This document shows, one piece after another, positions 1 to 64,000 of a stretch of 64,000 nt of DNA. Position numbers and translations under genes: made by a program. The number at the start of each line of letters is the position of its first letter. Position 1 is the first letter of the stretch. A model generated the notes under the pieces. It had not been told where the DNA came from and did no database searches. It saw nothing but the letters and a program-made list of their open reading frames with translations. Source of the stretch: Lachnospiraceae bacterium AC2028 (GTDB taxonomy: Bacteria > Bacillota > Clostridia > Lachnospirales > Lachnospiraceae); NCBI GenBank assembly GCA_000702685.1, contig JNJD01000009.1, positions 62,001 to 126,000 on the forward strand, read 5' to 3'.

Positions 1-55
1 GGCCATATAAGAAGTGACCGGCAATGCCGAATGAGGCGGACTGATAAGGAGTGTA

Positions 56-583
56 ATGAAAGAAATCTGGGATCTGTATGACCGTGAAGGAAATAAGACG
101 GGAGAGACCTTTGAAAGAGGCTTCGGGAATTATAAGAACATCCCCGAGGGAAGATATCACCTGGTAGTGGATATACTTGTGCTTCACGAGGACGGAACAT
201 ACCTGCTCACTAAGAGGAGCGATATCAAGGATGTGTATCCGGGATACTGGGAAGCGAGTGCGGGAGGCTCTGCCGTAAGCGGGGAGGATCCTCTGCAGGC
301 GGCTCACAGAGAGCTTTTCGAAGAGACGGGGCTTAAGCCGGATTCGATGGAGCTTGTGAACATTCTCTATAAGGATACGAGCAGGTCACTCTTTTATTCG
401 TATGTGGCGAATGTCAGCTGCGATAAGAACAGTGTCGTTCTCCAGGAAGGCGAGACGGTTGATTATAAGTGGGTAGGCAGGGAAGAATTCATTGAATATC
501 TGGATTCCGACACTGCGATCCGGTCACATAATCAGCGCTATGAGAATTACATCAATGAAAAGGTCAGGAACGCTGAAGCTTGA
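56..583 (+). CDS. Nudix hydrolase (IPP-isomerase/YfcD-like)
   Basis: A 175-residue soluble Nudix protein. A complete Nudix box runs from about residue 71: G-x5-E-x7-REL-x-EE-x-G-L, with the core RELFEETGL that binds the metal for pyrophosphate-bond hydrolysis. The N-terminal layout (EIWDLYDREGNKTGE, then YHLVVDILVL) matches the subgroup related to isopentenyl-diphosphate isomerase and YfcD, but the substrate cannot be read from the sequence. The ATG follows AAGGAG with good spacing. Its TGA stop overlaps the TTG start of the next gene, so the two are probably co-transcribed. Confidence 0.9.
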   Translation: MKEIWDLYDREGNKTGETFERGFGNYKNIPEGRYHLVVDILVLHEDGTYLLTKRSDIKDVYPGYWEASAGGSAVSGEDPLQAAHRELFEETGLKPDSMELVNILYKDTSRSLFYSYVANVSCDKNSVVLQEGETVDYKWVGREEFIEYLDSDTAIRSHNQRYENYINEKVRNAEA

Positions 584-1083
584 GTTTTAAGAAGGCATAT
601 CTGTTCATAACCGAATATATCCTTCTTTTTGCACTGGCTTCGTGCATCGGATGGCTCTATGAGATGATATGTGTATGGATTCTCTACGGATACTATTTCG
701 ACAGAGGCGTACTGCATCTTCCGATGTGCCCGATCTACGGAGTCGGTATCCTGCTTCTTATGCTTGTGCTGAAAAGAGTAAACCACACCGCGGGAATATT
801 CCTCGGAAGCTTCATCATAGCAACGGGTGTGGAACTCGGGGCCTCGTATCTTCTTGAGTACGGATTTCACAGGATACTGTGGTCGTATGAGGGATGGCCG
901 CTTTCGTTTCAGGACCGCATCTCGCTTGTGAGCAGCATCATCTTCGGTCTTATGGCGACATTCTTCATCAAGGTTATTAAGCCTCCGATAGATAAGCTTT
1001 TCAGATCGGATCACGCGGACTTTGCGGCTGCGGTCGTTGTGCTCCTGTTCATCGCTGCGGCAGCGTGGGAATACATACATTGA
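580..1083 (+). CDS. CmpB-like multi-pass membrane protein
   Basis: A 167-residue membrane protein that matches the family often labelled putative ABC transporter permease (ABC_trans_CmpB). Visible family marks are CIGWLYEM near the start, RGVLHLPMCPIYGVG, a membrane Glu in GVELGASYLLEY, and the WSYEGWPLSFQDRISL segment. About five hydrophobic helices can be drawn. The TTG start overlaps the previous stop, giving translational coupling. The biochemical role of this family is not known to me and no ATPase partner lies nearby, so the transporter label should be treated as a name only. A hairpin terminator follows. Confidence 0.8.
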   Translation: MSFKKAYLFITEYILLFALASCIGWLYEMICVWILYGYYFDRGVLHLPMCPIYGVGILLLMLVLKRVNHTAGIFLGSFIIATGVELGASYLLEYGFHRILWSYEGWPLSFQDRISLVSSIIFGLMATFFIKVIKPPIDKLFRSDHADFAAAVVVLLFIAAAAWEYIH

Positions 1084-1092
1084 TATTTATTT

Positions 1093-1121
1093 GGGCGTCG
1101 CCAATATGGTGACGCCCTTTT
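1093..1121 (+). terminator. Rho-independent terminator after CmpB-like gene
   Basis: A GGGCGTCGCC arm pairs with GGTGACGCCC (one G-T pair) around a short AATAT loop and is followed by TTTT. It lies 10 bases after the stop codon at 1083 and closes the first two-gene unit. Confidence 0.8.
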
Positions 1122-1212
1122 CATAACAAAAAATGATAGGTTTTTAAGCAAAATAAATGATGAATCTTCCAAATGAAAAGAATAGTATATCAACTGATTC
1201 GAGGTTTGATAT

Positions 1213-2571
1213 ATGTTTAGTGACAAAATTAAAAAGCATAAGTCGGGCATGATGCTCATGACGGAGGGGAATCCGGTATCGCTGATCCTCCTTTTTTCCG
1301 TGCCCATGCTGATAGGTAATCTTTTCCAGCAGGTTTATAACCTGGTGGATTCCGTTATAGTCGGCCGGTATGTCGGTGCGGATGCGCTGGCTGCGATAGG
1401 TGCGACAACTTCGGTGACCTTTCTCTTTTTCGCGCTGTGCAACGGAATCGGAACGGGCGGAGGCATCATCACTTCGCAGCATTTCGGAAGGAAGGATGAG
1501 TCCGCCGTTAAGAGCTGCATAGTAAATACCGGATACATCATGATCGCATTTCCCCTTGTGGTCGGTATCATCGCTTTCTTTTTGACGGAGCCGGTGCTGA
1601 AACTGCTGGATACTCCCGCGGAGATCATGGCGGATGCGGTCGGGTATATGAAGATCATGTGCATCGGCATCGTGTTCGTATCGCTCTATAACTATGCTTC
1701 GTCGATGCTCAGGGCACTGGGGGATTCGAAGACGCCCCTCTTTTTCCTGATCTTTTCGTGTCTTCTGAATACCGGGCTGGATTTCCTTTTCGTGTGCGGA
1801 TTTAACATGAGCGTGCGCGGCGCGGGTATCGCGACGGTTATTTCACAGTTTGTATCAGGGATCACATGTCTCGGATATGCGATGCTGAAGAATCCGTATT
1901 TTAAGTTCTCCAAAGAGGATCTGAAGTTCAATAAGGATATAACGCTGAGTGTCATCAAGCTGGGGATCCCGCTTTCACTGCAGTTTTCACTTATCGCGAT
2001 CTCGTGCATGGCTCTTCAGAAGGTGGTCAATTCGTTCGGAAAGACAACGATGGCGGCCTTTGCCGCAACGAGCAGGATAGAGCAGATAATCCATCAGCCG
2101 TACCAGACACTCGGCGCCGCACTTTCCACCTTCACCGGCCAGAACTACGGTGCCAAAAAGATGGACAGGGTCAGGGAAGGATATCGCAAGAGCGTCGTGA
2201 TCATGGTGATCTTTTCGCTGATCATGTTCCCGGTCATGCAGCTTGCGAGCGAGGGAATAGTCGGGCTCTTTGTCAAGGAAGGTCCCGTTATCTCCATGGG
2301 AGCAAAGGCTCTCAGGATCACGAGCATATTCTATGTGATGCTGGGATTCATATATGTGGTAAGAGGCGTGTTGAACGGACTCGGAGATTCCATATTTGCA
2401 CTGCTTAATGGTATAGTGGAAGTAATAGGAAGATTCGTAGTGCCCGTTCTGCTCGTCGGTATCCCCTTTATCGGACTGTGGGGTATCTGGTGGTCGGTGG
2501 GCATCGTGTGGTCCATGGCCGGCATCACTGCGGTGATGAGATATCTGGCATACCGGAAAAAGGTCATGTGA
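1213..2571 (+). CDS. MATE family efflux transporter
   Basis: A 452-residue protein with about 12 hydrophobic segments and the two-fold pseudo-repeat of the MATE (multidrug and toxin extrusion) family. Typical marks are GNPVSLILLFSVPMLIGNLFQQVYNLVDSV at the start, VGADALAAIGAT, and in the second half GLGDSIFALLNG. MATE proteins export cationic drugs or metabolites using Na+ or H+ gradients; the substrate here is unknown. The ATG follows CGAGGT with a seven-base spacer. The gene after it starts within 25 bases, so they may share a transcript. Confidence 0.93.
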   Translation: MFSDKIKKHKSGMMLMTEGNPVSLILLFSVPMLIGNLFQQVYNLVDSVIVGRYVGADALAAIGATTSVTFLFFALCNGIGTGGGIITSQHFGRKDESAVKSCIVNTGYIMIAFPLVVGIIAFFLTEPVLKLLDTPAEIMADAVGYMKIMCIGIVFVSLYNYASSMLRALGDSKTPLFFLIFSCLLNTGLDFLFVCGFNMSVRGAGIATVISQFVSGITCLGYAMLKNPYFKFSKEDLKFNKDITLSVIKLGIPLSLQFSLIAISCMALQKVVNSFGKTTMAAFAATSRIEQIIHQPYQTLGAALSTFTGQNYGAKKMDRVREGYRKSVVIMVIFSLIMFPVMQLASEGIVGLFVKEGPVISMGAKALRITSIFYVMLGFIYVVRGVLNGLGDSIFALLNGIVEVIGRFVVPVLLVGIPFIGLWGIWWSVGIVWSMAGITAVMRYLAYRKKVM

Positions 2572-2595
2572 TGAATTCAGATCAGGGGGATATGC

Positions 2596-3282
2596 ATGGC
2601 GAGATTAACGCTGCCCGGAGAAAGCAGACAGGGTACCGGTCTCAGGATATACAGAGACGGGGATGGGCTGAAGGTAGAGGGATCGATAAATCTCGGTTAT
2701 ATAGGTACATTTACGGATTCACAGATTGAGATAACCGATACCCTGGAAGAGATCAGAGACTGGCTCGTTGTCTGTGATATTCTCGGAGAGGTGCGCTCCG
2801 ATGATGAACTTATCTCGTTCCTGAACAGTTACTTTAATAACTTTGCGCATAGAATAGAAGAGAACATCGATAATATCAACGGCACATTCCTGCTGCATGT
2901 TCTTACCGATATGGACAGTTATGAAATGGATTTCATGACGATCGACAGACTGTTCATTGAAGACAAGCTCTTTTACGGCAATGAAGAGGACATTGCCGAA
3001 ATCTATAATCCTGTAAGGGTGGGATTGTATAATCTTGCCCCTTATCTTGAAACTCCCAATGACGGAACCATTCCCAAGGGACATATCGAGACCGTGCTCC
3101 GGTCGTTTTATCCGGCGTTTAATTTCGACTGCTTTCTGGAAAATATCGTTCCGGAATATATCGGACTGGGTGACGGAGAGATCTCTTTCCAATGCTCCGA
3201 CCATTTTGATGAAGAGATCCTGTGCGGAGCATATGCGGTGATCGGCGAGGATCTTTCCTTTTCCGACTGGCATAATCACTGA
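2596..3282 (+). CDS. Hypothetical acidic soluble protein
   Basis: I do not recognise this 228-residue protein. It is acidic, has no signal peptide or membrane segment, and has a beta-rich first 60 residues (LRIYRDGDGLKVEGSINLGY) followed by a mixed region with many Asp and Glu. The ORF is real: AGGGGG precedes the ATG at good spacing and codon use resembles its neighbours. It lies between the MATE exporter and a diguanylate cyclase. The gap after it carries the cyclase promoter, so it more likely belongs to the MATE transcript. Confidence 0.8.
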   Translation: MARLTLPGESRQGTGLRIYRDGDGLKVEGSINLGYIGTFTDSQIEITDTLEEIRDWLVVCDILGEVRSDDELISFLNSYFNNFAHRIEENIDNINGTFLLHVLTDMDSYEMDFMTIDRLFIEDKLFYGNEEDIAEIYNPVRVGLYNLAPYLETPNDGTIPKGHIETVLRSFYPAFNFDCFLENIVPEYIGLGDGEISFQCSDHFDEEILCGAYAVIGEDLSFSDWHNH

Positions 3283-3295
3283 TCGGTCCCAATAG

Positions 3296-3340
3296 TGGTA
3301 TAATATCCATAGAACTGCACTCCGCTTCGGGAGTGCCGTA
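3296..3340 (+). promoter_or_regulatory. Extended -10 promoter and leader hairpin for the GGDEF gene
   Basis: TGGTATAAT at 3296-3304 is an extended -10 with consensus hexamer; the -35 is poor. Just downstream, in the predicted leader, GCACTCC pairs with GGAGTGC (3317-3336) around a GCTTCG loop, with no T-run, so it is not a simple terminator. It could act on mRNA stability or translation; this is inference. Confidence 0.55.
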
Positions 3341-3362
3341 TTTAAGGAGTTTATGAGGGGAA

Positions 3363-4700
3363 ATGAAAACTAAATCCAATTTGAACAGGAAGTTTCTTTT
3401 GTTTGCCACGCTGTTCCTTTTGGTGGTTAATTTTTCGCTGGGCCTTGTCCTGACGAAGGAATCCACCGATGCGATGAAGGATCAGATCGGTGACAGGATG
3501 CTTGATGTTTCGAATACCGCCGCATCGATGCTGGACGGCGATGTGCTGAGGGATATACAGGCGGAGGACGCTGATACTCCCGAATATAAGGATATACTTG
3601 AAACTCTTACATTCTTTCAGGACAATATCGAGCTCAAATATATCTATTGCATCCGCGATATGGGAAATAAAGAGTTTGTCTTTTCCGTGGATCCCACGGT
3701 CATAGACCCCGGAATCTTCGGCGATCCGATAGTATACACCGATGCCCTGTATCAGGCGAGCCTCGGAAAGCCTTCTGTCGATAAGGTTCCCTACGAGGAT
3801 GACTGGGGGAGATTCTACAGCGCGTATTCTCCGGTCTTTGATTCAAACGGCAAGGTATCCGGAATAGTTGCGGTCGACTTCAGCGCCGAATGGTACGATG
3901 ACCAGATACGGACCCAGGCCATCACGACGATAGTCATCACTGTTATCTCACTTCTTATTGCATCGGTCATCCTTATTCTGGTCGGTGTTGTCGCAACAAA
4001 GAGATTCCACAAGCTTTACCTCGAACTTAATGCTCTTTCCGACGGCATTGAAACTCTTGCGAATGAACTGGCGGGAGGCGAGGAACTTGAAGGATATGAA
4101 CTCCTTCATCCGGAAGAGAAGGAAGCTCCCAAGGATGAGATAAGCGCGATCAGCAGGAAGATCCGTTCACTCCAGAAATATATGGGAGTCGAAATTGCGT
4201 TCGTAAGGGCGCAGGCATACAAGGATATGCTCACCGGTCTCGAGAACAGGACTGCATATACGGAGTATATCGAGAAGCTGGAAAACAAGATAAAGAACAA
4301 AGTTGCAGACTTTACCGTTGCGATGTTCGATATAAACGGACTTAAGCAGATCAATGACACCGAAGGCCACGATGCCGGAGATGTTGCGATCAACAAAGCT
4401 GCCGATATCCTCAGGGAATCGTTCCCGGACGAGAGGATATTCCGTATCGGCGGCGACGAGTTCGTTGTCATTCTGAATAAGACCGGCGCCGAGATAGAGA
4501 GACTGATGGAAGGCTTCATCAAGCGTTATGACGATCTCGGAGAGGCGGACAAAAAGCGCCCGATCATGTCCGTAGGCTATGCGGAGCACGATCCCGATAC
4601 CGATCATTTCTACTGCGACACATTCGAACGTGCGGACCACAATATGTACGAGAACAAGAAAGCTTACTACGAGCAGTTCGGAAACAGAAGAAGCAGGTGA
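3363..4700 (+). CDS. Membrane diguanylate cyclase with extracellular sensor (GGDEF)
   Basis: A 445-residue protein. Helix 1 lies at about residues 9-28, an external sensor of about 155 residues (dCache-like in length and pattern, a guess) follows, helix 2 spans about 187-212, then a linker and the GGDEF domain (about 285-440). The active-site GGDEF is at 363-367 and upstream marks DMLTGLENR and FDINGLKQIND are intact, so it should make c-di-GMP from GTP. The inhibitory RxxD site is absent at the usual spacing. Start choice is not clean: GAGGGG sits only two bases from this ATG, and AAGGAG better serves a six-codon ORF (ATG at 3353) that overlaps it. The stop codon lies inside a palindromic repeat, 47 bases before a GH2 gene. 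Confidence 0.92.
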   Translation: MKTKSNLNRKFLLFATLFLLVVNFSLGLVLTKESTDAMKDQIGDRMLDVSNTAASMLDGDVLRDIQAEDADTPEYKDILETLTFFQDNIELKYIYCIRDMGNKEFVFSVDPTVIDPGIFGDPIVYTDALYQASLGKPSVDKVPYEDDWGRFYSAYSPVFDSNGKVSGIVAVDFSAEWYDDQIRTQAITTIVITVISLLIASVILILVGVVATKRFHKLYLELNALSDGIETLANELAGGEELEGYELLHPEEKEAPKDEISAISRKIRSLQKYMGVEIAFVRAQAYKDMLTGLENRTAYTEYIEKLENKIKNKVADFTVAMFDINGLKQINDTEGHDAGDVAINKAADILRESFPDERIFRIGGDEFVVILNKTGAEIERLMEGFIKRYDDLGEADKKRPIMSVGYAEHDPDTDHFYCDTFERADHNMYENKKAYYEQFGNRRSR

Positions 4701-4725
4701 ACGGAGGAACCGTCCCCTTGTTCAC
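4697..4725. repeat. REP-like palindrome, family B, copy 1
   Basis: A 29-base imperfect palindrome with GTGAAC and GTTCAC ends and an inner GGAACCGTCCCC core. Related copies occur at 38864-38891 and, doubled, at 50404-50466. The TGA inside GTGAAC is the stop codon of the upstream diguanylate cyclase. Confidence 0.75.
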
Positions 4726-4746
4726 CGGAAGGCATGGAACAATTAT

Positions 4747-7209
4747 ATGATCATAACCGCGATCGATGAAAAATGGACTTTTAGAAGAGGGTATCTTGAT
4801 TCCATAACCATGATGGAGGCTGATCCCGGAGTGGATATAGATCTTCCCCATGACGGAATGATAAGCACTCCGGTATCCGAGGATGCACCTGCAGGGGTGG
4901 ATTCGGGATTCTTTACCGGAGGACTCTCCAGCTATACGAAACATGTATTCATTCCCGAAGAGTGGAAGGACTCCTGCGTCGGACTGAAATTCGACGGAGT
5001 CATGATGAATGCCACAGTGGATATAAACGGAAGCAGGGTCGGAATATGCCACAACGGTTATGCTCCCTTCTACATCGATCTGACCGATCACGTAACATTC
5101 GGAGAGGAAAACCGCATCACCGTCAATGTCAATACAAGCATGCAGCCTAATTCCAGGTGGTATACGGGATCGGGACTTTACCGCGGGGCATTCCTTTGTC
5201 ACTCCCCCAAGGTCCATATAGTTTCCGACGGGATATATGTCTGTACCAAAGAGGTGGCAGACGGTTATGCATTCCTGGAGGCTCTTGTCGAGGTTCAAAA
5301 TTCCGGTCTCGGAAACCGCATGGCGGAGGTTGAGCTTTCTCTTTTCACAGAGGATGCCGGTGAACTTGCCGCAAGTGTGAAGCGCGTGATATATGTCGGT
5401 CGCGGTGAAACGGAGACCGCGAGGATGAATCTTACCGTTAAGGATCCCCTTCTCTGGGATGCGGAAGCTCCCGGTCTCTACAGGGTTAAAGCGGTTGTAA
5501 GAGACCTCGGACAGTACACAACGCATTTTGTTCCGGATGATGAGATCACATCCGATGAGGCGGAGACTCTTTTCGGTATCAGGACCATAAGTGCCGATCC
5601 CGTGAGAGGACTGCTGATAAACGGAAAGAGTGTCAAGCTTAAGGGCGGATGCCTGCATCATGACAACGGACTTCTTGGTTCCGTGTCACTTTATTCGGCA
5701 GAGGAAAGGAAGATCAAAAAGCTTAAGAGCGCAGGTTTCAATGCGATCCGCACGGCTCACAATCCTCCTTCATCCGCACTGATAGAAGCATGCGACCGCC
5801 TGGGCATGTATGTCTTCGACGAGGCATTTGATGCCTGGAATATCGGAAAAAGAGGCGGTGACTACCATCAGTTTTTCGAAGCTGACTGGGAGAAGGACCT
5901 GACCGCTTTTGTAAAGAGGGACCGCATACATCCTTCGGTCATCATGTGGTCCACGGGAAATGAGATCCCCGAAAGAGGCGGACTGGGCGGCGGCTACGGA
6001 AGGGCGACCAAGCTTGCTGAGAAGATCCGGTCACTCGACGGAAGCAGACTTATCAGTAACGGCATCTGCTCCTTGTGGAGCGGACTTGATGATAAGCTTG
6101 CCGTAGGCCAGAACCAGGCACAAAATGCGGGCGACGGACTTAAGTCAACCCTTCAGGAAACAGTGACGGAACCCTTCACCAACGGACTCGACGTGGTGGG
6201 ATACAACTACATGGAGGACATCTACGAAAGAGACCATGAGATGTATCCTGAGAGAGTGATCCTCGGATCCGAGAACTTCCCCAAGGAGATCGGCTTCCGC
6301 TGGCCCATGGTGGAAAAGCTCCCTTATGTGATAGGTGATTTTACATGGACTGCATGGGACTATATAGGAGAAGCGGGCATCGGAAAAGCGGCTTACGTTG
6401 ATCCGGATGATCCGAATGCTCCCAAGAATCCCTGGGATCTTATGCCCCAGCAGACTTCGTATTATCCCTGGAGACTTGCCAATGATGCGGACTTTGATAT
6501 CACGGGCAATATGCTTCCTCAGGGTGCCTACAGAAGCGTGGTATGGGGAAGTGACCGGACGCATCTGTATTCAATGCATCCGGATACCTTCGGAAAGAAA
6601 GAGATCGTGGGCATGTGGGGATTTCCCTATGTTCTTAAGAACTGGAATTATGAAGGGTATGAGGATTCGCCCACAGAGCTTGTCGTCTTTTCGCATGCGG
6701 AGGAAGTTGAGGTCTTCGTAAACGGGGAGAGCATCGGAAGAAAGCCGGTTTCTTCGGACAGACCCATGCCCTGCAGCGTTAGGTTTGAAACGGTGTACAG
6801 AGCCGGTGAAGTGATTGCCGTAAGCTACTCATCCGGAAAAGAGATAAGCAGGGATGCTTTAGTGACCACAGGTGCACCTGCCGCTGTTCGTATTGTTCCC
6901 GAAAAGGAATGCATGAGAGCTGACGGTCATGACCTGATGTATATTGGCCTTGAAGTAGTCGATGCGGAGGGACGCATCGTACCGGATGCCGAGGTGATGC
7001 TTAAGGCGTCGGTTTCGGGCGAGGGATATCTTGCGGGCTTTGGATCGGCGAATCCCATTACCGAGGAAGATTACACAGACTGTGATGCAATGACTTACCG
7101 CGGACGGGCGATGCTGATAGTAAGATCCGGCTACGAATCCGGAACCTGCAAAGTGGAAGTAAGCTCGGACAGCTTTGAAACTGTGAGCACAGAGTTTAGT
7201 GTTGGGTGA
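4747..7209 (+). CDS. GH2 family glycosidase (beta-galactosidase-like)
   Basis: An 820-residue enzyme with the glycoside hydrolase 2 plan: N-terminal sugar-binding jelly roll (WFRRG-like start, RWYTGSGLYR at about 137), immunoglobulin-like domain, TIM barrel (IRTAHNPPS, FDEAFDAWN) and extra C-terminal beta domains. The likely acid/base is E406 in STGNEIPE and the nucleophile E509 in GSENFP. GH2 includes beta-galactosidases, glucuronidases and mannosidases; the long C-terminal extension favours a beta-galactosidase type. No signal peptide, so cytoplasmic. I chose ATG 4747 because the reading frame before it runs through the repeat and the previous gene; no strong ribosome site is seen. Confidence 0.9.
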   Translation: MIITAIDEKWTFRRGYLDSITMMEADPGVDIDLPHDGMISTPVSEDAPAGVDSGFFTGGLSSYTKHVFIPEEWKDSCVGLKFDGVMMNATVDINGSRVGICHNGYAPFYIDLTDHVTFGEENRITVNVNTSMQPNSRWYTGSGLYRGAFLCHSPKVHIVSDGIYVCTKEVADGYAFLEALVEVQNSGLGNRMAEVELSLFTEDAGELAASVKRVIYVGRGETETARMNLTVKDPLLWDAEAPGLYRVKAVVRDLGQYTTHFVPDDEITSDEAETLFGIRTISADPVRGLLINGKSVKLKGGCLHHDNGLLGSVSLYSAEERKIKKLKSAGFNAIRTAHNPPSSALIEACDRLGMYVFDEAFDAWNIGKRGGDYHQFFEADWEKDLTAFVKRDRIHPSVIMWSTGNEIPERGGLGGGYGRATKLAEKIRSLDGSRLISNGICSLWSGLDDKLAVGQNQAQNAGDGLKSTLQETVTEPFTNGLDVVGYNYMEDIYERDHEMYPERVILGSENFPKEIGFRWPMVEKLPYVIGDFTWTAWDYIGEAGIGKAAYVDPDDPNAPKNPWDLMPQQTSYYPWRLANDADFDITGNMLPQGAYRSVVWGSDRTHLYSMHPDTFGKKEIVGMWGFPYVLKNWNYEGYEDSPTELVVFSHAEEVEVFVNGESIGRKPVSSDRPMPCSVRFETVYRAGEVIAVSYSSGKEISRDALVTTGAPAAVRIVPEKECMRADGHDLMYIGLEVVDAEGRIVPDAEVMLKASVSGEGYLAGFGSANPITEEDYTDCDAMTYRGRAMLIVRSGYESGTCKVEVSSDSFETVSTEFSVG

Positions 7210-7249
7210 ATATCATACTTATATCTGCTTCTAGCTTGGAGACTTTTTA

Positions 7250-7921
7250 ATGGAATCCGGGGACAGAATAGTAATCGTAACAGACAGAAGTGAATATCCG
7301 GAGATCGCATTCAGTACGTTCATTCTTGTACTGTCGCTGACCGGAACGGTTATGATGTTCGAAAACACCGAAAGCACCACCGGACTTATGGCGGCGGGGC
7401 TTGAGAACCTGAAGTTCTTCACGGTGCTTTCGAATCTTTTCTGTGGGATCGTGGCTGCGGTGAGGATCGTCTTTTTCATTTTCTCGAAGAAGTTCCCCGT
7501 TATCACCAAGATGATGTCATCATCCGCTGTCGGACTTACTTTTCTTATAATCGCGGCTTTTCTTCAACCGCTCTATCCCGACCTTAACCTCTACGAAGGA
7601 GGTAATCTTTACTTTCACCTGATAGTTCCGCTGCTTGCAATGGCGGAATTCATAATCTTCAGGGCAAAAGAAAAGATCCCGTTCAGGTACACCTTCTACT
7701 GTGCGGCGCTTTCACTTGCATACGGAATCTTTTATCTTGGAAATATTCTTATTAACGGTATCGGAACCTGGCCAGAGACGAACGACTGGTACGGATTCCT
7801 CAACTGGGGATTCCCTGTGGGGATCGCGATCTTCGCATTCGTTGTGCTCATGGATTTCGGTATCGCATGCCTTCTCAGATTCCTGAACAACCTTATCCAC
7901 CGAAAAGTCTACAGCCATTAA
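7250..7921 (+). CDS. Pr6Pr-like six-helix membrane protein
   Basis: A 223-residue integral membrane protein with about six helices. The FFTVLSNLFCG motif, the conserved His in FHLIVPLLAMAE and the WGFPVG ending resemble the Pr6Pr (FAR-17a/AIG1-like) membrane family of Firmicutes, whose function is unclear. TTGGAG precedes the ATG with seven bases spacing. It follows the GH2 gene by 40 bases and is probably in the same transcript. Its 3' end is overlapped on the other strand by a doubtful ORF. Confidence 0.75.
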   Translation: MESGDRIVIVTDRSEYPEIAFSTFILVLSLTGTVMMFENTESTTGLMAAGLENLKFFTVLSNLFCGIVAAVRIVFFIFSKKFPVITKMMSSSAVGLTFLIIAAFLQPLYPDLNLYEGGNLYFHLIVPLLAMAEFIIFRAKEKIPFRYTFYCAALSLAYGIFYLGNILINGIGTWPETNDWYGFLNWGFPVGIAIFAFVVLMDFGIACLLRFLNNLIHRKVYSH

Positions 7922-8083
7922 TACGTTTCTTCGGGAATGGTGTGTTCCTGTCCGAAGCAGTTTTCGAAAAGATTCATATAGAACAAATCTTTCGATCACA
8001 TCATCCGATATCTCGTCGCTGCTCACATCATAATAATCCCTGAACTCATCCACGGTAACGAGAATATAGGGCTCTTTCTTCAT
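7712..8083 (-). CDS. Doubtful small ORF, antisense at its 3' half
   Basis: A possible 123-residue protein. The first 54 residues (start MKKEPYILVTVDEFRDYYD) lie in otherwise empty DNA, look like ordinary acidic protein and begin 15 bases after the stop of the gene upstream on this strand. The remainder runs antisense through the 3' end of the Pr6Pr-like gene and looks like shadow sequence. It may be a gene whose own 3' end was lost. No strong ribosome binding site is seen. Confidence 0.35.
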   Translation of the reverse strand: MKKEPYILVTVDEFRDYYDVSSDEISDDVIERFVLYESFRKLLRTGTHHSRRNVLMAVDFSVDKVVQESEKACDTEIHEHNECEDRDPHRESPVEESVPVVRLWPGSDTVNKNISKIKDSVCK

Positions 8084-8098
8084 ATTCAGTCCGTTTCT

Positions 8099-8518
8099 TT
8101 AAAATGGAGGCTCCGCTCCGGTAAGGAAATATCTCAGAAGCCAGAAAATATTGTATCCGTCAAGGAATCTGTACACATATACGGTGCATAGTATAAATAT
8201 GATCACGTGTACGATGACTGAGATGATGAGAAGTGCTTTTGAACCGCCGAGTTTCTTGTACAATGTGATCTCGAGATTGGTCAGGACCAAAGCCTTGAGC
8301 AGTACGTAAAGATATTCGCAGCAACCCGATCCGAACCTGTACACCCTGGAACTTTCCATCAATCCGTAATAGTCCTCATAATCGGCTATGTCATAACCCA
8401 CGGTATCCCAGAGCACATATCTGAACACTTTTGCCAGGAGGATAAACAGAGTGATATCCGCTGCGAGCAGTAGGATGAATATTATAAACTGACGTAATGT
8501 TTTTCTTTTCATGATCAT
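8099..8518 (-). CDS. Hypothetical small membrane protein
   Basis: A 139-residue protein I do not recognise. It has a basic N-terminus (MIMKRKTLRQ) and about three hydrophobic helices: residues 10-32, about 68-85 and about 93-118. A second ATG at 8512 could equally be the start. It is divergent from the GH95 gene and shares a very AT-rich spacer (8519-8601) with it. No conserved catalytic motif is visible. Confidence 0.65.
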   Translation of the reverse strand: MIMKRKTLRQFIIFILLLAADITLFILLAKVFRYVLWDTVGYDIADYEDYYGLMESSRVYRFGSGCCEYLYVLLKALVLTNLEITLYKKLGGSKALLIISVIVHVIIFILCTVYVYRFLDGYNIFWLLRYFLTGAEPPF

Positions 8519-8552
8519 TTCCTTATGATCATAAAGACGGAAAACCTTCTGT

Positions 8553-8580
8553 TTGAGTCACATTTTAATTATAATATAAA
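8553..8580 (+). promoter_or_regulatory. Candidate promoter of the GH95 gene
   Basis: TTGAGT (8553-8558), 16 bases, TATAAA (8575-8580); a consensus TATAAT also occurs at 8570-8575. A start point near 8587 would leave a short leader and favours translation from the second ATG at 8617. The reverse strand also holds TATAAT-like hexamers that may serve the divergent gene. Confidence 0.45.
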
Positions 8581-8601
8581 TATGTGTTGTAAGTAAGGTT
8601 T

Positions 8602-10776
8602 ATGGAGAACCGTGCGATGAACAGATTATGGTATGACAAGGCGACAAATGACTGGAATAAGGCACTTCCTCTCGGAAACGGATTCATGGGAGCGATGTGC
8701 TTCGGCGGCACTCTGGTCGACCGTTTCCAGCTGAATAATGACAGTATATGGTGGAGCGGCCCCCGTGATCGCATCAATCCCGATGCACGCGAGGGCATAC
8801 CTGAGATCAGAAAGCTGATCCGTGAGGGCAGGATATCCGAAGCGGAGGACCTGGCCAATGAAGTGATGGCGGGAATCCCTGAATATCAGAGCCATTACGA
8901 GCCTTTAGGAGACCTGTTCATCATCCCCGAGGGAAGCGAAAGGATCACTATCCTCGGAATCCGCGAATACTGGAACGGACAGCTGAACCAGATCGAGGAG
9001 ATCCCTGATTATAAAAGAGAGCTTGATATAGACACCGGAATACACACCGTGAGCTATACGAAGGACGGTGTAAAGAATATACGCGAGAGCTTTATCTCAT
9101 ATCCCGACAGGGTTATGGCGATAAAGTCTTCGGGACTTCCGCTTTCTGTATTTGCCGAGCGTGCGAACCAGTGTGAGAAGGTTTACAAACTTGATGACAG
9201 AACTCTCTGCATGGAGGGAAGAACCGGCAGCGGAGGACCTGCATTTTGCATGGTATTTCGTGCCGTAGAGGGTAACCCTTATATCAAGGGAAGAACCCTT
9301 CATACCGATTCTGATTCCGTTATACTGGTTGCTTCGCAGACGTCCTTTTACTGTCAGGATTTTGTGGCGGATGCCGTTAAGACAATCGATGAAGCGGAAA
9401 AGCTCGGCTACGCTAAGCTGAAGGAAAGACATATCGCCGATGTTTCCGAACTTATGAACCGCTGCACGCTTTCCATAGAATGCGAGGACAGGGATGATGT
9501 TCCGACGGATGAAAGGCTTGGAGCCGTTCAGGATGGCGGAGAGGATAACGGACTTATCAATCTTTCCTTTGCCTATGGCAGATATCTGCTGATCTCCTCG
9601 AGCCGTGTGGGAAGCCTTCCCGCAAATCTGCAGGGCATATGGAACGACAGCTTTTCGCCCATGTGGGACAGCAAATATACCATCAACATAAATGCGCAGA
9701 TGAATTACTGGCCCGCAGAAAACACGGGACTTTCGGAGCTGCATCTTCCTCTTTTCGAACTGATAAAGAGAATGGTTCCGAATGGTCGCAAGGCTGCGTC
9801 TGAGATGTACGGTGCAAGGGGCTGGATGGCTCATCACAACACGGACATATGGGGAGACTGTGCGCCTCAGGATACATGCACTTCGTCGACCTATTGGCAG
9901 ATGGGTGCAGCGTGGCTCTGTTTGCATATTCTCGAGCATTACCGCTACACGAAGGACCGTGCATTTATGGAAGAGTATCTGCCTATCGTAAAGGAGGCTG
10001 CACTTTTCTTTGAGGACACCCTGATCGATAACGGCGAAGGCAAGCTGGTTGTTTCGCCTACGGTCTCGCCCGAAAATACTTACGTTCTTCCGAATGGTGA
10101 AAAGGGAACGATGTGTGAAGGTGCGTCGATGGATGCGCAGATCCTGTATGAACTTTTCGGCGGACTGATCGAAACGGGAATGCTGACGGATGATGAGAAG
10201 AACCGCTACGCGGCTATTCTGGAGAAACTTCCGAAGCCCGTGATCTCAGATATAGGAACGATTCAGGAATGGGCGAAGCCCTATGAGGAAGTCGAGATAG
10301 GACACAGACATATATCGCATCTGTTTGCACTTTATCCCGGCAAGCAGTTCTTTGACAGTGATGAAAAAGAAGAACTACTCAAGGCGGCACGTGCAACGAT
10401 CGAAAGAAGACTTTCGGGCGGCGGCGGACACACGGGATGGTCGAGAGCATGGATCATCAATATGTGGGCAAGACTCGGAGACGGTGACAAATGCTACGAG
10501 AACATCGTTGCGCTGCTCCGTAAATCGATGCTCCCGAATCTCTTCGACAATCACCCGCCCTTCCAGATAGACGGAAACTTTGGACTTGTCTCAGGCATCG
10601 CAGAGATGCTGCTCCAGAGCCACGAAGGTGAGGATAAACTCCTGCCTGCACTTCCCGCCGCATGGCCAAACGGCAAGGTCACCGGCCTGCGCTCCCGCTC
10701 CGGTAAGGTATACGACATTGAATGGAAGGACGGAAAGATAATAGAAAACAGCACTACGCCTTATAAGTTGCGATAA
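8602..10776 (+). CDS. GH95 alpha-L-fucosidase/galactosidase
   Basis: A 724-residue protein that matches glycoside hydrolase family 95 along its length: [20 protein letters not shown] near the start, [60 protein letters not shown] and QIDGNFG. GH95 enzymes invert the configuration and release alpha-1,2-linked L-fucose, or L-galactose, for example from xyloglucan or host glycans. There is no signal peptide, so it should work on imported oligosaccharides. ATG 8617 preceded by GGAG with nine bases spacing is an attractive alternative start (five residues shorter). Confidence 0.93.
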
Positions 10777-10811
10777 ATTGAAAAACTTAGAACAAACTTA
10801 GAACTGAGATT

Positions 10812-10846
10812 AAAAATGAGGGTTTCGATTTCATCGAAACCCTCAT
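10812..10846 (-). terminator. Terminator of the tRNA-Pro gene
   Basis: Read on the minus strand, ATGAGGGTTTCGAT pairs with ATCGAAACCCTCAT around a tiny loop and is followed by TTTTT. It lies 10 bases beyond the 3' end of the tRNA. On the plus strand there is no T-run after the hairpin, so it is oriented for the tRNA. Confidence 0.8.
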
Positions 10847-10856
10847 GGTTATTGAG

Positions 10857-10930
<74 letters not shown>

Positions 10931-10999
10931 TGATTAACAAAATAGTTTTTTAACGAATCTGTGTCTTGCAGGTCGTTCTGATTTCTGCAAAAATAAGGT

Positions 11000-11032
11000 A
11001 TAAGTTGCTCTCAGGCGACTTATGAATAATAC
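11000..11032 (+). promoter_or_regulatory. Inverted repeat and candidate promoter before GH3
   Basis: ATAAGTTGC (11000-11008) and GCGACTTAT (11015-11023) form a nine-base inverted repeat with one mismatch and a six-base centre. It overlaps a possible promoter, TTGCTC (11005-11010), 16 bases, TAATAC (11027-11032). Position and symmetry suggest a repressor or activator site controlling the GH3 gene. Confidence 0.45.
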
Positions 11033-11071
11033 ACTTTTTAAAATTTTGTGTCAATCACAGGGAGAATGCTT

Positions 11072-13204
11072 ATGGCAGCTAAGAAAGTGAAGAATATGAC
11101 CGTTAAGGAGATCAGACAGATCGTTGCGGGGCTTACCCTTCAGCAGAAGGCATACCTTACAACCGGAGTGGGAAGCTGGGAGACAGCCGAGTTCCCTAAG
11201 AAGGGGGTTCCTAAGGAATGGATGTGCGACGGCCCTCACGGACTCAGAAAGCAGATCAACGATGTCCATGCATCCATCAACGACTCGATCGATGCCGTAA
11301 GCTTCCCCGCAGAGTGTGCGATCGCAGCAAGCTGGGACAGGGAGCTTATCTATGAAGCTGCGAAGACTCTCGGTAATGAAGCACAGGCTAACGATGTACA
11401 GATGGTACTCGGACCCGGCGTCAATATGAAGAGAAGCCCCCTTTGCGGACGTAATTTCGAATATATGTCGGAGGATCCCTGCCTTGCCGGTGAACTCGGA
11501 GCTGCATATGTAAACGGCCTTCAGAGCACGGGCGTATCCGCCTGCGTTAAGCATTTCTTCGCCAATTCCCAGGAGACCGACCGTTTTACTTCATCCAGCG
11601 AAATGGATGAGACTACCGAGCGCCAGATCTATCTTCCCGCGTTTGAGACCGTTGTGAGAAAGGCTAAGCCGCAGTCGATAATGGCCGCATACAACAAGGT
11701 TGGCGGAACATATATGACTGAGAACAAGAAGTATCTCACCGATATCCTCAGGAAGGAGTGGGGCTTCGACGGAATGGTCGTAAGCGACTGGGGTGCGACC
11801 CACAACAGGCCCGGTGCTATCGAAGCAGGCTGCGATCTTACCATGTGGCAGCAGCACGAGACCGACAAGGACATCATCAAGGCCGTAAAGAGCGGAAAGC
11901 TCGCTGAGTCCAGACTCGATGAAGCCTGCGTGAACATCCTTAAGCACGTATACAAGACTCTTTCAAAGCATAAGAATGTGAAGGCCGATCTTAACAAGCA
12001 CCACGAAGTTGCAAGAAAGCTCTTCGAAAGCTCCATCGTTCTTCTCAAGAATGACGGAAATATCCTTCCCATCGGCAAAAAGAAAAAAGTCCTTCTTCTC
12101 GGCGACTTTGCGAAGAACCCCAGATACCAGGGCGGCGGAAGCTCACACGTTTCAACCTGCAGGGCAACCAACGTGGTCGATGTTACTAAGGATATGCCTA
12201 ATGTATCATATAAACAGGGCTACGGTCCCGGACCCAAGGCTCTTACCCTTTCCGATCCCGAATTCTGGACCACCCGCATCACTCCTTCGGACTATAAGCC
12301 CGATAAGAAGCTCATTGCGGATGCGGTAAAGGCGGCAAAGCAGGCCGATGTGGTTGTTGTCTTCGCGGGACTTCCCGAGGCTCTCGAATCCGAAGGCGCT
12401 GACCGTATCGATATGAGAATGCCCGATTCCCACAACGCTCTGATCGAAGAGGTTGCGAAGGTCAATAAGAATGTGGTTGTCGTACTTCAGAACGGCGCAC
12501 CCGTTGAGATGCCCTGGATCGATGATGTTAAGGGTATTCTCGAGACATACCTCGGCGGTGAGGCAAGCGGTGAGGCGGTAAAGGATGTTCTTTTCGGCGA
12601 TGTCAATCCTTCCGGAAGACTTCCCGAGACATTCCCGTTCATTCTCGAAGACAACCCTTCATATCTGTTCTACTTCGGATGTGATGACATCGTAAAATAC
12701 AGCGAGGGCGAGTTTGTCGGCTACAGATACTACACCACCAAGATGATGCCCGTGCTGTTCCCGTTCGGATACGGACTTTCATACACGAAGTTTGATTATT
12801 CCGATCTCAAGATAAATGCGAAGGGATTCATCGGTGATGCGAAGACCGGCGGCATCAGCGTATCCGTCAAGGTTACCAACACCGGTAAGAAGGCGGGAAG
12901 AGAAGTAGTCCAGCTTTATATCGGAGTCAACAAGTGTGCGCTCAGAAGACCCGTAAGGGAACTCAAGGGCTTCGAAAAGACAAAGCTTCTTGCACCCGGA
13001 GAGAGCCAGGTAGTCACCTTCGAACTTACTTCAAGGGATTTCGCACACTGGAACGAAGAAGCTCATGCATATGTCCACTACACCGGCGAGTATGAGATCC
13101 AGATCGCAAGAAATGCCGAGGAGATAGAGCTTGCGGCACCTGTTGACATTGAGGGCGCATATCCCCGTAAGACAGTAAACAACAACAATCCCGAGATTAA
13201 CTGA
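11072..13204 (+). CDS. GH3 beta-glucosidase
   Basis: A 710-residue glycoside hydrolase family 3 enzyme: TIM-barrel domain (CDGPHGLRK, GRNFEYMSEDP, KHFFANSQETDR), nucleophile D239 in VVSDWGATHN, the alpha/beta sandwich domain (about 325-560) and a C-terminal fibronectin-III-like domain (REVVQLYIG, RELKGFEK). Members cleave terminal beta-glucosyl or beta-xylosyl residues with retention. There is no signal peptide, so it is probably an intracellular cellodextrin or hemicellulose oligosaccharide enzyme. I prefer ATG 11072, seven bases after GGGAG; an in-frame GTG at 11048 has no ribosome site. The gene beside it encodes a sugar-sensor GGDEF protein. Confidence 0.93.
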   Translation: MAAKKVKNMTVKEIRQIVAGLTLQQKAYLTTGVGSWETAEFPKKGVPKEWMCDGPHGLRKQINDVHASINDSIDAVSFPAECAIAASWDRELIYEAAKTLGNEAQANDVQMVLGPGVNMKRSPLCGRNFEYMSEDPCLAGELGAAYVNGLQSTGVSACVKHFFANSQETDRFTSSSEMDETTERQIYLPAFETVVRKAKPQSIMAAYNKVGGTYMTENKKYLTDILRKEWGFDGMVVSDWGATHNRPGAIEAGCDLTMWQQHETDKDIIKAVKSGKLAESRLDEACVNILKHVYKTLSKHKNVKADLNKHHEVARKLFESSIVLLKNDGNILPIGKKKKVLLLGDFAKNPRYQGGGSSHVSTCRATNVVDVTKDMPNVSYKQGYGPGPKALTLSDPEFWTTRITPSDYKPDKKLIADAVKAAKQADVVVVFAGLPEALESEGADRIDMRMPDSHNALIEEVAKVNKNVVVVLQNGAPVEMPWIDDVKGILETYLGGEASGEAVKDVLFGDVNPSGRLPETFPFILEDNPSYLFYFGCDDIVKYSEGEFVGYRYYTTKMMPVLFPFGYGLSYTKFDYSDLKINAKGFIGDAKTGGISVSVKVTNTGKKAGREVVQLYIGVNKCALRRPVRELKGFEKTKLLAPGESQVVTFELTSRDFAHWNEEAHAYVHYTGEYEIQIARNAEEIELAAPVDIEGAYPRKTVNNNNPEIN

Positions 13205-13213
13205 TATAATAAG

Positions 13214-13244
13214 ATGAGTCACGGGGACTGTCACCGTGACTCAT
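13214..13244. repeat. REP-like palindrome, family A, copy 1
   Basis: A 31-base palindrome, ATGAGTCACGGGGAC then GTCACCGTGACTCAT, with one mismatch relative to the other copies (26325, 37015, 43938). It lies between the GH3 stop and the next ribosome binding site. It creates an in-frame ATG that would wrongly extend the next protein with MSHGD. Confidence 0.8.
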
Positions 13245-13255
13245 CGGAGCTTTTT

Positions 13256-15145
13256 ATGAAGAAAAGAAAGAGACTGGCGCTTTTCGGAAGCAGCCTCTCA
13301 AGCAGATACAAGCGCATATTGACCAGGGCATTCAACATTGCCGCCGAGGAACTGGACGTCGATCTGGTCATATTCAATGCATACGGAAAACTGCGCAGCA
13401 TCAACAGCGTTGCGGAGGATAATGAATCCGGACTCATTGACTATGTCGATCTTGACCAGTTTGACGGTATTGCTTTTGACGGAGAAGGATATAATGTCAA
13501 CGGAATGTCGGACAGGGTTGAACTAAGGCTTCGCAGTGCGAAGTGCCCCGTTGTATCCATCAACAGTACCATCGAAGGTTTCCACCGGATAGAATTCGAT
13601 GATAACGGCGGCCTTCGGACCATGGTCGAGCATTTCCTCGATCACCATCACTTTACCAAGATAGGTTTCATGGCCGGCTATCTGACTCATCCCGATGCGA
13701 TCTCAAGGCTTGAAGAATTCCGTTCCGTCATGAGAGAACGTGGACTTCCCGAAGACGGTGTCGGCGTGTTTGAAGGTGACTTCTGGTATGCCAAGGGAGC
13801 GGAAGCAGCGAGATATTTCCTTTCACTTCCCGAAAGGCCCGAAGCAATAGTCTGCGCCAACGACTATATGGCGGTATCGCTGATGGATGCCTTCAGAAAG
13901 CTTGGGATTAATGTTCCCGGGGATATTGCGGTATCCGGATATGACGGAACTCCCGAAGGCAGGGAGTACCTTCCCCACCTGACCTCCGTCACCAGGCAGC
14001 AGCATGATATAGCATACAAGGCGCTGAAACTGCTGGTGGATCTTTCGGATGGACGGGAAGTATCCGAAGACGACCGTAAGGTTACACCGAAGTGCATTTA
14101 TACACAGTCATGCGGATGTGAACCTCTTGCATATATGCACGTTCTCGATACGGTTGACCGTGTACACGATGAGCTGAGAAACGTGAACGAAGGTATTTAC
14201 GAGTCTGAATCCGCCATGGTCAAGCTCAATAAGGCCGAAAGTGTCCGTGAAATGCAGACGATATTCTCCGAAGACTCTGTCAATTTCGGGGATTATTCCG
14301 CATTTTTCCTGATGGTACATAAGGATTCCGCAGGAAGGCCTTCTTTTGACAGTGAATTCACCCAGCCCTCCGGCAAGTTCATGCCTGTCATGTGGGTTGA
14401 TAAAAAGAATGAATATAAAGAGAGCAGCCATTCTCTCAGCAGTTCGAAGCTGATCCCCGAGTCATCTGCGGACAGGAGCCATGTTTATTATGTCATGGCG
14501 GTTCACTGCGCCGAGAAGATATTCGGTTATTCTGTACTGGAGATGGCCGGCAAGGACATATTCAACGAGTTCTATAACGTATGGCTGCATACGCTGGGTC
14601 TTTCTCTCGACAGCCTCAAAAAGAACGATCACATCGATAAGCTTATCAGGAGACTCGAGGGACTGAGCGTTACCGATGAACTCACCGGACTTCTCAACAG
14701 ACGCGGCTTTGATGAAAAGACCCGCGTGAAGATCCAGGGATTTACCGAGACCAAGACGGTCTGCGCGATGGTCATCGATATGGACGGCCTTAAGAGGATC
14801 AATGATGAATTCGGCCACTACGAAGGAGACCGTGCGATCCGTGCGCTTGCCGACTGCATAAAGCGCTGCTGTGATTCGGGCGAGATAGCCGGAAGAGCCG
14901 GCGGAGACGAATTCTATGTTTTTGCCGCCGATTACTCCGAGGCCGAACTCAAGAGATTCATCGACCGTATGAATGAATATGTGGACGAGTATAATGCCTC
15001 CAACAAGAGGAACTATAAACTCGGATTCAGCATAGGAACATATATGACCGAGACCGATTCGTACGGAAGGATCGAAGATTTCCTCAAGATCAGTGATGAG
15101 CGCATGTACGAGCAGAAGATGAACAAACCGGGCAGAAGACGCTGA
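13256..15145 (+). CDS. LacI-type sugar-sensor diguanylate cyclase
   Basis: A 629-residue soluble protein. Residues 1 to about 285 match the periplasmic-binding-protein-like effector domain of LacI/GalR regulators (RLALFGSSLSSRY, KIGFMAGYLTHPDA, EAIVCANDYMAV, DIAVSGYDGTPEG, LTSVTRQQ) but no helix-turn-helix precedes it. After an unassigned middle region comes a GGDEF domain (from about 465: VTDELTGLLNRRGF), with GGDEF at 549-553; no RxxD inhibitory site at the usual spacing. It should couple an intracellular sugar to c-di-GMP synthesis. Start ATG 13256 follows CGGAGC; the longer frame to 13214 only reads the palindromic repeat. It follows the GH3 gene directly, suggesting the sensed ligand is related. 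Confidence 0.9.
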   Translation: MKKRKRLALFGSSLSSRYKRILTRAFNIAAEELDVDLVIFNAYGKLRSINSVAEDNESGLIDYVDLDQFDGIAFDGEGYNVNGMSDRVELRLRSAKCPVVSINSTIEGFHRIEFDDNGGLRTMVEHFLDHHHFTKIGFMAGYLTHPDAISRLEEFRSVMRERGLPEDGVGVFEGDFWYAKGAEAARYFLSLPERPEAIVCANDYMAVSLMDAFRKLGINVPGDIAVSGYDGTPEGREYLPHLTSVTRQQHDIAYKALKLLVDLSDGREVSEDDRKVTPKCIYTQSCGCEPLAYMHVLDTVDRVHDELRNVNEGIYESESAMVKLNKAESVREMQTIFSEDSVNFGDYSAFFLMVHKDSAGRPSFDSEFTQPSGKFMPVMWVDKKNEYKESSHSLSSSKLIPESSADRSHVYYVMAVHCAEKIFGYSVLEMAGKDIFNEFYNVWLHTLGLSLDSLKKNDHIDKLIRRLEGLSVTDELTGLLNRRGFDEKTRVKIQGFTETKTVCAMVIDMDGLKRINDEFGHYEGDRAIRALADCIKRCCDSGEIAGRAGGDEFYVFAADYSEAELKRFIDRMNEYVDEYNASNKRNYKLGFSIGTYMTETDSYGRIEDFLKISDERMYEQKMNKPGRRR

Positions 15146-15157
15146 GTAAATACGGCG

Positions 15158-15184
15158 GGGCGGTCCCTTGACCGCCCTGTTTTT
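15158..15184 (+). terminator. Terminator after the sensor GGDEF gene
   Basis: GGGCGGTC pairs with GACCGCCC around CCTT, followed after TG by TTTTT. It lies 12 bases past the stop codon and closes the GH3/GGDEF unit. Confidence 0.85.
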
Positions 15185-15246
15185 ATGCAAAAAACGCCCC
15201 AAAATTATAAAAACTTTATTATTTACAAAAAAATTTAAAGTTTTTG

Positions 15247-15275
15247 TTGCTTTTTTATTTTCAGTGTTGTAATAT
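15247..15275 (+). promoter_or_regulatory. Promoter of tRNA-Lys
   Basis: TTGCTT (15247-15252), 17 bases, TAATAT (15270-15275), inside a strongly AT-rich stretch (15185-15295). The expected start point lies about 14 bases before the tRNA. Confidence 0.65.
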
Positions 15276-15295
15276 GCCTTTGTTGCACAAAAAAT

Positions 15296-15368
15296 GGACC
15301 GCTAGCTCAGTTGGTAGAGCACCTGACTCTTAATCAGGGTGTCCAGGGTTCGAGCCCCTGGCGGTCCA
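15296..15368 (+). tRNA. tRNA-Lys (anticodon CUU)
   Basis: A 73-base cloverleaf. The acceptor arms GGACCGC and GCGGTCC pair fully with A as discriminator, the D arm is GCTCAGTTGGTAGAGC, the anticodon arm CTGA/TCAG encloses CTCTTAA with anticodon CTT, and the T arm is CCAGGGTTCGAGCCCCTGG. CCA is not encoded. It reads AAG codons. An open reading frame running through it is not a real start for the downstream tatD gene. Confidence 0.96.
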
Positions 15369-15463
15369 CGCGAGGTCGCAGGCTTGCCATGAGCGGGTTT
15401 GTGGCCTTTTCCTTATTCATAAATATTTATTGGTCGATCCGTTTTCTTTTCCGTGAGGTGCCC

Positions 15464-16246
15464 ATGACTCCTATATTCGACACACATGCGCATTACGATG
15501 ACGAAGCCTTTGATGCAGACAGGGAAGAAGTGCTGCAGAGCCTCGCTATGTATGGGGTCGGCAGGGTCACGGATATCGGCGCGGGGATAGAATCATCGAA
15601 GACCGCTCTTGAGCTTTCGAAGAAGTATGACTGGATGTACTGTGCTCTGGGCGTGATCCCCGGAAAATGCTCCGAGATCACCGATGAAACCTGGAAATGG
15701 CTCTGCGAATCCGCTGAAAAAGAGGAAAAATGCGTGGCCATAGGTGAGATAGGCCTCGATTACCACTGGGACGACGATCCGAGGGATGTACAGGCGCTTT
15801 GGTTCGGCAATCAGATCGATCTTGCAAAAAAACTCGGAAAACCTATCGTCGTGCACTCAAGGGATGCGGCAAAAGATACGATAGATATTATGAAGGCACA
15901 TAATGCCGGGGATGTCGGAGGGGTTATCCACTGCTACTCCTACACGATGGAAAGCGCGAGGGATTTCCTGAATATGGGTTTCTACTTCGGGATAGGCGGC
16001 GTCGTTACCTTCAAAAACGCGAAGAAACTCGCGGAAGCAGTGCGTTTCATCCCGCTTTCGAACATAGTTTTAGAGACGGATTGCCCGTATCTTGCACCGT
16101 CTCCGCACAGGGGAGAGAGGAATTATTCCGGGTTCCTGTCACTCGTCGCGGACCGTATCGCCGAGATCAAGCAAATGCCCTTTGAAACGGTGATTGAAGA
16201 GACCTGGCACAACGCCTGCAGACTATACAAACTATCGGAAATATGA
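15464..16246 (+). CDS. tatD: TatD family metal-dependent hydrolase
   Basis: A 260-residue TIM-barrel hydrolase. The TatD metal ligands are visible: HAHYDD at the start, IGEIGLDYHW, VHSRDA, VIHCYS and ETDCPYLAP with HRGERN after it. TatD proteins act as metal-dependent 3'-5' DNA exonucleases/deoxyribonucleases. I start at ATG 15464, five bases after GAGGTG, because residues encoded further upstream come from the tRNA-Lys gene. It could be co-transcribed with the tRNA, since no terminator separates them. Confidence 0.93.
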   Translation: MTPIFDTHAHYDDEAFDADREEVLQSLAMYGVGRVTDIGAGIESSKTALELSKKYDWMYCALGVIPGKCSEITDETWKWLCESAEKEEKCVAIGEIGLDYHWDDDPRDVQALWFGNQIDLAKKLGKPIVVHSRDAAKDTIDIMKAHNAGDVGGVIHCYSYTMESARDFLNMGFYFGIGGVVTFKNAKKLAEAVRFIPLSNIVLETDCPYLAPSPHRGERNYSGFLSLVADRIAEIKQMPFETVIEETWHNACRLYKLSEI

Positions 16247-16312
16247 TAAAATTTATCCAAATAAATTAATGTAGATTCCTTCTTATGGTACCGGGGGAAA
16301 AGAGGTACTTAT

Positions 16313-17053
16313 ATGAAGATAGAGAGAGTAGATGACAAAACTATAAAGTGCTATCTTTCCAAGGATGAACTGGCTTATTACCAGGTTGATTACAGCGACT
16401 TCATTTCCAGGACTGAGAATGCCCAGAGGCTCCTGAGAGAGATAATAGAAACAGCCAAGTCCGAAGTGGGTTATCACCCTCCGAAGATTGCTTTTGAGAT
16501 GCAGATCATGATGGTTCCCGAGCAGGGAATGGTACTTACCTTCTCCGAGAAGGATCCCGCCATGGGCGTTGATCCCGCAAAGCTCGGCGGATTCATCGAC
16601 ACTCTTAAACAGCTGCTTGAGCATGTGAAGGAAGAATCCGGCGGAACCACAGGCTCGCTCGGCGCACTTCCCGGACTCGGACAGGGCGGTCTTTCGCTTC
16701 CGGCTCCCGTTCAGAACGCTCCCGCTGCCAAGGCAGGAAGCAAGGAACAGAGCGCACCCGCAATCGATGTCAACGATGCGATATTCATGTTCACATATCT
16801 GTCCGATTTCATGGATTATGCCCAGGGTCTTCCCAGAGGCATCCGCATCGATTCAACCCTTTATAAGATGGGCGAGGAGTTTTATCTCCACATAGCCAGA
16901 GGAAAGGCTTCCTACGACCGCTTCAGCAGAAGCTGCGTACAGGCTTTGGAATTTTCACAGCTCTTCAGCGCCGGCCCCGGATGCGACGAAGTCCTCAAGG
17001 AACATGGTGAGGTGATCATCGCAACGAAGGCCGTGAACAGATTCCGTAAGTAA
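16313..17053 (+). CDS. mecA: MecA-family adaptor protein
   Basis: A 246-residue protein. The N-terminus (MKIERVDDKTIKCYLSKDEL) and the C-terminal half (DAIFMFTYLSDFMDYAQGL, LYKMGEEFYLHI) match MecA/YpbH, the adaptors that bring substrates to the ClpC chaperone of ClpCP protease; in Bacillus the targets include ComK. The middle (about 110-155) is a Gly/Ala/Pro-rich linker that varies in this family. It has a good ribosome site (AGAGG). A hairpin follows. The target in this organism cannot be inferred. Confidence 0.85.
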   Translation: MKIERVDDKTIKCYLSKDELAYYQVDYSDFISRTENAQRLLREIIETAKSEVGYHPPKIAFEMQIMMVPEQGMVLTFSEKDPAMGVDPAKLGGFIDTLKQLLEHVKEESGGTTGSLGALPGLGQGGLSLPAPVQNAPAAKAGSKEQSAPAIDVNDAIFMFTYLSDFMDYAQGLPRGIRIDSTLYKMGEEFYLHIARGKASYDRFSRSCVQALEFSQLFSAGPGCDEVLKEHGEVIIATKAVNRFRK

Positions 17054-17066
17054 GGTTTGTTTTTTC

Positions 17067-17096
17067 AGGCGGCCCCTTTTTTACCGGGGGCCGCCT
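17067..17096 (+). terminator. Terminator after mecA
   Basis: AGGCGGCCCC pairs with GGGGCCGCCT around a T-rich loop, followed by TAAATTGTTTTT. It lies in the 85-base gap between mecA and the zinc-ribbon gene. The T-run is delayed by seven bases, so termination may be partial. Confidence 0.6.
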
Positions 17097-17138
17097 TAAA
17101 TTGTTTTTAGAGGAGATCGAGGTTAAGGAGGAAAAAGG

Positions 17139-18815
17139 ATGTTTGTATGTCCCAACTGCGGGGCCAATATCAATTTTGATCCCGGCAAGCAGCTGCTCCA
17201 CTGCGATTTCTGTGATACGGACCTGTCACCCGATTCCGTTATCCAGAAAGACGATGCGGTAGAGAGCACTTACACCGAGTCCCAGGCTGATGCAACTTCC
17301 GAAACAGGGTACAGCGAATATACGACTACGATCTTTACCTGTAAGGAATGCGGAGGTGAGATTCTTGCATACGACAATACGGTCGCAACCTTCTGCAGCT
17401 ACTGCGGGGCCTCGACCGTTCTTTCCAGCCGTATCGGACATGAGAGAGCTCCCGAATACATCATTCCCTTCAAAATAACTAAGGATCAGAGTGCCGAGCT
17501 TTACAAGAAGGCTGTCGGCAAGGCACTCTTTGCTCCGAAGTACATGAAGGAAGATACCACCGTCGAGAAGATCCGCGGTATCTATATGCCATACTGGATC
17601 TATGATTTCAAAGAGGATCGTCCCGCATCTTTCCGTGGACAGAAGGATCACAGGAGCGGCGATTATATCATTCATGAGCACTATGATGTAAATCTGGATG
17701 TAAAGGCTGAGTATAACGGCCTTTCCTACGATGCTTCCTCACAGTTCAACGATAACCTCAGCGAAGCCATCGCACCATTTGATTTCAATACCGCGGTTCC
17801 GTTCAACACATCATACATGAGCGGATTCTATGCGGACGCTGCCGATACCGACGCACGTCTTTACGAAGACAAGGCACGCTCGATAGTAACTGCGGATATC
17901 TACAACAATGTCGCCAGGGACCCTGCGTTAAAGAGCATCTCCCTTAAAACCGAGAGCATGACCGGGCTTACACCCGAACAGTCAAAGAGCACTCTCGGCT
18001 ATTTCCCCGTATGGTTCCTTTCATGCAGGAACAAGGACCGTGTATCCTATGCGGTCATAAACGGTCAGACCGGAGAGGTTGCGACCGATGTTCCCGTTGA
18101 TTACAAAAAGTACCTGATAACTTCGCTTATCGCAGCGATCCCGATATTTGCGCTTCTGTATCTGATACCCGTGATAAGACCCACACATCTTCTGGTCTTC
18201 GCGCTTATCTTCTCGATCATAAGCATGATCATCATCTGTTCCCAGAAGAACAAGATACACGTAAGGGCGAACAGCCTGGACGATCAGGGACTTATTGCAA
18301 GACAGAAGGCCGAGGCGGGCGAAGCCGCAAGGGCAAATGCGAACCCTATAAGGGAAAACCTCGCAACAAAGCCCTCGCCGCAGACCCAAAAGCAGGCTGT
18401 TAAGCCCGAGTCGAATTCAACCGATGTTCTCAGCATCGTGCTTGCGATAGTCGGTTTTATCATCAGCTGCTGCGGAGGAATAATCGGAATAGTCATATTC
18501 TTCTGTGTTATCGCTCCGCTTATCAGAAATGCCAGGAACAGCAAGAGCAAGAAGGTTGTCGTTAAGGATGCCAAGATCACCCAGAAGGCACCCGGCAAGG
18601 AGAAATTCCTGCTCTGCTTAAAGCCTCTCATCGGCGCCGTCATTGCGGTTGTCGTATGGCTAATTACTCCCACGGCGGACGAATATTATTATTTTGCGGC
18701 ACTTGCATGCATGGCCGGAGTTCTTCTTTCGTTCTTCGACATAATCAAGCTGCACAATGAACTGTCCACCAGAAAACCGCCTCAGTTCGGTAAGAGAGGA
18801 GGTGACGAAGCATGA
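17139..18815 (+). CDS. Zinc-ribbon multi-pass membrane protein
   Basis: A 558-residue protein with two N-terminal zinc ribbons: CPNC...CDFC (residues 4-27) and CKEC...CSYC (about 68-90). A globular region follows with the conserved-looking segment IRGIYMPYWIYDF. Then come about five hydrophobic helices: pairs near 320-370, a Gly/Cys-rich helix near 430-460 and two more near 490-530. A family name or function is not known to me. It overlaps the next gene, a TPM-domain protein, by four bases; this pairing suggests a joint envelope or membrane protein quality role, which is inference. Confidence 0.8.
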   Translation: MFVCPNCGANINFDPGKQLLHCDFCDTDLSPDSVIQKDDAVESTYTESQADATSETGYSEYTTTIFTCKECGGEILAYDNTVATFCSYCGASTVLSSRIGHERAPEYIIPFKITKDQSAELYKKAVGKALFAPKYMKEDTTVEKIRGIYMPYWIYDFKEDRPASFRGQKDHRSGDYIIHEHYDVNLDVKAEYNGLSYDASSQFNDNLSEAIAPFDFNTAVPFNTSYMSGFYADAADTDARLYEDKARSIVTADIYNNVARDPALKSISLKTESMTGLTPEQSKSTLGYFPVWFLSCRNKDRVSYAVINGQTGEVATDVPVDYKKYLITSLIAAIPIFALLYLIPVIRPTHLLVFALIFSIISMIIICSQKNKIHVRANSLDDQGLIARQKAEAGEAARANANPIRENLATKPSPQTQKQAVKPESNSTDVLSIVLAIVGFIISCCGGIIGIVIFFCVIAPLIRNARNSKSKKVVVKDAKITQKAPGKEKFLLCLKPLIGAVIAVVVWLITPTADEYYYFAALACMAGVLLSFFDIIKLHNELSTRKPPQFGKRGGDEA

Positions 18816-19639
18816 GAAAGACATTGACCAAGGTTTCACTTTTCATAGTTTCGATACTTGCACCGGTCCTCTTCGCATGCATGGTCCCTGCGGTCGTATC
18901 GCAGGCCTACGATCCTCTTGATTATTACGACGATCCCGATCTGGACAAGTATAATCCCGAGACCGATTACCGTATCGTCATCATCGACGGAGCAAATCTC
19001 CTTTCGAGCGATGAGATCAAACAGCTTGCCAATGATATGGCGACGATCACCAAATACGGTAATGTCGCATTCGTCACCACCGATTACAACAGTGTGGGCG
19101 ATATCATGAGATATTCCGAGAAGCTCTACAAGAAGCTCTTCGGAACCGAAAGCGGAACGATGCTCATCATCGATATGGATGAAAGAGAGATCTCCATCTA
19201 TTCGGACGGTGACGTATACAAGGTCATCACCGACGGTTACGGATATGACATAACCGATAACATATACCGCTATGCGTCCAACGGAGATTATTACACCTGC
19301 GCATCCAAGGCTTTTGAGCAGATGACGATGCTCCTGGAAGGCCAGAAGATCGCACGTCCCATGAAGGTCGTATGCTCCGCGGTCATGGCGCTGCTCACTT
19401 CGTTCCTTATCTGCTTCTTCATAGTCAACGGTGCTTCGAAGATCCAGAACACCTCGAATGCGGAGATGCTCTCGGGAGCAGCCAAGTCGCTCAGATACAC
19501 AACTCCCCGTGTCGTAAGGACCGGTGAGACAAGGACCTATTCACCTCAGTCATCCGGAAGCGGCGGCGGAGGCGGCGGATCCAGAGGCGGCGGCGGAGGC
19601 GGTCACCACTCGGGCGGAGGAGGCCATCATGGCTTCTAA
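18812..19639 (+). CDS. TPM-domain membrane protein with Gly/His-rich tail
   Basis: A 275-residue protein. An N-terminal signal or anchor helix (about 6-30) is followed by a TPM domain (about 45-165; IIDGANLLSSDEIKQLANDM, GTMLIIDMDEREISIYSDG) like YgcG/Psb32 proteins, then a second helix (about 187-207) and a tail of Gly, Ser and His (HHSGGGGHHGF ending). The TPM domain would face outside and the tail the cytoplasm or the reverse depending on signal cleavage. TPM proteins have been linked to photosystem repair in plants and acid phosphatase activity; the bacterial role is unclear. The His-rich tail may bind metal. It is translationally coupled to the zinc-ribbon gene. Confidence 0.85.
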   Translation: MRKTLTKVSLFIVSILAPVLFACMVPAVVSQAYDPLDYYDDPDLDKYNPETDYRIVIIDGANLLSSDEIKQLANDMATITKYGNVAFVTTDYNSVGDIMRYSEKLYKKLFGTESGTMLIIDMDEREISIYSDGDVYKVITDGYGYDITDNIYRYASNGDYYTCASKAFEQMTMLLEGQKIARPMKVVCSAVMALLTSFLICFFIVNGASKIQNTSNAEMLSGAAKSLRYTTPRVVRTGETRTYSPQSSGSGGGGGGSRGGGGGGHHSGGGGHHGF

Positions 19640-20288
19640 GTACCTGCTTGCCGTATTCGATATGGACGGCACGATACTCAATACGATAGACGATCTGACG
19701 GATGCTACCAATCACGCGCTTGAAGCCTGCGGGTATCCTGTGCACACGGTGGATGAAGTCAGGTTCTATGTGGGAAACGGAATTGCCAAGCTCATCGAAA
19801 GAGCAACCCCTGCGGGCACATCCGGTGAGATGAGGGAGAAGGTAAGATCGGAGTTCATGGACTATTACAGTGTCCACAGCGCCGATAAGACCGGACCCTA
19901 TCCCGGTATAGAAGAGCTTCTCAAAGCGCTCCGGGCAGCAGGCGTAAAAACCGCGGTCGTATCCAATAAGCCCGATGTCGCGGTAAGGGATCTGGTCGTA
20001 AGATATTTCGACGGACTCTTCGATGCGGCGGTCGGCGATATGGAAGGACAGCGTACCAAACCCGCTCCGGATATGTGCAATAAGGTTTTCGAAAAGCTCG
20101 GGATCGGACCCGGAGATGCGGTCTACATCGGTGATTCCGATACGGACATGCAGACGGCGAGAAATTCCGGAACGGACGAGATACTCGTATCCTGGGGATT
20201 CAGGGGAAGGGATTTTCTCGAAGAGCACGGAGCAAAATGCATCTGTGATACGACGGATGAGGTTTATGACATCATTGTCGGAAATTAA
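19629..20288 (+). CDS. HAD phosphatase, phosphoglycolate phosphatase-like
   Basis: A 219-residue haloacid dehalogenase-superfamily hydrolase. Motif I is FDMDGTILNT, motif II VVSNKP, and motif IV YIGDSDTDMQTA; a helical cap lies between motif I and II. This matches Gph/PgpH-type phosphatases that remove phosphate from 2-phosphoglycolate or similar sugar phosphates. ATG 19629 is chosen because it follows GGAGGAGG of the upstream Gly-coding tail and overlaps that gene by 11 bases. Confidence 0.9.
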   Translation: MASKYLLAVFDMDGTILNTIDDLTDATNHALEACGYPVHTVDEVRFYVGNGIAKLIERATPAGTSGEMREKVRSEFMDYYSVHSADKTGPYPGIEELLKALRAAGVKTAVVSNKPDVAVRDLVVRYFDGLFDAAVGDMEGQRTKPAPDMCNKVFEKLGIGPGDAVYIGDSDTDMQTARNSGTDEILVSWGFRGRDFLEEHGAKCICDTTDEVYDIIVGN

Positions 20289-20336
20289 TGAGACAGACTC
20301 CGAAGCGGAGATGAAAAAGTTTAAGAGGTAAGTAAA

Positions 20337-21770
20337 ATGGCTGACAAGAAACTGGTTGAAGAGATCACATCAATGGACGAGGATTTCGCCCAGTGGTATA
20401 CGGATATCGTCCGTAAGGCTGAGCTGATCGAGTACACATCCGTTAAGGGATGCATGGCTATCAAGCCCGACGGCTACGCAATCTGGGAGAACATCCAGGC
20501 AGAGCTGGACAAGAGATTCAAGGCAACGGGAGTCCGCAATGTCTATATGCCCATGTTCATCCCCGAATCTCTTCTCGAGAAGGAGAAGGATCATGTCGAG
20601 GGCTTCGCTCCCGAGGTTGCATGGGTAACCCACGGAGGACTCGAACCCCTTCAGGAGAGAATGTGCGTACGTCCCACATCCGAGACTCTTTTCTGTGATT
20701 TCTACAAGAACGACGTTCACTCATACAGGGATCTTCCCAAGGTTTACAACCAGTGGTGTTCAGTTGTCAGATGGGAAAAAGAGACCAGACCTTTCCTCCG
20801 CTCCAGGGAATTCCTCTGGCAGGAAGGCCACACCGCTCACGCAACCGCAGAGGATGCGGAGGCACGTACGGTCCAGATGCTCAATGTCTATGCCGATTTC
20901 CTTGAGGACTTCCTTGCGATCCCCGTTATAAAGGGACAGAAGACCGAGAAGGAGAAGTTCGCGGGCGCCGAGGCTACATACACCGTTGAGGCTCTCATGC
21001 ATGACGGCAAGGCTCTCCAGTCCGGAACCAGCCACAACTTCGGCAACGGATTTGCGAAGGCATTCGATATCCAGTTTGCCGACAAGGACAACACTTTAAA
21101 GTATGTATATCAGACATCATGGGGCGTGACCACCAGACTCATCGGTGCGATCATCATGGTTCACGGAGACAACGAGGGACTTGTACTTCCTCCCAGGGTT
21201 GCTCCCATACAGCTCTGCATCATTCCCATCCAGCAGAAGAAGGAAGGCGTTCTCGACAAGGCTTATGAACTCAGGGATAAGCTTGCGGAAGTTGCAAGAG
21301 TCAAGGTTGACGATACCGACAAGACTCCCGGATGGAAATTCTCCGAGGCAGAGATGAGAGGATATCCTCTTCGTCTCGAGATCGGTCCCAAGGACATCGA
21401 GGCAGGCAAGTGCGTTCTCGTCCGCAGGGATACAAGGGAGAAGATCGAAGTTTCCCTCGATGATGTTGTAAGCAGGGTAAGCGAACTTCTTGAGACCATG
21501 CAGAAAGAGATGCTCGAAAGAGCAAGGGCTCACCGCGATGCACATACCTACAGTGCGGTAACCTATGATGAGTTCAAGAAGGTATTCACCGAAAAGTCCG
21601 GCTTCGTAAAGGCTATGTGGTGCGGATGCAGAGAGTGTGAAGATCAGATCAAGGCAGATCTCTCCGTTACCAGCAGATGCATCCCCTTCGAGCAGGAGAA
21701 GCTCTCCGATACCTGTGTATGCTGCGGAAAGCCCGCAACCAAGATGGTCTATTGGGGAAGAGCATATTAA
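20337..21770 (+). CDS. proS: Prolyl-tRNA synthetase, archaeal-type
   Basis: A 477-residue class II synthetase of the short, ThrRS-like (type 3) ProRS group. Seen: motif 2 region [28 protein letters not shown], motif 3 [20 protein letters not shown], anticodon-binding domain (about 280-380), and the C-terminal zinc-like domain (CGCREC, CVCCGK) ending in the family's usual tyrosine (WGRAY). It charges tRNA-Pro, one of which is encoded 10 kb upstream. It lacks the editing insertion of standard bacterial ProRS. GAGGTAAGTAAA precedes the ATG. Confidence 0.96.
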
Positions 21771-21788
21771 TACGATAGAGATCATTTC

Positions 21789-22811
21789 ATGAACCTGATC
21801 GTGATCGACCTTGAGTGGAACCAGTCCGCGAGCGGAGCCGAAAACACAGTTCCGGAGCTGCCCTTCGAGATAATCGAGATAGGCGCCGTCAAATACGGCG
21901 AGGGCGGAAAGCTTGTTTCCGAATTCAGCGAACTCATCAGACCCAGGGTCTACAGGAAAATGCATAACTACACCAGCAAGCTCGTCCATCTTCAGATGGA
22001 GGAGCTTGAAAAAGGTGATTTCTTCGAGAAGGTTGCGGAGAGATTTTTCAAATGGTGCGGTCCCGATTACCTGCTCGTGACCTGGGGACCCGGAGACATT
22101 CCGGTGCTCCAGCAGAACCTTAAATATTTCGAGGTTCCTCTGATCAATGACGGTCCGGTGGCTTTCGTGGATGCACAGAAGCTCTTTAACCTCAGTGAGG
22201 AAAAGCAGACCAAGAACAGAAGAAATCTCGAATATGCGGTCGATCATTTCGGCATCACGAAGGATATCCCTTTCCACAGGGCGTTCAGTGATGCGTATTA
22301 CACGGCCCAGGTCCTTAAAAAACTCCTTGATAAGGATCCCGAGCTCATAAAGTTTGAATCGTTCGATACAACGATTCCGCCTCTCGACAAAGAGCATGAA
22401 GTCAGGATCGTATTCCCGACCTACGAGAAGTTCATATCGAGGGTATACGAAAACCGTGACAAGGCATTCAAGGACAGGGAAACACTTGCGACCAGATGCT
22501 ATGTATGCGGAAAGCGTGCAAAGCGCAAGATCAGATGGTTCTCGATGGGAGACAGGAGATATTACTGTCTGAGCGAATGCGAAGAGCACGGACTGATGAA
22601 GGGCAAGATCGTCATGCACCCCTGCTCCGATCCCGAGGGAGTATTCCTTATCAAGGTCCTGCGTCTTGTAAGCGAGAAGGAAGCCGCCGTGGTCGAAAAG
22701 AGATTCAATAAGGTCCGCGAGTTCAGGAAGAACAATACGAACTCAAGGAAGGCGAAGAAGCCCGGCAAGAACACTTCGGGACTCATTCCCGAGGATATTG
22801 GAGAAGAGTAA
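21789..22811 (+). CDS. DEDDh 3'-5' exonuclease (KapD/ERI-1-like)
   Basis: A 340-residue protein. Residues 1-180 are an RNase T/DnaQ-type exonuclease: Exo I VIDLEWNQ, Exo II region [10 protein letters not shown], Exo [15 protein letters not shown] with the His and Asp needed for metal catalysis. The eukaryote-like ERI-1 and KapD subgroup shares the [10 protein letters not shown] start. The C-terminus adds a CYVCGKR...CLSEC cysteine cluster that may bind zinc, and a basic tail. It could trim RNA or DNA ends; substrate unknown. It overlaps uvrC by 14 bases. Confidence 0.88.
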
Positions 22812-24687
22812 TATCAAAGATTTTTCCGAGGAATTAAAAAAGCTTCCGGACAAACCCGGAGTCTACATCATGCGTGATGCGGATGATGGAATATTGTACG
22901 TCGGAAAAGCAGTCAACCTCAGAAACCGTGTCAGGAGCTATTTCAGGAAGAACATCGGACGCGGACCCGCCATAGACAACATGGTGGAGAAGATAGAAAG
23001 GTTCGAGTTCATTGTAACGGGCTCCGAACTTGAGGCGCTGGTCCTTGAGAATAATCTGATCAAGGAGCATTCGCCCAAATACAACACCCTGCTCAAGGAT
23101 GATAAGACCTATCCTTACATCAAGGTCACGGTCGGAGAAAAATATCCAAGGATCCTCTTTTCGAGGATCATGAAAAGAGATAAATCCAGGTACTTCGGTC
23201 CTTACAGTTCCGCAGCTGCGGTGAAGGATACGATAGAGCTTTTAAACAGGCTCTTCAAGCTGCGCACATGCAACAGGCATCTGCCCGAAGACATAGGACT
23301 TGAAAGACCCTGCCTGAATTATCATATAAACCAGTGCAGCGGTCCGTGCCAGGGGTATGTTACAGAAGAAGAATACGCTGCGCAGGTTGCGGGTGCACTG
23401 GAATTCCTTACCGGTAATTACGGACCGATAATAAGGGATCTCGAAAACAAGATGAAGGCAGCTTCCGAGGAGATGAAGTTCGAGGAGGCGGCTTCCTACA
23501 GGGATCTTGCGGAGTCCGTCAGGAGCGTGGCCCAGAAGCAGAAGATAACCGGTAATGTCGGAACCGACAGGGATGTCATCGGAATGTGCCGCGGCGGCGA
23601 AGACATCGTAATGCAGATATTCTTCGTAAGGGACGGCAAGCTCATAGGCCGCGAGCATTACCATATGACCGATTCACTGATGGAATCCGATGCGGAAGTT
23701 ACGGGTGAATTCCTCAAGCAGTTCTACTCGGGCACATCCTTTATCCCGAGGGAGATCATGATACGTAACGCACCCGAGGATGCCGAGCTTATCGAAGGAT
23801 GGCTTTCGGAAAAGAGTTCGCATAAAGTTTCTCTTTTCACCCCGAAGATAGGAACCAAGGAAAAGCTCCTTGAGATGAGTGAGGAAAATGCACGTATCAT
23901 CCTCCACAACGATTCGGAGAAATTAAAGCAGGAAGAAGCGCGGACGCTCGGTGCCGTGCATGAGATTGAAGATATCCTGGGGATGGAGGGGCTTTCCAGA
24001 ATGGAGGCTTTCGATATCTCCAATACGAACGGATTCGAAAATGTCGCTTCGATGGTCGTGTATGAAAACGGCAGCCCCAAGAGGAGCGATTATAGGAAGT
24101 TCAGGATAAAGTCCGTTGAAGGACCCGATGACTATGCCTGTATGAGAGAGGCACTCACCAGACGCTTCACCCACGGAATGGAGGAGGCGGAAAGGCTTCG
24201 GGACAAAGCGGGCGAAGGCGCGGGGATCTCTTTTTCGCACATGCCCGATCTGCTGCTTATGGACGGCGGCAGGGGCCAGGTGAACATAGCGCTTGAGGTC
24301 CTGGGTGATCTCGGGCTTGATATTCCGGTATGCGGAATGGTCAAGGACGATCATCACAGAACAAGGGGACTGTATTTTAACAATGTCGAACTTCCGATAG
24401 ATACCCATTCCGAGGGCTTCAAGCTGATCACCAGGATACAGGATGAGGCGCACAGGTTTGCGATAGAATATCACAGATCGCTGAGGGCCAAGACACAGAC
24501 CAAATCTCTCCTTGATGATATTCCGGGAGTGGGTCCGTCCAGAAAGAAAGCCCTGATGAAAAAGTACGGAAGCATATCCGAGATCGCGGACGCAAGCGCG
24601 GAGGAACTTGCGCAGATGCCCGAGATACCCGCGGATGTGGCGGAACGGATAGTTACTTTTTTCAGGGAATTCAGAGAGAAAAATTAA
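22798..24687 (+). CDS. uvrC: Excinuclease ABC subunit C
   Basis: A 629-residue UvrC. It has the N-terminal GIY-YIG nuclease ([19 protein letters not shown]), a Cys-rich segment ([23 protein letters not shown] region), the UVR motif (about 215-235), the RNase H-like C-terminal nuclease ([22 protein letters not shown]) and helix-hairpin-helix repeats at the end ([20 protein letters not shown]). It makes both incisions around bulky DNA damage with UvrA/B. It starts with TTG after GAGGA inside the last codons of the exonuclease gene, so translation is coupled. Confidence 0.97.
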
Positions 24688-24717
24688 GATATCATATCTT
24701 ATATATTTGGAGGCAAC

Positions 24718-26196
24718 ATGCAGAAGATTGGTTTTGATTCCGCTAAATATCTGGAGCTTCAGTCGGCTCACATAAGAGAAAGGATCTCCCGTTTCGGAAA
24801 GCTTTATCTCGAATTCGGCGGAAAGCTTTATGACGATTATCACGCATCAAGGGTTCTTCCCGGATTTGCGCCCAATAACAAGCTCCTTATGCTCGAACAG
24901 CTCAAGGACCAGGCAGAGATCGTTATCGTCATCAGTGCCGATGCTATCGAGCAGAACAAGGTAAGAGGCGACCTCGGCATTACATATGACCAGGACGTTC
25001 TCCGTCTCGTCAAGGTATTCAGGGAGCTCGGTTTTCTTGTTTCCAGCATCGTCATAACCAAGTATTCGGGCCAGCCCGCTGCGGACCGTTTCAGACAGCT
25101 CCTCGATTCACACGAGCTCAAGAGCTACCTTCACTATCCCATCGACGGATATCCTTCGAACATTCCTCTCATCGTTTCCGATGAGGGATACGGCAAGAAT
25201 GAATTCGTAGAGACAACAAGACCTCTTGTAGTCGTCACCGCACCCGGACCCGGAAGCGGCAAGATGGCCACCTGTCTTTCCCAGCTCTATCACGAGCACA
25301 AGAGAGGCGTAAATGCGGGTTACGCGAAGTTCGAGACTTTCCCCATCTGGAACCTTCCCCTTCGTCATCCCGTCAACATCGCATACGAAGCCGCAACCGC
25401 TGACCTCGACGATGTTAACATGATCGACCCGTTCCATCTCGAAGCTTATGACCAGACCACGGTCAACTATAACCGTGATGTGGAGATATTCCCCGTTCTT
25501 ACCGCTCTTTTCGATGCAATCTTCGGAGAATGTCCTTACAAGAGCCCTACCGATATGGGCGTAAACATGGCGGGCTTTGCCATCACCGATGATGAAGCAT
25601 GCCGCGAGGCTTCCTGCCAGGAGATCCTGAGAAGATATTATGCATCGGCTGTTTCCGTCAAGAAGGGCGATGCTCCCAAGGCTGAACTTTACAAGCAGGA
25701 GCTTCTGTTAAAGCAGGCGGGCATCACTCCCGAAGACAGAAAGGTTGTCGGCGCCGCCCTCGAAAGGGCTGCGGAGAGCGGAACACCCGCTGCTGCGATC
25801 GAGCTTCCCGACGGACAGATCGTAACCGGACGTACCAATCCCCTTCTCGGAGCCGCCGCTTCGGCACTCCTCAATACGATCAAGGTACTTGCGGGTATCC
25901 CTCATGAAGTAAAGGTCATGAGCGAGGAAACCCTTATTCCCATAACCACTTTGAAGACGAGCTATATGGGAGCACATAACCCCAGGCTTCACACGGACGA
26001 GATGCTCATCGCACTTTCGAGCTCGGCATCGACCAATCCCCTGGCTAAGGCCGCACTTGAGAGCCTTCCCGGACTTAAGGGCGCGGAGGCACATTCTTCC
26101 GTTATCCTTTCCAGGGTTGATGAGAACGTATACCGCAAGCTGGGTATAAGACTTACATGTACTCCCGAATATGAGAGAGGCAAGGATTTCGTATAA
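24718..26196 (+). CDS. DUF1846 family protein
   Basis: A 492-residue protein that matches the conserved DUF1846 family of Firmicutes: N-terminal FDSAKYLELQSAHIRERI, FGGKLYDDYHASRVLPGF, a nucleotide-binding-like VVVTAPGPGSGKMATCLSQL at about 175, and VMSEETLIPITTLKTSYMG near the end. The GPGSGK loop resembles a P-loop. A biochemical activity has not been established as far as I know. GGAGG lies seven bases before the ATG. No clear terminator follows; the next 170 bases hold the ftsH promoter. Confidence 0.9.
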   Translation: MQKIGFDSAKYLELQSAHIRERISRFGKLYLEFGGKLYDDYHASRVLPGFAPNNKLLMLEQLKDQAEIVIVISADAIEQNKVRGDLGITYDQDVLRLVKVFRELGFLVSSIVITKYSGQPAADRFRQLLDSHELKSYLHYPIDGYPSNIPLIVSDEGYGKNEFVETTRPLVVVTAPGPGSGKMATCLSQLYHEHKRGVNAGYAKFETFPIWNLPLRHPVNIAYEAATADLDDVNMIDPFHLEAYDQTTVNYNRDVEIFPVLTALFDAIFGECPYKSPTDMGVNMAGFAITDDEACREASCQEILRRYYASAVSVKKGDAPKAELYKQELLLKQAGITPEDRKVVGAALERAAESGTPAAAIELPDGQIVTGRTNPLLGAAASALLNTIKVLAGIPHEVKVMSEETLIPITTLKTSYMGAHNPRLHTDEMLIALSSSASTNPLAKAALESLPGLKGAEAHSSVILSRVDENVYRKLGIRLTCTPEYERGKDFV

Positions 26197-26239
26197 GGTT
26201 ATAAATCCTTAAGCCTTTGTTTATCTTATTTAACGTCTT

Positions 26240-26268
26240 TTTACTTGTAATCGGGGCTATGGTATAGT
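26240..26268 (+). promoter_or_regulatory. Candidate promoter of the ftsH operon
   Basis: TTTACT (26240-26245), 17 bases, TATAGT (26263-26268). A start near 26275 gives a leader of about 95 bases that contains a family A palindrome. This may drive the ten-gene run down to the HPr-like gene. Confidence 0.5.
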
Positions 26269-26324
26269 AAAGAATAGTGTAAATACAGTGTTTTAAGGCT
26301 GCCGCGAGGGGCGGCGCATTTAAA

Positions 26325-26355
26325 ATGAGTCACGGGGACTGTCCCCGTGACTCAT
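26325..26355. repeat. REP-like palindrome, family A, copy 2
   Basis: A 31-base perfect palindrome around one central base: ATGAGTCACGGGGAC, T, GTCCCCGTGACTCAT. It lies in the leader of ftsH, 15 bases before the TTG start, and creates a false in-frame ATG start (MSHGD). Confidence 0.85.
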
Positions 26356-26369
26356 TGGGAGATTTGAAT

Positions 26370-28571
26370 TTGGAAAACAATCAGCAAAACCAGAATAACA
26401 AGAGACCTGCGGGCGGCAGGAACAATTCGTGGATGATGATCCTCGCCGCACTGTGTACCGTTGTTGTGATCTTTCTTTTCTACAACATGGTATTCGGAGG
26501 CAAGGGTTCGACACAGACCAAGGAATACACCGAGTTCCTCGAGGATCTCGAGCAGGACAGGGTTGAGGCGGTCGAACTCGATGCGGAAAATGCGGAACTG
26601 ACCGTAACCCTCAAGATGGATGCGATCCTCCAGGATCCCGAGACCGAGAGCCCGGGTGCGGACACCTCCAAGCTTGAGCAGTATGCCTATCTGATACAGA
26701 TCCAGAATGAGAGAGTATATACCACAAGGCTCATGGAATCCATGGATAACCTTATGGAAAGACTCGAGGCACACGGTGTATCCGGACAGAGAGTCGTAAG
26801 CACTTCATCGGGACTTCTCACCGAGATATTCGTGGGCGTTGTGCTTCCCGTTATCCTGCTCTGGCTGCTCGCTTCGTTCCTTATGAGAAGGATGGGCGGA
26901 AGCGGCGGACCTCTGAATGTCGGAAAGAGCAATGCGAAGGTTTATGTACAGAAAGAGACCGGAGTCACATTCAAGGATGTAGCGGGTGAGGACGAAGCGA
27001 AGGAATCCCTCGTCGAGGTCGTAGACTTCCTCCACAACCCCGGTAAATATTCGGGCATCGGTGCAAGGCTTCCCAAGGGAGCACTTCTCGTAGGCCCTCC
27101 CGGAACCGGTAAGACCCTTCTTGCCAAGGCTGTTGCGGGTGAAGCACATGTTCCGTTCTTCTCACTGACAGGTTCCGATTTCATCGAGCTCTACGTCGGT
27201 GTCGGTGCTTCCAGAGTAAGGGACCTTTTCAAGGAAGCGACCAAGAACGCACCCTGCATCATCTTCATAGACGAGATCGATGCGATAGGAAGAAGCCGTG
27301 ATTCGAAATACGGCGGCGGCAACGAAGAAAGAGAACAGACCCTGAACCAGCTTCTGTCCGAGATGGACGGATTCGATTCATCCAAGGGTATCCTCATACT
27401 CGGTGCGACCAACCGTCCCGAGATACTTGATAAGGCGCTTCTCAGACCCGGACGTTTCGACAGACGTATCATCGTCGATAAGCCCGATCTTAAAGGACGT
27501 GTAGAGATCCTCAAGGTTCACGCGAAGGACGTCAAGATGGATGAGAGCGTTGATCTCGATGCCATCGCCCTTGCTACCAGCGGTGCCGTAGGTTCGGATC
27601 TTGCGAACATGATCAACGAAGCTGCGATCAACGCAGTCAAGGAAGGCAGGGAATATGTCTGCCAGAAGGACCTCTTCAATGCCGTTGAGCAGGTTCTCGT
27701 AGGTAAGGAAAAGAAAGACCGCATCATGAGTGCCGAGGAGAGGAAGATAGTTTCCTATCACGAGGTCGGACATGCACTCATCACCGCACTCCAGAAAAAT
27801 TCCGAGCCCGTTCAGAAGATCACCATCGTGCCCAGGACCATGGGCGCTCTCGGATATGTAATGCAGGTTCCCGAGGAAGAGAAGTACTTAAATTCCAAGG
27901 AAGAGCTTGAAAACATGATCGTATCCGCACTCGGCGGACGTGCTGCGGAGGAGATAGTATTCGGCAATGTAACGACCGGCGCTGCCAACGATATCGAGAA
28001 GGCAACCTCGATCGCCAAGAACATGATCACACGCTTCGGTATGAGCGAGCGTTTCGGACTTGCGGGATTTGCAACGGTAGAGAGCCAGTATCTCGAGGGA
28101 CGCACCTCACTCAACTGTTCCGATCAGACCGCAGCAGCCATCGACGAAGAAGTCGTAAACATGCTCAAGAAGGCATATGAAAAGGCCAAGGAAATGCTGC
28201 AGGGCGACCGTGAGCTCATGGACAAGCTTGCCGCATATCTAATCGAAAAAGAGACCATCACCGGCAAGGAATTCATGCAGATCTTCCGCAGGGAGAAGGG
28301 AATCCCCGAGCCCGTTGAGGAAGAAAAGAAGCCCGGTGAGAATAAGGATGCGGACGCTGATGCTTCCGGCAGTGCCGATGGAAAAGAAGGCGCCGATAAG
28401 ACGGATGATAACGGTGATCCGGCAGACGGTTCCGGAGAGGTAACGGCGGACGGGGATGTGACCGCCGAAGATGCGGCTAAAGGCATCGATGAAACAGCTC
28501 CCGATACCTGTCCCGAGGACAATGAATCTTCAGGTCCCGACATCGGTATCTTTTCAAATCATACGATCTGA
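26370..28571 (+). CDS. ftsH: ATP-dependent membrane metalloprotease FtsH
   Basis: A 733-residue protein. Helix 1 lies at about residues 18-36, an external segment to about 145, helix 2 at about 149-170, then the AAA+ domain (Walker A GPPGTGKT at 242-249, Walker B IIFIDEIDAIG, arginine fingers in LLRPGRFDR) and the M41 protease with HEVGH zinc site at 464-468. It degrades misassembled membrane proteins and regulators. The last 95 residues are a low-complexity acidic tail rich in Asp, Glu and Ala, longer than in Bacillus FtsH. The TTG start at 26370, eight bases after GGGAG, is preferred to the ATG in the palindrome. Confidence 0.96.
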   Translation: MENNQQNQNNKRPAGGRNNSWMMILAALCTVVVIFLFYNMVFGGKGSTQTKEYTEFLEDLEQDRVEAVELDAENAELTVTLKMDAILQDPETESPGADTSKLEQYAYLIQIQNERVYTTRLMESMDNLMERLEAHGVSGQRVVSTSSGLLTEIFVGVVLPVILLWLLASFLMRRMGGSGGPLNVGKSNAKVYVQKETGVTFKDVAGEDEAKESLVEVVDFLHNPGKYSGIGARLPKGALLVGPPGTGKTLLAKAVAGEAHVPFFSLTGSDFIELYVGVGASRVRDLFKEATKNAPCIIFIDEIDAIGRSRDSKYGGGNEEREQTLNQLLSEMDGFDSSKGILILGATNRPEILDKALLRPGRFDRRIIVDKPDLKGRVEILKVHAKDVKMDESVDLDAIALATSGAVGSDLANMINEAAINAVKEGREYVCQKDLFNAVEQVLVGKEKKDRIMSAEERKIVSYHEVGHALITALQKNSEPVQKITIVPRTMGALGYVMQVPEEEKYLNSKEELENMIVSALGGRAAEEIVFGNVTTGAANDIEKATSIAKNMITRFGMSERFGLAGFATVESQYLEGRTSLNCSDQTAAAIDEEVVNMLKKAYEKAKEMLQGDRELMDKLAAYLIEKETITGKEFMQIFRREKGIPEPVEEEKKPGENKDADADASGSADGKEGADKTDDNGDPADGSGEVTADGDVTAEDAAKGIDETAPDTCPEDNESSGPDIGIFSNHTI

Positions 28572-28574
28572 TAA

Positions 28575-30011
28575 ATGCACAGGACGAACAGTTTATGCAA
28601 TAAAATAAGAAAAATAGGGGGCGGGGTATTTACTCTGCCTCTTGTTATTATTTTGTTGTTTTCTTTTCCGATGAGGGCTCTTGCGAGCGAGACCGTACCG
28701 TCGGAAGCGATAGCCAACTGGCCCAAGGCTCCGGAGACAAACGGCAGATGTGTCATTTTGATGGAAGAGTCCACGGGTGCGGTGCTTTACGCCAAAAATA
28801 TCCACGAAAAGACCTATCCCGCCGCTCTGACCGCTGTAATGACGAGCATGCTCGCTGCGGAAAGCTGCGATCTGGACGACCGTGTTGAATTCTCGACGGC
28901 GGCCGTAAGGGATGTTCCTTCCGGTGTCGTGAACATCGCAATTGATCCCGGTGAATCCCTCACGGTCAGCGAATGCCTTCAGGCGATACTCATAAGAGGC
29001 GCCGCGGAATGCGGATTTGCCCTTGCCGAGCATGTCGGCGGAGGATCGAGGGATTCGTTCGTCGCGATGATGAATTCGAGAGCCGCATCTCTCGGCTGCA
29101 AGGATACTTCTTTTTCGAATCCCGTGGGACTTCATTCGGAGGAGCATTACACCACCGCCTATGACATGGCTCTGATAGGAAGGGAATTCTTCGATAACGA
29201 GCTGCTCTGCAAATATTCGCTCCAGAAGAACCTGCATCTTTATCCCACGCAGTACCAGAAGGATGAGATCATAGAGCACAACGGAAACCGTATGGCTCAG
29301 GGAGGCGCTTACGAATATCCCTATCTGATCGGCGCAAGGACCGGATATACCGAAGAAGCGGGATATTGCCTGATCGCAGGTGCCGAGAAGGACGGAATGA
29401 AGCTTATCGTTGTCATTCTTGACGACGGAAGCGATGAAAGATATGAGGATGCGATCACTCTTTTCAATTACGGATTTTCGGATTTTGCGCTTGTGAATGC
29501 GGCCGAAAACGAGAAGGGCTACACTGTGGGTTCCGGTGTCGGATCATACGGGACCACCGATATAATGGGTGATTCGAGGCCCATGCTCTCGCTTGATAAG
29601 AAGGATTATGTGGTGCTTCCCCTGACGGTGGAATTTACGGATCTCGAGAGCAGGATAACCTATGATAACGTTCCCGAGAGCGAAGCCGCGAGGATAATCT
29701 ATTCATATGAGGGAGTGTATCTGGGAAAGTGCTCGATACTTTTCGGAGAACCTTCGGATGCGTATGATTTCGGAACGGTTCCCGAGGAAGAGACGCAGCC
29801 CGAGGAAAAACAGGGCAAGACCTTTGTCTTTATCAACATAGCCAAGGTTGCGCAGATAAGCGTATGTGTGGCGGCTGCCGTCGCTTTTGTTTATCTGCTC
29901 GTAAAGTGGTACAAAAAATACAGAAAGGTACATCCCAACTGGAGAAGGCAGTACAGGAAAGAACGTAAGAGAAGTCCTTTTTCAGGAAGGAGTTTCAGAA
30001 AACCGAAATGA
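28575..30011 (+). CDS. PBP5-like D,D-carboxypeptidase homologue, catalytic motifs lost
   Basis: A 478-residue exported protein with the S11 peptidase (DacF/PBP5) fold pattern: signal peptide ending in ALAS (about 38), DAG-like MEESTGAVLYAKN, NPVGLHSEEHYTTAYDMALIGRE, GYTEEAGYCLIAGAEKDGMKLI. All three active-site motifs are changed. SxxK is AALTA (A84 and A87), SxN is GAA (142-144) and KTG is RTG (255-257). It should therefore not cut or bind D-Ala-D-Ala covalently. A C-terminal helix (about 418-440) and a very basic cytoplasmic tail replace the usual amphipathic anchor. It starts three bases after ftsH and overlaps trmB by four. Confidence 0.9.
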   Translation: MHRTNSLCNKIRKIGGGVFTLPLVIILLFSFPMRALASETVPSEAIANWPKAPETNGRCVILMEESTGAVLYAKNIHEKTYPAALTAVMTSMLAAESCDLDDRVEFSTAAVRDVPSGVVNIAIDPGESLTVSECLQAILIRGAAECGFALAEHVGGGSRDSFVAMMNSRAASLGCKDTSFSNPVGLHSEEHYTTAYDMALIGREFFDNELLCKYSLQKNLHLYPTQYQKDEIIEHNGNRMAQGGAYEYPYLIGARTGYTEEAGYCLIAGAEKDGMKLIVVILDDGSDERYEDAITLFNYGFSDFALVNAAENEKGYTVGSGVGSYGTTDIMGDSRPMLSLDKKDYVVLPLTVEFTDLESRITYDNVPESEAARIIYSYEGVYLGKCSILFGEPSDAYDFGTVPEEETQPEEKQGKTFVFINIAKVAQISVCVAAAVAFVYLLVKWYKKYRKVHPNWRRQYRKERKRSPFSGRSFRKPK

Positions 30012-30655
30012 GACTTAAGAATGTTCCCGGATGCAGGGAAAGGATCGCGGACAGCGAATATGTGATCCCCGAAGAAGAACTGGTACAGACAGCCGGAAAA
30101 TGGAACGAGAGATTTGAAAAGCCCGCTCCCATCCGCATAGAGATAGGCATGGGAAAGGGACGTTTCCTTCACGAGCTGGCACTTCTGAACCCCGATATCA
30201 ATTATCTCGGGATAGAGAAGTATTCCGCAGTCCTTCTCAGGGCGGTACAGAAGATGGAGGAGGATCCCAAGGGAAACCTGCGCTTCATCAGGATGGATGC
30301 GGAGAATATCGCCGATATTTTTGCTCCCGGAGAAGTGGACAGGATCTACCTGAATTTCTCCGATCCGTGGCCCAAGGACAGACATGCAAAAAGACGTCTT
30401 CCGTCTCGCGAATTCCTGGCAAGATATGATAAGATATTAGTTGACGGCGGAAGGATAGAATTCAAGACCGACAACCGTATTCTTTTTGACTGGGCAGTCG
30501 AACAGCTGGAGGATACGAAGTGGAAGGCGGAACTTATAACCTACGATCTGCACGCCGATCCGGCCCTTCTGGAGGGCAATGTGATGACCGAATACGAAGA
30601 GAAATTTTCTTCGATGGGAAATCCGATTTGTAAATATATAATCAGCAGGAAATGA
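30008..30655 (+). CDS. trmB: tRNA (guanine-N7)-methyltransferase
   Basis: A 215-residue SAM-dependent methyltransferase with the TrmB signatures IRIEIGMGKGRFL (SAM site), LGIEKYSAVLLRA, and FSDPWPKDRHAKRRL (catalytic and tRNA-binding), then FKTDNRILFDW. It forms m7G46 in the variable loop of tRNAs. Its ATG overlaps the stop of the previous gene (ATGA), so translation is coupled. Confidence 0.96.
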   Translation: MRLKNVPGCRERIADSEYVIPEEELVQTAGKWNERFEKPAPIRIEIGMGKGRFLHELALLNPDINYLGIEKYSAVLLRAVQKMEEDPKGNLRFIRMDAENIADIFAPGEVDRIYLNFSDPWPKDRHAKRRLPSREFLARYDKILVDGGRIEFKTDNRILFDWAVEQLEDTKWKAELITYDLHADPALLEGNVMTEYEEKFSSMGNPICKYIISRK

Positions 30656-30666
30656 AAGGAGAGATC

Positions 30667-30984
30667 ATGGCACTTGAAGTAACTACAGAAAGTTTTGAAG
30701 CAGAAGTACTTGAATCATCGCTCCCCGTACTTGTTGACTTTTTCGCGGACTGGTGCGGTCCCTGCAAGATGATGTCACCCGTTGTCGATCAGATCGGCGA
30801 AGAGATGAGTTCACAGGTCAAGGTATGCAAGTGCAACGTTGATGACAACGGTGCGGTTGCGGAGAAATATAATGTTATGAGCATTCCGAATTTCATTCTT
30901 TTCAAGGACGGAAAGCCCGCAGCCAACCAGGTCGGAGCGGTAAGCCCCGCCGAATTCAAAAAATGGATCGAGGAGAATATCTGA
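30667..30984 (+). CDS. trxA: Thioredoxin
   Basis: A 105-residue thioredoxin with the WCGPC redox site at 29-33, the preceding FFADWCGPCKMM context and the cis-proline in MSIPNFILF. It reduces disulfides in cytoplasmic proteins with electrons from thioredoxin reductase, which is not encoded in this window. Start ATG 30667 follows AAGGAGAG with good spacing; an ATG at 30652 overlaps trmB and lacks one. The stop overlaps the hprK start (TGATG). Confidence 0.96.
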   Translation: MALEVTTESFEAEVLESSLPVLVDFFADWCGPCKMMSPVVDQIGEEMSSQVKVCKCNVDDNGAVAEKYNVMSIPNFILFKDGKPAANQVGAVSPAEFKKWIEENI

Positions 30985-31946
30985 TGGCAAGTGTCAAACT
31001 GACCAAAGTTATCGAGAGGATGAACCTTACGAATCTCACTCCCGAAGTGGACGTAACGAGGATCCGCATAACCCAGCCCGATATCAACAGACCCGCTCTG
31101 CAGATCGCCGGTTACTTCGAATATTTCGATCCCGCGCGTATCCAGATCATCGGCTACGTTGAGTATTCCTATATGGAAAGTGCTCTGGACGATGCCCAGA
31201 AATACGAGGCATACGATAAATTCCTTGAGCATCCGATGCCCGCGATAATCTTCTGCAGAGGCCTTAAGCCTAATGACATCTTCATGGATGTTGCGAGAAA
31301 ATACGGCATTCCCGTTCTGCTCACCAATGAGGCGACATCGGGATTTACCGCAGATCTCATCAGATGGCTGAACGAGCAGCTGGCTCCCATGATCAGCGTT
31401 CACGGCGTTCTGGTCGACTGTTACGGTGAAGGCGTCCTGATCACGGGCGAGAGCGGTATCGGTAAATCCGAGGCGGCTCTGGAACTCATCAAGAGAGGAC
31501 ACCGTCTTGTTACAGACGATGCTGTCGAACTCAGGAAGCTTTCCGATACACTTCTTGTGGGAAGCGCACCCGATATCACCAAGCATTTCATCGAGCTCAG
31601 AGGTATCGGTATCGTTGATGTGAAGGCACTTTTCGGTGCATCGAGCGTCAAGGACCAGCAGCAGGTAGACCTCGTCATCAGACTTGAGGACTGGAACAAG
31701 GACAAGGATTACGACAGACTCGGACTTGAAGAGAACTTCACCGAATATCTCGGAGTAAGGGTCGTATGCCACAACATTCCCGTAAGACCCGGACGTAACC
31801 TTGCCGTCATATGCGAGACCGCAGCGGTCAACTACCGTCAGAAACAGATGGGTTACAATGCCGCTCAGGAACTTTATAAGAGAGTACAGTCATCCCTTGC
31901 GAAAAAGCGCGCAGAGGAAGAGGACGGAGAAGAAGGAGAATCATGA
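30984..31946 (+). CDS. hprK: HPr kinase/phosphorylase
   Basis: A 320-residue HPrK. The N-terminal domain is followed by the kinase domain with HGVLVD, Walker A GESGIGKS at 155-162, RLVTDDAVE, and the family signature GIGIVDVKALFG. It phosphorylates Ser46 of HPr or Crh using ATP or PPi and reverses the reaction, coupling glycolytic state to catabolite control. Both HPr-like proteins in this window keep that serine. It is flanked by thioredoxin and glucokinase genes and overlaps both. All catalytic residues I can check are present. Confidence 0.97.
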   Translation: MASVKLTKVIERMNLTNLTPEVDVTRIRITQPDINRPALQIAGYFEYFDPARIQIIGYVEYSYMESALDDAQKYEAYDKFLEHPMPAIIFCRGLKPNDIFMDVARKYGIPVLLTNEATSGFTADLIRWLNEQLAPMISVHGVLVDCYGEGVLITGESGIGKSEAALELIKRGHRLVTDDAVELRKLSDTLLVGSAPDITKHFIELRGIGIVDVKALFGASSVKDQQQVDLVIRLEDWNKDKDYDRLGLEENFTEYLGVRVVCHNIPVRPGRNLAVICETAAVNYRQKQMGYNAAQELYKRVQSSLAKKRAEEEDGEEGES

Positions 31947-32890
31947 AATACGTATTTGGTGCAGACATCGGCGGAACCACAGTAAAACTCGGACTTTTTG
32001 ACGACCGGATCAATCTGATCGATAAGTGGGAGATCCCCACCGATAAGAACGACAAGGGCAAGAACATCGTCGGAGACGTATGCGACAGCATCCTTGCGAA
32101 GATGCGGGAAAAAGGCATCGATAAGGCCGATTGCATCGGTGTGGGAGTAGGTGCTCCCGGAGCGGTTGACGAAGACGGCGTTATGACCGGCGGCGCAGTC
32201 AATCTCGGATGGGATGTATTCAATCTCAGGACCGCTATGGAGGAAAAACTCGGCGGTATAAAGGTCATCGCCGGAAATGACGCGAATGTCGCAGCATACG
32301 GCGAGATGATGAAGGGCGGCGGAAAGGGACATAAGAATGTCGTAGCCGTAACTCTCGGAACCGGCGTCGGCGGCGGTGTCATCATCGGCGGAAAGCTCAT
32401 CACGGGTTCTACGGGAGCTGCCGGAGAGATCGGACATATCAGGGTTGCCGACGGTGAAGAGGAAAAGTGCAACTGCGGACACACAGGATGTCTCGAGCAG
32501 TACGCATCCGCTACCGGTATCGCACGTCTTGCAAGAAGAAGACTTGCGAAGGACGATAAAGCATCCGTTCTCAGAAGTGCGGAGAACCTTGATGCAAAGG
32601 CGGTATTCGATGCGGTCAAGGCAGGTGACGAAGTTGCGATCGAGATCGCTCACGAATTCGGAAGCTATCTCGGAAAGGGACTTGCATCCGTTGCGGATGT
32701 CGTAAATCCCGAGATCTTCGTTATCGGAGGCGGAGTATCCAAGGCGGGAGATATCCTTCTTTCATTCGTTGCTCCGGAATTCGTCAATTACGTATTCCCT
32801 CCCTGTAAGGGAGCACAGTTCGCTCTCGCAACGCTCGGAAACGATGCGGGCATCTACGGATGTGCGGGAATGTTATTATCCGATATTTAA
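31943..32890 (+). CDS. glk: ROK family glucokinase
   Basis: A 315-residue ROK kinase: GADIGGTTVKLGLFD phosphate loop, GVGAPGAVDEDG, LGTGVGGGVIIGGKL, EIGHIRV and the zinc-binding CNCGHTGCLEQYAS motif. Such Firmicute enzymes phosphorylate glucose with ATP. Its position next to hprK matches the sugar-sensing theme: glucose freed by the intracellular glycosidases would enter glycolysis here without a phosphotransferase system. The start overlaps hprK by four bases (ATGA). Confidence 0.95.
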   Translation: MKYVFGADIGGTTVKLGLFDDRINLIDKWEIPTDKNDKGKNIVGDVCDSILAKMREKGIDKADCIGVGVGAPGAVDEDGVMTGGAVNLGWDVFNLRTAMEEKLGGIKVIAGNDANVAAYGEMMKGGGKGHKNVVAVTLGTGVGGGVIIGGKLITGSTGAAGEIGHIRVADGEEEKCNCGHTGCLEQYASATGIARLARRRLAKDDKASVLRSAENLDAKAVFDAVKAGDEVAIEIAHEFGSYLGKGLASVADVVNPEIFVIGGGVSKAGDILLSFVAPEFVNYVFPPCKGAQFALATLGNDAGIYGCAGMLLSDI

Positions 32891-32961
32891 GAAAAACTCA
32901 GTTTATAGTATAGTAATAGGGAAAGCTGAGTGCGCCCATAAGGGTGCGGAGAGGAGTTTTT

Positions 32962-33885
32962 ATGACCGGCAAGGAAATAGCGGCAATTTTAGCTGAACAT
33001 CTTGATGAAAGATATATCCATCCGGATTCTCCGATGTCCGATTGTACTTCATTCAGGACCGGAGGAAATGCTCTCTGTATAGTTGAAGTCCACAATGTCG
33101 AGGAACTCAGAAAGGTCCTCACTTGTGTCAGGAAGAAATTCCTTCCCTATTCGATACTCGGTAACGGAACCAATATCCTCGTTGAGGATGAGGGTTATTC
33201 GGGAGTATGCATAATGCTCCAGGGTGAATTCACCAAGGTGGATGTCACCGGATACGAGGTCACTGCAGGAGGCGGTGCATCACTTGCCGCTGCGGGACGT
33301 ATGGCAGCCGATATGTGGCTCACCGGAATGGAGTGGGCATGCGGAATCCCTGGAACCATCGGCGGTGCGATCAAGATGAACGCAGGCGCGTTCGGAAGCG
33401 AGATGAGCAACATAGTAAAGAGAGTAAAGGCTCTTACCACCGCAGGCGAGGAAGTTTTCCTCCGTCCCCACGAACTTCATTTCGGATACAGGACCTCACT
33501 CTTTTGTGAAAAGAAATACATCGTTCTCGAAGCGGTTTTCGAGCTTAAGAAGGGCGACAAGAACGAGATCAACGCAAATATCGAAAAGTATGCGAAGGAG
33601 CGCAGGGACAAGCAGCCCCTCGATCTTCCCAGCGCAGGATGCATCTTCAAGAATCCCAAGGATAATTTCGCTGCCAAGCTTATCGAGGAAGCCGGACTCG
33701 GCGGAGCACACGAAGGCGGCGCGATGGTATCCAAGAAGCACCACGGATTCATCGTCAATACCGGCAATGCAACAGCGGCAGATATTGTTAACCTTATGAA
33801 CAGGGTAAGGAACGAAGTTTACAAGAACAGCGGAGTACGTCTTGAGCCCGAACTCATCGTACTCGGAAGACCCGGAAGGTATTGA
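32962..33885 (+). CDS. murB: UDP-N-acetylenolpyruvoylglucosamine reductase
   Basis: A 307-residue FAD enzyme for the second step of UDP-MurNAc synthesis in peptidoglycan precursor formation. Seen are the FAD-binding GNGTNILVEDEGYSG, GMEWACGIPGTIGGAIKMNAGA, FGYRTSLF and PSAGCIFKNP. In the last motif Cys takes the place of the usual Ser proton donor, a change I believe occurs in other MurB proteins. Start ATG 32962 follows GAGGAG by five bases. It lies in the conserved murB-rapZ-whiA order. Confidence 0.95.
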   Translation: MTGKEIAAILAEHLDERYIHPDSPMSDCTSFRTGGNALCIVEVHNVEELRKVLTCVRKKFLPYSILGNGTNILVEDEGYSGVCIMLQGEFTKVDVTGYEVTAGGGASLAAAGRMAADMWLTGMEWACGIPGTIGGAIKMNAGAFGSEMSNIVKRVKALTTAGEEVFLRPHELHFGYRTSLFCEKKYIVLEAVFELKKGDKNEINANIEKYAKERRDKQPLDLPSAGCIFKNPKDNFAAKLIEEAGLGGAHEGGAMVSKKHHGFIVNTGNATAADIVNLMNRVRNEVYKNSGVRLEPELIVLGRPGRY

Positions 33886-33890
33886 TCTAA

Positions 33891-34751
33891 ATGCGGATAG
33901 TTATCATAACCGGAATGAGCGGAAGCGGTAAGAGGACCGGCATGAAAATGCTGGAGGATATCGGTTTTTACTGCATCGACAATCTTCCCGCATCGCTCGT
34001 TGACAAGTTCGTCGAACTGCTCGCACAGCCCGGCAACGAATATGACAAGGTCGCCCTCGGCATCGATATCCGTACCGCGGGTTCCATGAAGAATCTTGCA
34101 CAGGTCATAAAGAGCCTCAAATCCTCGGGACATGAGACCGAAGTTCTTTTCCTCGAAGCGTCCGATAAGACACTGATCCGCAGGTACAAGGAGACCAGAA
34201 GACTCCATCCTCTTGCGGGCGAGGGAACCATCGAAGACGGCATTAAGAAGGAACGTGCGGAGCTTCAGCCCATAAGGAAGCAGGCTACTTATATAATCGA
34301 CACCTCCAGCCTCCTGGTCAGGGATTTCAAGGCTGAGATCGATTCCATATTCCGTAAGAACGAAAAATACAGCAATCTCAACATCAACATTGTTTCATTC
34401 GGATTCAAGTACGGTATCCCCGCGGATGCCGATCTTGTGCTGGATGTGAGATTTCTTCCCAATCCCTTTTATATCGATGAACTGAAAAATAAGACCGGCC
34501 TCGATAAGGAAGTCAGGGACTATGTCTGCCAGTTTGAAGAGACGGGCAAGTTCCTTGATAAGCTCGAGGATATGCTGGATTTTCTGATCCCCAATTACGT
34601 CAAGGAAGGAAAATCCAATCTTGTCGTGGCCATAGGCTGCACGGGCGGAAAGCACAGATCCGTAACCCTGGCCTCCGAACTCTACGACAGAATGAAAAAG
34701 AGAACGGATATAGGCTTTAAGCTTACCCACAGGGATGTAACCGCAGGCTGA
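33891..34751 (+). CDS. rapZ: RapZ/YvcJ nucleotide-binding protein
   Basis: A 286-residue RapZ homologue: IVIITGMSGSGKRTGMKMLEDIGFYCIDNLP at the start, RRYKETRRLHPL in the middle, VSFGFKYGIPADADLVLDVRFLPNP and the C-terminal IGCTGGKHRSV RNA/metabolite-binding domain. In Enterobacteria RapZ controls GlmS through small RNAs; in Firmicutes YvcJ binds nucleotides and affects competence. The Walker A loop (8-15) reads GMSGSGKR: Arg stands where Ser or Thr normally binds magnesium. The gene follows murB after five bases. Confidence 0.94.
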   Translation: MRIVIITGMSGSGKRTGMKMLEDIGFYCIDNLPASLVDKFVELLAQPGNEYDKVALGIDIRTAGSMKNLAQVIKSLKSSGHETEVLFLEASDKTLIRRYKETRRLHPLAGEGTIEDGIKKERAELQPIRKQATYIIDTSSLLVRDFKAEIDSIFRKNEKYSNLNINIVSFGFKYGIPADADLVLDVRFLPNPFYIDELKNKTGLDKEVRDYVCQFEETGKFLDKLEDMLDFLIPNYVKEGKSNLVVAIGCTGGKHRSVTLASELYDRMKKRTDIGFKLTHRDVTAG

Positions 34752-34772
34752 TGATCGAAAAGGAGAGGCAAT

Positions 34773-35636
34773 ATGTCTTTTTCCTCGGATGTGAAGGAAG
34801 AACTGGCTGATGTCATCCCGCAGGCAAGGCATTGCAGGATAGCGGAAACAGCGGCGATAATGCACTTTTCCGGACGTATCGGAGTGGATAAAAACGGTGA
34901 GATCACCATCGGATTCGACACTTCGGGTTCTTCTCTGATAAAAAAAGGCTTTACTTTACTTGAAATAACATTTAAGATAGGGAAGTCGCTGAAAAGTACC
35001 GACCCGGAGTTCGAGGCCCTGCTTGATATCATGGGAGCCGATGATGAACCGGTATCGGGACTCATCCTCAAGAATGCGTGCTGTAAAAGGGCATTTTTAA
35101 GAGGAGCGTTTCTTGCATCGGGTTCACTGAGCGACCCGGACAAGGGTTACCATCTTGAGTTCGTATGTCCGTCGGAAGCACTTGCGGACCAGGTCGCATC
35201 GGTCTGTGCGGATTTCGAGATCAACGCCCGCAAGACGGAAAGACGCGGAGAGCAGGTAGTCTACGTCAAAGAAGGCGAGATGATCGGCGAGCTTCTGAAT
35301 GTCATGGGAGCGATGAACTCCTACATGGAATTCGAGAACTGCCGTATCTATAAGGATGTCAGCAATACGGTCAACCGAAGGGTCAACTGTGAGACATCCA
35401 ATATAAGGAAGACTGTGACCGCTGCTTCAAGGCAGCTGGAAGATATAAGATTTCTGGAAGAGCACGGAATGCTGGACGGCTTGCCCGCACCCTTAAGGGA
35501 AGCGGCATACGGAAGGCTTGAAAATCCGGATGCGACCTTGCAGGAGCTCGGAGAGATGATGGATCCTCCGGTCGGGAAATCGGGTATCAATCACAGACTT
35601 GCCAGACTGAGCAAGATCGCTCAGGAGAAAAGATAA
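34773..35636 (+). CDS. whiA: DNA-binding protein WhiA
   Basis: A 287-residue WhiA: N-terminal homing-endonuclease-like fold (MSFSSDVKEELADVIP, RGAFLASGSLSDPDKGYHLEF) and C-terminal helix-turn-helix (LREAAYGRLENPDATLQELGEMM, then PPVGKSGINHRL). In actinomycetes it controls sporulation cell division; in Bacillus it influences division and chromosome segregation. It is somewhat shorter than the usual 310-330 residues. AGGAGAGGC precedes the ATG. The order rapZ-whiA-HPr gene is typical for Firmicutes. Confidence 0.95.
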   Translation: MSFSSDVKEELADVIPQARHCRIAETAAIMHFSGRIGVDKNGEITIGFDTSGSSLIKKGFTLLEITFKIGKSLKSTDPEFEALLDIMGADDEPVSGLILKNACCKRAFLRGAFLASGSLSDPDKGYHLEFVCPSEALADQVASVCADFEINARKTERRGEQVVYVKEGEMIGELLNVMGAMNSYMEFENCRIYKDVSNTVNRRVNCETSNIRKTVTAASRQLEDIRFLEEHGMLDGLPAPLREAAYGRLENPDATLQELGEMMDPPVGKSGINHRLARLSKIAQEKR

Positions 35637-35748
35637 AAACGGCTTGGGGTGCCGTCAGGATTTACGGGGGAATATTGATTTAGCCTTGTGAGGAGAAGGC
35701 TGCCGCCATCTATTGGGGAGGATGCGGTATGAAGGGAGTAATATTTTT

Positions 35749-36009
35749 ATGATCACAAGAACCGTAAACGTTAAACTGCCCAAGAATCTTTCTGCCAGCC
35801 CCGTCGCACTTCTTGTTCAGAAAGCAAGCAAGTTCGACAGCATCATCTATATCGAAGCGGGCGAAAGAAAAGTCAACGCAAAGTCCATCATGGGTATGAT
35901 GAGCATCACTCTCGATGAGGGAGAAGAGCTTATGATCAGATGTGACGGTGACGATGAAGGAGCCGCACTCGATACCGTAGAGGGCTTCCTTACCGGTGTT
36001 CAGGCCTGA
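35749..36009 (+). CDS. HPr-family protein lacking His15 (Crh-like)
   Basis: An 86-residue HPr homologue. Aligned to Bacillus HPr, the phosphocarrier motif HARP at 15-18 reads SASP, so the PTS phosphoacceptor His15 is Ser and Arg17 is Ser. The regulatory site is intact: NAKSIMGMMSI with Ser exactly at 46. It therefore cannot pass phosphate from EI to EIIA but can be phosphorylated by the HprK encoded 4 kb upstream, like Bacillus Crh (which has Gln15). Start ATG 35749 follows GGGAG by ten bases. A strong terminator follows and ends the long operon. Confidence 0.93.
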   Translation: MITRTVNVKLPKNLSASPVALLVQKASKFDSIIYIEAGERKVNAKSIMGMMSITLDEGEELMIRCDGDDEGAALDTVEGFLTGVQA

Positions 36010-36024
36010 TCAAAATACGTTTAT

Positions 36025-36057
36025 GATCACGGAATCTTAAGATTCCGTGATTTTTTG
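36025..36057 (+). terminator. Terminator after the HPr-like gene
   Basis: ATCACGGAATC pairs perfectly with GATTCCGTGAT around TTAA and runs into TTTTTTGTTGTTTT. It closes the ftsH-to-HPr gene run. Confidence 0.92.
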
Positions 36058-36078
36058 TTGTTTTAAAGAGTCTTTGTA

Positions 36079-36106
36079 TTGCTTTGCATGATCTGTATGC
36101 TATTAT
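36079..36106 (+). promoter_or_regulatory. Promoter of the lipid kinase gene, probably leaderless
   Basis: TTGCTT (36079-36084), 16 bases, TATTAT (36101-36106). The expected start point, about seven bases after the -10, coincides with the ATG at 36113. No ribosome binding site lies between, so the mRNA may be leaderless. Confidence 0.5.
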
Positions 36107-36112
36107 CAAGTT

Positions 36113-37018
36113 ATGAAAAAGATGCTGTTCATCTACAATCCTAAAGCGGGAAGAGGACGTATCCGCGAAGAACTTGCGGATATCCTTGATATCTTTGCGT
36201 CCGCAGGCTATGAGATAACCATCTATCCGACCCGTAAGAACGGCGATGCCGAAAATGTTGCCGCAGAGCGTGAATCGGATTTTAACATAGTGGTCTGCTG
36301 CGGAGGCGACGGAACGCTTGACGAGACAGTGCGCGGAATGATGAAGAATGAATACCGCACTCCTCTCGGATATATTCCCGCAGGTTCCACCAATGATTTC
36401 GGAGGCTCGCTTGCACTGCCCAAGGATATGCTCAAATCCGCCGACATCATAATCCACGGAACGAATAAAGCGGTCGATGTAGGATTGTTCAATCATGAAG
36501 CATTCGTATATGTTGCCGCATTCGGAGCGTTTACGGAAGTAAGCTATAAGACCGACCAGGATATGAAGAATGCTATCGGACATTCCGCATATATCCTTGA
36601 GGGAATGAAGAGCTTCGTCAATATTAAGCCATATCATATGACGATCGAGCATGACGGTGAGACGATCGACGGCAATTTCATCTACGGCATGGTCACAAAT
36701 TCCAAGAGCGTCGGCGGATTCAAGGGTATCACGGGAGACAATGTCGATCTCGGAGACGGTATCTTTGAAGTGAACCTTATCAAGGAGATCAAGAACGGTA
36801 TCGAATTCCAGCAGCTCATTACCGCACTTGCGAGCGGCAATTACGATCTTTCCGATAATATCGTTTCGTTCAGATCCGGACATATCAACTTCACATCGGA
36901 AAAGAAGGTCGCATGGACGCTGGACGGAGAAGACGGCGGAAAGCACAATGACGTAGAGATAATAAACGTAAAGCGTGCGATAGACATACGCGTAGCGAAG
37001 AATACCGTAAAGAAATGA
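36113..37018 (+). CDS. Diacylglycerol/lipid kinase family protein
   Basis: A 301-residue DagK/YegS-type kinase: FIYNPKAGRGRI at the start, nucleotide-binding VVCCGGDGTLDETV, GYIPAGSTNDFGGSL and a C-terminal beta domain with LGDGIFEVNLI. Members phosphorylate diacylglycerol or other lipids with ATP, recycling diacylglycerol formed during lipoteichoic acid synthesis. No ribosome binding site precedes the ATG. The stop codon TGA lies inside a family A palindrome. Exact lipid substrate is not visible from sequence. Confidence 0.9.
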   Translation: MKKMLFIYNPKAGRGRIREELADILDIFASAGYEITIYPTRKNGDAENVAAERESDFNIVVCCGGDGTLDETVRGMMKNEYRTPLGYIPAGSTNDFGGSLALPKDMLKSADIIIHGTNKAVDVGLFNHEAFVYVAAFGAFTEVSYKTDQDMKNAIGHSAYILEGMKSFVNIKPYHMTIEHDGETIDGNFIYGMVTNSKSVGGFKGITGDNVDLGDGIFEVNLIKEIKNGIEFQQLITALASGNYDLSDNIVSFRSGHINFTSEKKVAWTLDGEDGGKHNDVEIINVKRAIDIRVAKNTVKK

Positions 37019-37044
37019 GTCACGGGGACAGTCCCCATGACTCA
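37015..37044. repeat. REP-like palindrome, family A, copy 3
   Basis: ATGAGTCACGGGGAC followed by AGTCCCCATGACTCA, an almost perfect palindrome with one G-to-A change in the right arm. Its first TGA is the stop codon of the lipid kinase. An A-run follows, so it is not a plus-strand terminator. Confidence 0.8.
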
Positions 37045-37078
37045 AAAAAAAATACGTGGCTGCCTGTCGAGAATAATT

Positions 37079-37105
37079 AATCCCGCACTCACGTGCGGGA
37101 TTTTT
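37079..37105 (+). terminator. Terminator after the lipid kinase gene
   Basis: AATCCCGCAC pairs with GTGCGGGATT around TCAC and continues into TTTTTG. It lies 60 bases past the stop codon. Confidence 0.9.
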
Positions 37106-37146
37106 GTCTGTATGAAATGATTGAATTTTTCCCCTGAAAAGGGAGG

Positions 37147-37174
37147 ATCCCGGGCATCTGCAGATACCCGGGAT
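37147..37174. repeat. 28-base palindrome
   Basis: ATCCCGGGCATCTG followed directly by CAGATACCCGGGAT: a 14-base inverted repeat with one mismatch and no loop. It has no T-run on the plus strand. It could be a protein-binding site or part of the convergent terminator region. Confidence 0.6.
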
Positions 37175-37345
37175 TATTATGAAAAAGATTATTATTATCA
37201 CGAAGGGGTGGTAGTTCTTTTCTCGTTTCTATGGTTATATTCTACTTTGTAAAGATGTATAGACAATGTTTTCGGATTTAACAATCGGAAAATAATTTGT
37301 TAACAATCTATGAATAACAGGTATTTTTTTATGCCTGAAAAAGCC

Positions 37346-38194
37346 CTATTTTACGGCAAAATTGAAGCGGACAAGCTCTGAAGTGCCGATGTTTACTGCA
37401 TTTTCTTCAAAAAAGCCCAGTTTTTTAAGTAATTTAGCCGCTGCGGCGTTTTCCTTTTCGGCAAGACTCATTATTTCCGTAATGCCGTTTTCCGAAGCCC
37501 ACGAAAGAATCGCGCTGCAGACTTCATATGCATAGCCCCGGTTTTGCCAGGGTTTTCCTATTACAAAGCCGAGTTCGGGAGTATCGAAACCGGCTCTTTC
37601 ATCGAGTCCTGCGCGGCCTATGATCTCATTTGTATCCTTTTTGATGACGGTCCAGATGCCATGTCCGTAGATCTCATAGATCAGGTCGCGGTAGTTTTCC
37701 GTGTATTTTTCTTCCTCGCTTCTTTCCATCAGATCCTCGGTAAACCGCGTGATGTCGGGATCTGCGTATATTTCGTAGAATTCATCAAGGTCGTCAATGG
37801 AGGTTTCTTTTATGACACATCTGTCGGTTTCGAGTATATCCCAGGGAATCTTCTTAAGTCTTCTGTAGATCTTCTCGAGTTCTTCGGGATCGAAATCTTC
37901 TTCATCAAATTCGCCCTCGCCTTCGAGAACATATTTTGCACCGTCGCAGAAACCCCCTTTGCTTGCGGGAGCTGCCTTGCCGGCGCCGGCTGCGCAGTCA
38001 TATTCATTTCCGCTGCCTGTTTGACTGCCGGCAAGCGTATCGACGTATACGACAAACGGGATTCCGCTTTCGGAAAGAGCCTTAAGATCCGCATCGGGAG
38101 ATGCGATATAGAGAGTTCCGTCTTCGGCATCGCGGAGGTTTTCGCCGTCAGTGAGAACGATTATTTTTTTCAGATAGTTCGTGCGCTGTTTCAT
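37346..38194 (-). CDS. GNAT acetyltransferase with N-terminal extension
   Basis: A 282-residue protein. The C-terminal half (about 125-282) is a RimJ/RimL-type GNAT domain: IKETSIDDLDEFYEIYADPDI, IGRAGLDER, acetyl-CoA site region GKPWQNRGYAYEVCSAI and AKLLKKLGFFEEN. The first 115 residues (KKIIVLTDGENLRDAEDGTLYIASPDADL, then a low-complexity stretch) form another domain I cannot name; it has a faint HAD-like look. I start at the ATG at 38194, with MKQRTNY, since residues encoded earlier lie over the divergent promoter. No ribosome binding site is obvious. Confidence 0.8.
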   Translation of the reverse strand: MKQRTNYLKKIIVLTDGENLRDAEDGTLYIASPDADLKALSESGIPFVVYVDTLAGSQTGSGNEYDCAAGAGKAAPASKGGFCDGAKYVLEGEGEFDEEDFDPEELEKIYRRLKKIPWDILETDRCVIKETSIDDLDEFYEIYADPDITRFTEDLMERSEEEKYTENYRDLIYEIYGHGIWTVIKKDTNEIIGRAGLDERAGFDTPELGFVIGKPWQNRGYAYEVCSAILSWASENGITEIMSLAEKENAAAAKLLKKLGFFEENAVNIGTSELVRFNFAVK

Positions 38195-38202
38195 GTTATA
38201 AT
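38194..38202 (+). promoter_or_regulatory. Extended -10 promoter of the cyclophilin gene
   Basis: TGTTATAAT is a perfect TGn extended -10; no clear -35 is seen. A start point near 38209 leaves a leader of about 33 bases containing AAAGGA. It overlaps the start codon of the divergent GNAT gene. Confidence 0.6.
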
Positions 38203-38241
38203 ACAGAAGTGTTTTAATACGCAGTACAGAAAGGAAAAAAT

Positions 38242-38778
38242 ATGTCAGAGAATAAAAATCCCCTTGTAACATTTACGATGGAGGACGGCTCGGTGATGAA
38301 GGCTGAGCTTTATCCCGAAATTGCTCCACAGTCAGTTTACAATTTTATCAGCCTTATATCAAAAGGATTCTACAACGGACTTACTTTCCACCGCGTAATT
38401 CCCGGATTCATGATCCAGGGCGGAGATCCCGACGGAAACGGAACAGGCGGTCCCGGATACAGCATCAAGGGTGAGTTCAACAGCAACGGATTTGCAAATG
38501 ATCTCAAGCATACCGAGGGAGTTCTTTCCATGGCACGTTCCATGTTCCCGGATTCAGCAGGAAGCCAGTTCTTCCTTATGCACAAGACTTCACCCCATCT
38601 TGACGGTGATTATGCAGCATTCGGCAAGGTCATCGAGGGACTCGAGGTTGTTGACAAGATCGCACAGACTCCCACCGATTTCAGGGATAAGCCCCTCACT
38701 CCCCAGATTATGAAGACAGTCACAGTTGAAACCTTTGGAGTTGAGTATCCCGAACCCGATAAGCTTCCCGATATGTGA
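38242..38778 (+). CDS. Peptidyl-prolyl cis-trans isomerase (cyclophilin)
   Basis: A 178-residue cyclophilin: VYNFISLISKGFYNGLTFHRVIPGFMIQGGDP with the catalytic Arg in FHR, GSQFFLM and LDGDYAAFGKV. It speeds proline isomerisation during protein folding. There is no signal peptide, so cytoplasmic. It stands alone between its own promoter and a bidirectional terminator. Confidence 0.95.
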   Translation: MSENKNPLVTFTMEDGSVMKAELYPEIAPQSVYNFISLISKGFYNGLTFHRVIPGFMIQGGDPDGNGTGGPGYSIKGEFNSNGFANDLKHTEGVLSMARSMFPDSAGSQFFLMHKTSPHLDGDYAAFGKVIEGLEVVDKIAQTPTDFRDKPLTPQIMKTVTVETFGVEYPEPDKLPDM

Positions 38779-38809
38779 TATGCGGCTCAGTCTAAGCTGA
38801 GAAATAATA

Positions 38810-38840
38810 AACGGAGTACCTTCAGCGGGTACTCCGTTTT
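38810..38840. terminator. Bidirectional terminator between cyclophilin and esterase genes
   Basis: AACGGAGTACC pairs with GGGTACTCCGT around TTCAGC; TTTTG follows on plus and TTTATTATTT on minus. It serves the convergent cyclophilin and esterase genes. Confidence 0.85.
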
Positions 38841-38863
38841 GTTATGCGAAATGATCTGTCCGG

Positions 38864-38891
38864 GTGAACGGAGGAAACGTCCCCCTGTTTA
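38864..38891. repeat. REP-like palindrome, family B, copy 2
   Basis: GTGAACGGAGGAAACG followed by TCCCCCTGTTTA, closely similar to 4697-4725. Its right end (TTA) is the stop codon, on the minus strand, of the esterase gene. Confidence 0.7.
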
Positions 38892-40484
38892 AAGTGTGAA
38901 CTGCGATACGAACTTCCAGGCGTTCTCACAGCTGTGCTGTCTGCACTCATGCTGCTGTCCGCTGACTGATGCGAATACGGTTCTGCATACGCCGTCTTCG
39001 GATTCATAGAAGCGCTCGGTAAGGTAGCTGTCTCTTGATTCGTTGTAGACCTTCTCTGTCTTTTCCGCAGGGATGCCGTAGAATTTATCTTCCCAGGAAT
39101 CCTTCTTTTCGAAATCGACATCGAATTTTACTTTCAGCTTGTTAACGCCGGCAACATACTGAACCCTGTCGAGGCAGGTCTGAGCCTGACTGGGAAGTTC
39201 GGGAAGAGGAGAATCCTCGCCGCCCGAGTAGAAGACGGGCTTTGCTACGGTCATATTGAGCTTCGGATCGCCGAGTGAAAGACCCCAGGGATTTTCCTTG
39301 ATCGGGAAGAGTGCACTGCAGGGCATGAAGCCTGCGAAGCTTTCGGGGTATTCCTGGTACAGATCCCAGGTCTTGCCGCTTCCCATTGAAAAGCCCGTTG
39401 CGTAGATCCTCTTTTCATCGATGTTGTATTTCTTTTTAAGATCCGCGATGACATCCATGACTTCGGTCGCGGTAACGGAGAGGTGATCGTCTATCGATAC
39501 GAAAAGGAAACCGTACTTGTGTGCGATCTCCCACCAGCCTGCAACGAAGGTAAGATACATTGATGTGTCACCGCCGCCGTGGAAGCCCATTACGAGGGGA
39601 ACAGGTCCCTTATCCATTATGCCGTTGTTGTAATAAGCGAAATATCCGACCTTGTGCGAAGGATCGTCCTTGTACTTCCACTTGTTGTCGGGTGAAGTCT
39701 TTACCTCGGTGAAGCCGGGTTCTTCGGTCATGTTCAGCTCTTCGAAGTCGGGCTCGAGCTCGATATGTCCGCACCACATCTTGAACTTTCTGACGAAGTT
39801 CTTAAAGTCTGCCTTGTAATCGGCGGTTTCTTTTACGAGGAGATTCTCGCAGCCTTCGAATGCCTTGTTGACCTCGGCACTGTTGCCGACGGAAAGGATC
39901 GCGATGTCCTTCCTTTCAACGTTGGGAACGATGCTGAGTCTTTCCATGGAGCACATTGCGGGAGTGATCTCGCCGGGACCCCAGAGGTACTGGCCATCGA
40001 CCTTCTTGAGGAGATTCCTTGCGACGTAGTCTGCTGACTTTCCGTAGCTGTAGATATCCGCCCTGAAGATGGAACCTCTTATGTAATAGCCCTTGAATTC
40101 GTGGGTGAAGAAATCATTGAGCTCGACAAGACCGTCCCGGTATTCGGGATGGCTCTTGCCCTGTGCGATGATCTCTTTGTAGAGCTCTACGTCGGCATTG
40201 TCCCAGCCTCCTTCGCAGGTGGGATATACAAAAAGGACCGCGCAGTCAACGGCTGCCGCGATGTCCGCAAGTCCGTTTTCTCTTGCAAATGAAACGGCAT
40301 CATCTATGCTCATCTCATTTTCTTCGAAGATAAGCAGGTAAGGAGCCCTGAAAGTGTAGTTATTGACCTGTGAGTCTATATCGTTATCGGGAAGATAGGC
40401 TTTGAGACGGAAGGTCTCATAGGTCTGTTCCCAGTATTTTCCTCCTGTGACGGTCTTTACTTCCGGTCTTGTCATTACGGTCAT
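38889..40484 (-). CDS. Two-domain alpha/beta-hydrolase esterase
   Basis: A 531-residue protein without signal peptide. Residues 1 to about 230 form a domain I do not recognise. Residues about 270-531 are an alpha/beta hydrolase of the PHB-depolymerase/feruloyl-esterase type: oxyanion region LVMGFHGGGDTSMYLTF, nucleophile elbow GFSMG with S366, VFYSGGEDSPLP near the acid position and a late His pair (QQHECRQHSCENAW) that could supply the catalytic His. It may deacylate imported plant oligosaccharides. AGGAGG lies six bases before the ATG. Its stop overlaps a family B palindrome. Confidence 0.85.
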   Translation of the reverse strand: MTVMTRPEVKTVTGGKYWEQTYETFRLKAYLPDNDIDSQVNNYTFRAPYLLIFEENEMSIDDAVSFARENGLADIAAAVDCAVLFVYPTCEGGWDNADVELYKEIIAQGKSHPEYRDGLVELNDFFTHEFKGYYIRGSIFRADIYSYGKSADYVARNLLKKVDGQYLWGPGEITPAMCSMERLSIVPNVERKDIAILSVGNSAEVNKAFEGCENLLVKETADYKADFKNFVRKFKMWCGHIELEPDFEELNMTEEPGFTEVKTSPDNKWKYKDDPSHKVGYFAYYNNGIMDKGPVPLVMGFHGGGDTSMYLTFVAGWWEIAHKYGFLFVSIDDHLSVTATEVMDVIADLKKKYNIDEKRIYATGFSMGSGKTWDLYQEYPESFAGFMPCSALFPIKENPWGLSLGDPKLNMTVAKPVFYSGGEDSPLPELPSQAQTCLDRVQYVAGVNKLKVKFDVDFEKKDSWEDKFYGIPAEKTEKVYNESRDSYLTERFYESEDGVCRTVFASVSGQQHECRQHSCENAWKFVSQFTL

Positions 40485-40571
40485 GATGTCCCTCCTAAGA
40501 TATTATTTTTCCGGGTCCGTGCCCCGTTTGTTTTACGATTTTTACTCGGCCTGCGGATCGTCAGGTCCGCT

Positions 40572-41105
40572 TTATGAGTTTTCTCCGGCCTGCGGATCGT
40601 CCGCATTGTTTTCGGCGGCAAGCTTTGCCGCAAGTTTTGCGGCTTTGGTCTCCGCCCTCATTCTGACGAAAAATTCCGTAAGAAGCGCACTGCATTCATC
40701 TGCCAGAACGCCGGTGACGGTCTCGCAGGTGTGGGTGAAGGCTTCATTGTTGAGGATATTGGTGACTGTGCCGCAGCTGCCCGATTTGGGGCTTGTGCAG
40801 CCGATGACAACCTTGGGGATGCGGGCCTGAACGCATGCGCCGGCACACATCTGGCAGGGTTCGAGAGTGACATACATCGTACATTCTTCGAGTCTCCAGT
40901 CGTTGAGCTTTGCGCAGGCTTTCTTTATCGCGATCATTTCCGCATGCGAAAGGGTGGAATGATCGGTATTCCGCCTGTTGTAGCCGCGTCCGATGATCTT
41001 GCCGTCATGAACGATGATGCAGCCGATGGGCACTTCTCCGGCCTCGAATGCTTTTTCGGCCAGTTTCAGTGCTTTTTTCATATATTTTTCGTCTTCTGTC
41101 AGCAT
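40572..41105 (-). CDS. tadA: tRNA-adenosine(34) deaminase
   Basis: A 177-residue zinc deaminase: HAEMIAIKKAC with the zinc His and catalytic Glu, and TLEPCQMCAGAC with the two zinc Cys. It converts A34 to inosine in tRNA-Arg(ACG). The C-terminal 25 residues are Ala-rich (AKLAAKLAAENN) and end in DDPQAGENS. A 16-base piece of that end, coding DDPQA, is repeated 39 bases further, after the stop codon. It is divergent from cysE. Confidence 0.95.
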   Translation of the reverse strand: MLTEDEKYMKKALKLAEKAFEAGEVPIGCIIVHDGKIIGRGYNRRNTDHSTLSHAEMIAIKKACAKLNDWRLEECTMYVTLEPCQMCAGACVQARIPKVVIGCTSPKSGSCGTVTNILNNEAFTHTCETVTGVLADECSALLTEFFVRMRAETKAAKLAAKLAAENNADDPQAGENS

Positions 41106-41149
41106 ACTTCTATTTTATCGTGTGAGGTGCATTTGTAAAGTAAGAAATC

Positions 41150-41178
41150 TTGTAAACATCGCGCTTTTAGGCTATCAT
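41150..41178 (+). promoter_or_regulatory. Promoter of the serine acetyltransferase gene
   Basis: TTGTAA (41150-41155), 17 bases, TATCAT (41173-41178). A start near 41185 leaves a leader of about 30 bases with GGAGG (41204-41208). I see no riboswitch or T-box in this short leader. Confidence 0.65.
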
Positions 41179-41214
41179 AGGAACAGATTTTGTCCTGTGG
41201 AACGGAGGTTCTTT

Positions 41215-42114
41215 ATGGAAAAAGAGAACAAAAACCTTGAACTTGAAAATATAGTATCGACCATCCTTGCCGATTATAAGGAAGACAGGATAATCAACAG
41301 GACCGATATAACGGATCAGCCCGACAGGGATGCGGTCAATGAGATACTCGGGAAAGTCATCAAGATGATCTTCCCCGGATATATCCGTGAAAAGAATTAT
41401 AAATTCTATAACCTTTCGAGCCGTCTTACCGTGCTCACAGAGGATATAATGTATAACCTCAAGAAGCAGATCGCGATATCGCTGATCCAGAAGCCCGAAT
41501 ATGCGGGTGCTTCATATGAAGAAAGAGCGGAGATCGCTCAGGAACTTACGAATAAGTTCATGCTCAGGATCCCCGTGATCAGGGAATATGTCGAGACCGA
41601 TGTACAGGCTTTCTATGAGGGTGATCCCGCAGCATATAACCACAGTGAGATAATCCTCTGCTATCCCGGACTCCGTGCGATAGTCACCGCAAGGATCGCA
41701 CATGAACTCTTTGTACTCGGCGTTCCCCTCATTCCCAGGATGATGACGGAGCATGCACATTCACGCACGGGAATCGATATACATCCCGGTGCCACGATCG
41801 GAAAATATTTCTTCATCGATCACGGAACCGGCATCGTTGTCGGAGAGACGACCATCATCGGTGATTACGTTAAGATCTATCAGGGCGTTACCATCGGTGC
41901 GCTTTCCACAAGAGGCGGCCAGACACTTAAAGGCAAGAAGCGTCATCCCACCATCGAGGACAGGGTCACCATCTATGCCGGAGCTTCAATACTCGGCGGT
42001 GAGACCGTCATCGGACATGATGCGATAATCGGTTCGAATACATTCATCACCTCTTCCGTAGAAGCGGGCGCGAGGGTAAGTTTCCGCGATCAGGATAACT
42101 GCTCAGGCAAGTGA
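41215..42114 (+). CDS. cysE: Serine O-acetyltransferase
   Basis: A 299-residue enzyme (EpsC-type CysE). It has an N-terminal helical domain followed by the left-handed beta helix of hexapeptide repeats (TGIDIHPGATIGKYFFIDHGTGIVVGETTIIGDYVKIYQGVTIGA). The catalytic DH..H pattern is in FIDHGTG and MTEHAHS. It makes O-acetylserine from serine and acetyl-CoA, the precursor of cysteine. ATG 41215 follows GGAGG by six bases; the frame upstream is antisense to tadA. Cysteine links to the desulfurase and ThiI encoded later in the window. Confidence 0.95.
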   Translation: MEKENKNLELENIVSTILADYKEDRIINRTDITDQPDRDAVNEILGKVIKMIFPGYIREKNYKFYNLSSRLTVLTEDIMYNLKKQIAISLIQKPEYAGASYEERAEIAQELTNKFMLRIPVIREYVETDVQAFYEGDPAAYNHSEIILCYPGLRAIVTARIAHELFVLGVPLIPRMMTEHAHSRTGIDIHPGATIGKYFFIDHGTGIVVGETTIIGDYVKIYQGVTIGALSTRGGQTLKGKKRHPTIEDRVTIYAGASILGGETVIGHDAIIGSNTFITSSVEAGARVSFRDQDNCSGK

Positions 42115-42129
42115 TCGGAGTTTTGAGAA

Positions 42130-43167
42130 ATGAAGTGGGTCAGATTCAGGATAAAAACAAATACGGATGCCGAAGATATCATAATCAGCGATCTTTACGA
42201 CATCGGACTTGAGGGAGCACAGATAGAGGATAAGGTTCCTCTTTCACCTCTAGATAAGGAGCAGATGTTCGTCGATATCCTTCCCGATTTCGGCGATGAC
42301 GACGGAACCGCGGTTCTTAATTTCTTCGTTGAGATGGATGAAGACGGGCTCCTGATAATGGGCGGTGAACCCGAAGCGGGCACCATGACCATAGGTGCGG
42401 CAAACACCGCGGGCGACATCCGCAAAGTATCCAAAGAGGAAGTTCTCGCAGGCATTAATGAAGTTCTGGATGATATCAGATCATACATGGATATCGGGGA
42501 AGGAACCGTAGAAGTCAGTGAGACCGAAGATATCGACTGGCTCAATAACTGGAAGAATTTCTTCCATTCATTCGAAGTAGATGACATACTTGTCATTCCT
42601 TCATGGGAGGATGTTCCCGAAGGCGATACGCATAAGTATGTTCTCCATATCGATCCCGGAACTGCTTTCGGAACGGGTATGCATGATACGACACAGCTCT
42701 GCATACGCAATATCAGAAAGCATGTGAAGGACGGCGATAAGATCCTCGATATAGGAACGGGAAGCGGAATCCTTGCGATCCTCGGACTTATGTTCGGAGC
42801 CGGTTTCGCATACGGAACCGACCTCGATCCCTGTGCCGAGGAAGCCGTAAGGGAAAACTGCGAGAACAACGGCATCGATCCCTCAGCCTTTAAACTTGTG
42901 ATCGGAAATATCGCTACCGATGAAGATCTTCAGGCGGATGCGGGCGTGGGAACTTACGACATTGTCGTTGCAAATATTCTCGCCGAAGTTCTTGAAGTGA
43001 TCACACCCTGCGTTCCGAAGATGCTGAAGGAGGGCGGTATCTACATCACCTCCGGTATTCTTAACGAAAAAGAAAGCATTGTCACCGCCGCTATGGAAAA
43101 AGCGGGACTTAAGGTTCTTGATATAACGAGACAGGGAGAGTGGAGCTCCGTCACCGCCGTAAAATGA
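42130..43167 (+). CDS. prmA: Ribosomal protein L11 methyltransferase
   Basis: A 345-residue PrmA: N-terminal substrate-recognition domain (MKWVRFRIKTNTDAEDIIISDLYDIG, WLNNWKNFF), then a SAM methyltransferase with DPGTAFGTGMHDTT, LDIGTGSGILAI and VVANILAEV. It trimethylates ribosomal protein L11. The N-terminal domain is longer than in E. coli, with an acidic insert, as is common in clostridia. It overlaps rsmE by four bases, the usual prmA-rsmE pairing. Confidence 0.96.
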   Translation: MKWVRFRIKTNTDAEDIIISDLYDIGLEGAQIEDKVPLSPLDKEQMFVDILPDFGDDDGTAVLNFFVEMDEDGLLIMGGEPEAGTMTIGAANTAGDIRKVSKEEVLAGINEVLDDIRSYMDIGEGTVEVSETEDIDWLNNWKNFFHSFEVDDILVIPSWEDVPEGDTHKYVLHIDPGTAFGTGMHDTTQLCIRNIRKHVKDGDKILDIGTGSGILAILGLMFGAGFAYGTDLDPCAEEAVRENCENNGIDPSAFKLVIGNIATDEDLQADAGVGTYDIVVANILAEVLEVITPCVPKMLKEGGIYITSGILNEKESIVTAAMEKAGLKVLDITRQGEWSSVTAVK

Positions 43168-43910
43168 CTCAGGTATTCGCAGATCAGTCACAGATAAATA
43201 CAGATGCCCACCGCGCGGTCATATCAGGTGATGATTTCAATCACATCAAAAATGTTCTGAGAATGAAGCCCGGCGAGGAAATCAGCGTAAGATGCGACGG
43301 TGTTCCGAAGGAGTACAGATGCGGGATCCTGGAGTATACGGATTCGGAAGTTATCTGTGAGATAAGATTCATCAAGGAAGATGATACGGAACTTCCCGTT
43401 AAGGTCACCGTATATCAGGCTCTGTGCAAGGGCGATAAGATGGAGACCGTGATACAGAAATGTGTCGAGCTCGGAGCGGTGAGATTTGTTCCCGTTGCCA
43501 CATCGAGATGTGTTGTAAAGCTCGATGACAAAAAAGCTCAGAGCAAGGTCGTAAGATGGCAGCAGATAGCGGAGAATGCGGCGGAGCAGAGCAAGCGGGG
43601 AATCATTCCGAATGTTGCACCGGTGATGAGCTTTGAAGCTGCGATCGCAGACGCAAAATCCCTCGATCATATTTTCATTCCGTATGAACTTGCGGAGGAT
43701 ATGGCAAAGACAAGGGAACTCTTTTCCGGGATAAAACCGGGAAGCTCGGTCGGAATCTTCATAGGACCCGAAGGCGGCTTCGATGAAAAGGAAGTCGCAA
43801 AGGCGGAAAGCGAAGGTGTGCTTCCGGTAACGCTGGGACGCAGGATCCTGAGAACCGAGACCGCAGCAATGTGCATAATGAGCTGGATGGTTTATATGTT
43901 TGAATCCTGA
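43164..43910 (+). CDS. rsmE: 16S rRNA (uracil(1498)-N3)-methyltransferase
   Basis: A 248-residue SPOUT-fold methyltransferase: PUA-like N-terminus (HIKNVLRMKPGEEI), then CKGDKMETVIQKCVELGAV, KRGIIPNVAP, and the knot motifs IGPEGGFDEKEVAKA and LGRRILRTETA. It methylates U1498 of 16S rRNA. The ATG at 43164 overlaps the prmA stop (ATGA) and is preferred over ATG 43140 further in. A hairpin terminator begins immediately after the stop. Confidence 0.96.
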   Translation: MTQVFADQSQINTDAHRAVISGDDFNHIKNVLRMKPGEEISVRCDGVPKEYRCGILEYTDSEVICEIRFIKEDDTELPVKVTVYQALCKGDKMETVIQKCVELGAVRFVPVATSRCVVKLDDKKAQSKVVRWQQIAENAAEQSKRGIIPNVAPVMSFEAAIADAKSLDHIFIPYELAEDMAKTRELFSGIKPGSSVGIFIGPEGGFDEKEVAKAESEGVLPVTLGRRILRTETAAMCIMSWMVYMFES

Positions 43911-43937
43911 GAGGATGTCGAAAGACATCCTCTTTTT
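43911..43937 (+). terminator. Terminator after rsmE
   Basis: GAGGATGTC pairs perfectly with GACATCCTC around a GAAA tetraloop, followed by TTTTT. It begins directly after the rsmE stop codon. Confidence 0.95.
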
Positions 43938-43964
43938 GAGTCACGGGGACTGTCCCCGTGACTC
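43938..43964. repeat. REP-like palindrome, family A, copy 4
   Basis: GAGTCACGGGGAC, T, GTCCCCGTGACTC: a perfect 27-base palindrome, directly after the rsmE terminator and itself followed by TTTTT, so it may act as a second terminator. Confidence 0.85.
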
Positions 43965-43971
43965 TTTTTGT

Positions 43972-44046
43972 GCAACTTATGATAGCTATGCGGCAACTTA
44001 CGTCGGCGCCCATTGTTCCGCGCAGGTGCGTCTGTTAGTTTATGAT
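43972..44046 (+). promoter_or_regulatory. LytTR-type direct repeats and promoter of the ABC operon
   Basis: CAACTTATG (43973-43981) and CAACTTACG (43994-44002) are nine-base direct repeats with a 12-base spacer, the 21-base period typical of LytTR binding sites. A weaker in-phase match, TAGTTTATG, lies at 44036-44044. A possible -10, TATGAT, is at 44041-44046 with no good -35, as expected of an activated promoter. The LytTR regulator is encoded third in the operon. Confidence 0.55.
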
Positions 44047-44071
44047 CACAGACACGAAAGGAGACGCAAGT

Positions 44072-44923
44072 ATGATCAGATGCAGGGGAGTGGAAAAGAG
44101 TTTTTCCGGTAAGAAGGTTTTATCCGGAATAGATATGGACATACCCGAAGGAAAGATATTCGGACTTCTCGGACCGTCCGGCGCGGGAAAGACGACACTC
44201 ATAAGGATAATAACGGGACAGCTCGGATATGACGCCGGTTCGGTGAACATCTTTGACAGGGAAGCAAGAGAGCTTACGAGAGATGACAATAAAAAGATCG
44301 GCATCATGATGGATGATTTCGGAGTTTACGAACGGTTCTCGTGCAGGGACAATCTGAAAGTGTTCGCCGATATCTACGGAACACCTTATGGGAAGATAGA
44401 TGAGACTCTCGAACTTGTGGGCCTTGGGGATGCCGCGAAAAAGAGCGCCTCGGATCTGTCGAAGGGAATGAGGGCAAGACTTCAGCTTGCAAGGGTATTC
44501 ATGCATTCGCCGGAGATACTTTTTCTGGATGAACCCACAAGCGGACTCGATCCCCGTTCACAGAAAGCGATCCACCGCATCATACTCGACAAGAAAAAAG
44601 AAGGAAGAACGATCTTCCTCACCACCCACAACATGGAAGAGGCGCATGCTCTCTGCGATACCGTGGCCCTGCTCAACGAAGGACACATTGTCGACACCGG
44701 GGCTCCGGATGAACTGTGCAGGAAATACGATCATAAAAAAACGATAAGCATTCATCTGAGATCGGGTGAGAGCATCGAGCTTGCGTGCGGCGCGGAATCC
44801 GCGGAAAGGATCGGGGAGCTGATGAAGTCGGGCTCGGTCGAGACCATTCACTCATCCGAGCCGAACCTTGAGACCGTATTTCTCGAACTGACGGGCAAGA
44901 AACTGGAGGAGGACGATAAGTGA
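44072..44923 (+). CDS. ABC transporter ATP-binding protein
   Basis: A 283-residue ATPase: Walker A GPSGAGKTT, signature LSKGMRARLQLA, Walker B ILFLDEPTSGLD and the H-loop TTHNMEEAH. The C-terminal extension (about 215-283) is usual for drug- or lipid-export ABC proteins of the ABC-2 class. ATG 44072 is preceded by AAGGAG at nine bases; an upstream in-frame ATG at 44042 lacks a site. It overlaps the permease gene and forms a four-gene operon with the LytTR regulator and DUF3021 protein. Substrate unknown. Confidence 0.94.
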   Translation: MIRCRGVEKSFSGKKVLSGIDMDIPEGKIFGLLGPSGAGKTTLIRIITGQLGYDAGSVNIFDREARELTRDDNKKIGIMMDDFGVYERFSCRDNLKVFADIYGTPYGKIDETLELVGLGDAAKKSASDLSKGMRARLQLARVFMHSPEILFLDEPTSGLDPRSQKAIHRIILDKKKEGRTIFLTTHNMEEAHALCDTVALLNEGHIVDTGAPDELCRKYDHKKTISIHLRSGESIELACGAESAERIGELMKSGSVETIHSSEPNLETVFLELTGKKLEEDDK

Positions 44924-45606
44924 AGAATATACTTACGATCATAAAAAAGCAGATAAAAGATACTCTCAAAAATAAGCCTGTGCTCATACAGTTCATTATG
45001 TTTCCGGCTATGACACTGATAATGGAGAACGCGATCAAGCTGAAGGATATGCCCGATCTCTTTTTCACGAAGCTGTTCGCGGTCATGTATATAGGAATGG
45101 CACCGCTTACCGCGTCCGCTTCGATCATCTCCGAAGAAAAAGAAAAAAACACTTTGAGAGTGCTGATGATGGCGGGCGTAAGACCGTGGGAATATCTTAC
45201 GGGCGTAGCGGCATACATCTGGATACTGTGTATGGCGGGTGCGGGAATAATGGCAGTCGGACTTGACGCGAAGGATGTTCCGTTCTTCATGCTCGTTATG
45301 GGTGTAGGATTTATCATCTCCATACTTATAGGAGCGTTCGTCGGGATCTTTGCCAAAAATCAGATGGTGAGCACTTCACTGATGATGCCCGTGATGATGA
45401 TTCTTTCTTTTTCACCCATGCTTGCGATGTTTAATGATAAAATAGAGAAGGCCGCAAGATTTGTTTATACGCAGCAGCTGAGACAGACCGTCGATCATAT
45501 GAGCTTTGACGGTATCGGTAATTCCGGCGCTTTGATACTTGCCGTTAACGCCGCGGCAGCCCTCGTACTCTTTTTCATTGCATTTAAGAAAAAAGGACTT
45601 GAGTAG
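44920..45606 (+). CDS. ABC-2 type transporter permease
   Basis: A 228-residue membrane protein with about six helices in the ABC-2 permease pattern: a basic start (MKNILTIIKKQIKDTLKN), IISEEKEKNTLRVLMMAGVRPWEYL (the conserved coupling helix), then FFMLVMGVGFIISILIGAFVGI. It pairs with the ATPase upstream as a half-size exporter. It starts with GTG overlapping the ATPase stop codon. The next gene begins one base after its stop. Confidence 0.88.
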   Translation: MKNILTIIKKQIKDTLKNKPVLIQFIMFPAMTLIMENAIKLKDMPDLFFTKLFAVMYIGMAPLTASASIISEEKEKNTLRVLMMAGVRPWEYLTGVAAYIWILCMAGAGIMAVGLDAKDVPFFMLVMGVGFIISILIGAFVGIFAKNQMVSTSLMMPVMMILSFSPMLAMFNDKIEKAARFVYTQQLRQTVDHMSFDGIGNSGALILAVNAAAALVLFFIAFKKKGLE

Positions 45607-46047
45607 ATGAAGATCGAGATCGATATTGACGAAAAATACCGTGACACGGGAGTGAAGATATGTGCTCCGTCACTGACGCGCGATGTTGAGAAGGTCGTTG
45701 CGATGATGCGCATGATCAACATGCAGATCGGCGTCAGAAAGGGCGATGAGACCGTGCTTCTCGATACCGATGAGATTCTGTATATAGACGCCGTGGAGCG
45801 GAAGACATTCGTATACACGCAGGATGAGACGTACGAATCCGAGCTTAAGCTTTACGAGATGGAACAGGAACTGCTGAAGCAGGATTTCCTCAGGGTCAGC
45901 AAGCAGAGCATCGTTAACCTTCGGAAGATCAAGAGCCTCAAGGCTGATATCAACCGTAAGGTCAGGCTCACGCTGGTGAACGGCGAACAGATCGTTGTGT
46001 CGAGAATGTATTCCGAAGAACTCAGAAGAAAGTTGGGACTTAAGTGA
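45607..46047 (+). CDS. LytTR DNA-binding regulator
   Basis: A 146-residue protein. Residues about 45-146 form a LytTR domain: DEILYIDAVERKTFVYTQDETYES, FLRVSKQSIVNLRKIKSL and VSRMYSEELRRKLGL. There is no receiver domain. In Firmicutes such stand-alone LytTR proteins paired with a DUF3021 membrane protein control the adjacent ABC exporter; the membrane partner is thought to hold the regulator inactive. Direct repeats with the right 21-base period lie before the operon. Confidence 0.92.
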   Translation: MKIEIDIDEKYRDTGVKICAPSLTRDVEKVVAMMRMINMQIGVRKGDETVLLDTDEILYIDAVERKTFVYTQDETYESELKLYEMEQELLKQDFLRVSKQSIVNLRKIKSLKADINRKVRLTLVNGEQIVVSRMYSEELRRKLGLK

Positions 46048-46565
46048 TGGGCAGAGAGATCATAGAAGAAAAAACGGAGAATGCTTTTGAAGATAGGAAA
46101 TCCGTATTCGGTTACATCGCACAGCTTCTTGCGACATACGGTGCGATGGTCATTATCTTCATAGTGTTTGGTTTATGCATAGGAACAACGACGGAGGGAT
46201 ATTCAACCCTCTTTGAACTGGGAAACAGGGGACTTACGATGGGTACGCTCCTTCAGCTTTTGTTTCTTGCGGTTTTGGTAACGATTGCACAGGTGGTATT
46301 CCTTACCGATGCGCTCATAAAGAATATGAACATGATCGCAAGGAACCTTCTTTTCATTATCGCGATATTCGTATCCATCGTTGTGTTTGCGGTCTCGTTC
46401 GGGTGGTTCCCCGTTGATGACCTTGCGGCGTGGGCAGGATTCCTCGTTTCATTCTCGCTCAGCATGGCGGCGAGCCTTTTCGTAACCAGGTTCATCGAGA
46501 AGTCGGAAAATAAGAAGATGCAGGAAGCGCTTGATAAGTATATGGAGAAGAGAAACGAAAAGTGA
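46047..46565 (+). CDS. DUF3021 family membrane protein
   Basis: A 172-residue protein with four hydrophobic helices (about 27-48, 63-85, 97-118, 125-147) and short cytoplasmic ends, matching DUF3021, the usual partner of stand-alone LytTR regulators. The ATG at 46047 overlaps the LytTR stop by one base; a GTG one codon before is also possible. The likely role is to control the LytTR protein at the membrane, inferred from context and known related pairs. Confidence 0.82.
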   Translation: MGREIIEEKTENAFEDRKSVFGYIAQLLATYGAMVIIFIVFGLCIGTTTEGYSTLFELGNRGLTMGTLLQLLFLAVLVTIAQVVFLTDALIKNMNMIARNLLFIIAIFVSIVVFAVSFGWFPVDDLAAWAGFLVSFSLSMAASLFVTRFIEKSENKKMQEALDKYMEKRNEK

Positions 46566-46621
46566 GCCGGAAGGTGATCCGGAAACGGACCGGCAGCGTA
46601 GTGAAATTATATGGAAAAAAA

Positions 46622-46649
46622 GCGGGACATCTGTTGATGTCCCGCTTTC
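46622..46649 (-). terminator. Terminator between DUF3021 and pilT genes
   Basis: GCGGGACATC pairs with GATGTCCCGC around TGTT. On the minus strand it is followed by TTTTTTT, so it mainly ends pilT; on plus the tail is only TTTCG, giving weaker termination of the ABC operon. Confidence 0.88.
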
Positions 46650-46665
46650 GTTATGTGTAATTTTA

Positions 46666-47721
46666 TCAGCACATCTTGTCGAGAGCTGTGGGATCGTTGC
46701 TGACCCACATAGCGTCTTCCTTGGTGATCCTTCCACGTCCGACGAGGGATGCAAGGTCGTCGTTGAGAAGGTGCATTCCCGAAGAACGTCCTGCCTGGAT
46801 GAGTGAAGGAATCTGGATGGTCTTCTTATCACGGATGAGGTTTCCGATAGCGGGAGTACCGAGCATGATCTCGGTAGCAACAACACGGCCGTCCATATCT
46901 GCGGTAGGAACGAGAGTCTGGGTGATAACGCCTCTGATAACGTTGGAGAACTGGGTTCTGATCTGATCCTGTCCGTCAAGAGGAGTTGCGTCGATGATTC
47001 TTTCTACGGTCTGAGCGGCACTTGTTGTATGAAGTGTCGAAAGAACGAGGTGTCCGGTCTCTGCTGCGGTGATAGCTGCGGAGATGGTCTCATAGTCACG
47101 CATTTCTCCTACGAGTATGATATCGGGATCTTCACGGAGTGCGGAACGAAGTGCGGTTGCGAAAGTGGGTACGTCCTTGCCGACTTCTCTCTGGTGGATC
47201 ATTGCCTTATCGTGAGGATATACATACTCGATGGGATCTTCGATGGTAAGTACGTGTCTTGAAGTGGTTCTGTTGATATAATCGACCATTGAAGCAAGAG
47301 TGGTTGATTTACCGGAACCGGTGGGGCCTGTTACGAGAACGAGACCTCTGGGCATTTCTGCAAGTTCCTTACAAACGGGAGGAAGGAGAAGTTCCTCGAA
47401 AGAGGGAACTGTCTGATTGAGAATACGGATACTTGCTGCGAGATTGTTTCTCTGATGATAGATATTGGCTCTTATTCTGGTGCCGTCCCAGAGCATGACA
47501 CCGGCATCGAGGTCCATACCGCCGGATACTCTCTCGACCTGATCCTGCTCAAGGAATGAGTAGATCATGTTCCTGGATTCTTCTGCGGAGGGTGCGGGCT
47601 CAAGAATCTTGAGTTCACCGTATCTGCGGATCGCAATGTTGGTACCTACAGTGATGTGGATATCGGAGCAGTTGTTTGCCTTGGCATATTCCATCAGCTC
47701 CCTGAAATCTTTGTAAACCAT
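46666..47721 (-). CDS. pilT: Type IV pilus retraction ATPase PilT
   Basis: A 351-residue secretion ATPase: N-terminal PAS-like domain (SDIHITVGTNIAIRRYGEL), Walker A GPTGSGKSTTLASM, Asp box with IEDPIEY, Walker B DPDIILVGEMRD and His box TGHLVLSTLHT. It powers disassembly of type IV pili and twitching or DNA uptake. It stands alone here, so the pilus genes must lie elsewhere. The ATG at 47721 follows GGGGAGG by about nine bases. Confidence 0.95.
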   Translation of the reverse strand: MVYKDFRELMEYAKANNCSDIHITVGTNIAIRRYGELKILEPAPSAEESRNMIYSFLEQDQVERVSGGMDLDAGVMLWDGTRIRANIYHQRNNLAASIRILNQTVPSFEELLLPPVCKELAEMPRGLVLVTGPTGSGKSTTLASMVDYINRTTSRHVLTIEDPIEYVYPHDKAMIHQREVGKDVPTFATALRSALREDPDIILVGEMRDYETISAAITAAETGHLVLSTLHTTSAAQTVERIIDATPLDGQDQIRTQFSNVIRGVITQTLVPTADMDGRVVATEIMLGTPAIGNLIRDKKTIQIPSLIQAGRSSGMHLLNDDLASLVGRGRITKEDAMWVSNDPTALDKMC

Positions 47722-47825
47722 TCGTGTTTTCCTCCCCTGACACGACTTCAAACCCACGTTGGACGATGCACCTTACTTGATGTATCATATTTGAAGTATT
47801 AAATTTGTTAAGTGCCGTTAAGCCC

Positions 47826-47853
47826 TTGCTTAATGCACACCTTGTATTATAAC
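47826..47853 (+). promoter_or_regulatory. Candidate promoter of the cysteine desulfurase gene
   Basis: TTGCTT (47826-47831), 16 bases, TATAAC (47848-47853), in the divergent spacer between pilT and the desulfurase gene. The leader would be about 20 bases and has no strong ribosome site. Confidence 0.4.
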
Positions 47854-47881
47854 AGAACATATCGGCGGTGACTATCAAAAT

Positions 47882-49057
47882 ATGAAAGAAATATATCTGG
47901 ATAATTCGGCAACTACGAAGGCATTCCCCGAGGTGGCGGACCTGGTCTCCAAGGTCATGACGGAGGATTACGGTAATCCCTCCAGCATGCACCATATGGG
48001 TGTGGTGGCGGAGGATCGCTTAAAAGAGAGCACTAAGATCCTTTCGTCCGTTCTCGGATGCGGTGAAAAGTGCATCTATTACACATCGGGAGGAACGGAA
48101 TCGGACAATATCGCGATCCTCGGAGCCGCAAAGGCACTCGAGAGAAGAGGAAAGCATATCATAACGACGAAGATCGAGCACCCTGCAGTCCTGAATACCA
48201 TGAAGCACCTTGAGGATGAGGGCTTTTCGGTCACATATCTGGGGACGGATAAAAGCGGCAGGATATCGCTTGATGAACTTGAAAAGGCCCTTACGCCGGA
48301 TACGATCCTCGTATCGATAATGCACACCAACAATGAGATCGGATCGGTCCAGCCCGTTGCGGAAGCCGGAAAGCTGATCAAGGAAAAATGTCCGGAATGT
48401 CTCTTCCACGTGGATGCGGTCCAGGGCTTCGGAAAGGCGCGGATCAATCCGGTGAAGATGAAGATAGATCTTCTGAGCGCAAGCTCCCACAAGATCCACG
48501 GACCGAAAGGCTGCGGGCTTTTATATATCGGAGACGGAGTAAGGATAGTATCTCCCGTGTACGGAGGCGGACAGCAGAAGGGAATACGCTCGGGCACGGA
48601 AAATGTTCCGGGCATATCCGGAATGGCACTTGCAGCTAAGATGCTCTATGAAAAGCTTGATGAAGATACCGCAATGCTTTATGAGCTGAAAAAGTACTTC
48701 ATTGAAAATGCACTGAAGATCGAAGGAGTCAGCGTCAACGGACTTACGGCGGAAGGTCCGGCGGGAATTGACGGCACTGCACCCCACATCATTTCCGTTT
48801 CTGTAAAGAATGTAAGGGCTGAAGTTCTTCTCCATTCTCTTGAGGATAAGGGGATATATGTTTCCGCGGGAAGCGCATGCTCGACTCATAAGAGAACTCC
48901 GTCGGCAACACTTAGTTCCATCGGCCTTGAAAAGGATCTGCTTGAATCCACCGTAAGGATATCGATGTCCGTACTTACGACCCGTGAAGATATCGACAGC
49001 GTGATCTCCGCACTCGGTGAGATCGTTCCGATGCTGAGGCGTTTCACCAGAAAATAG
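47882..49057 (+). CDS. Cysteine desulfurase (NifS/IscS family)
   Basis: A 391-residue PLP enzyme: YLDNSATTKAFPEV, GNPSSMHHMG, the PLP lysine K204 in SSHKIHGPKG, and the active-site C333 in AGSACSTHKR. It takes sulfur from cysteine as a persulfide for iron-sulfur clusters, thiamine or tRNA thiolation. In related bacteria the gene is often directly beside thiI; here xylanase, mtaB and HPr-like genes lie between the two. It may still supply ThiI with sulfur. Confidence 0.94.
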   Translation: MKEIYLDNSATTKAFPEVADLVSKVMTEDYGNPSSMHHMGVVAEDRLKESTKILSSVLGCGEKCIYYTSGGTESDNIAILGAAKALERRGKHIITTKIEHPAVLNTMKHLEDEGFSVTYLGTDKSGRISLDELEKALTPDTILVSIMHTNNEIGSVQPVAEAGKLIKEKCPECLFHVDAVQGFGKARINPVKMKIDLLSASSHKIHGPKGCGLLYIGDGVRIVSPVYGGGQQKGIRSGTENVPGISGMALAAKMLYEKLDEDTAMLYELKKYFIENALKIEGVSVNGLTAEGPAGIDGTAPHIISVSVKNVRAEVLLHSLEDKGIYVSAGSACSTHKRTPSATLSSIGLEKDLLESTVRISMSVLTTREDIDSVISALGEIVPMLRRFTRK

Positions 49058-49136
49058 TCCGTTTTCTTTTTACGGACCTATAGCAAAAAATAAGAAGTAA
49101 GAAAGCAAATTATCGAGATAAATGTTTTTGGGCCCA

Positions 49137-49145
49137 TGATATAAT
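49137..49145 (+). promoter_or_regulatory. Extended -10 promoter of the GH10 gene
   Basis: TGATATAAT at 49137-49145 is a perfect TGn extended -10 with no good -35. A start near 49152 leaves about 26 bases including CGGAGG. Confidence 0.6.
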
Positions 49146-49177
49146 CGTTGAAAACCGATCAACACGGAGGACCGGAT

Positions 49178-50392
49178 ATGGGAAATTATGAGCACAGAAA
49201 AGCAACAGACAGGATAAGATTCACAGACGCATCGGGAAATCCCGTTGCGGATTCGGACGTAAGAGTAAAACTCGTTAAGCATAAATTTCTTTTCGGAAGC
49301 GGAGCCAATGACTTTCTGCCTCCCGAGGAACTTACCGAGGAAGAGAGAGCGAATATCCCGCTTACCGCAGAGCAGCAGGCGGTTGCCAACGACATAAATC
49401 ATAAGTGGCTGGATATGTTCAATTACGGAACCATGCATTTCTACTGGGGGATGTATGAGCCCGTCGAAGGCGAGCCCCGTTACGAGCAGTATATGCGCAC
49501 CGCAAAGTACCTTACCTCCAAGGGAGTGACCCTCAAGGGACATCCCTTATGCTGGCACACGGTATGCGCAAACTGGCTGATGGATTATGACAATGCGACG
49601 ATCCTGCAGAAGCAGCTCGACCGCATCAACCGTGACGTCACCGCATTCAAGGGTGTGATCGATTACTGGGATGTCATCAATGAAGTTGTCATCATGCCGG
49701 TTTACGACAGATATGACAATGCGATAACCAGGATCTGCAAGGATCTCGGAAGGATAAAGCTGGTCAAGGAAGTATTCGATGCGGCCAAGGCAGCCAATCC
49801 GAATTCGGTTCTTCTTATCAACGACTTCAATCTTTCCGAAAGCTACAGGATCCTGATCGACGGAATGCTCAATGCCGGAGTTCCCCTCGATGCGATCGGA
49901 ATACAGACCCATCAGCACCAGGGTTATATGGGAAGGGAAAAGCTTGAAGACATCCTTGAGAGATATTCGTTCTTCGGCCTTCCCATCCACTTTACCGAGA
50001 ATACTCTCGTATCGGGACATCTCATGCCTCCCGAGATCGTGGATCTTAACGATTATCAGATAGACGAGTGGCCCTCCACACCCGAAGGTGAGGAGAGACA
50101 GCGCAAAGAGTGGAGAGAGATGTATGAGATCCTCTTTGCCCATCCTCTCGTAGAAGCCGTTACCGGCTGGGATTTCACAGACGGCGGATGGCTCGGGGCT
50201 CCCAGCGGTATTGTCAAAAAAGACGGAACTCCCAAGCCCGCATATCATGAACTCAGGAAGATGTTCAAGGAAGAGTGGAATACGGATTACACCGTACATA
50301 CCGACAGCGAAGGCTTCGCCGAAGTCACCGGATTCAAGGGCGATTACGAAGCAACCTTCGGAGCGGGTACTCAGAAATTCACACTCGGATAA
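49178..50392 (+). CDS. GH10 endo-1,4-beta-xylanase, intracellular
   Basis: A 404-residue glycoside hydrolase family 10 enzyme: KGHPLCWHTVCANWL, acid/base E169 in DVINEVV, LINDFNL, GIQTHQHQGYM and the likely nucleophile E274 in HFTENTL, then VTGWDFTDG. An N-terminal strand region (RIRFTDASGNPVADSDVRVKL) precedes the barrel. It would cut xylan or xylo-oligosaccharides. No signal peptide is present, so it probably trims imported xylo-oligomers. ATG 49178 follows CGGAGG by seven bases. A REPIN-like double palindrome lies just after the stop. Confidence 0.92.
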   Translation: MGNYEHRKATDRIRFTDASGNPVADSDVRVKLVKHKFLFGSGANDFLPPEELTEEERANIPLTAEQQAVANDINHKWLDMFNYGTMHFYWGMYEPVEGEPRYEQYMRTAKYLTSKGVTLKGHPLCWHTVCANWLMDYDNATILQKQLDRINRDVTAFKGVIDYWDVINEVVIMPVYDRYDNAITRICKDLGRIKLVKEVFDAAKAANPNSVLLINDFNLSESYRILIDGMLNAGVPLDAIGIQTHQHQGYMGREKLEDILERYSFFGLPIHFTENTLVSGHLMPPEIVDLNDYQIDEWPSTPEGEERQRKEWREMYEILFAHPLVEAVTGWDFTDGGWLGAPSGIVKKDGTPKPAYHELRKMFKEEWNTDYTVHTDSEGFAEVTGFKGDYEATFGAGTQKFTLG

Positions 50393-50403
50393 TTGAAAAA
50401 AGA

Positions 50404-50466
50404 GAAACAAGGGGACGGTTCCTGTGTTCACGGATTTTGTGAACGCAGGAACCGTCCCTTCGTTTC
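50404..50466. repeat. REPIN-like inverted pair of family B palindromes
   Basis: Two family B elements in inverted order: GAAACAAGGGGACGGTTCC to GTTCAC, a seven-base centre GGATTTT, then GTGAAC to GGAACCGTCCCTTCGTTTC. The full 63-base hairpin has few mismatches. It sits between the convergent GH10 and mtaB genes and could end transcription from both sides. Confidence 0.8.
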
Positions 50467-50478
50467 GCCTTCGTTTCG

Positions 50479-51828
50479 TTATTCTGCCGTCATGATCTCT
50501 TCTGTAAGTATCCCTGTAAGTTTCAGATCGACCGCATCTCCGGGAGAGAGCGTATCTGATGACACGGCTGTCATAATATAATCGGGTGTGTGTCCTACCA
50601 TATATTTTTTTCCGAAGATGACCTGCTGTTCTTCGATGAGAACCTTTTCCGTTCTGCCGATATGACGCTGCATATACGCCTTCGTCATTTCAATCTGTGC
50701 GTCAATGAGTCTTGAGCTTCTTTCGTTCTTAATTTCTTCCGACACCTTGCCGGACATGGAAGCGGCCTTGGTATTCTTCCTCGGTGAGAATTTGAATATG
50801 TGCATATCCGCAAAGCCGACCTTCTTAACGAAAGCGAGGGTTTCTTCGAATTCCTCACCGGTCTCTCCGGGAAAGCCCGCGATGACATCGGTCGTTATGG
50901 CGGGATCGTCGAAATATTTTCTGAGGTTCAGAACGCTTTGGAAGTATTCCTCGGTGCTGTAGTGCCTGTTCATTCTTTTGAGCGTAGCGTCGCATCCGCT
51001 CTGGAGTGACAGATGGAAATGGGGGCAGAGGTTCGTAAGCTTTGAAAGACGCTCCGCATTTTCCTCCGACATTATCCTCGGTTCGACCGAACTGAGGCGG
51101 ATCCTTTCGAGTCCTGGGATCTTCGCGATCTCTTCGACGAGATCTATGAGTCTGCTGTTCCCGCCGTAATCGCCGGAGGTATTTCCCGTATCATCGAGGT
51201 CGATACCGTAGGAACCGACATGTATTCCGGTCAGGACTATCTCCGAACAGCCTTTTTCGATCAGGCCGCGGATCTCACCGCATATGTCTTCTTTTCCGCG
51301 CGAGCGGACCCTTCCTCTTGCAAGGGGGATCGCGCAGTAGGTGCAGAACTGGTTGCAGCCGTCCTGGATCTTGACGAAGGTGCGGACGCGGTCGGAGAGC
51401 GTCTCGAGCGTCATATCCTCATATTCGGAAGGCACGCCGAGGTCGTCCAGTACGATCTTTTTACCGGAGCGGTTTTTGATGTAGTCCTCGATTATGGGGA
51501 TGAGCTCCGATTTATGATTGTTGCCGATGCAGATGTCAACGAGCGGATCCTTGAGAAGAGCGTCGCTTCCGGTCTGGACATAGCATCCGACTGCGACAAC
51601 GACGGAGTCCGGATTGAGCTTTTTGGCACGGTGGAGCATCTGCCTGCTCTTTCTGTCGGCGATATTTGTTACTGTGCATGTGTTGATAACATATATGTCC
51701 GAAATCTGTGAAAACTGCACAATTTCATATCCTGCTGATTGTGCATTTTGAAGCATTATTTCGGTTTCATACGCATTAACCTTACAGCCGAGGTTGTGGA
51801 ATGCTATAGTTTTGGGCTTTTTTCTCAT
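50479..51828 (-). CDS. mtaB: tRNA t6A37 methylthiotransferase
   Basis: A 449-residue radical-SAM methylthiotransferase: N-terminal UPF0004 domain (FHNLGCKVNAYETEIML, INTCTVTNIADRKSRQ, VAVGCYVQ with the three cluster Cys), the radical SAM motif CNQFCTYC, GIHVGSYGIDL and a C-terminal TRAM domain. It converts t6A37 to ms2t6A in ANN-decoding tRNAs. The LGCKVN signature separates it from MiaB and RimO. Confidence 0.95.
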   Translation of the reverse strand: MRKKPKTIAFHNLGCKVNAYETEIMLQNAQSAGYEIVQFSQISDIYVINTCTVTNIADRKSRQMLHRAKKLNPDSVVVAVGCYVQTGSDALLKDPLVDICIGNNHKSELIPIIEDYIKNRSGKKIVLDDLGVPSEYEDMTLETLSDRVRTFVKIQDGCNQFCTYCAIPLARGRVRSRGKEDICGEIRGLIEKGCSEIVLTGIHVGSYGIDLDDTGNTSGDYGGNSRLIDLVEEIAKIPGLERIRLSSVEPRIMSEENAERLSKLTNLCPHFHLSLQSGCDATLKRMNRHYSTEEYFQSVLNLRKYFDDPAITTDVIAGFPGETGEEFEETLAFVKKVGFADMHIFKFSPRKNTKAASMSGKVSEEIKNERSSRLIDAQIEMTKAYMQRHIGRTEKVLIEEQQVIFGKKYMVGHTPDYIMTAVSSDTLSPGDAVDLKLTGILTEEIMTAE

Positions 51829-51861
51829 AAAAGTTTGGTTCTCTTTAAGGCTCCGTCAGGC

Positions 51862-51890
51862 TTGACAATCCTTTAACAGTCAATTACTAT
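51862..51890 (+). promoter_or_regulatory. Strong promoter of the second HPr-like gene
   Basis: A consensus TTGACA (51862-51867), 17 bases, TACTAT (51885-51890). The transcript would start near 51897 and carries AAGGAGGT before the ATG, which suggests high expression. Confidence 0.75.
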
Positions 51891-51947
51891 TACACCGTAG
51901 CAACGAGGAAAAAGAAAAAATATCAGAGAAATAAGGAGGTAACTCAA

Positions 51948-52178
51948 ATGAAAACAGTAAAGATTTCTCTTAATTCAATTGACAAGGTAAAGAGTTTTGT
52001 AAACGATATCACCAAGTTCGAATATGACTTCGATCTTGTATCCGGAAGATACGTAATCGACGCTAAGTCCATCATGGGTATCTTCAGCCTCGATCTTTCC
52101 AAGCCCATCGACCTCAACATCCACACCGAGGGCGGAGCTGATGATGTTCTCGAGGTTCTTAAGCAGTATCAGGTATAA
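51948..52178 (+). CDS. Small HPr-like protein without the PTS histidine
   Basis: A 76-residue HPr-fold protein. The phosphoserine region is strongly conserved: VIDAKSIMGIFSLDLSKP, with Ser41 aligned to HPr Ser46. The first helix region reads NSIDKVKSF with no His or HARP motif, so it cannot be a PTS phosphocarrier. It is shorter than HPr (usually 85-88). It has a consensus promoter, an ideal ribosome site and its own terminator, so it is probably abundant. The likely role is a HprK target and co-regulator, inferred from the serine motif. Confidence 0.88.
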   Translation: MKTVKISLNSIDKVKSFVNDITKFEYDFDLVSGRYVIDAKSIMGIFSLDLSKPIDLNIHTEGGADDVLEVLKQYQV

Positions 52179-52194
52179 TTAAACCCGTTGCTTC

Positions 52195-52226
52195 AAAGAC
52201 CGAAGGTTAAACCCTTCGGTCTTTTT
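52195..52226. terminator. Bidirectional terminator between HPr-like and thiI genes
   Basis: AAAGACCGAAGG pairs with CCTTCGGTCTTT around TTAAAC, with TTTTT on the plus side and an A/T-rich tail on the minus side. It serves the convergent small HPr-like gene and thiI. Confidence 0.9.
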
Positions 52227-53442
52227 ATTTTCCTATTTCGATGATCTCGTCGGTCTCATAGGCCTTTGCGAGAAGGTCATCGATGATATCGTCGAGCTTG
52301 TGCTCATGCTTTTGTATCACGAGTCTGCTGGGGTTGGTCACGGGGTGCTTGGCAACGAAGATCGTGCAGCAGTCCTCATAAGGAAGGATCGAGGTCTCGT
52401 AGGTGCCGATCTTCTCTGAGATCTCGACGATCTCCTGCTTGTCGAATGCGATCAGGGGCCTGAGGACGGGAAGAGTACAGACTTCGTTGGTGGAAACGAG
52501 GGACGCGAAGGTCTGTGAAGCGACCTGTCCGACGCTTTCTCCGGTAACAAGTCCGTGGCATCCGTTCTCATAAGCGAGATGTTCGGCAATCCTCATCATG
52601 TATCTTCGCATGATTATGGTCAGCTCGTCATGAGGGCAGTTCTCGTAGATGGCAAGCTGGATATCGGTAAAGTTGATGACGTGGAGATTGATGGGGCCGG
52701 TGTATGCGGAGATGATCTTCGCAAGGTCCACGACTTTCTGCCTGGCTCTCTCGGATGTATAGGGAGGAGCGTTGAAATAGACCGCATCGAGGGAAACACC
52801 GCGCTTTGAGATCATATATCCCGCAACGGGTGAATCGATACCGCCGGATAAAAGGAGCATTCCCTTTCCGTTAGTTCCGACGGGCATTCCGCCGGGTCCT
52901 GTAATGGATTCTGAGTATATGTAGGTTTTGTCCCTGAGCTCCACATTGAGGAAGATATCGGGCTTTCTGACATCAACCTTAAGATCCGGGAACGCATCAA
53001 GGATCGCTTCTCCGAGATCAGCGGCAACCTCCATGGAATCGAGGGGGTATCCCTTATTGCCTCTTCTGCAGACAACCTTGAAGATCTTATCGGTCTTGCC
53101 GTACATATCGCCCCAGTATTTTACGGCCTGCTCCCTGAGCACTTCCTGGTCTTCCGTCGGATACACGATGACAGGGCAGATATATACGATGCCGAAGATG
53201 TGCTTTAATTTTTCGACGACCTCATCGAAATCAAAGGCTGCCCCGTTTTTATCCTCGGAGCATTCGAGATAGATCCTGCCGGGTGTCTTCCTTGTCAGGA
53301 ACTTTCCGGGGATCGTCTTCATGGCCGCATTGATGTGTGCGACAAGGGCATCTTCGAAGAGGTATCTGTTATTGCCCTTGATGCCGATCTCTGCGTATTT
53401 GATCAAAAATGTGTTAAAAATCTGTTTGTTCATGTTCGTCAT
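52225..53442 (-). CDS. thiI: tRNA 4-thiouridine synthase ThiI
   Basis: A 405-residue ThiI without rhodanese domain, like that of Bacillus. Seen: N-terminal ferredoxin-like start FLIKYAEIGIKGNNRY, THUMP domain, and PP-loop LSGGIDSPVAGYM, then TGESVGQVASQT and YEDCCTIF. It thiolates U8 of tRNA using sulfur from a cysteine desulfurase. The start is uncertain: ATGs at 53442 and 53433 and a TTG at 53457 are in frame, none with a good ribosome site. Confidence 0.93.
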   Translation of the reverse strand: MTNMNKQIFNTFLIKYAEIGIKGNNRYLFEDALVAHINAAMKTIPGKFLTRKTPGRIYLECSEDKNGAAFDFDEVVEKLKHIFGIVYICPVIVYPTEDQEVLREQAVKYWGDMYGKTDKIFKVVCRRGNKGYPLDSMEVAADLGEAILDAFPDLKVDVRKPDIFLNVELRDKTYIYSESITGPGGMPVGTNGKGMLLLSGGIDSPVAGYMISKRGVSLDAVYFNAPPYTSERARQKVVDLAKIISAYTGPINLHVINFTDIQLAIYENCPHDELTIIMRRYMMRIAEHLAYENGCHGLVTGESVGQVASQTFASLVSTNEVCTLPVLRPLIAFDKQEIVEISEKIGTYETSILPYEDCCTIFVAKHPVTNPSRLVIQKHEHKLDDIIDDLLAKAYETDEIIEIGK

Positions 53443-53480
53443 TACATACTGGTACAAGATAAAGATTGCTGATACACCCG

Positions 53481-53540
53481 ACTAATGAACGCAAAATACG
53501 AAATTATAAGTGTATCTATTAGTTAATTGCGTTCATTAGT
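53481..53540. repeat. Perfect 14-base inverted repeat between thiI and ireB
   Basis: ACTAATGAACGCAA (53481-53494) and TTGCGTTCATTAGT (53527-53540) are exact reverse complements separated by 32 AT-rich bases. It sits in the divergent spacer of thiI and ireB. It could be a looped operator or a tiny MITE-like relic; no target-site duplication is visible. Confidence 0.75.
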
Positions 53541-53657
53541 ATAACATAGATTTTATGAAAAAAGCGTGTTTCATCCGGGCGACATAACTTGAAAATAACG
53601 CATGGATGCGGTAGAATCTAATGAGGTATATATTAGAGGGATATGGGAGGTGATCTG

Positions 53658-53921
53658 ATGCCCAGAGACAATTCTGAAACACAATTTTTCGAAGTGCCTA
53701 CCGATGATTCGGGAGCCGCTTCCGTTCTCGAAGAAGTATATGAGGCTCTTCAGGAAAAGGGCTATAATCCGGTCAATCAGATCGTCGGCTATATCATGAG
53801 CGGAGACCCCACTTACATCACCAGCCACAAGGGAGCAAGATCCCTCATCATGAAGGCTGAGCGTGATGAGCTTGTTGAGGAGCTTCTTCTCGAATACATT
53901 GCCAGCAAGGGCTGGAACTGA
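53658..53921 (+). CDS. ireB: IreB family regulatory phosphoprotein
   Basis: An 87-residue protein of the UPF0297/IreB family: [54 protein letters not shown]. In Enterococcus IreB is phosphorylated on threonines by the PASTA kinase IreK and affects cephalosporin resistance. The gene is followed by ruvX, the order usual in Firmicutes. ATG 53658 lies seven bases after GGGAGGTGAT; the ATG at 53643 does not. Confidence 0.94.
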
Positions 53922-53933
53922 TACTTTACGGAA

Positions 53934-54377
53934 ATGGAATCGGAAAGAAAAAGATTAATGGGTCTTGATTTCGGGTCGAAGACGGTAGGTGTTGCGGTCA
54001 GCGACCCGCTTTTTCTTGCAGCCGAGCCCGTTGAGATCATCAGACGCGAGCATCCGGACAAGCTGCGCAAGACCTACGCCCGCATTGAGGAGCTGATCGT
54101 TCAGTATGATGTCGGGACGATAGTGATAGGAAATCCCCTGATGCCTTCCGGGGATGAAGGCGAAAGGGTGAGACTTACGGAGGAATTCGCCGCTTCCGTA
54201 AAAAGAAGGACCGGTCTTCCCGTGATAATGGAGGACGAGAGGCTGACCACGGTCGAGGCGGATGAGATCATGGATGAAGCCGGAGTCCCGAAGAAGGACC
54301 ACAAAAAGTATGTTGATATGATAGCTGCACAGTTGATCTTGCAGAGCTATATGAACAGGAAAACTTATGAACACTGA
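53934..54377 (+). CDS. ruvX: Holliday junction resolvase RuvX/YqgF
   Basis: A 147-residue RNase H-fold protein: LMGLDFGSKTVGVAVSDP (first Asp), IVIGNPLMPSGDEGERV, and EDERLTTVEADEIMDEAG with a later Asp in VDMIAAQLIL. Family members resolve junctions or process 16S rRNA 5' ends (YqgF). It overlaps the DUF1292 gene by 11 bases. Confidence 0.93.
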   Translation: MESERKRLMGLDFGSKTVGVAVSDPLFLAAEPVEIIRREHPDKLRKTYARIEELIVQYDVGTIVIGNPLMPSGDEGERVRLTEEFAASVKRRTGLPVIMEDERLTTVEADEIMDEAGVPKKDHKKYVDMIAAQLILQSYMNRKTYEH

Positions 54378-54657
54378 AGAAAACGAAAAGAAACTTGAAA
54401 AGATAATCTTCAAACCCGAAGGAGCAGACCCCGTTGAATTCTTCGTACTCGAGCAGACAAGGCTTGGCGGACACGACTATATCCTTGTCACCGATTTCGA
54501 GGAAGGCGACGGAGAGGCTCTTATCCTCAAGGACATTTCCGAAGAGGGCGAAGAGGAGAGCAGATACGTTATCGTATCTGACGACGACGAGCTCGATGCC
54601 CTGGCACCTGTCTTTGAGGACCTTCTCGATGATGTCTCGCTTGAGCGCGAGGATTGA
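54367..54657 (+). CDS. DUF1292 family protein (YrzB-like)
   Basis: A 96-residue acidic protein with the DUF1292 pattern: PVEFFVLEQTRLGGHDYILVTD, then GEALILKDISEEGEEESRYVIVSDDDELDALAPVFEDLL. Function is unknown. It is encoded after ireB and ruvX in many Firmicutes, and the overlap with ruvX here indicates one transcript. Confidence 0.9.
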   Translation: MNTEENEKKLEKIIFKPEGADPVEFFVLEQTRLGGHDYILVTDFEEGDGEALILKDISEEGEEESRYVIVSDDDELDALAPVFEDLLDDVSLERED

Positions 54658-54706
54658 GAAAGCGCCGGGACGGTTTTCTTTTCAATGAAAAGAAAGGACA
54701 ATTTAT

Positions 54707-56404
54707 TTGAGTAACACTAATAAAGAGATTCCGAGTTCCAAGCTGAAGATAATCCCTCTGGGAGGACTTGAGCAGATCGGAATGAACATCACTGCCTTCG
54801 AATACGGAGACAGTATTATCGTTGTTGACTGCGGACTTGCATTTCCCCAGGACGACATGCTGGGTATCGACCTCGTCATACCCGACGTAACTTACATCAA
54901 GGATAATTATGAGAAGCTCAAGGGCTTTGTCATAACTCACGGACACGAGGATCATATCGGTTCGATCGCCTACGTGCTCTCACAGGTTCCCGCACCCGTT
55001 TACGCCACCAGGCTTACAATGGGACTTATCGAGCATAAGCTCGAGGAATATGACAAGGATCACGCGGCGCTCGGCACCAGGCTCATGGACACCGTAAGAC
55101 GCAAGACCGTTACTTTCGGACAGTCCATCAATCTCGGTGATTTCAGGATCGAGTTCATCCGTACCAATCACAGCATCGTTGATGCTGCCGCACTGGCGAT
55201 CTATTCACCCGTCGGCTGCGTTGTACATACCGGTGATTTCAAGGTCGATTACACTCCCGTATACGGTGACGCGATCGATCTTCAGAGATTCGCGGAGATT
55301 GGCAAAAAGGGAGTCCTCGCACTGCTCTGCGATTCGACCAATGCGGAAAGACCCGGATTTACTCCTTCGGAGAAGACCCTGGCACCTATTTTCGACGATA
55401 TATTCGAGGAAAATAAGAACACGAGGATATTCGTCGCAACATTTGCCTCGAACGTCGACAGGGTTCGCCAGATCATCAATACGGCTTATAAATTCGGCAG
55501 GCGTGTTGCGGTCGAGGGCCGCAGCATGGTCAATATCATAGATACCGCACAGAGACTCGAATGCATCGATATACCCGAGAATACTCTCGCAACCCTTGAT
55601 GAGATGAAGGATATTCCCGCGGACAGACAGGTCATCATCACGACCGGAAGCCAGGGCGAGAGCATGGCGGCTCTGTCGAGGATGGCGGACGGTACCCACA
55701 GAAAGATCACGATCGGTGCCGGGGATACGGTCATTTTTTCATCACATCCCATCCCGGGAAATGAAAAGCCCGTTACCAGGATCATCAATTCGCTCCTCCA
55801 GAAGGGCGTAAATGTCGTATTTCAGGATGTTCACGTATCCTGACACGCATGCCAGGAGGAGATAAAGCTGATCTACAGTCTTGTACAGCCCAAGTTCAGT
55901 GTTCCCGTTCACGGAGAATACAAGCATCTGATGGCGCAGGCTAAGATTGCGAAGGAACTCGGATTTACCAAGGACAGGATCAAGATAATCTCAAGCGGAG
56001 ACGTTCTTGAGCTTGACGGAGAGACCGCGGAGGTCACGGGCAAGGTTCCCGTCGGTGACATACTTGTTGACGGATCCGGTGTCGGAGATGTCGGGAACGT
56101 GGTTCTTCGTGACAGGCAGAGACTTGCCGCCGATGGTATAATAATCGTATGCATGTGCATCTCTTCGGAAGGGGAACTGATCGCAGGTCCAGATGTCGTA
56201 TCGAGAGGCTTCGTATATATCAAGGAGTCCGAGGATCTTCTGACCGAGGCGACGGCGGTGGCACAGTCTGCAGTCGAGAATTGCCTTGACGAGGGCGCCG
56301 ACTGGAACACCATCAAGACGGCGGTAAGGGATGCGATGGGTGATTTTGTCTGGAAAAACCTTAAGAGAAAGCCGATGATACTTCCCATAATCGAGGAAGC
56401 ATAA
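54707..56404 (+). pseudogene. rnj: Ribonuclease J interrupted by an in-frame UGA
   Basis: A full-length RNase J frame of 565 codons apart from one stop. Seen are HGHEDHIG (metallo-beta-lactamase motif), THSIVDAAALAI region, HTGDFKVD, CDSTNAERPG and the beta-CASP motif. At codon 379 (55841-55843) DVHVS is followed by TGA and then HACQEEIKLIYSLV in the same frame; the family has Gly here, so one G-to-T change turns GGA into TGA. The C-terminal part resumes unchanged to 56404. UGA is the ordinary stop elsewhere in the window. TTG start after AAAGGA. Either a real nonsense mutation, a sequencing error, or readthrough (UGAC is a leaky context). Confidence 0.88.
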
Positions 56405-56414
56405 GGAGACAGCA

Positions 56415-56738
56415 TTGGATACATATGATGAAGCAATGCAAAAATTCATCGCCTCAATCAGGGAAACGGACATTTACCTGGAATACAGGGAAGCGCTTGA
56501 GGAATTGAAAAAAGACCCCGATCTTAAGCGCAGGGTTGATGATTTCCGCAAGAGGAATTATAATTTTCAGCAGTCCGAAGATATAGATCTTGCGGAATAT
56601 GACAGATTCAGAACTGAAGTAGTGGGATTCAGGGCATCCGAACCCAGAGCCGATGCATTTTTCGATGCGGAGCTCGCTTTCTGCAGGATGATGCAGGATA
56701 TGACTTACAAGATCACGGAAGCGCTGGATTTCGAATAA
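56415..56738 (+). CDS. YlbF/YmcA family protein
   Basis: A 107-residue all-helical protein of the DUF964/YlbF family: MDTYDEAMQKFIASIRETDIYLEYREALEELKKDPDLKRRVDDFR. In Bacillus, YlbF, YmcA and YaaT form a complex that directs RNase Y mRNA processing and affects biofilm and competence. Here it follows the RNase J gene by 10 bases, so an RNA-decay module is plausible. TTG start after AAGGAG. Confidence 0.88.
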   Translation: MDTYDEAMQKFIASIRETDIYLEYREALEELKKDPDLKRRVDDFRKRNYNFQQSEDIDLAEYDRFRTEVVGFRASEPRADAFFDAELAFCRMMQDMTYKITEALDFE

Positions 56739-56747
56739 GGTTTTATT

Positions 56748-57260
56748 ATGACTAAGAAAAAGACATTGTTTTTGTCCCTTTCGGTCCTGGACGTGGTTTT
56801 CAAGATCGCAATGTGGGTAATAATCATATATTTTGTGATCAAAGGTGCGACGAGGTGCTACAACCTCGGTTACAGGGTGTTCACCGAAGAGCCCATCGCA
56901 TCCGAGGGGTACGGTAAGGAAGTGACCGTTGAGATCCCCATGGATTTCAGCGCCAAGGAACTCGGCGAGCTTTTTGAATCCAAGGGACTTTCAAGGGATT
57001 CACTGCTTTTCGCAATTCAGTATTACGCATCCGAGTACCGTGAGGGAGTCAGAGGCGGTACATATACCTTCAGTACCGAGCAGACCGCCGAGGAGATGTT
57101 TGCGCAGATAGCGGCGGAGACCGAGGCGAAGGAGCTTGAAGAAGCCGAAAAAGAAGAAGCTATCCTTCAGGATGCCGAGGCTGTTACCGCTGAAGATGCC
57201 GCAGTTGAAACCACGGAACCTGCGGAAGTAGAAGGGGCTGCGGAAACCGTAAATCCATAA
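56748..57260 (+). CDS. MltG-like membrane protein lacking the catalytic domain
   Basis: A 170-residue protein with one helix (about 13-33) and an external LysM-like module (EVTVEIPMDFSAKELGELFESKGLSRDSLLFAIQYYAS, then GGTYTFST) like the N-terminal part of the endolytic transglycosylase MltG/YrrL. It then ends in an acidic Glu/Ala tail and has no transglycosylase domain. In Bacillus yrrL lies just before yrrM (trmR) and the U32 genes, as here, which supports the assignment. It may bind glycan without cutting it. Confidence 0.75.
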   Translation: MTKKKTLFLSLSVLDVVFKIAMWVIIIYFVIKGATRCYNLGYRVFTEEPIASEGYGKEVTVEIPMDFSAKELGELFESKGLSRDSLLFAIQYYASEYREGVRGGTYTFSTEQTAEEMFAQIAAETEAKELEEAEKEEAILQDAEAVTAEDAAVETTEPAEVEGAAETVNP

Positions 57261-57267
57261 CTTAAAA

Positions 57268-57295
57268 AAGGGGGCGTCCGGTAAGGGCGCCCTTT
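57268..57295 (+). terminator. Weak hairpin between MltG-like and methyltransferase genes
   Basis: AGGGGGCG and CGCCCTTT form a short GC-rich stem with an 11-base loop and a brief T tail. It lies only 10 bases before the next ATG, so it may reduce rather than stop transcription. Confidence 0.4.
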
Positions 57296-57304
57296 ACAGA
57301 TTTT

Positions 57305-57943
57305 ATGAACAAAGACCGCACGGAAAAATACATAGAGCTTACCCAGCCTCCTCTGGCCGGATATCTTGAGGATATAAAAGAGCGGGCACTTTCGGACGGG
57401 ATCCCCATAGTAAGGTCATCCGTTCAGGGCCTTCTGCGCTTTCTGATGGGATATGCGGCTCCGAAAAATATCCTTGAGATAGGTACAGCGGTGGGTTTTT
57501 CCGCGCTTTTAATGCACGAATATGCCCGGGGCGCACATATAACGACCATAGAAAACTACGAACCCAGGCTTGTGCAGGCAAGAGAAAATTTCGCCAAATA
57601 CGGTCCCGACATAGAGCTTCTTGAAGGAGATGCGGCGGAAATTCTTCCCACACTTGAGAGCGGAAGATATGATTTTATCTTTCTTGATTCCGCAAAGGGA
57701 CAGTATATTTCGTTTCTGGGTGACATAGTAAGGCTTCTTGCACCCGGAGGAATGCTCGTATCCGATAACGTGATGCAGGACGGAGATGTGATCGAATCCA
57801 GATATGCGGTACGCCGCAGGGACAGGACCATCCATGAGAGGATGAGGGAATATCTGAAGGAAGTCAGCGATTCACCTTTCCTTGAGTCGGCTATCCTGCC
57901 CATGGCCGACGGAGTTACGTTAAGCTACAGGAAAAGGGATTAA
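57305..57943 (+). CDS. O-methyltransferase (TrmR/YrrM-like)
   Basis: A 212-residue class I SAM methyltransferase: ILEIGTAVGFSALLM (SAM loop), TIENYEPRLVQARENFAKYG, DFIFLDSAKGQY and LLAPGGMLVSDNVMQDG. It resembles catechol-type O-methyltransferases and Bacillus YrrM. YrrM (TrmR) methylates 5-hydroxyuridine 34 in tRNA; the adjacent U32 gene, homologous to the hydroxylation proteins, supports that role. The context makes a tRNA function more likely than caffeoyl-CoA chemistry. Confidence 0.85.
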   Translation: MNKDRTEKYIELTQPPLAGYLEDIKERALSDGIPIVRSSVQGLLRFLMGYAAPKNILEIGTAVGFSALLMHEYARGAHITTIENYEPRLVQARENFAKYGPDIELLEGDAAEILPTLESGRYDFIFLDSAKGQYISFLGDIVRLLAPGGMLVSDNVMQDGDVIESRYAVRRRDRTIHERMREYLKEVSDSPFLESAILPMADGVTLSYRKRD

Positions 57944-57954
57944 GGGGGTCAGGC

Positions 57955-59223
57955 ATGGAAAAGAAAAATAAGCCCGAGCTTCTCGTTCCCGCGGGAGGAC
58001 CGGATACATTTGAAGCGGCTCTTCATTACGGTGCCGATGCGGTATATATGGGAGGGGAATTCTTTTCCCTCAGGGCCAAGGCGCGCAATTTTTCGACGGA
58101 TGAGATGTCGCACTGCATAGAAAAAGCACATGCGGCAGGCGTAAAGGTATATGTGACCGCCAATATAATGGCACACAATCATGATCTTAATGAAGCTGCC
58201 GGGTATTTCAGGGAGCTTCGCGCCATGAAGGAATCTCCCGATGCGATACTCATAGCTGATCCCGGAATGTATGACATATGTGTCGCAAATTTCCCCGAGG
58301 CTGTGATCCATATTTCCACCCAGGCCAACAATACCAACTATGCAACCTGCAATTTCTGGTACAGACAGGGCGCAAGAAGGATCGTTGTCGGAAGGGAGCT
58401 TTCTCTCAAAGAGATACGCGAGATCCGTGAGAATATACCCGAGGATATGGAGATAGAAGCATTCGTGCACGGCGCGATGTGCATCTCGTATTCGGGAAGA
58501 TGTCTTTTGTCCGCATATATGACGGGAAGAGATTCCAACAGGGGTGCATGCACTCATCCGTGCAGATGGAAGTACTATGTCACGGAGGAGACCCGCCCCG
58601 GTGAATACATGCCGGTTGAAGAGACCGAGAGAGGAACATTTGTGTTCAGCTCCAGGGATCTGTGCATGATAGATCATCTTCCGGATATGATAAATGCCGG
58701 CATCGATTCTCTCAAGATAGAGGGAAGGATGAAGAATCCGCTCTATGTGGCTTCCGTAACGAGGACGTACAGAAAGGCCATCGATGATTATTTCGAAGAT
58801 CCGGCCAAGTATGAAGCAAACAAAGAGCTTTATAAAGAGCAGATCTCGATGACCACTTTCAGACCGTACGGAACGGGATTTTTCTACGGAAACCCCGGAA
58901 GCGACGGGCAGATATACGACGGTAAGACATACGAGAGCAACGCGGTCTATCTGGGAAGCATAGAAACCGCGGAAAGCTCAGGTAGTGACACTGCTGTCAC
59001 ATTTATCCAGAAGAATAAATTCTCCGTCGGCGAAGAGATAGAGATCATGAAGCCGGACGGAAGCAATGTTAAGGCGAAAGCCGTTAAGATGTATGATCCC
59101 GACGGCAAGGAGATGGACAGCTGTCCCCATGCAAGCATGATGATCAGGGCAATCGTTGCATGTGAGGGAGGTTCCGTTCCGGAGCCCGGGGATGTAATGA
59201 GAATGTTAGGATCGAGGAATTAA
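57955..59223 (+). CDS. U32 family protein (TrhP-like tRNA hydroxylation)
   Basis: A 422-residue U32 'peptidase': PELLVPAGGPDTFEAALHYGADAVYMGG, HISTQANNTNYATCNFWY, AFVHGAMCISYSGRCLLSAYMTGRDSNRGACTHPCRWKY with the Cys cluster, SLKIEGRMK and a C-terminal beta domain. In Bacillus the related YrrN/YrrO (TrhP1/2) form 5-hydroxyuridine in tRNA with prephenate. Bacillus has two genes; only one is seen here. It follows the TrmR-like gene by 11 bases. Confidence 0.9.
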   Translation: MEKKNKPELLVPAGGPDTFEAALHYGADAVYMGGEFFSLRAKARNFSTDEMSHCIEKAHAAGVKVYVTANIMAHNHDLNEAAGYFRELRAMKESPDAILIADPGMYDICVANFPEAVIHISTQANNTNYATCNFWYRQGARRIVVGRELSLKEIREIRENIPEDMEIEAFVHGAMCISYSGRCLLSAYMTGRDSNRGACTHPCRWKYYVTEETRPGEYMPVEETERGTFVFSSRDLCMIDHLPDMINAGIDSLKIEGRMKNPLYVASVTRTYRKAIDDYFEDPAKYEANKELYKEQISMTTFRPYGTGFFYGNPGSDGQIYDGKTYESNAVYLGSIETAESSGSDTAVTFIQKNKFSVGEEIEIMKPDGSNVKAKAVKMYDPDGKEMDSCPHASMMIRAIVACEGGSVPEPGDVMRMLGSRN

Positions 59224-59228
59224 AGGTT

Positions 59229-60752
59229 TTGAGTAACGAGTACAGAAATGACAGAGATGTCGCAAATAGACGCAGCAGAACTACCGAAAGACCTGTCACA
59301 TACAGGGAAGATGATTATATAAACTATGACGCAAGACCGAGGACGAGGAGCTCATCGCAGCGCCCCGCAGGCGCACAGGGCAGACCTTCGGGAAGACCGG
59401 ACCCTTACGCACAGGGCCCCCGCAGCGCGTCGCAGCGTCCCGCAGGTTCGGGATACGCTCAGCAGCGCCCCGCAGGCGCACAGGGAAGACCCGCCGGTGC
59501 TCCTGCATCCGGACAGCAGAGAAATGTGATAAGACGCACCGCTTCTCCTCAGCCCGCAGAGCCCGTTTATTACAGTATTCCCGAAGACTGGGAAAAGCCC
59601 CGCAGGAAGAAAAAGGCTCCCGCCCGAAGCAATAATGTAAGATATGATGCTCCGGGAAGCGGCCGCGGAGGAAGGGGCGGAAACGGCGGAAGAAATACGG
59701 CACCCCGCGGCGGAAGAAACGCAGCACCGCGCGGAGGCAAAAACGGTAATCCCGCTCCCCGCAAGCGTAAGAATCTTTTTCTTTCTTTTATAAAGACGAT
59801 ATTCGTAACGCTGGTCGTTCTTCTGGCGATAGCGCTGGGTCTTTCTTTTTTTATGACCAGGAAGGCATATTCGCTGATGACGTACGAAGAAGCCGGCGAT
59901 CTCGATAAGAAAGCCCTGACGGCGGACGGAGTCACCAACATCCTGCTGATCGGAAACGATTCGAGACTGAACGGTGAGGACGGCCGTAGCGATGCGATGA
60001 TACTGGTATCGATCTCGACCAAGACCGGCAAGGTCCTTATGACCTCCATACTCAGGGATATCTATGTTGAGATACCCGGATACGGCTCCAACAGACTTAA
60101 CGCCGCATACGCTTTCGGCGGTCCCGAACTGCTCATGAAGACGATCGAGCAGAACTTCGATATTCCGGTGAACAGATACATCCTGGTCAATTTCGAAGCG
60201 TTTGCGAACGTGGTCGATGCGGTCGGAGGTGTGGATCTTGAGCTCACGCCTGATGAGGTCATCTGGGTCAATGCTTACCTTAACGAATACAACGAGCTTC
60301 GCGGCAAGGAGTTCGGCTACGATTATATCTATGATCTCGAAGGCGGAATGCTGCATCTGAACGGTGCGCAGGCACTTGCCTATTCGAGGAACAGATACAT
60401 CGGAATGGATTTCGGGCGCACCGAGCGCCAGAGAAAGGTCATGGAGGAGATCATCAAGAAGCTCCCCGGAACCGTCCTTAAGGACTTCAACGGTTTTGTC
60501 GAGGCACTCTGTCCAAACCTTACGACCAATCTCACCTTTGCCGAGTGCTACACACTGCTCCTAAGGGCTCCTTTTGCCCTCCGGTACGAAAGGGTGAGCG
60601 GAAGTCTTCCCCTTGAGAACACCTGGTGGAATGAAACAAGGGATTCCATGGCGGTTCTGGGCGTAGATTTCGAAGCAAACAAAGAGTACCTGAAAGAGAA
60701 TCTCTACTACGCTCCGGCGAAGGATGCCGAAGAGTCCGAAACCGAAGAATAG
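59229..60752 (+). CDS. LytR-CpsA-Psr (LCP) family protein
   Basis: A 507-residue membrane protein. Residues 1 to about 180 are a disordered cytoplasmic tail rich in Arg, Pro, Gly and Ala with repeats of QRPAG and AQGRP and an RGG-rich end. A helix lies at about 186-208. The LCP domain follows: SDAMILVSIS, TSILRDIYVEIPGYGSNRLNAAYAFGG, VNFEAFANVVDAVGGVDL and LNGAQALAYSRNR. LCP proteins attach wall teichoic acid or capsule polymers to peptidoglycan. TTG start after AAAGG. Confidence 0.92.
   Translation: MSNEYRNDRDVANRRSRTTERPVTYREDDYINYDARPRTRSSSQRPAGAQGRPSGRPDPYAQGPRSASQRPAGSGYAQQRPAGAQGRPAGAPASGQQRNVIRRTASPQPAEPVYYSIPEDWEKPRRKKKAPARSNNVRYDAPGSGRGGRGGNGGRNTAPRGGRNAAPRGGKNGNPAPRKRKNLFLSFIKTIFVTLVVLLAIALGLSFFMTRKAYSLMTYEEAGDLDKKALTADGVTNILLIGNDSRLNGEDGRSDAMILVSISTKTGKVLMTSILRDIYVEIPGYGSNRLNAAYAFGGPELLMKTIEQNFDIPVNRYILVNFEAFANVVDAVGGVDLELTPDEVIWVNAYLNEYNELRGKEFGYDYIYDLEGGMLHLNGAQALAYSRNRYIGMDFGRTERQRKVMEEIIKKLPGTVLKDFNGFVEALCPNLTTNLTFAECYTLLLRAPFALRYERVSGSLPLENTWWNETRDSMAVLGVDFEANKEYLKENLYYAPAKDAEESETEE
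59358..59491 (+). repeat. Direct repeat coding the QRPAG tail
   Basis: A 29-base segment at 59358-59386 recurs at 59463-59491 with one difference; both encode QRPAGAQGRP. Shorter QRPAG copies lie between. They form the Pro/Arg-rich cytoplasmic tail of the LCP protein and may vary by recombination. Confidence 0.7.
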
Positions 60753-60867
60753 GGCGTATGCGCCTGCTCTTTTCTACCAAAAGAATAATTGAAAAATCGG
60801 GCATAAGTGTTTAAACTGATACTGATATGCACGTATAGAAAACCATATTTTCAAAGGAGTTATCCTG

Positions 60868-62994
60868 ATGTCTGAAAATGCATGCTGTGAAAATGTAAAT
60901 ATTGAGGAGATTTTCGGATCCAAAGTCTTCACCCTCGGCAAAATGAAGGAAAGACTTCCCGAAAATGTTTACAAAGAGGTTGTTGGCGTGATGCAAAAAG
61001 GCGGAGAGCTTTCCAGAAAATCCGCCGATATCGTAGCCGGTGCCATGAAGGACTGGGCCGTTGAAAACGGAGCAACCCACTATACCCACTGGTTCCATCC
61101 TCTTACGGGTATTACGGCCGAGAAGCATGATTCATTCGTCACTCATCCCGACAATATGGGAAGGATGATAATGGAGTTTTCCGGAAAAGAGCTCATAAAG
61201 GGCGAACCGGACGCTTCGTCTTTCCCCTCCGGAGGACTCAGGGCGACATTCGAGGCAAGAGGATATACGGTCTGGGATATCACCTCCCCCGCATTCCTCA
61301 AGGAAGATGCTACCGGAGTCATCCTCTGCATTCCCACGGCATTCTGCTCTTACACGGGTGAGGCTCTTGATAAAAAGACACCGCTCCTTCGTTCCATGGA
61401 GGCAATTTCCGAACAGGCACTCCGTATCGTAAAGCTTTTCGGAGATAAAAAGGCCACCAAGGTCACTCCTTCCGTCGGTCCCGAGCAGGAATATTTCCTT
61501 GTGGACAGGGATAAGTACTTAAGACGTCCCGATATGGTCTTTGCGGGAAGAACTCTTTTCGGTGCACCCGCACCCAAGGGCCAGGAGATGGACGACCACT
61601 ATTTTGGTGCCATCAGGGAGAGGATCGGAGCGTTCATGAAGGACCTCAATCTCGAACTCTGGAAGCTCGGCGTTACCGCCAAGACCCAGCACAACGAGGT
61701 TGCGCCCGCCCAGCACGAGCTTGCTCCCATATATGAGACCGCTAACATCGCGGTTGATCACAACCAGATAATAATGGAGACGATGAAGAAGGTTGCCGAG
61801 CGCAGAGGCCTTCACTGTCTTCTTAACGAAAAGCCTTATAACTGTGTCAACGGAAGCGGTAAGCACAATAACTGGTCGCTTACTACCGACACGGGTGTCA
61901 ATCTTCTCGATCCCGGATATACTCCGGAGGCAAATGTACAGTTCCTTCTCGTACTTGCCTGCATACTCAGGGCTGTTGATGAGCATGCGGATCTTCTGAG
62001 ACAGAGTGCTTCCAACGTCGGCAACGAACACAGACTCGGTGCGGATGAGGCACCTCCCGCGATCATCAGCGTGTTCCTCGGCGAACAGCTTGAGGATGTC
62101 GTAAAGCAGCTTATCGAGACCGGAGCAGCGGATCATTCGATCCACGGCGGCAAGCTCATCACCGGTGTATCCACTCTTTCCGATATCGAGAAGGATGCAA
62201 CCGACAGAAACCGTACCTCACCCTTCGCATTTACCGGTAACAAATTCGAGTTCCGTATGGTCGGAAGCTCGGATTCCATTGCCGATGCCAATACTACGAT
62301 CAACACCATAGTTGCGGAGAGCTTCTGCGATGCCGCAGACATACTTGAAAAGGCTGACAACTTCGAACTCGCCTGCCACGACCTTATCAAGAAATATCTT
62401 GCCGAGCACGTAAGGATCATATTCTCCGGCGACGGATATTCGGATGCGTGGGTGAAGGAAGCCGAAAAGCGCGGACTTCCCAATATCAGGAATATGGTCG
62501 ATGCCGCAAGCGCACTTACAACCGACAAGTCCGTCGCGCTGTTCGAAAGATTTGGAATCTATACCAAGGTTGAGCTCGAGTCCCGTGAAGAGATCGTTTA
62601 CGAGATCTATTCCAAGAGCATCAATATCGAAGCAAATACCATGATCGAAATGGCAAGAAAGCTCTATATTCCCGCTGTGGTTAAGTATGAGCGTATGCTT
62701 GCCGATGCGATCAACGGTGTCAAGGCTGCCGGCGGAGATGCCGCTGCTGTATCCAGGATCCTTTCCGAAGTATCGGCTCTTCTTGCACAGACACTTGATG
62801 CTGTCGAAAATCTTGAGAAGATAACCGGAGAAGCCAAGGCTATGAGCCGCGGCAAGGATCAGGCTGTTACCTACAGGGACAAGGTTGTTCCCGCTATGAC
62901 ACTTCTCAGAACTCCCGTTGATAAGCTTGAAACAATGGTGGATAAGAGAATGTGGCCCGTTCCTACTTACGAAGATCTGATGTTTGAGGTATAA
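60868..62994 (+). CDS. glnN: Glutamine synthetase type III
   Basis: A 708-residue GSIII, the large form found in Bacteroidetes, cyanobacteria and clostridia. Seen are the N-terminal [83 protein letters not shown] and [17 protein letters not shown]. It joins ammonia to glutamate with ATP. A CAAAGGAGTT site precedes the ATG. The 115-base spacer before it holds only weak promoter matches (TTGAAA, 17 bases, TAAACT near 60789-60817) and no riboswitch I can see. Confidence 0.97.
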
Positions 62995-63000
62995 ACCGCT

Positions 63001-64000
63001 ATGGACAGGATCACATCCAGATTCCTTATATACGGAGGACTTCCCGAAGATTCCGTTCTGATGCAGCTTGCAGAAGTCTGCAGGATTCTTCGCGCGGGTG
63101 AATATGATCCGAATGAGATAACCTCACATGTCTATGCCCAGATCAAGAAGATCCTGGTCATATCCACGGATTATAATTTTGACGGAAATCTCTGGCAGAA
63201 TTATCTTACATATCTTCTTGTCACAGCCGAAAATCCCTTTGCCCTGACCGCCGAAAAGACCGGCGGAAGCGAAGGTACGGTCAATCACTTCGCAAAGAGC
63301 GATTTTACCGCTTTCATGGAACTGTTCCGCTATGATTTTTCATGGATAGAAGAGCTTCTTCAGACGGATGTGTTCAGCTGCATCACGGATTATAAAGCGA
63401 TCGAAAAGCCTTCGCTCATGTACAACGGAAGCGTCAGTGAGAAGGTCAGGGCACTTTCCGACAAACTTGCCGCAGCGAAGGATGCGGATGAGTTCTTCCG
63501 CATCATGACCGGATTTTACAAAGATTACGGTGTAGGAATGTTCGGACTCAACAAAGCATTCCGTATCGCCGATGCACCTGACGGAAGTGTCATATTTAAG
63601 CCCGTCGCTAATATGGAGCATGTCGTTTTGTCAGATCTTCACGGATATGAGATCCAGAAGGCAAAGCTCATCGAAAATACCGAAGCTTTTGTCGAGGGAA
63701 GGAAGGCCAATAACGTTCTTCTTTTCGGTGACAGCGGAACCGGTAAGTCCACCAGCATCAAGGCCATAGTCAATGAATATTATGACAGGGGCCTTCGAAT
63801 GATAGAGATCTACAAGTATCAGTTCAGGTTCTTAAGCCAGCTGATCTCACAGATCAAGAACAGAAATTACAAGTTCATCATTTATATGGACGATCTTTCT
63901 TTTGAAGAGGATGAGTCCGAATATAAATTCCTGAAGGCGGTTATTGAAGGCGGACTTGAGACCAGGCCCGACAATATCCTTATCTATGCGACATCCAACA
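63001..64000 (+). CDS. AAA ATPase, DUF815 family (cut by window end)
   Basis: At least 333 residues, continuing past the window. The N-terminal helical part is unremarkable. From about 215 it has FGLNKAFRIAD and DLHGYEIQKAKLIENTEAFVEGRKANNVLLFGDSGTGKSTS with Walker A GDSGTGKS, then FIIYMDDLSFEEDE (Walker B). This fits the DUF815 ATP-binding family, whose role is not known to me. It starts six bases after the glnN stop. Confidence 0.85.
   Translation, partial: MDRITSRFLIYGGLPEDSVLMQLAEVCRILRAGEYDPNEITSHVYAQIKKILVISTDYNFDGNLWQNYLTYLLVTAENPFALTAEKTGGSEGTVNHFAKSDFTAFMELFRYDFSWIEELLQTDVFSCITDYKAIEKPSLMYNGSVSEKVRALSDKLAAAKDADEFFRIMTGFYKDYGVGMFGLNKAFRIADAPDGSVIFKPVANMEHVVLSDLHGYEIQKAKLIENTEAFVEGRKANNVLLFGDSGTGKSTSIKAIVNEYYDRGLRMIEIYKYQFRFLSQLISQIKNRNYKFIIYMDDLSFEEDESEYKFLKAVIEGGLETRPDNILIYATSN

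What the first reader, a model, noticed from the sequence alone, without database searches (positions are those of the whole stretch)
35749..36009. HPr at the whiA locus has Ser15 instead of His15
HARP is SASP while Ser46 and its KSIMG context are intact, and an apparently complete HprK lies in the same operon. The protein looks converted from PTS carrier to a regulator only, parallel to Bacillus Crh (Gln15) but at the standard HPr locus. With an ATP-dependent glucokinase next to hprK this suggests sugar uptake without a PTS.
Basis: partly seen in the sequence, partly recalled or inferred. Interest (0 to 1): 0.62.

Follow-up and report, generated by a model that had tools for sequence, protein, structure and literature searches.

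The report
Crh-like HPr regulator lacking His15
A small relative of the sugar-transport phosphocarrier HPr has lost its sugar-phosphate histidine and probably acts only as a regulator, as Crh does in Bacillus; this is ordinary for gut and rumen Lachnospiraceae, only the replacement residue (serine) is unusual, and the same genome keeps a normal HPr and enzyme I but no detectable PTS sugar permease.

Summary
In detail: window 35749-36009 (+) encodes an 86-aa HPr-fold protein with Ser at position 15, Ser at 17, no histidine at all, and an intact KSIMG Ser46 site, in an hprK-glk-murB-rapZ-whiA operon. The evolutionary reading needs correction. The whiA locus is where Bacillus keeps crh. In the 80 best whiA-linked relatives (Lachnospiraceae and near kin) residue 15 is never His (65 Glu, 10 Asp, 2 Gln, 1 Ser, 1 Val, 1 Gly). 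Ser15 is a fixed, purifying-selected substitution in one half of an uncultured genus, nested inside Glu15 sequences. So this is not a fresh conversion of a PTS carrier but a variant of a Lachnospiraceae-wide Crh-like protein. The genome also has a separate His15 HPr and a complete enzyme I, so the phosphoryl chain is not lost; yet the PTS permease and EIIA families tested are absent, so 'no PTS uptake' is probably right. Most likely role: substrate of HprK at Ser46, reporting glycolytic state to a CcpA-like LacI protein and/or methylglyoxal synthase; targets are inferred. A specialist would find it mildly interesting.

The parts
35749..36009 (+). Crh-like HPr-family protein, 86 aa, Ser15, Ser17, Ser46 (KSIMG), no His
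   Evidence: AlphaFold model pLDDT 90.6, HPr fold
35732..35738 (+). ribosome-binding site AAGGGAG of the Crh-like gene
   Evidence: read directly
30987..31946 (+). hprK, HPr kinase/phosphorylase, complete
   Evidence: TIGR00679 364 bits against cut-off 240; full-length match to the HPr kinase/phosphatase structure 1ko7
31943..32890 (+). glk, ROK-family glucokinase
   Evidence: TIGR00744 307.5 bits, cut-off 260
32962..33885 (+). murB
33891..34751 (+). rapZ (yvcJ)
34773..35636 (+). whiA (yvcL)
   Evidence: TIGR00647 244 bits
36025..36052 (+). terminator-like hairpin with T run right after the Crh-like gene, suggesting it ends the operon
   Evidence: one of 4 such matches where about 5 are expected by chance, so its position and 12-pair stem are the argument

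Best explanation
It is a Crh-like, regulation-only HPr paralogue. HprK from the same operon would phosphorylate Ser46 when glycolytic intermediates and ATP are high, and reverse this when they are low. It cannot take phosphate from enzyme I because it has no His. In its P-Ser or free form it would bind a partner: most likely a CcpA-like LacI regulator (candidate L068, which keeps the residue aligned to the CcpA phosphoserine-binding Arg and has Arg at the aligned Lys) and/or methylglyoxal synthase, as in Bacillus. PTS phosphotransfer belongs to the separate His15 HPr with EI. Shown here: sequence, synteny, conservation, phylogeny, purifying selection, presence of HprK, EI, His15-HPr and MgsA genes. 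Inferred: phosphorylation, partner and output.
For: No His, KSIMG intact. HPr fold predicted, matching Crh, HPr and the Asp15 Ruminiclostridium protein 7ff5. 80 of 80 relatives from the collection scan lack His15, and 79 of 80 have whiA just upstream, most with murB, rapZ and hprK or glk as well. S15 clade 100/99, nested in Glu15 sequences, also with residue 15 masked (99/98). dN/dS median 0.06 in the S15 clade; Ser15 kept while its third codon base varies. Complete HprK. Separate His15 HPr plus full EI. MgsA gene present. L068 alignment to CcpA.
Against: No biochemical evidence. No gene passes the CcpA equivalog cut-off (best 120 bits against 442), though that model is strict (over cut-off in only 2 of 14 control genomes). 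Arg17, conserved in Crh and most relatives, is Ser here, so a Crh-type CcpA contact may be altered. MgsA is widespread and its presence proves little.
Confidence: 0.78

Rival explanations
1. It works like Crh through HprK, but does not use CcpA: with Arg17 and the acidic residue 15 both gone, its partner interface has changed and it acts on an enzyme or another regulator (MgsA, RapZ, WhiA or unknown).
For: SASP replaces EARP in this clade and EASP occurs in its closest relatives; no CcpA above cut-off; MgsA present in 29 of 31 genus genomes.
Against: A LacI protein with CcpA-like phosphoserine-contact positions exists (L068); partner identity is untested.
Confidence: 0.35
2. It is a degenerating duplicate with no function.
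For: Loss of His15 and Arg17; a His15 HPr exists elsewhere.
Against: dN/dS about 0.06, 60 of 86 positions invariant in the S15 clade, conserved operon position.
Confidence: 0.03
3. Ser15 is itself a phosphorylation site, giving a second regulatory input in place of the His15 phosphate that Glu/Asp15 may mimic in relatives.
For: Relatives overwhelmingly have acidic residue 15 (75 of 80), which resembles the His15Asp phosphomimetic used in PMC3526391; a Ser could switch.
Against: No kinase known for that site; purely inferred.
Confidence: 0.1
4. It is still a PTS carrier using another residue.
For: EI and HPr genes are present in the genome.
Against: The protein has no histidine; a dedicated His15 HPr exists.
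Confidence: 0.02

Closest known systems
Bacillus subtilis Crh
   Same: HPr fold, no His15, Ser46 in KSIMG, gene directly after whiA (yvcL) in an operon with rapZ (yvcJ); best PDB sequence match (1zvv)
   Different: Gln15-Arg17 there, Ser15-Ser17 here; 43% identity; glmR (yvcK) is absent from this operon and hprK, glk, murB are present; scores 81.9 bits against 123 for the closest equivalog model NF010354
Glu15/Asp15 whiA-linked HPr-like proteins of Lachnospiraceae
   Same: same operon, same Ser46 site, about 50-60% identity, no His15
   Different: acidic residue 15, and usually Arg17, instead of Ser15-Ser17
Ruminiclostridium cellulolyticum phosphocarrier 7FF5
   Same: solved HPr-family structure with Asp15 and a KS46 site
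   Different: 40% identity; its genomic context was not examined here
PTS HPr (ptsH), e.g. B. subtilis
   Same: fold and Ser46 site
   Different: no His15

Membership tests
Crh (catabolite repression HPr) | HPr fold | tested here: met
Crh (catabolite repression HPr) | His15 replaced, no PEP-dependent phosphorylation site | tested here: met
   Ser15, no His in the protein
Crh (catabolite repression HPr) | Ser46 in an HprK recognition context | tested here: met
   NAKSIMGMM
Crh (catabolite repression HPr) | gene follows whiA/yvcL in the rapZ-whiA operon | tested here: met
   B. subtilis order from PMC6171935
Crh (catabolite repression HPr) | score above the closest curated equivalog model (NF010354) | tested here: not met
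   81.9 against 123 bits; so called Crh-like, not Bacillus Crh
Crh (catabolite repression HPr) | same clade as Bacillus Crh | tested here: inconclusive
   AU test p=0.46, one or two losses of His cannot be told apart
Crh (catabolite repression HPr) | phosphorylated by HprK; P-Ser form co-represses with CcpA | not testable with these tools
   needs biochemistry; CcpA orthologue not clear
HPr phosphocarrier of the PTS | His15 phosphoacceptor | tested here: not met

The most novel reading that the evidence does not exclude
In this genus the PTS has been reduced to EI, a His15 HPr with a changed Ser46 context (KSVLSVL) and two His-less HPr paralogues with KSIMG, with no sugar permease at all: the HPr family has been split into separate 'His' and 'Ser' signalling proteins, and Ser15 marks a changed partner interface.
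Probability: 0.25. Interest if true: 0.55.

Novelty: new variant of a known kind. Interest (0 to 1): 0.3.

Why it matters
It shows that His-less, HprK-type HPr proteins are the rule at whiA across Lachnospiraceae, not a Bacillus oddity, so 'phosphocarrier' labels on them are misleading. The genome offers a natural case where HPr's transport and regulatory roles sit on different proteins and where EI and HPr persist without any detected permease, so the regulatory role can be tested alone.

Tried and rejected
CcpA by equivalog model: no clear orthologue; the best-scoring LacI (L064) lacks the CcpA-like Arg/Lys positions, L068 has Arg/Arg there. One or two origins of His loss: unresolved. Papers on 7FF5/7FF4 and on PTS loss in rumen Lachnospiraceae: none found in the held library. 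The eight PF02378 matches in the genus looked like permeases at first, but the two examined are EIIC-EAL fusions.

Full report
OBSERVATION. The 86-aa frame at 35749-36009 is real, well started (AAGGGAG ten bases before ATG) and is an HPr-family protein. The protein holds no histidine, so no other alignment can supply a functional His. The predicted structure is a confident HPr fold (pLDDT 90.6) whose best solved matches include HPr, Crh and the Asp15 protein of Ruminiclostridium cellulolyticum. The operon is hprK-glk-murB-rapZ-whiA-crh-like, ending in a terminator-like hairpin. HprK is complete.

First, whiA is the crh neighbourhood: B. [quoted passage not shown] Second, the His was not lost here. 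In all 30 best matches among 149 genomes of the family (29 besides the window itself) and in the 80 best of a collection scan that selected only on the KSIMG region, the protein next to whiA has Glu (65 of 80), Asp (10), Gln (2), Val, Gly or Ser, never His. Loci that do have His at whiA occur elsewhere in the phylum (L154, L167, L173), so His was probably present at this locus at some earlier time; whether Lachnospiraceae and Bacillus lost it once or twice is not resolved (AU p 0.46). Third, the phosphoryl chain is present: a His15 HPr at C10:188478 (L001) beside glmM, and a 561-aa EI with N-terminal, mobile and PEP-binding domains, TSH and CGE motifs, over the TIGR01417 cut-off.

THE SER15 CLADE. 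In the window's genus (31 genomes; named relatives are mostly rumen and gut metagenome assemblies) 16 genomes have SASP and 13 have Glu15 (EASP or EARP); two gave no whiA-linked copy. The Ser15 proteins form one clade (100/99), nested in Glu15 sequences of the genus, and remain so with residue 15 masked (99/98). Glu to Ser (GAR to TCN) needs at least two base changes. Within the clade dN/dS is about 0.06 and Ser15 is kept with TCT, TCA and TCC codons. So the change is old, fixed and under selection.

PTS STATUS. No PTS_EIIC (PF02378) and no EIIA_2 (PF00359) in the genome; no EIIA-man/DhaM (PF03610) in any of the 31 genus genomes. Since the Glc, Fru and Lac classes need PF02378, the mannose class and DhaM need PF03610, and the ascorbate/galactitol classes normally use PF00359 (general knowledge), a working permease is unlikely; PF00358, PF02255, PF03611 and PF03609 themselves were not searched. 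Eight genus genomes have PF02378 matches; the two read are fusions of EIIC to an EAL phosphodiesterase domain beside a histidine kinase, more like sensors than transporters. EI is found in 30 of 31 genus genomes, in several next to a 1-phosphofructokinase-like gene.

MECHANISM. Best supported: HprK phosphorylates Ser46, EI cannot phosphorylate this protein, and the Ser46 state is read by a partner. In Bacillus, Crh acts with CcpA and free Crh inhibits MgsA (PMC9631020, PMC13130090). MgsA is present. No protein passes the CcpA cut-off, but the LacI protein L068 aligns to CcpA with Arg kept and Lys replaced by Arg at the positions that I know, from memory of the CcpA/P-Ser-HPr structure, as phosphoserine contacts. 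Because Arg17 is lost here, the partner interface may differ. The second His-less paralogue (window 51948-52178) and the altered Ser46 context of the His15 HPr (AKSVLSVL) suggest, without proof, that HprK's substrates here are mainly the KSIMG proteins.

VERDICT. Crh-like by function and synteny; not filed as Bacillus Crh (equivalog score not met). A variant of a known kind, of modest interest.

Noticed in passing
window 51948-52178 (+): A third HPr-family protein, 76 aa, lacks the whole His15 loop but keeps DAKSIMGIFSLDL; Pfam PTS-HPr 24.6 bits, just over cut-off. Possible second HprK substrate.
   Followed up: partly
L001 1498-1761 (G000:C10:188478): The genome's His15 HPr has a changed Ser46 context (AKSVLSVLGA instead of KSIMG) and lies next to glmM.
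   Followed up: partly
L004 181-2791 (G000:C7): Complete enzyme I overlapping a 1-phosphofructokinase-like gene, with no fructose EII found: may be what remains of a fructose PTS operon.
   Followed up: partly
L152 373-2493 and L153 394-2505 (same genus): Fusions of a PTS EIIC membrane domain to an EAL domain beside a histidine kinase; looks like a sugar-sensing c-di-GMP phosphodiesterase. PF02378 matches occur in 7 of 13 Glu15 genomes but 1 of 16 Ser15 genomes (Fisher p 0.01, relatedness and completeness not corrected).
   Followed up: partly
window 13219, 26330, 37020, 43941: Repeated palindromic element TCACGGGGACTGTCCCCGTGA and variants, 4 copies (8 strand matches, 0.02 expected), one reaching into the first codons of the long frame of ftsH.
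   Followed up: partly
window 33891-35636: glmR (yvcK), which lies between rapZ and whiA in B. subtilis, is missing from this operon; rapZ is followed directly by whiA.
   Followed up: no
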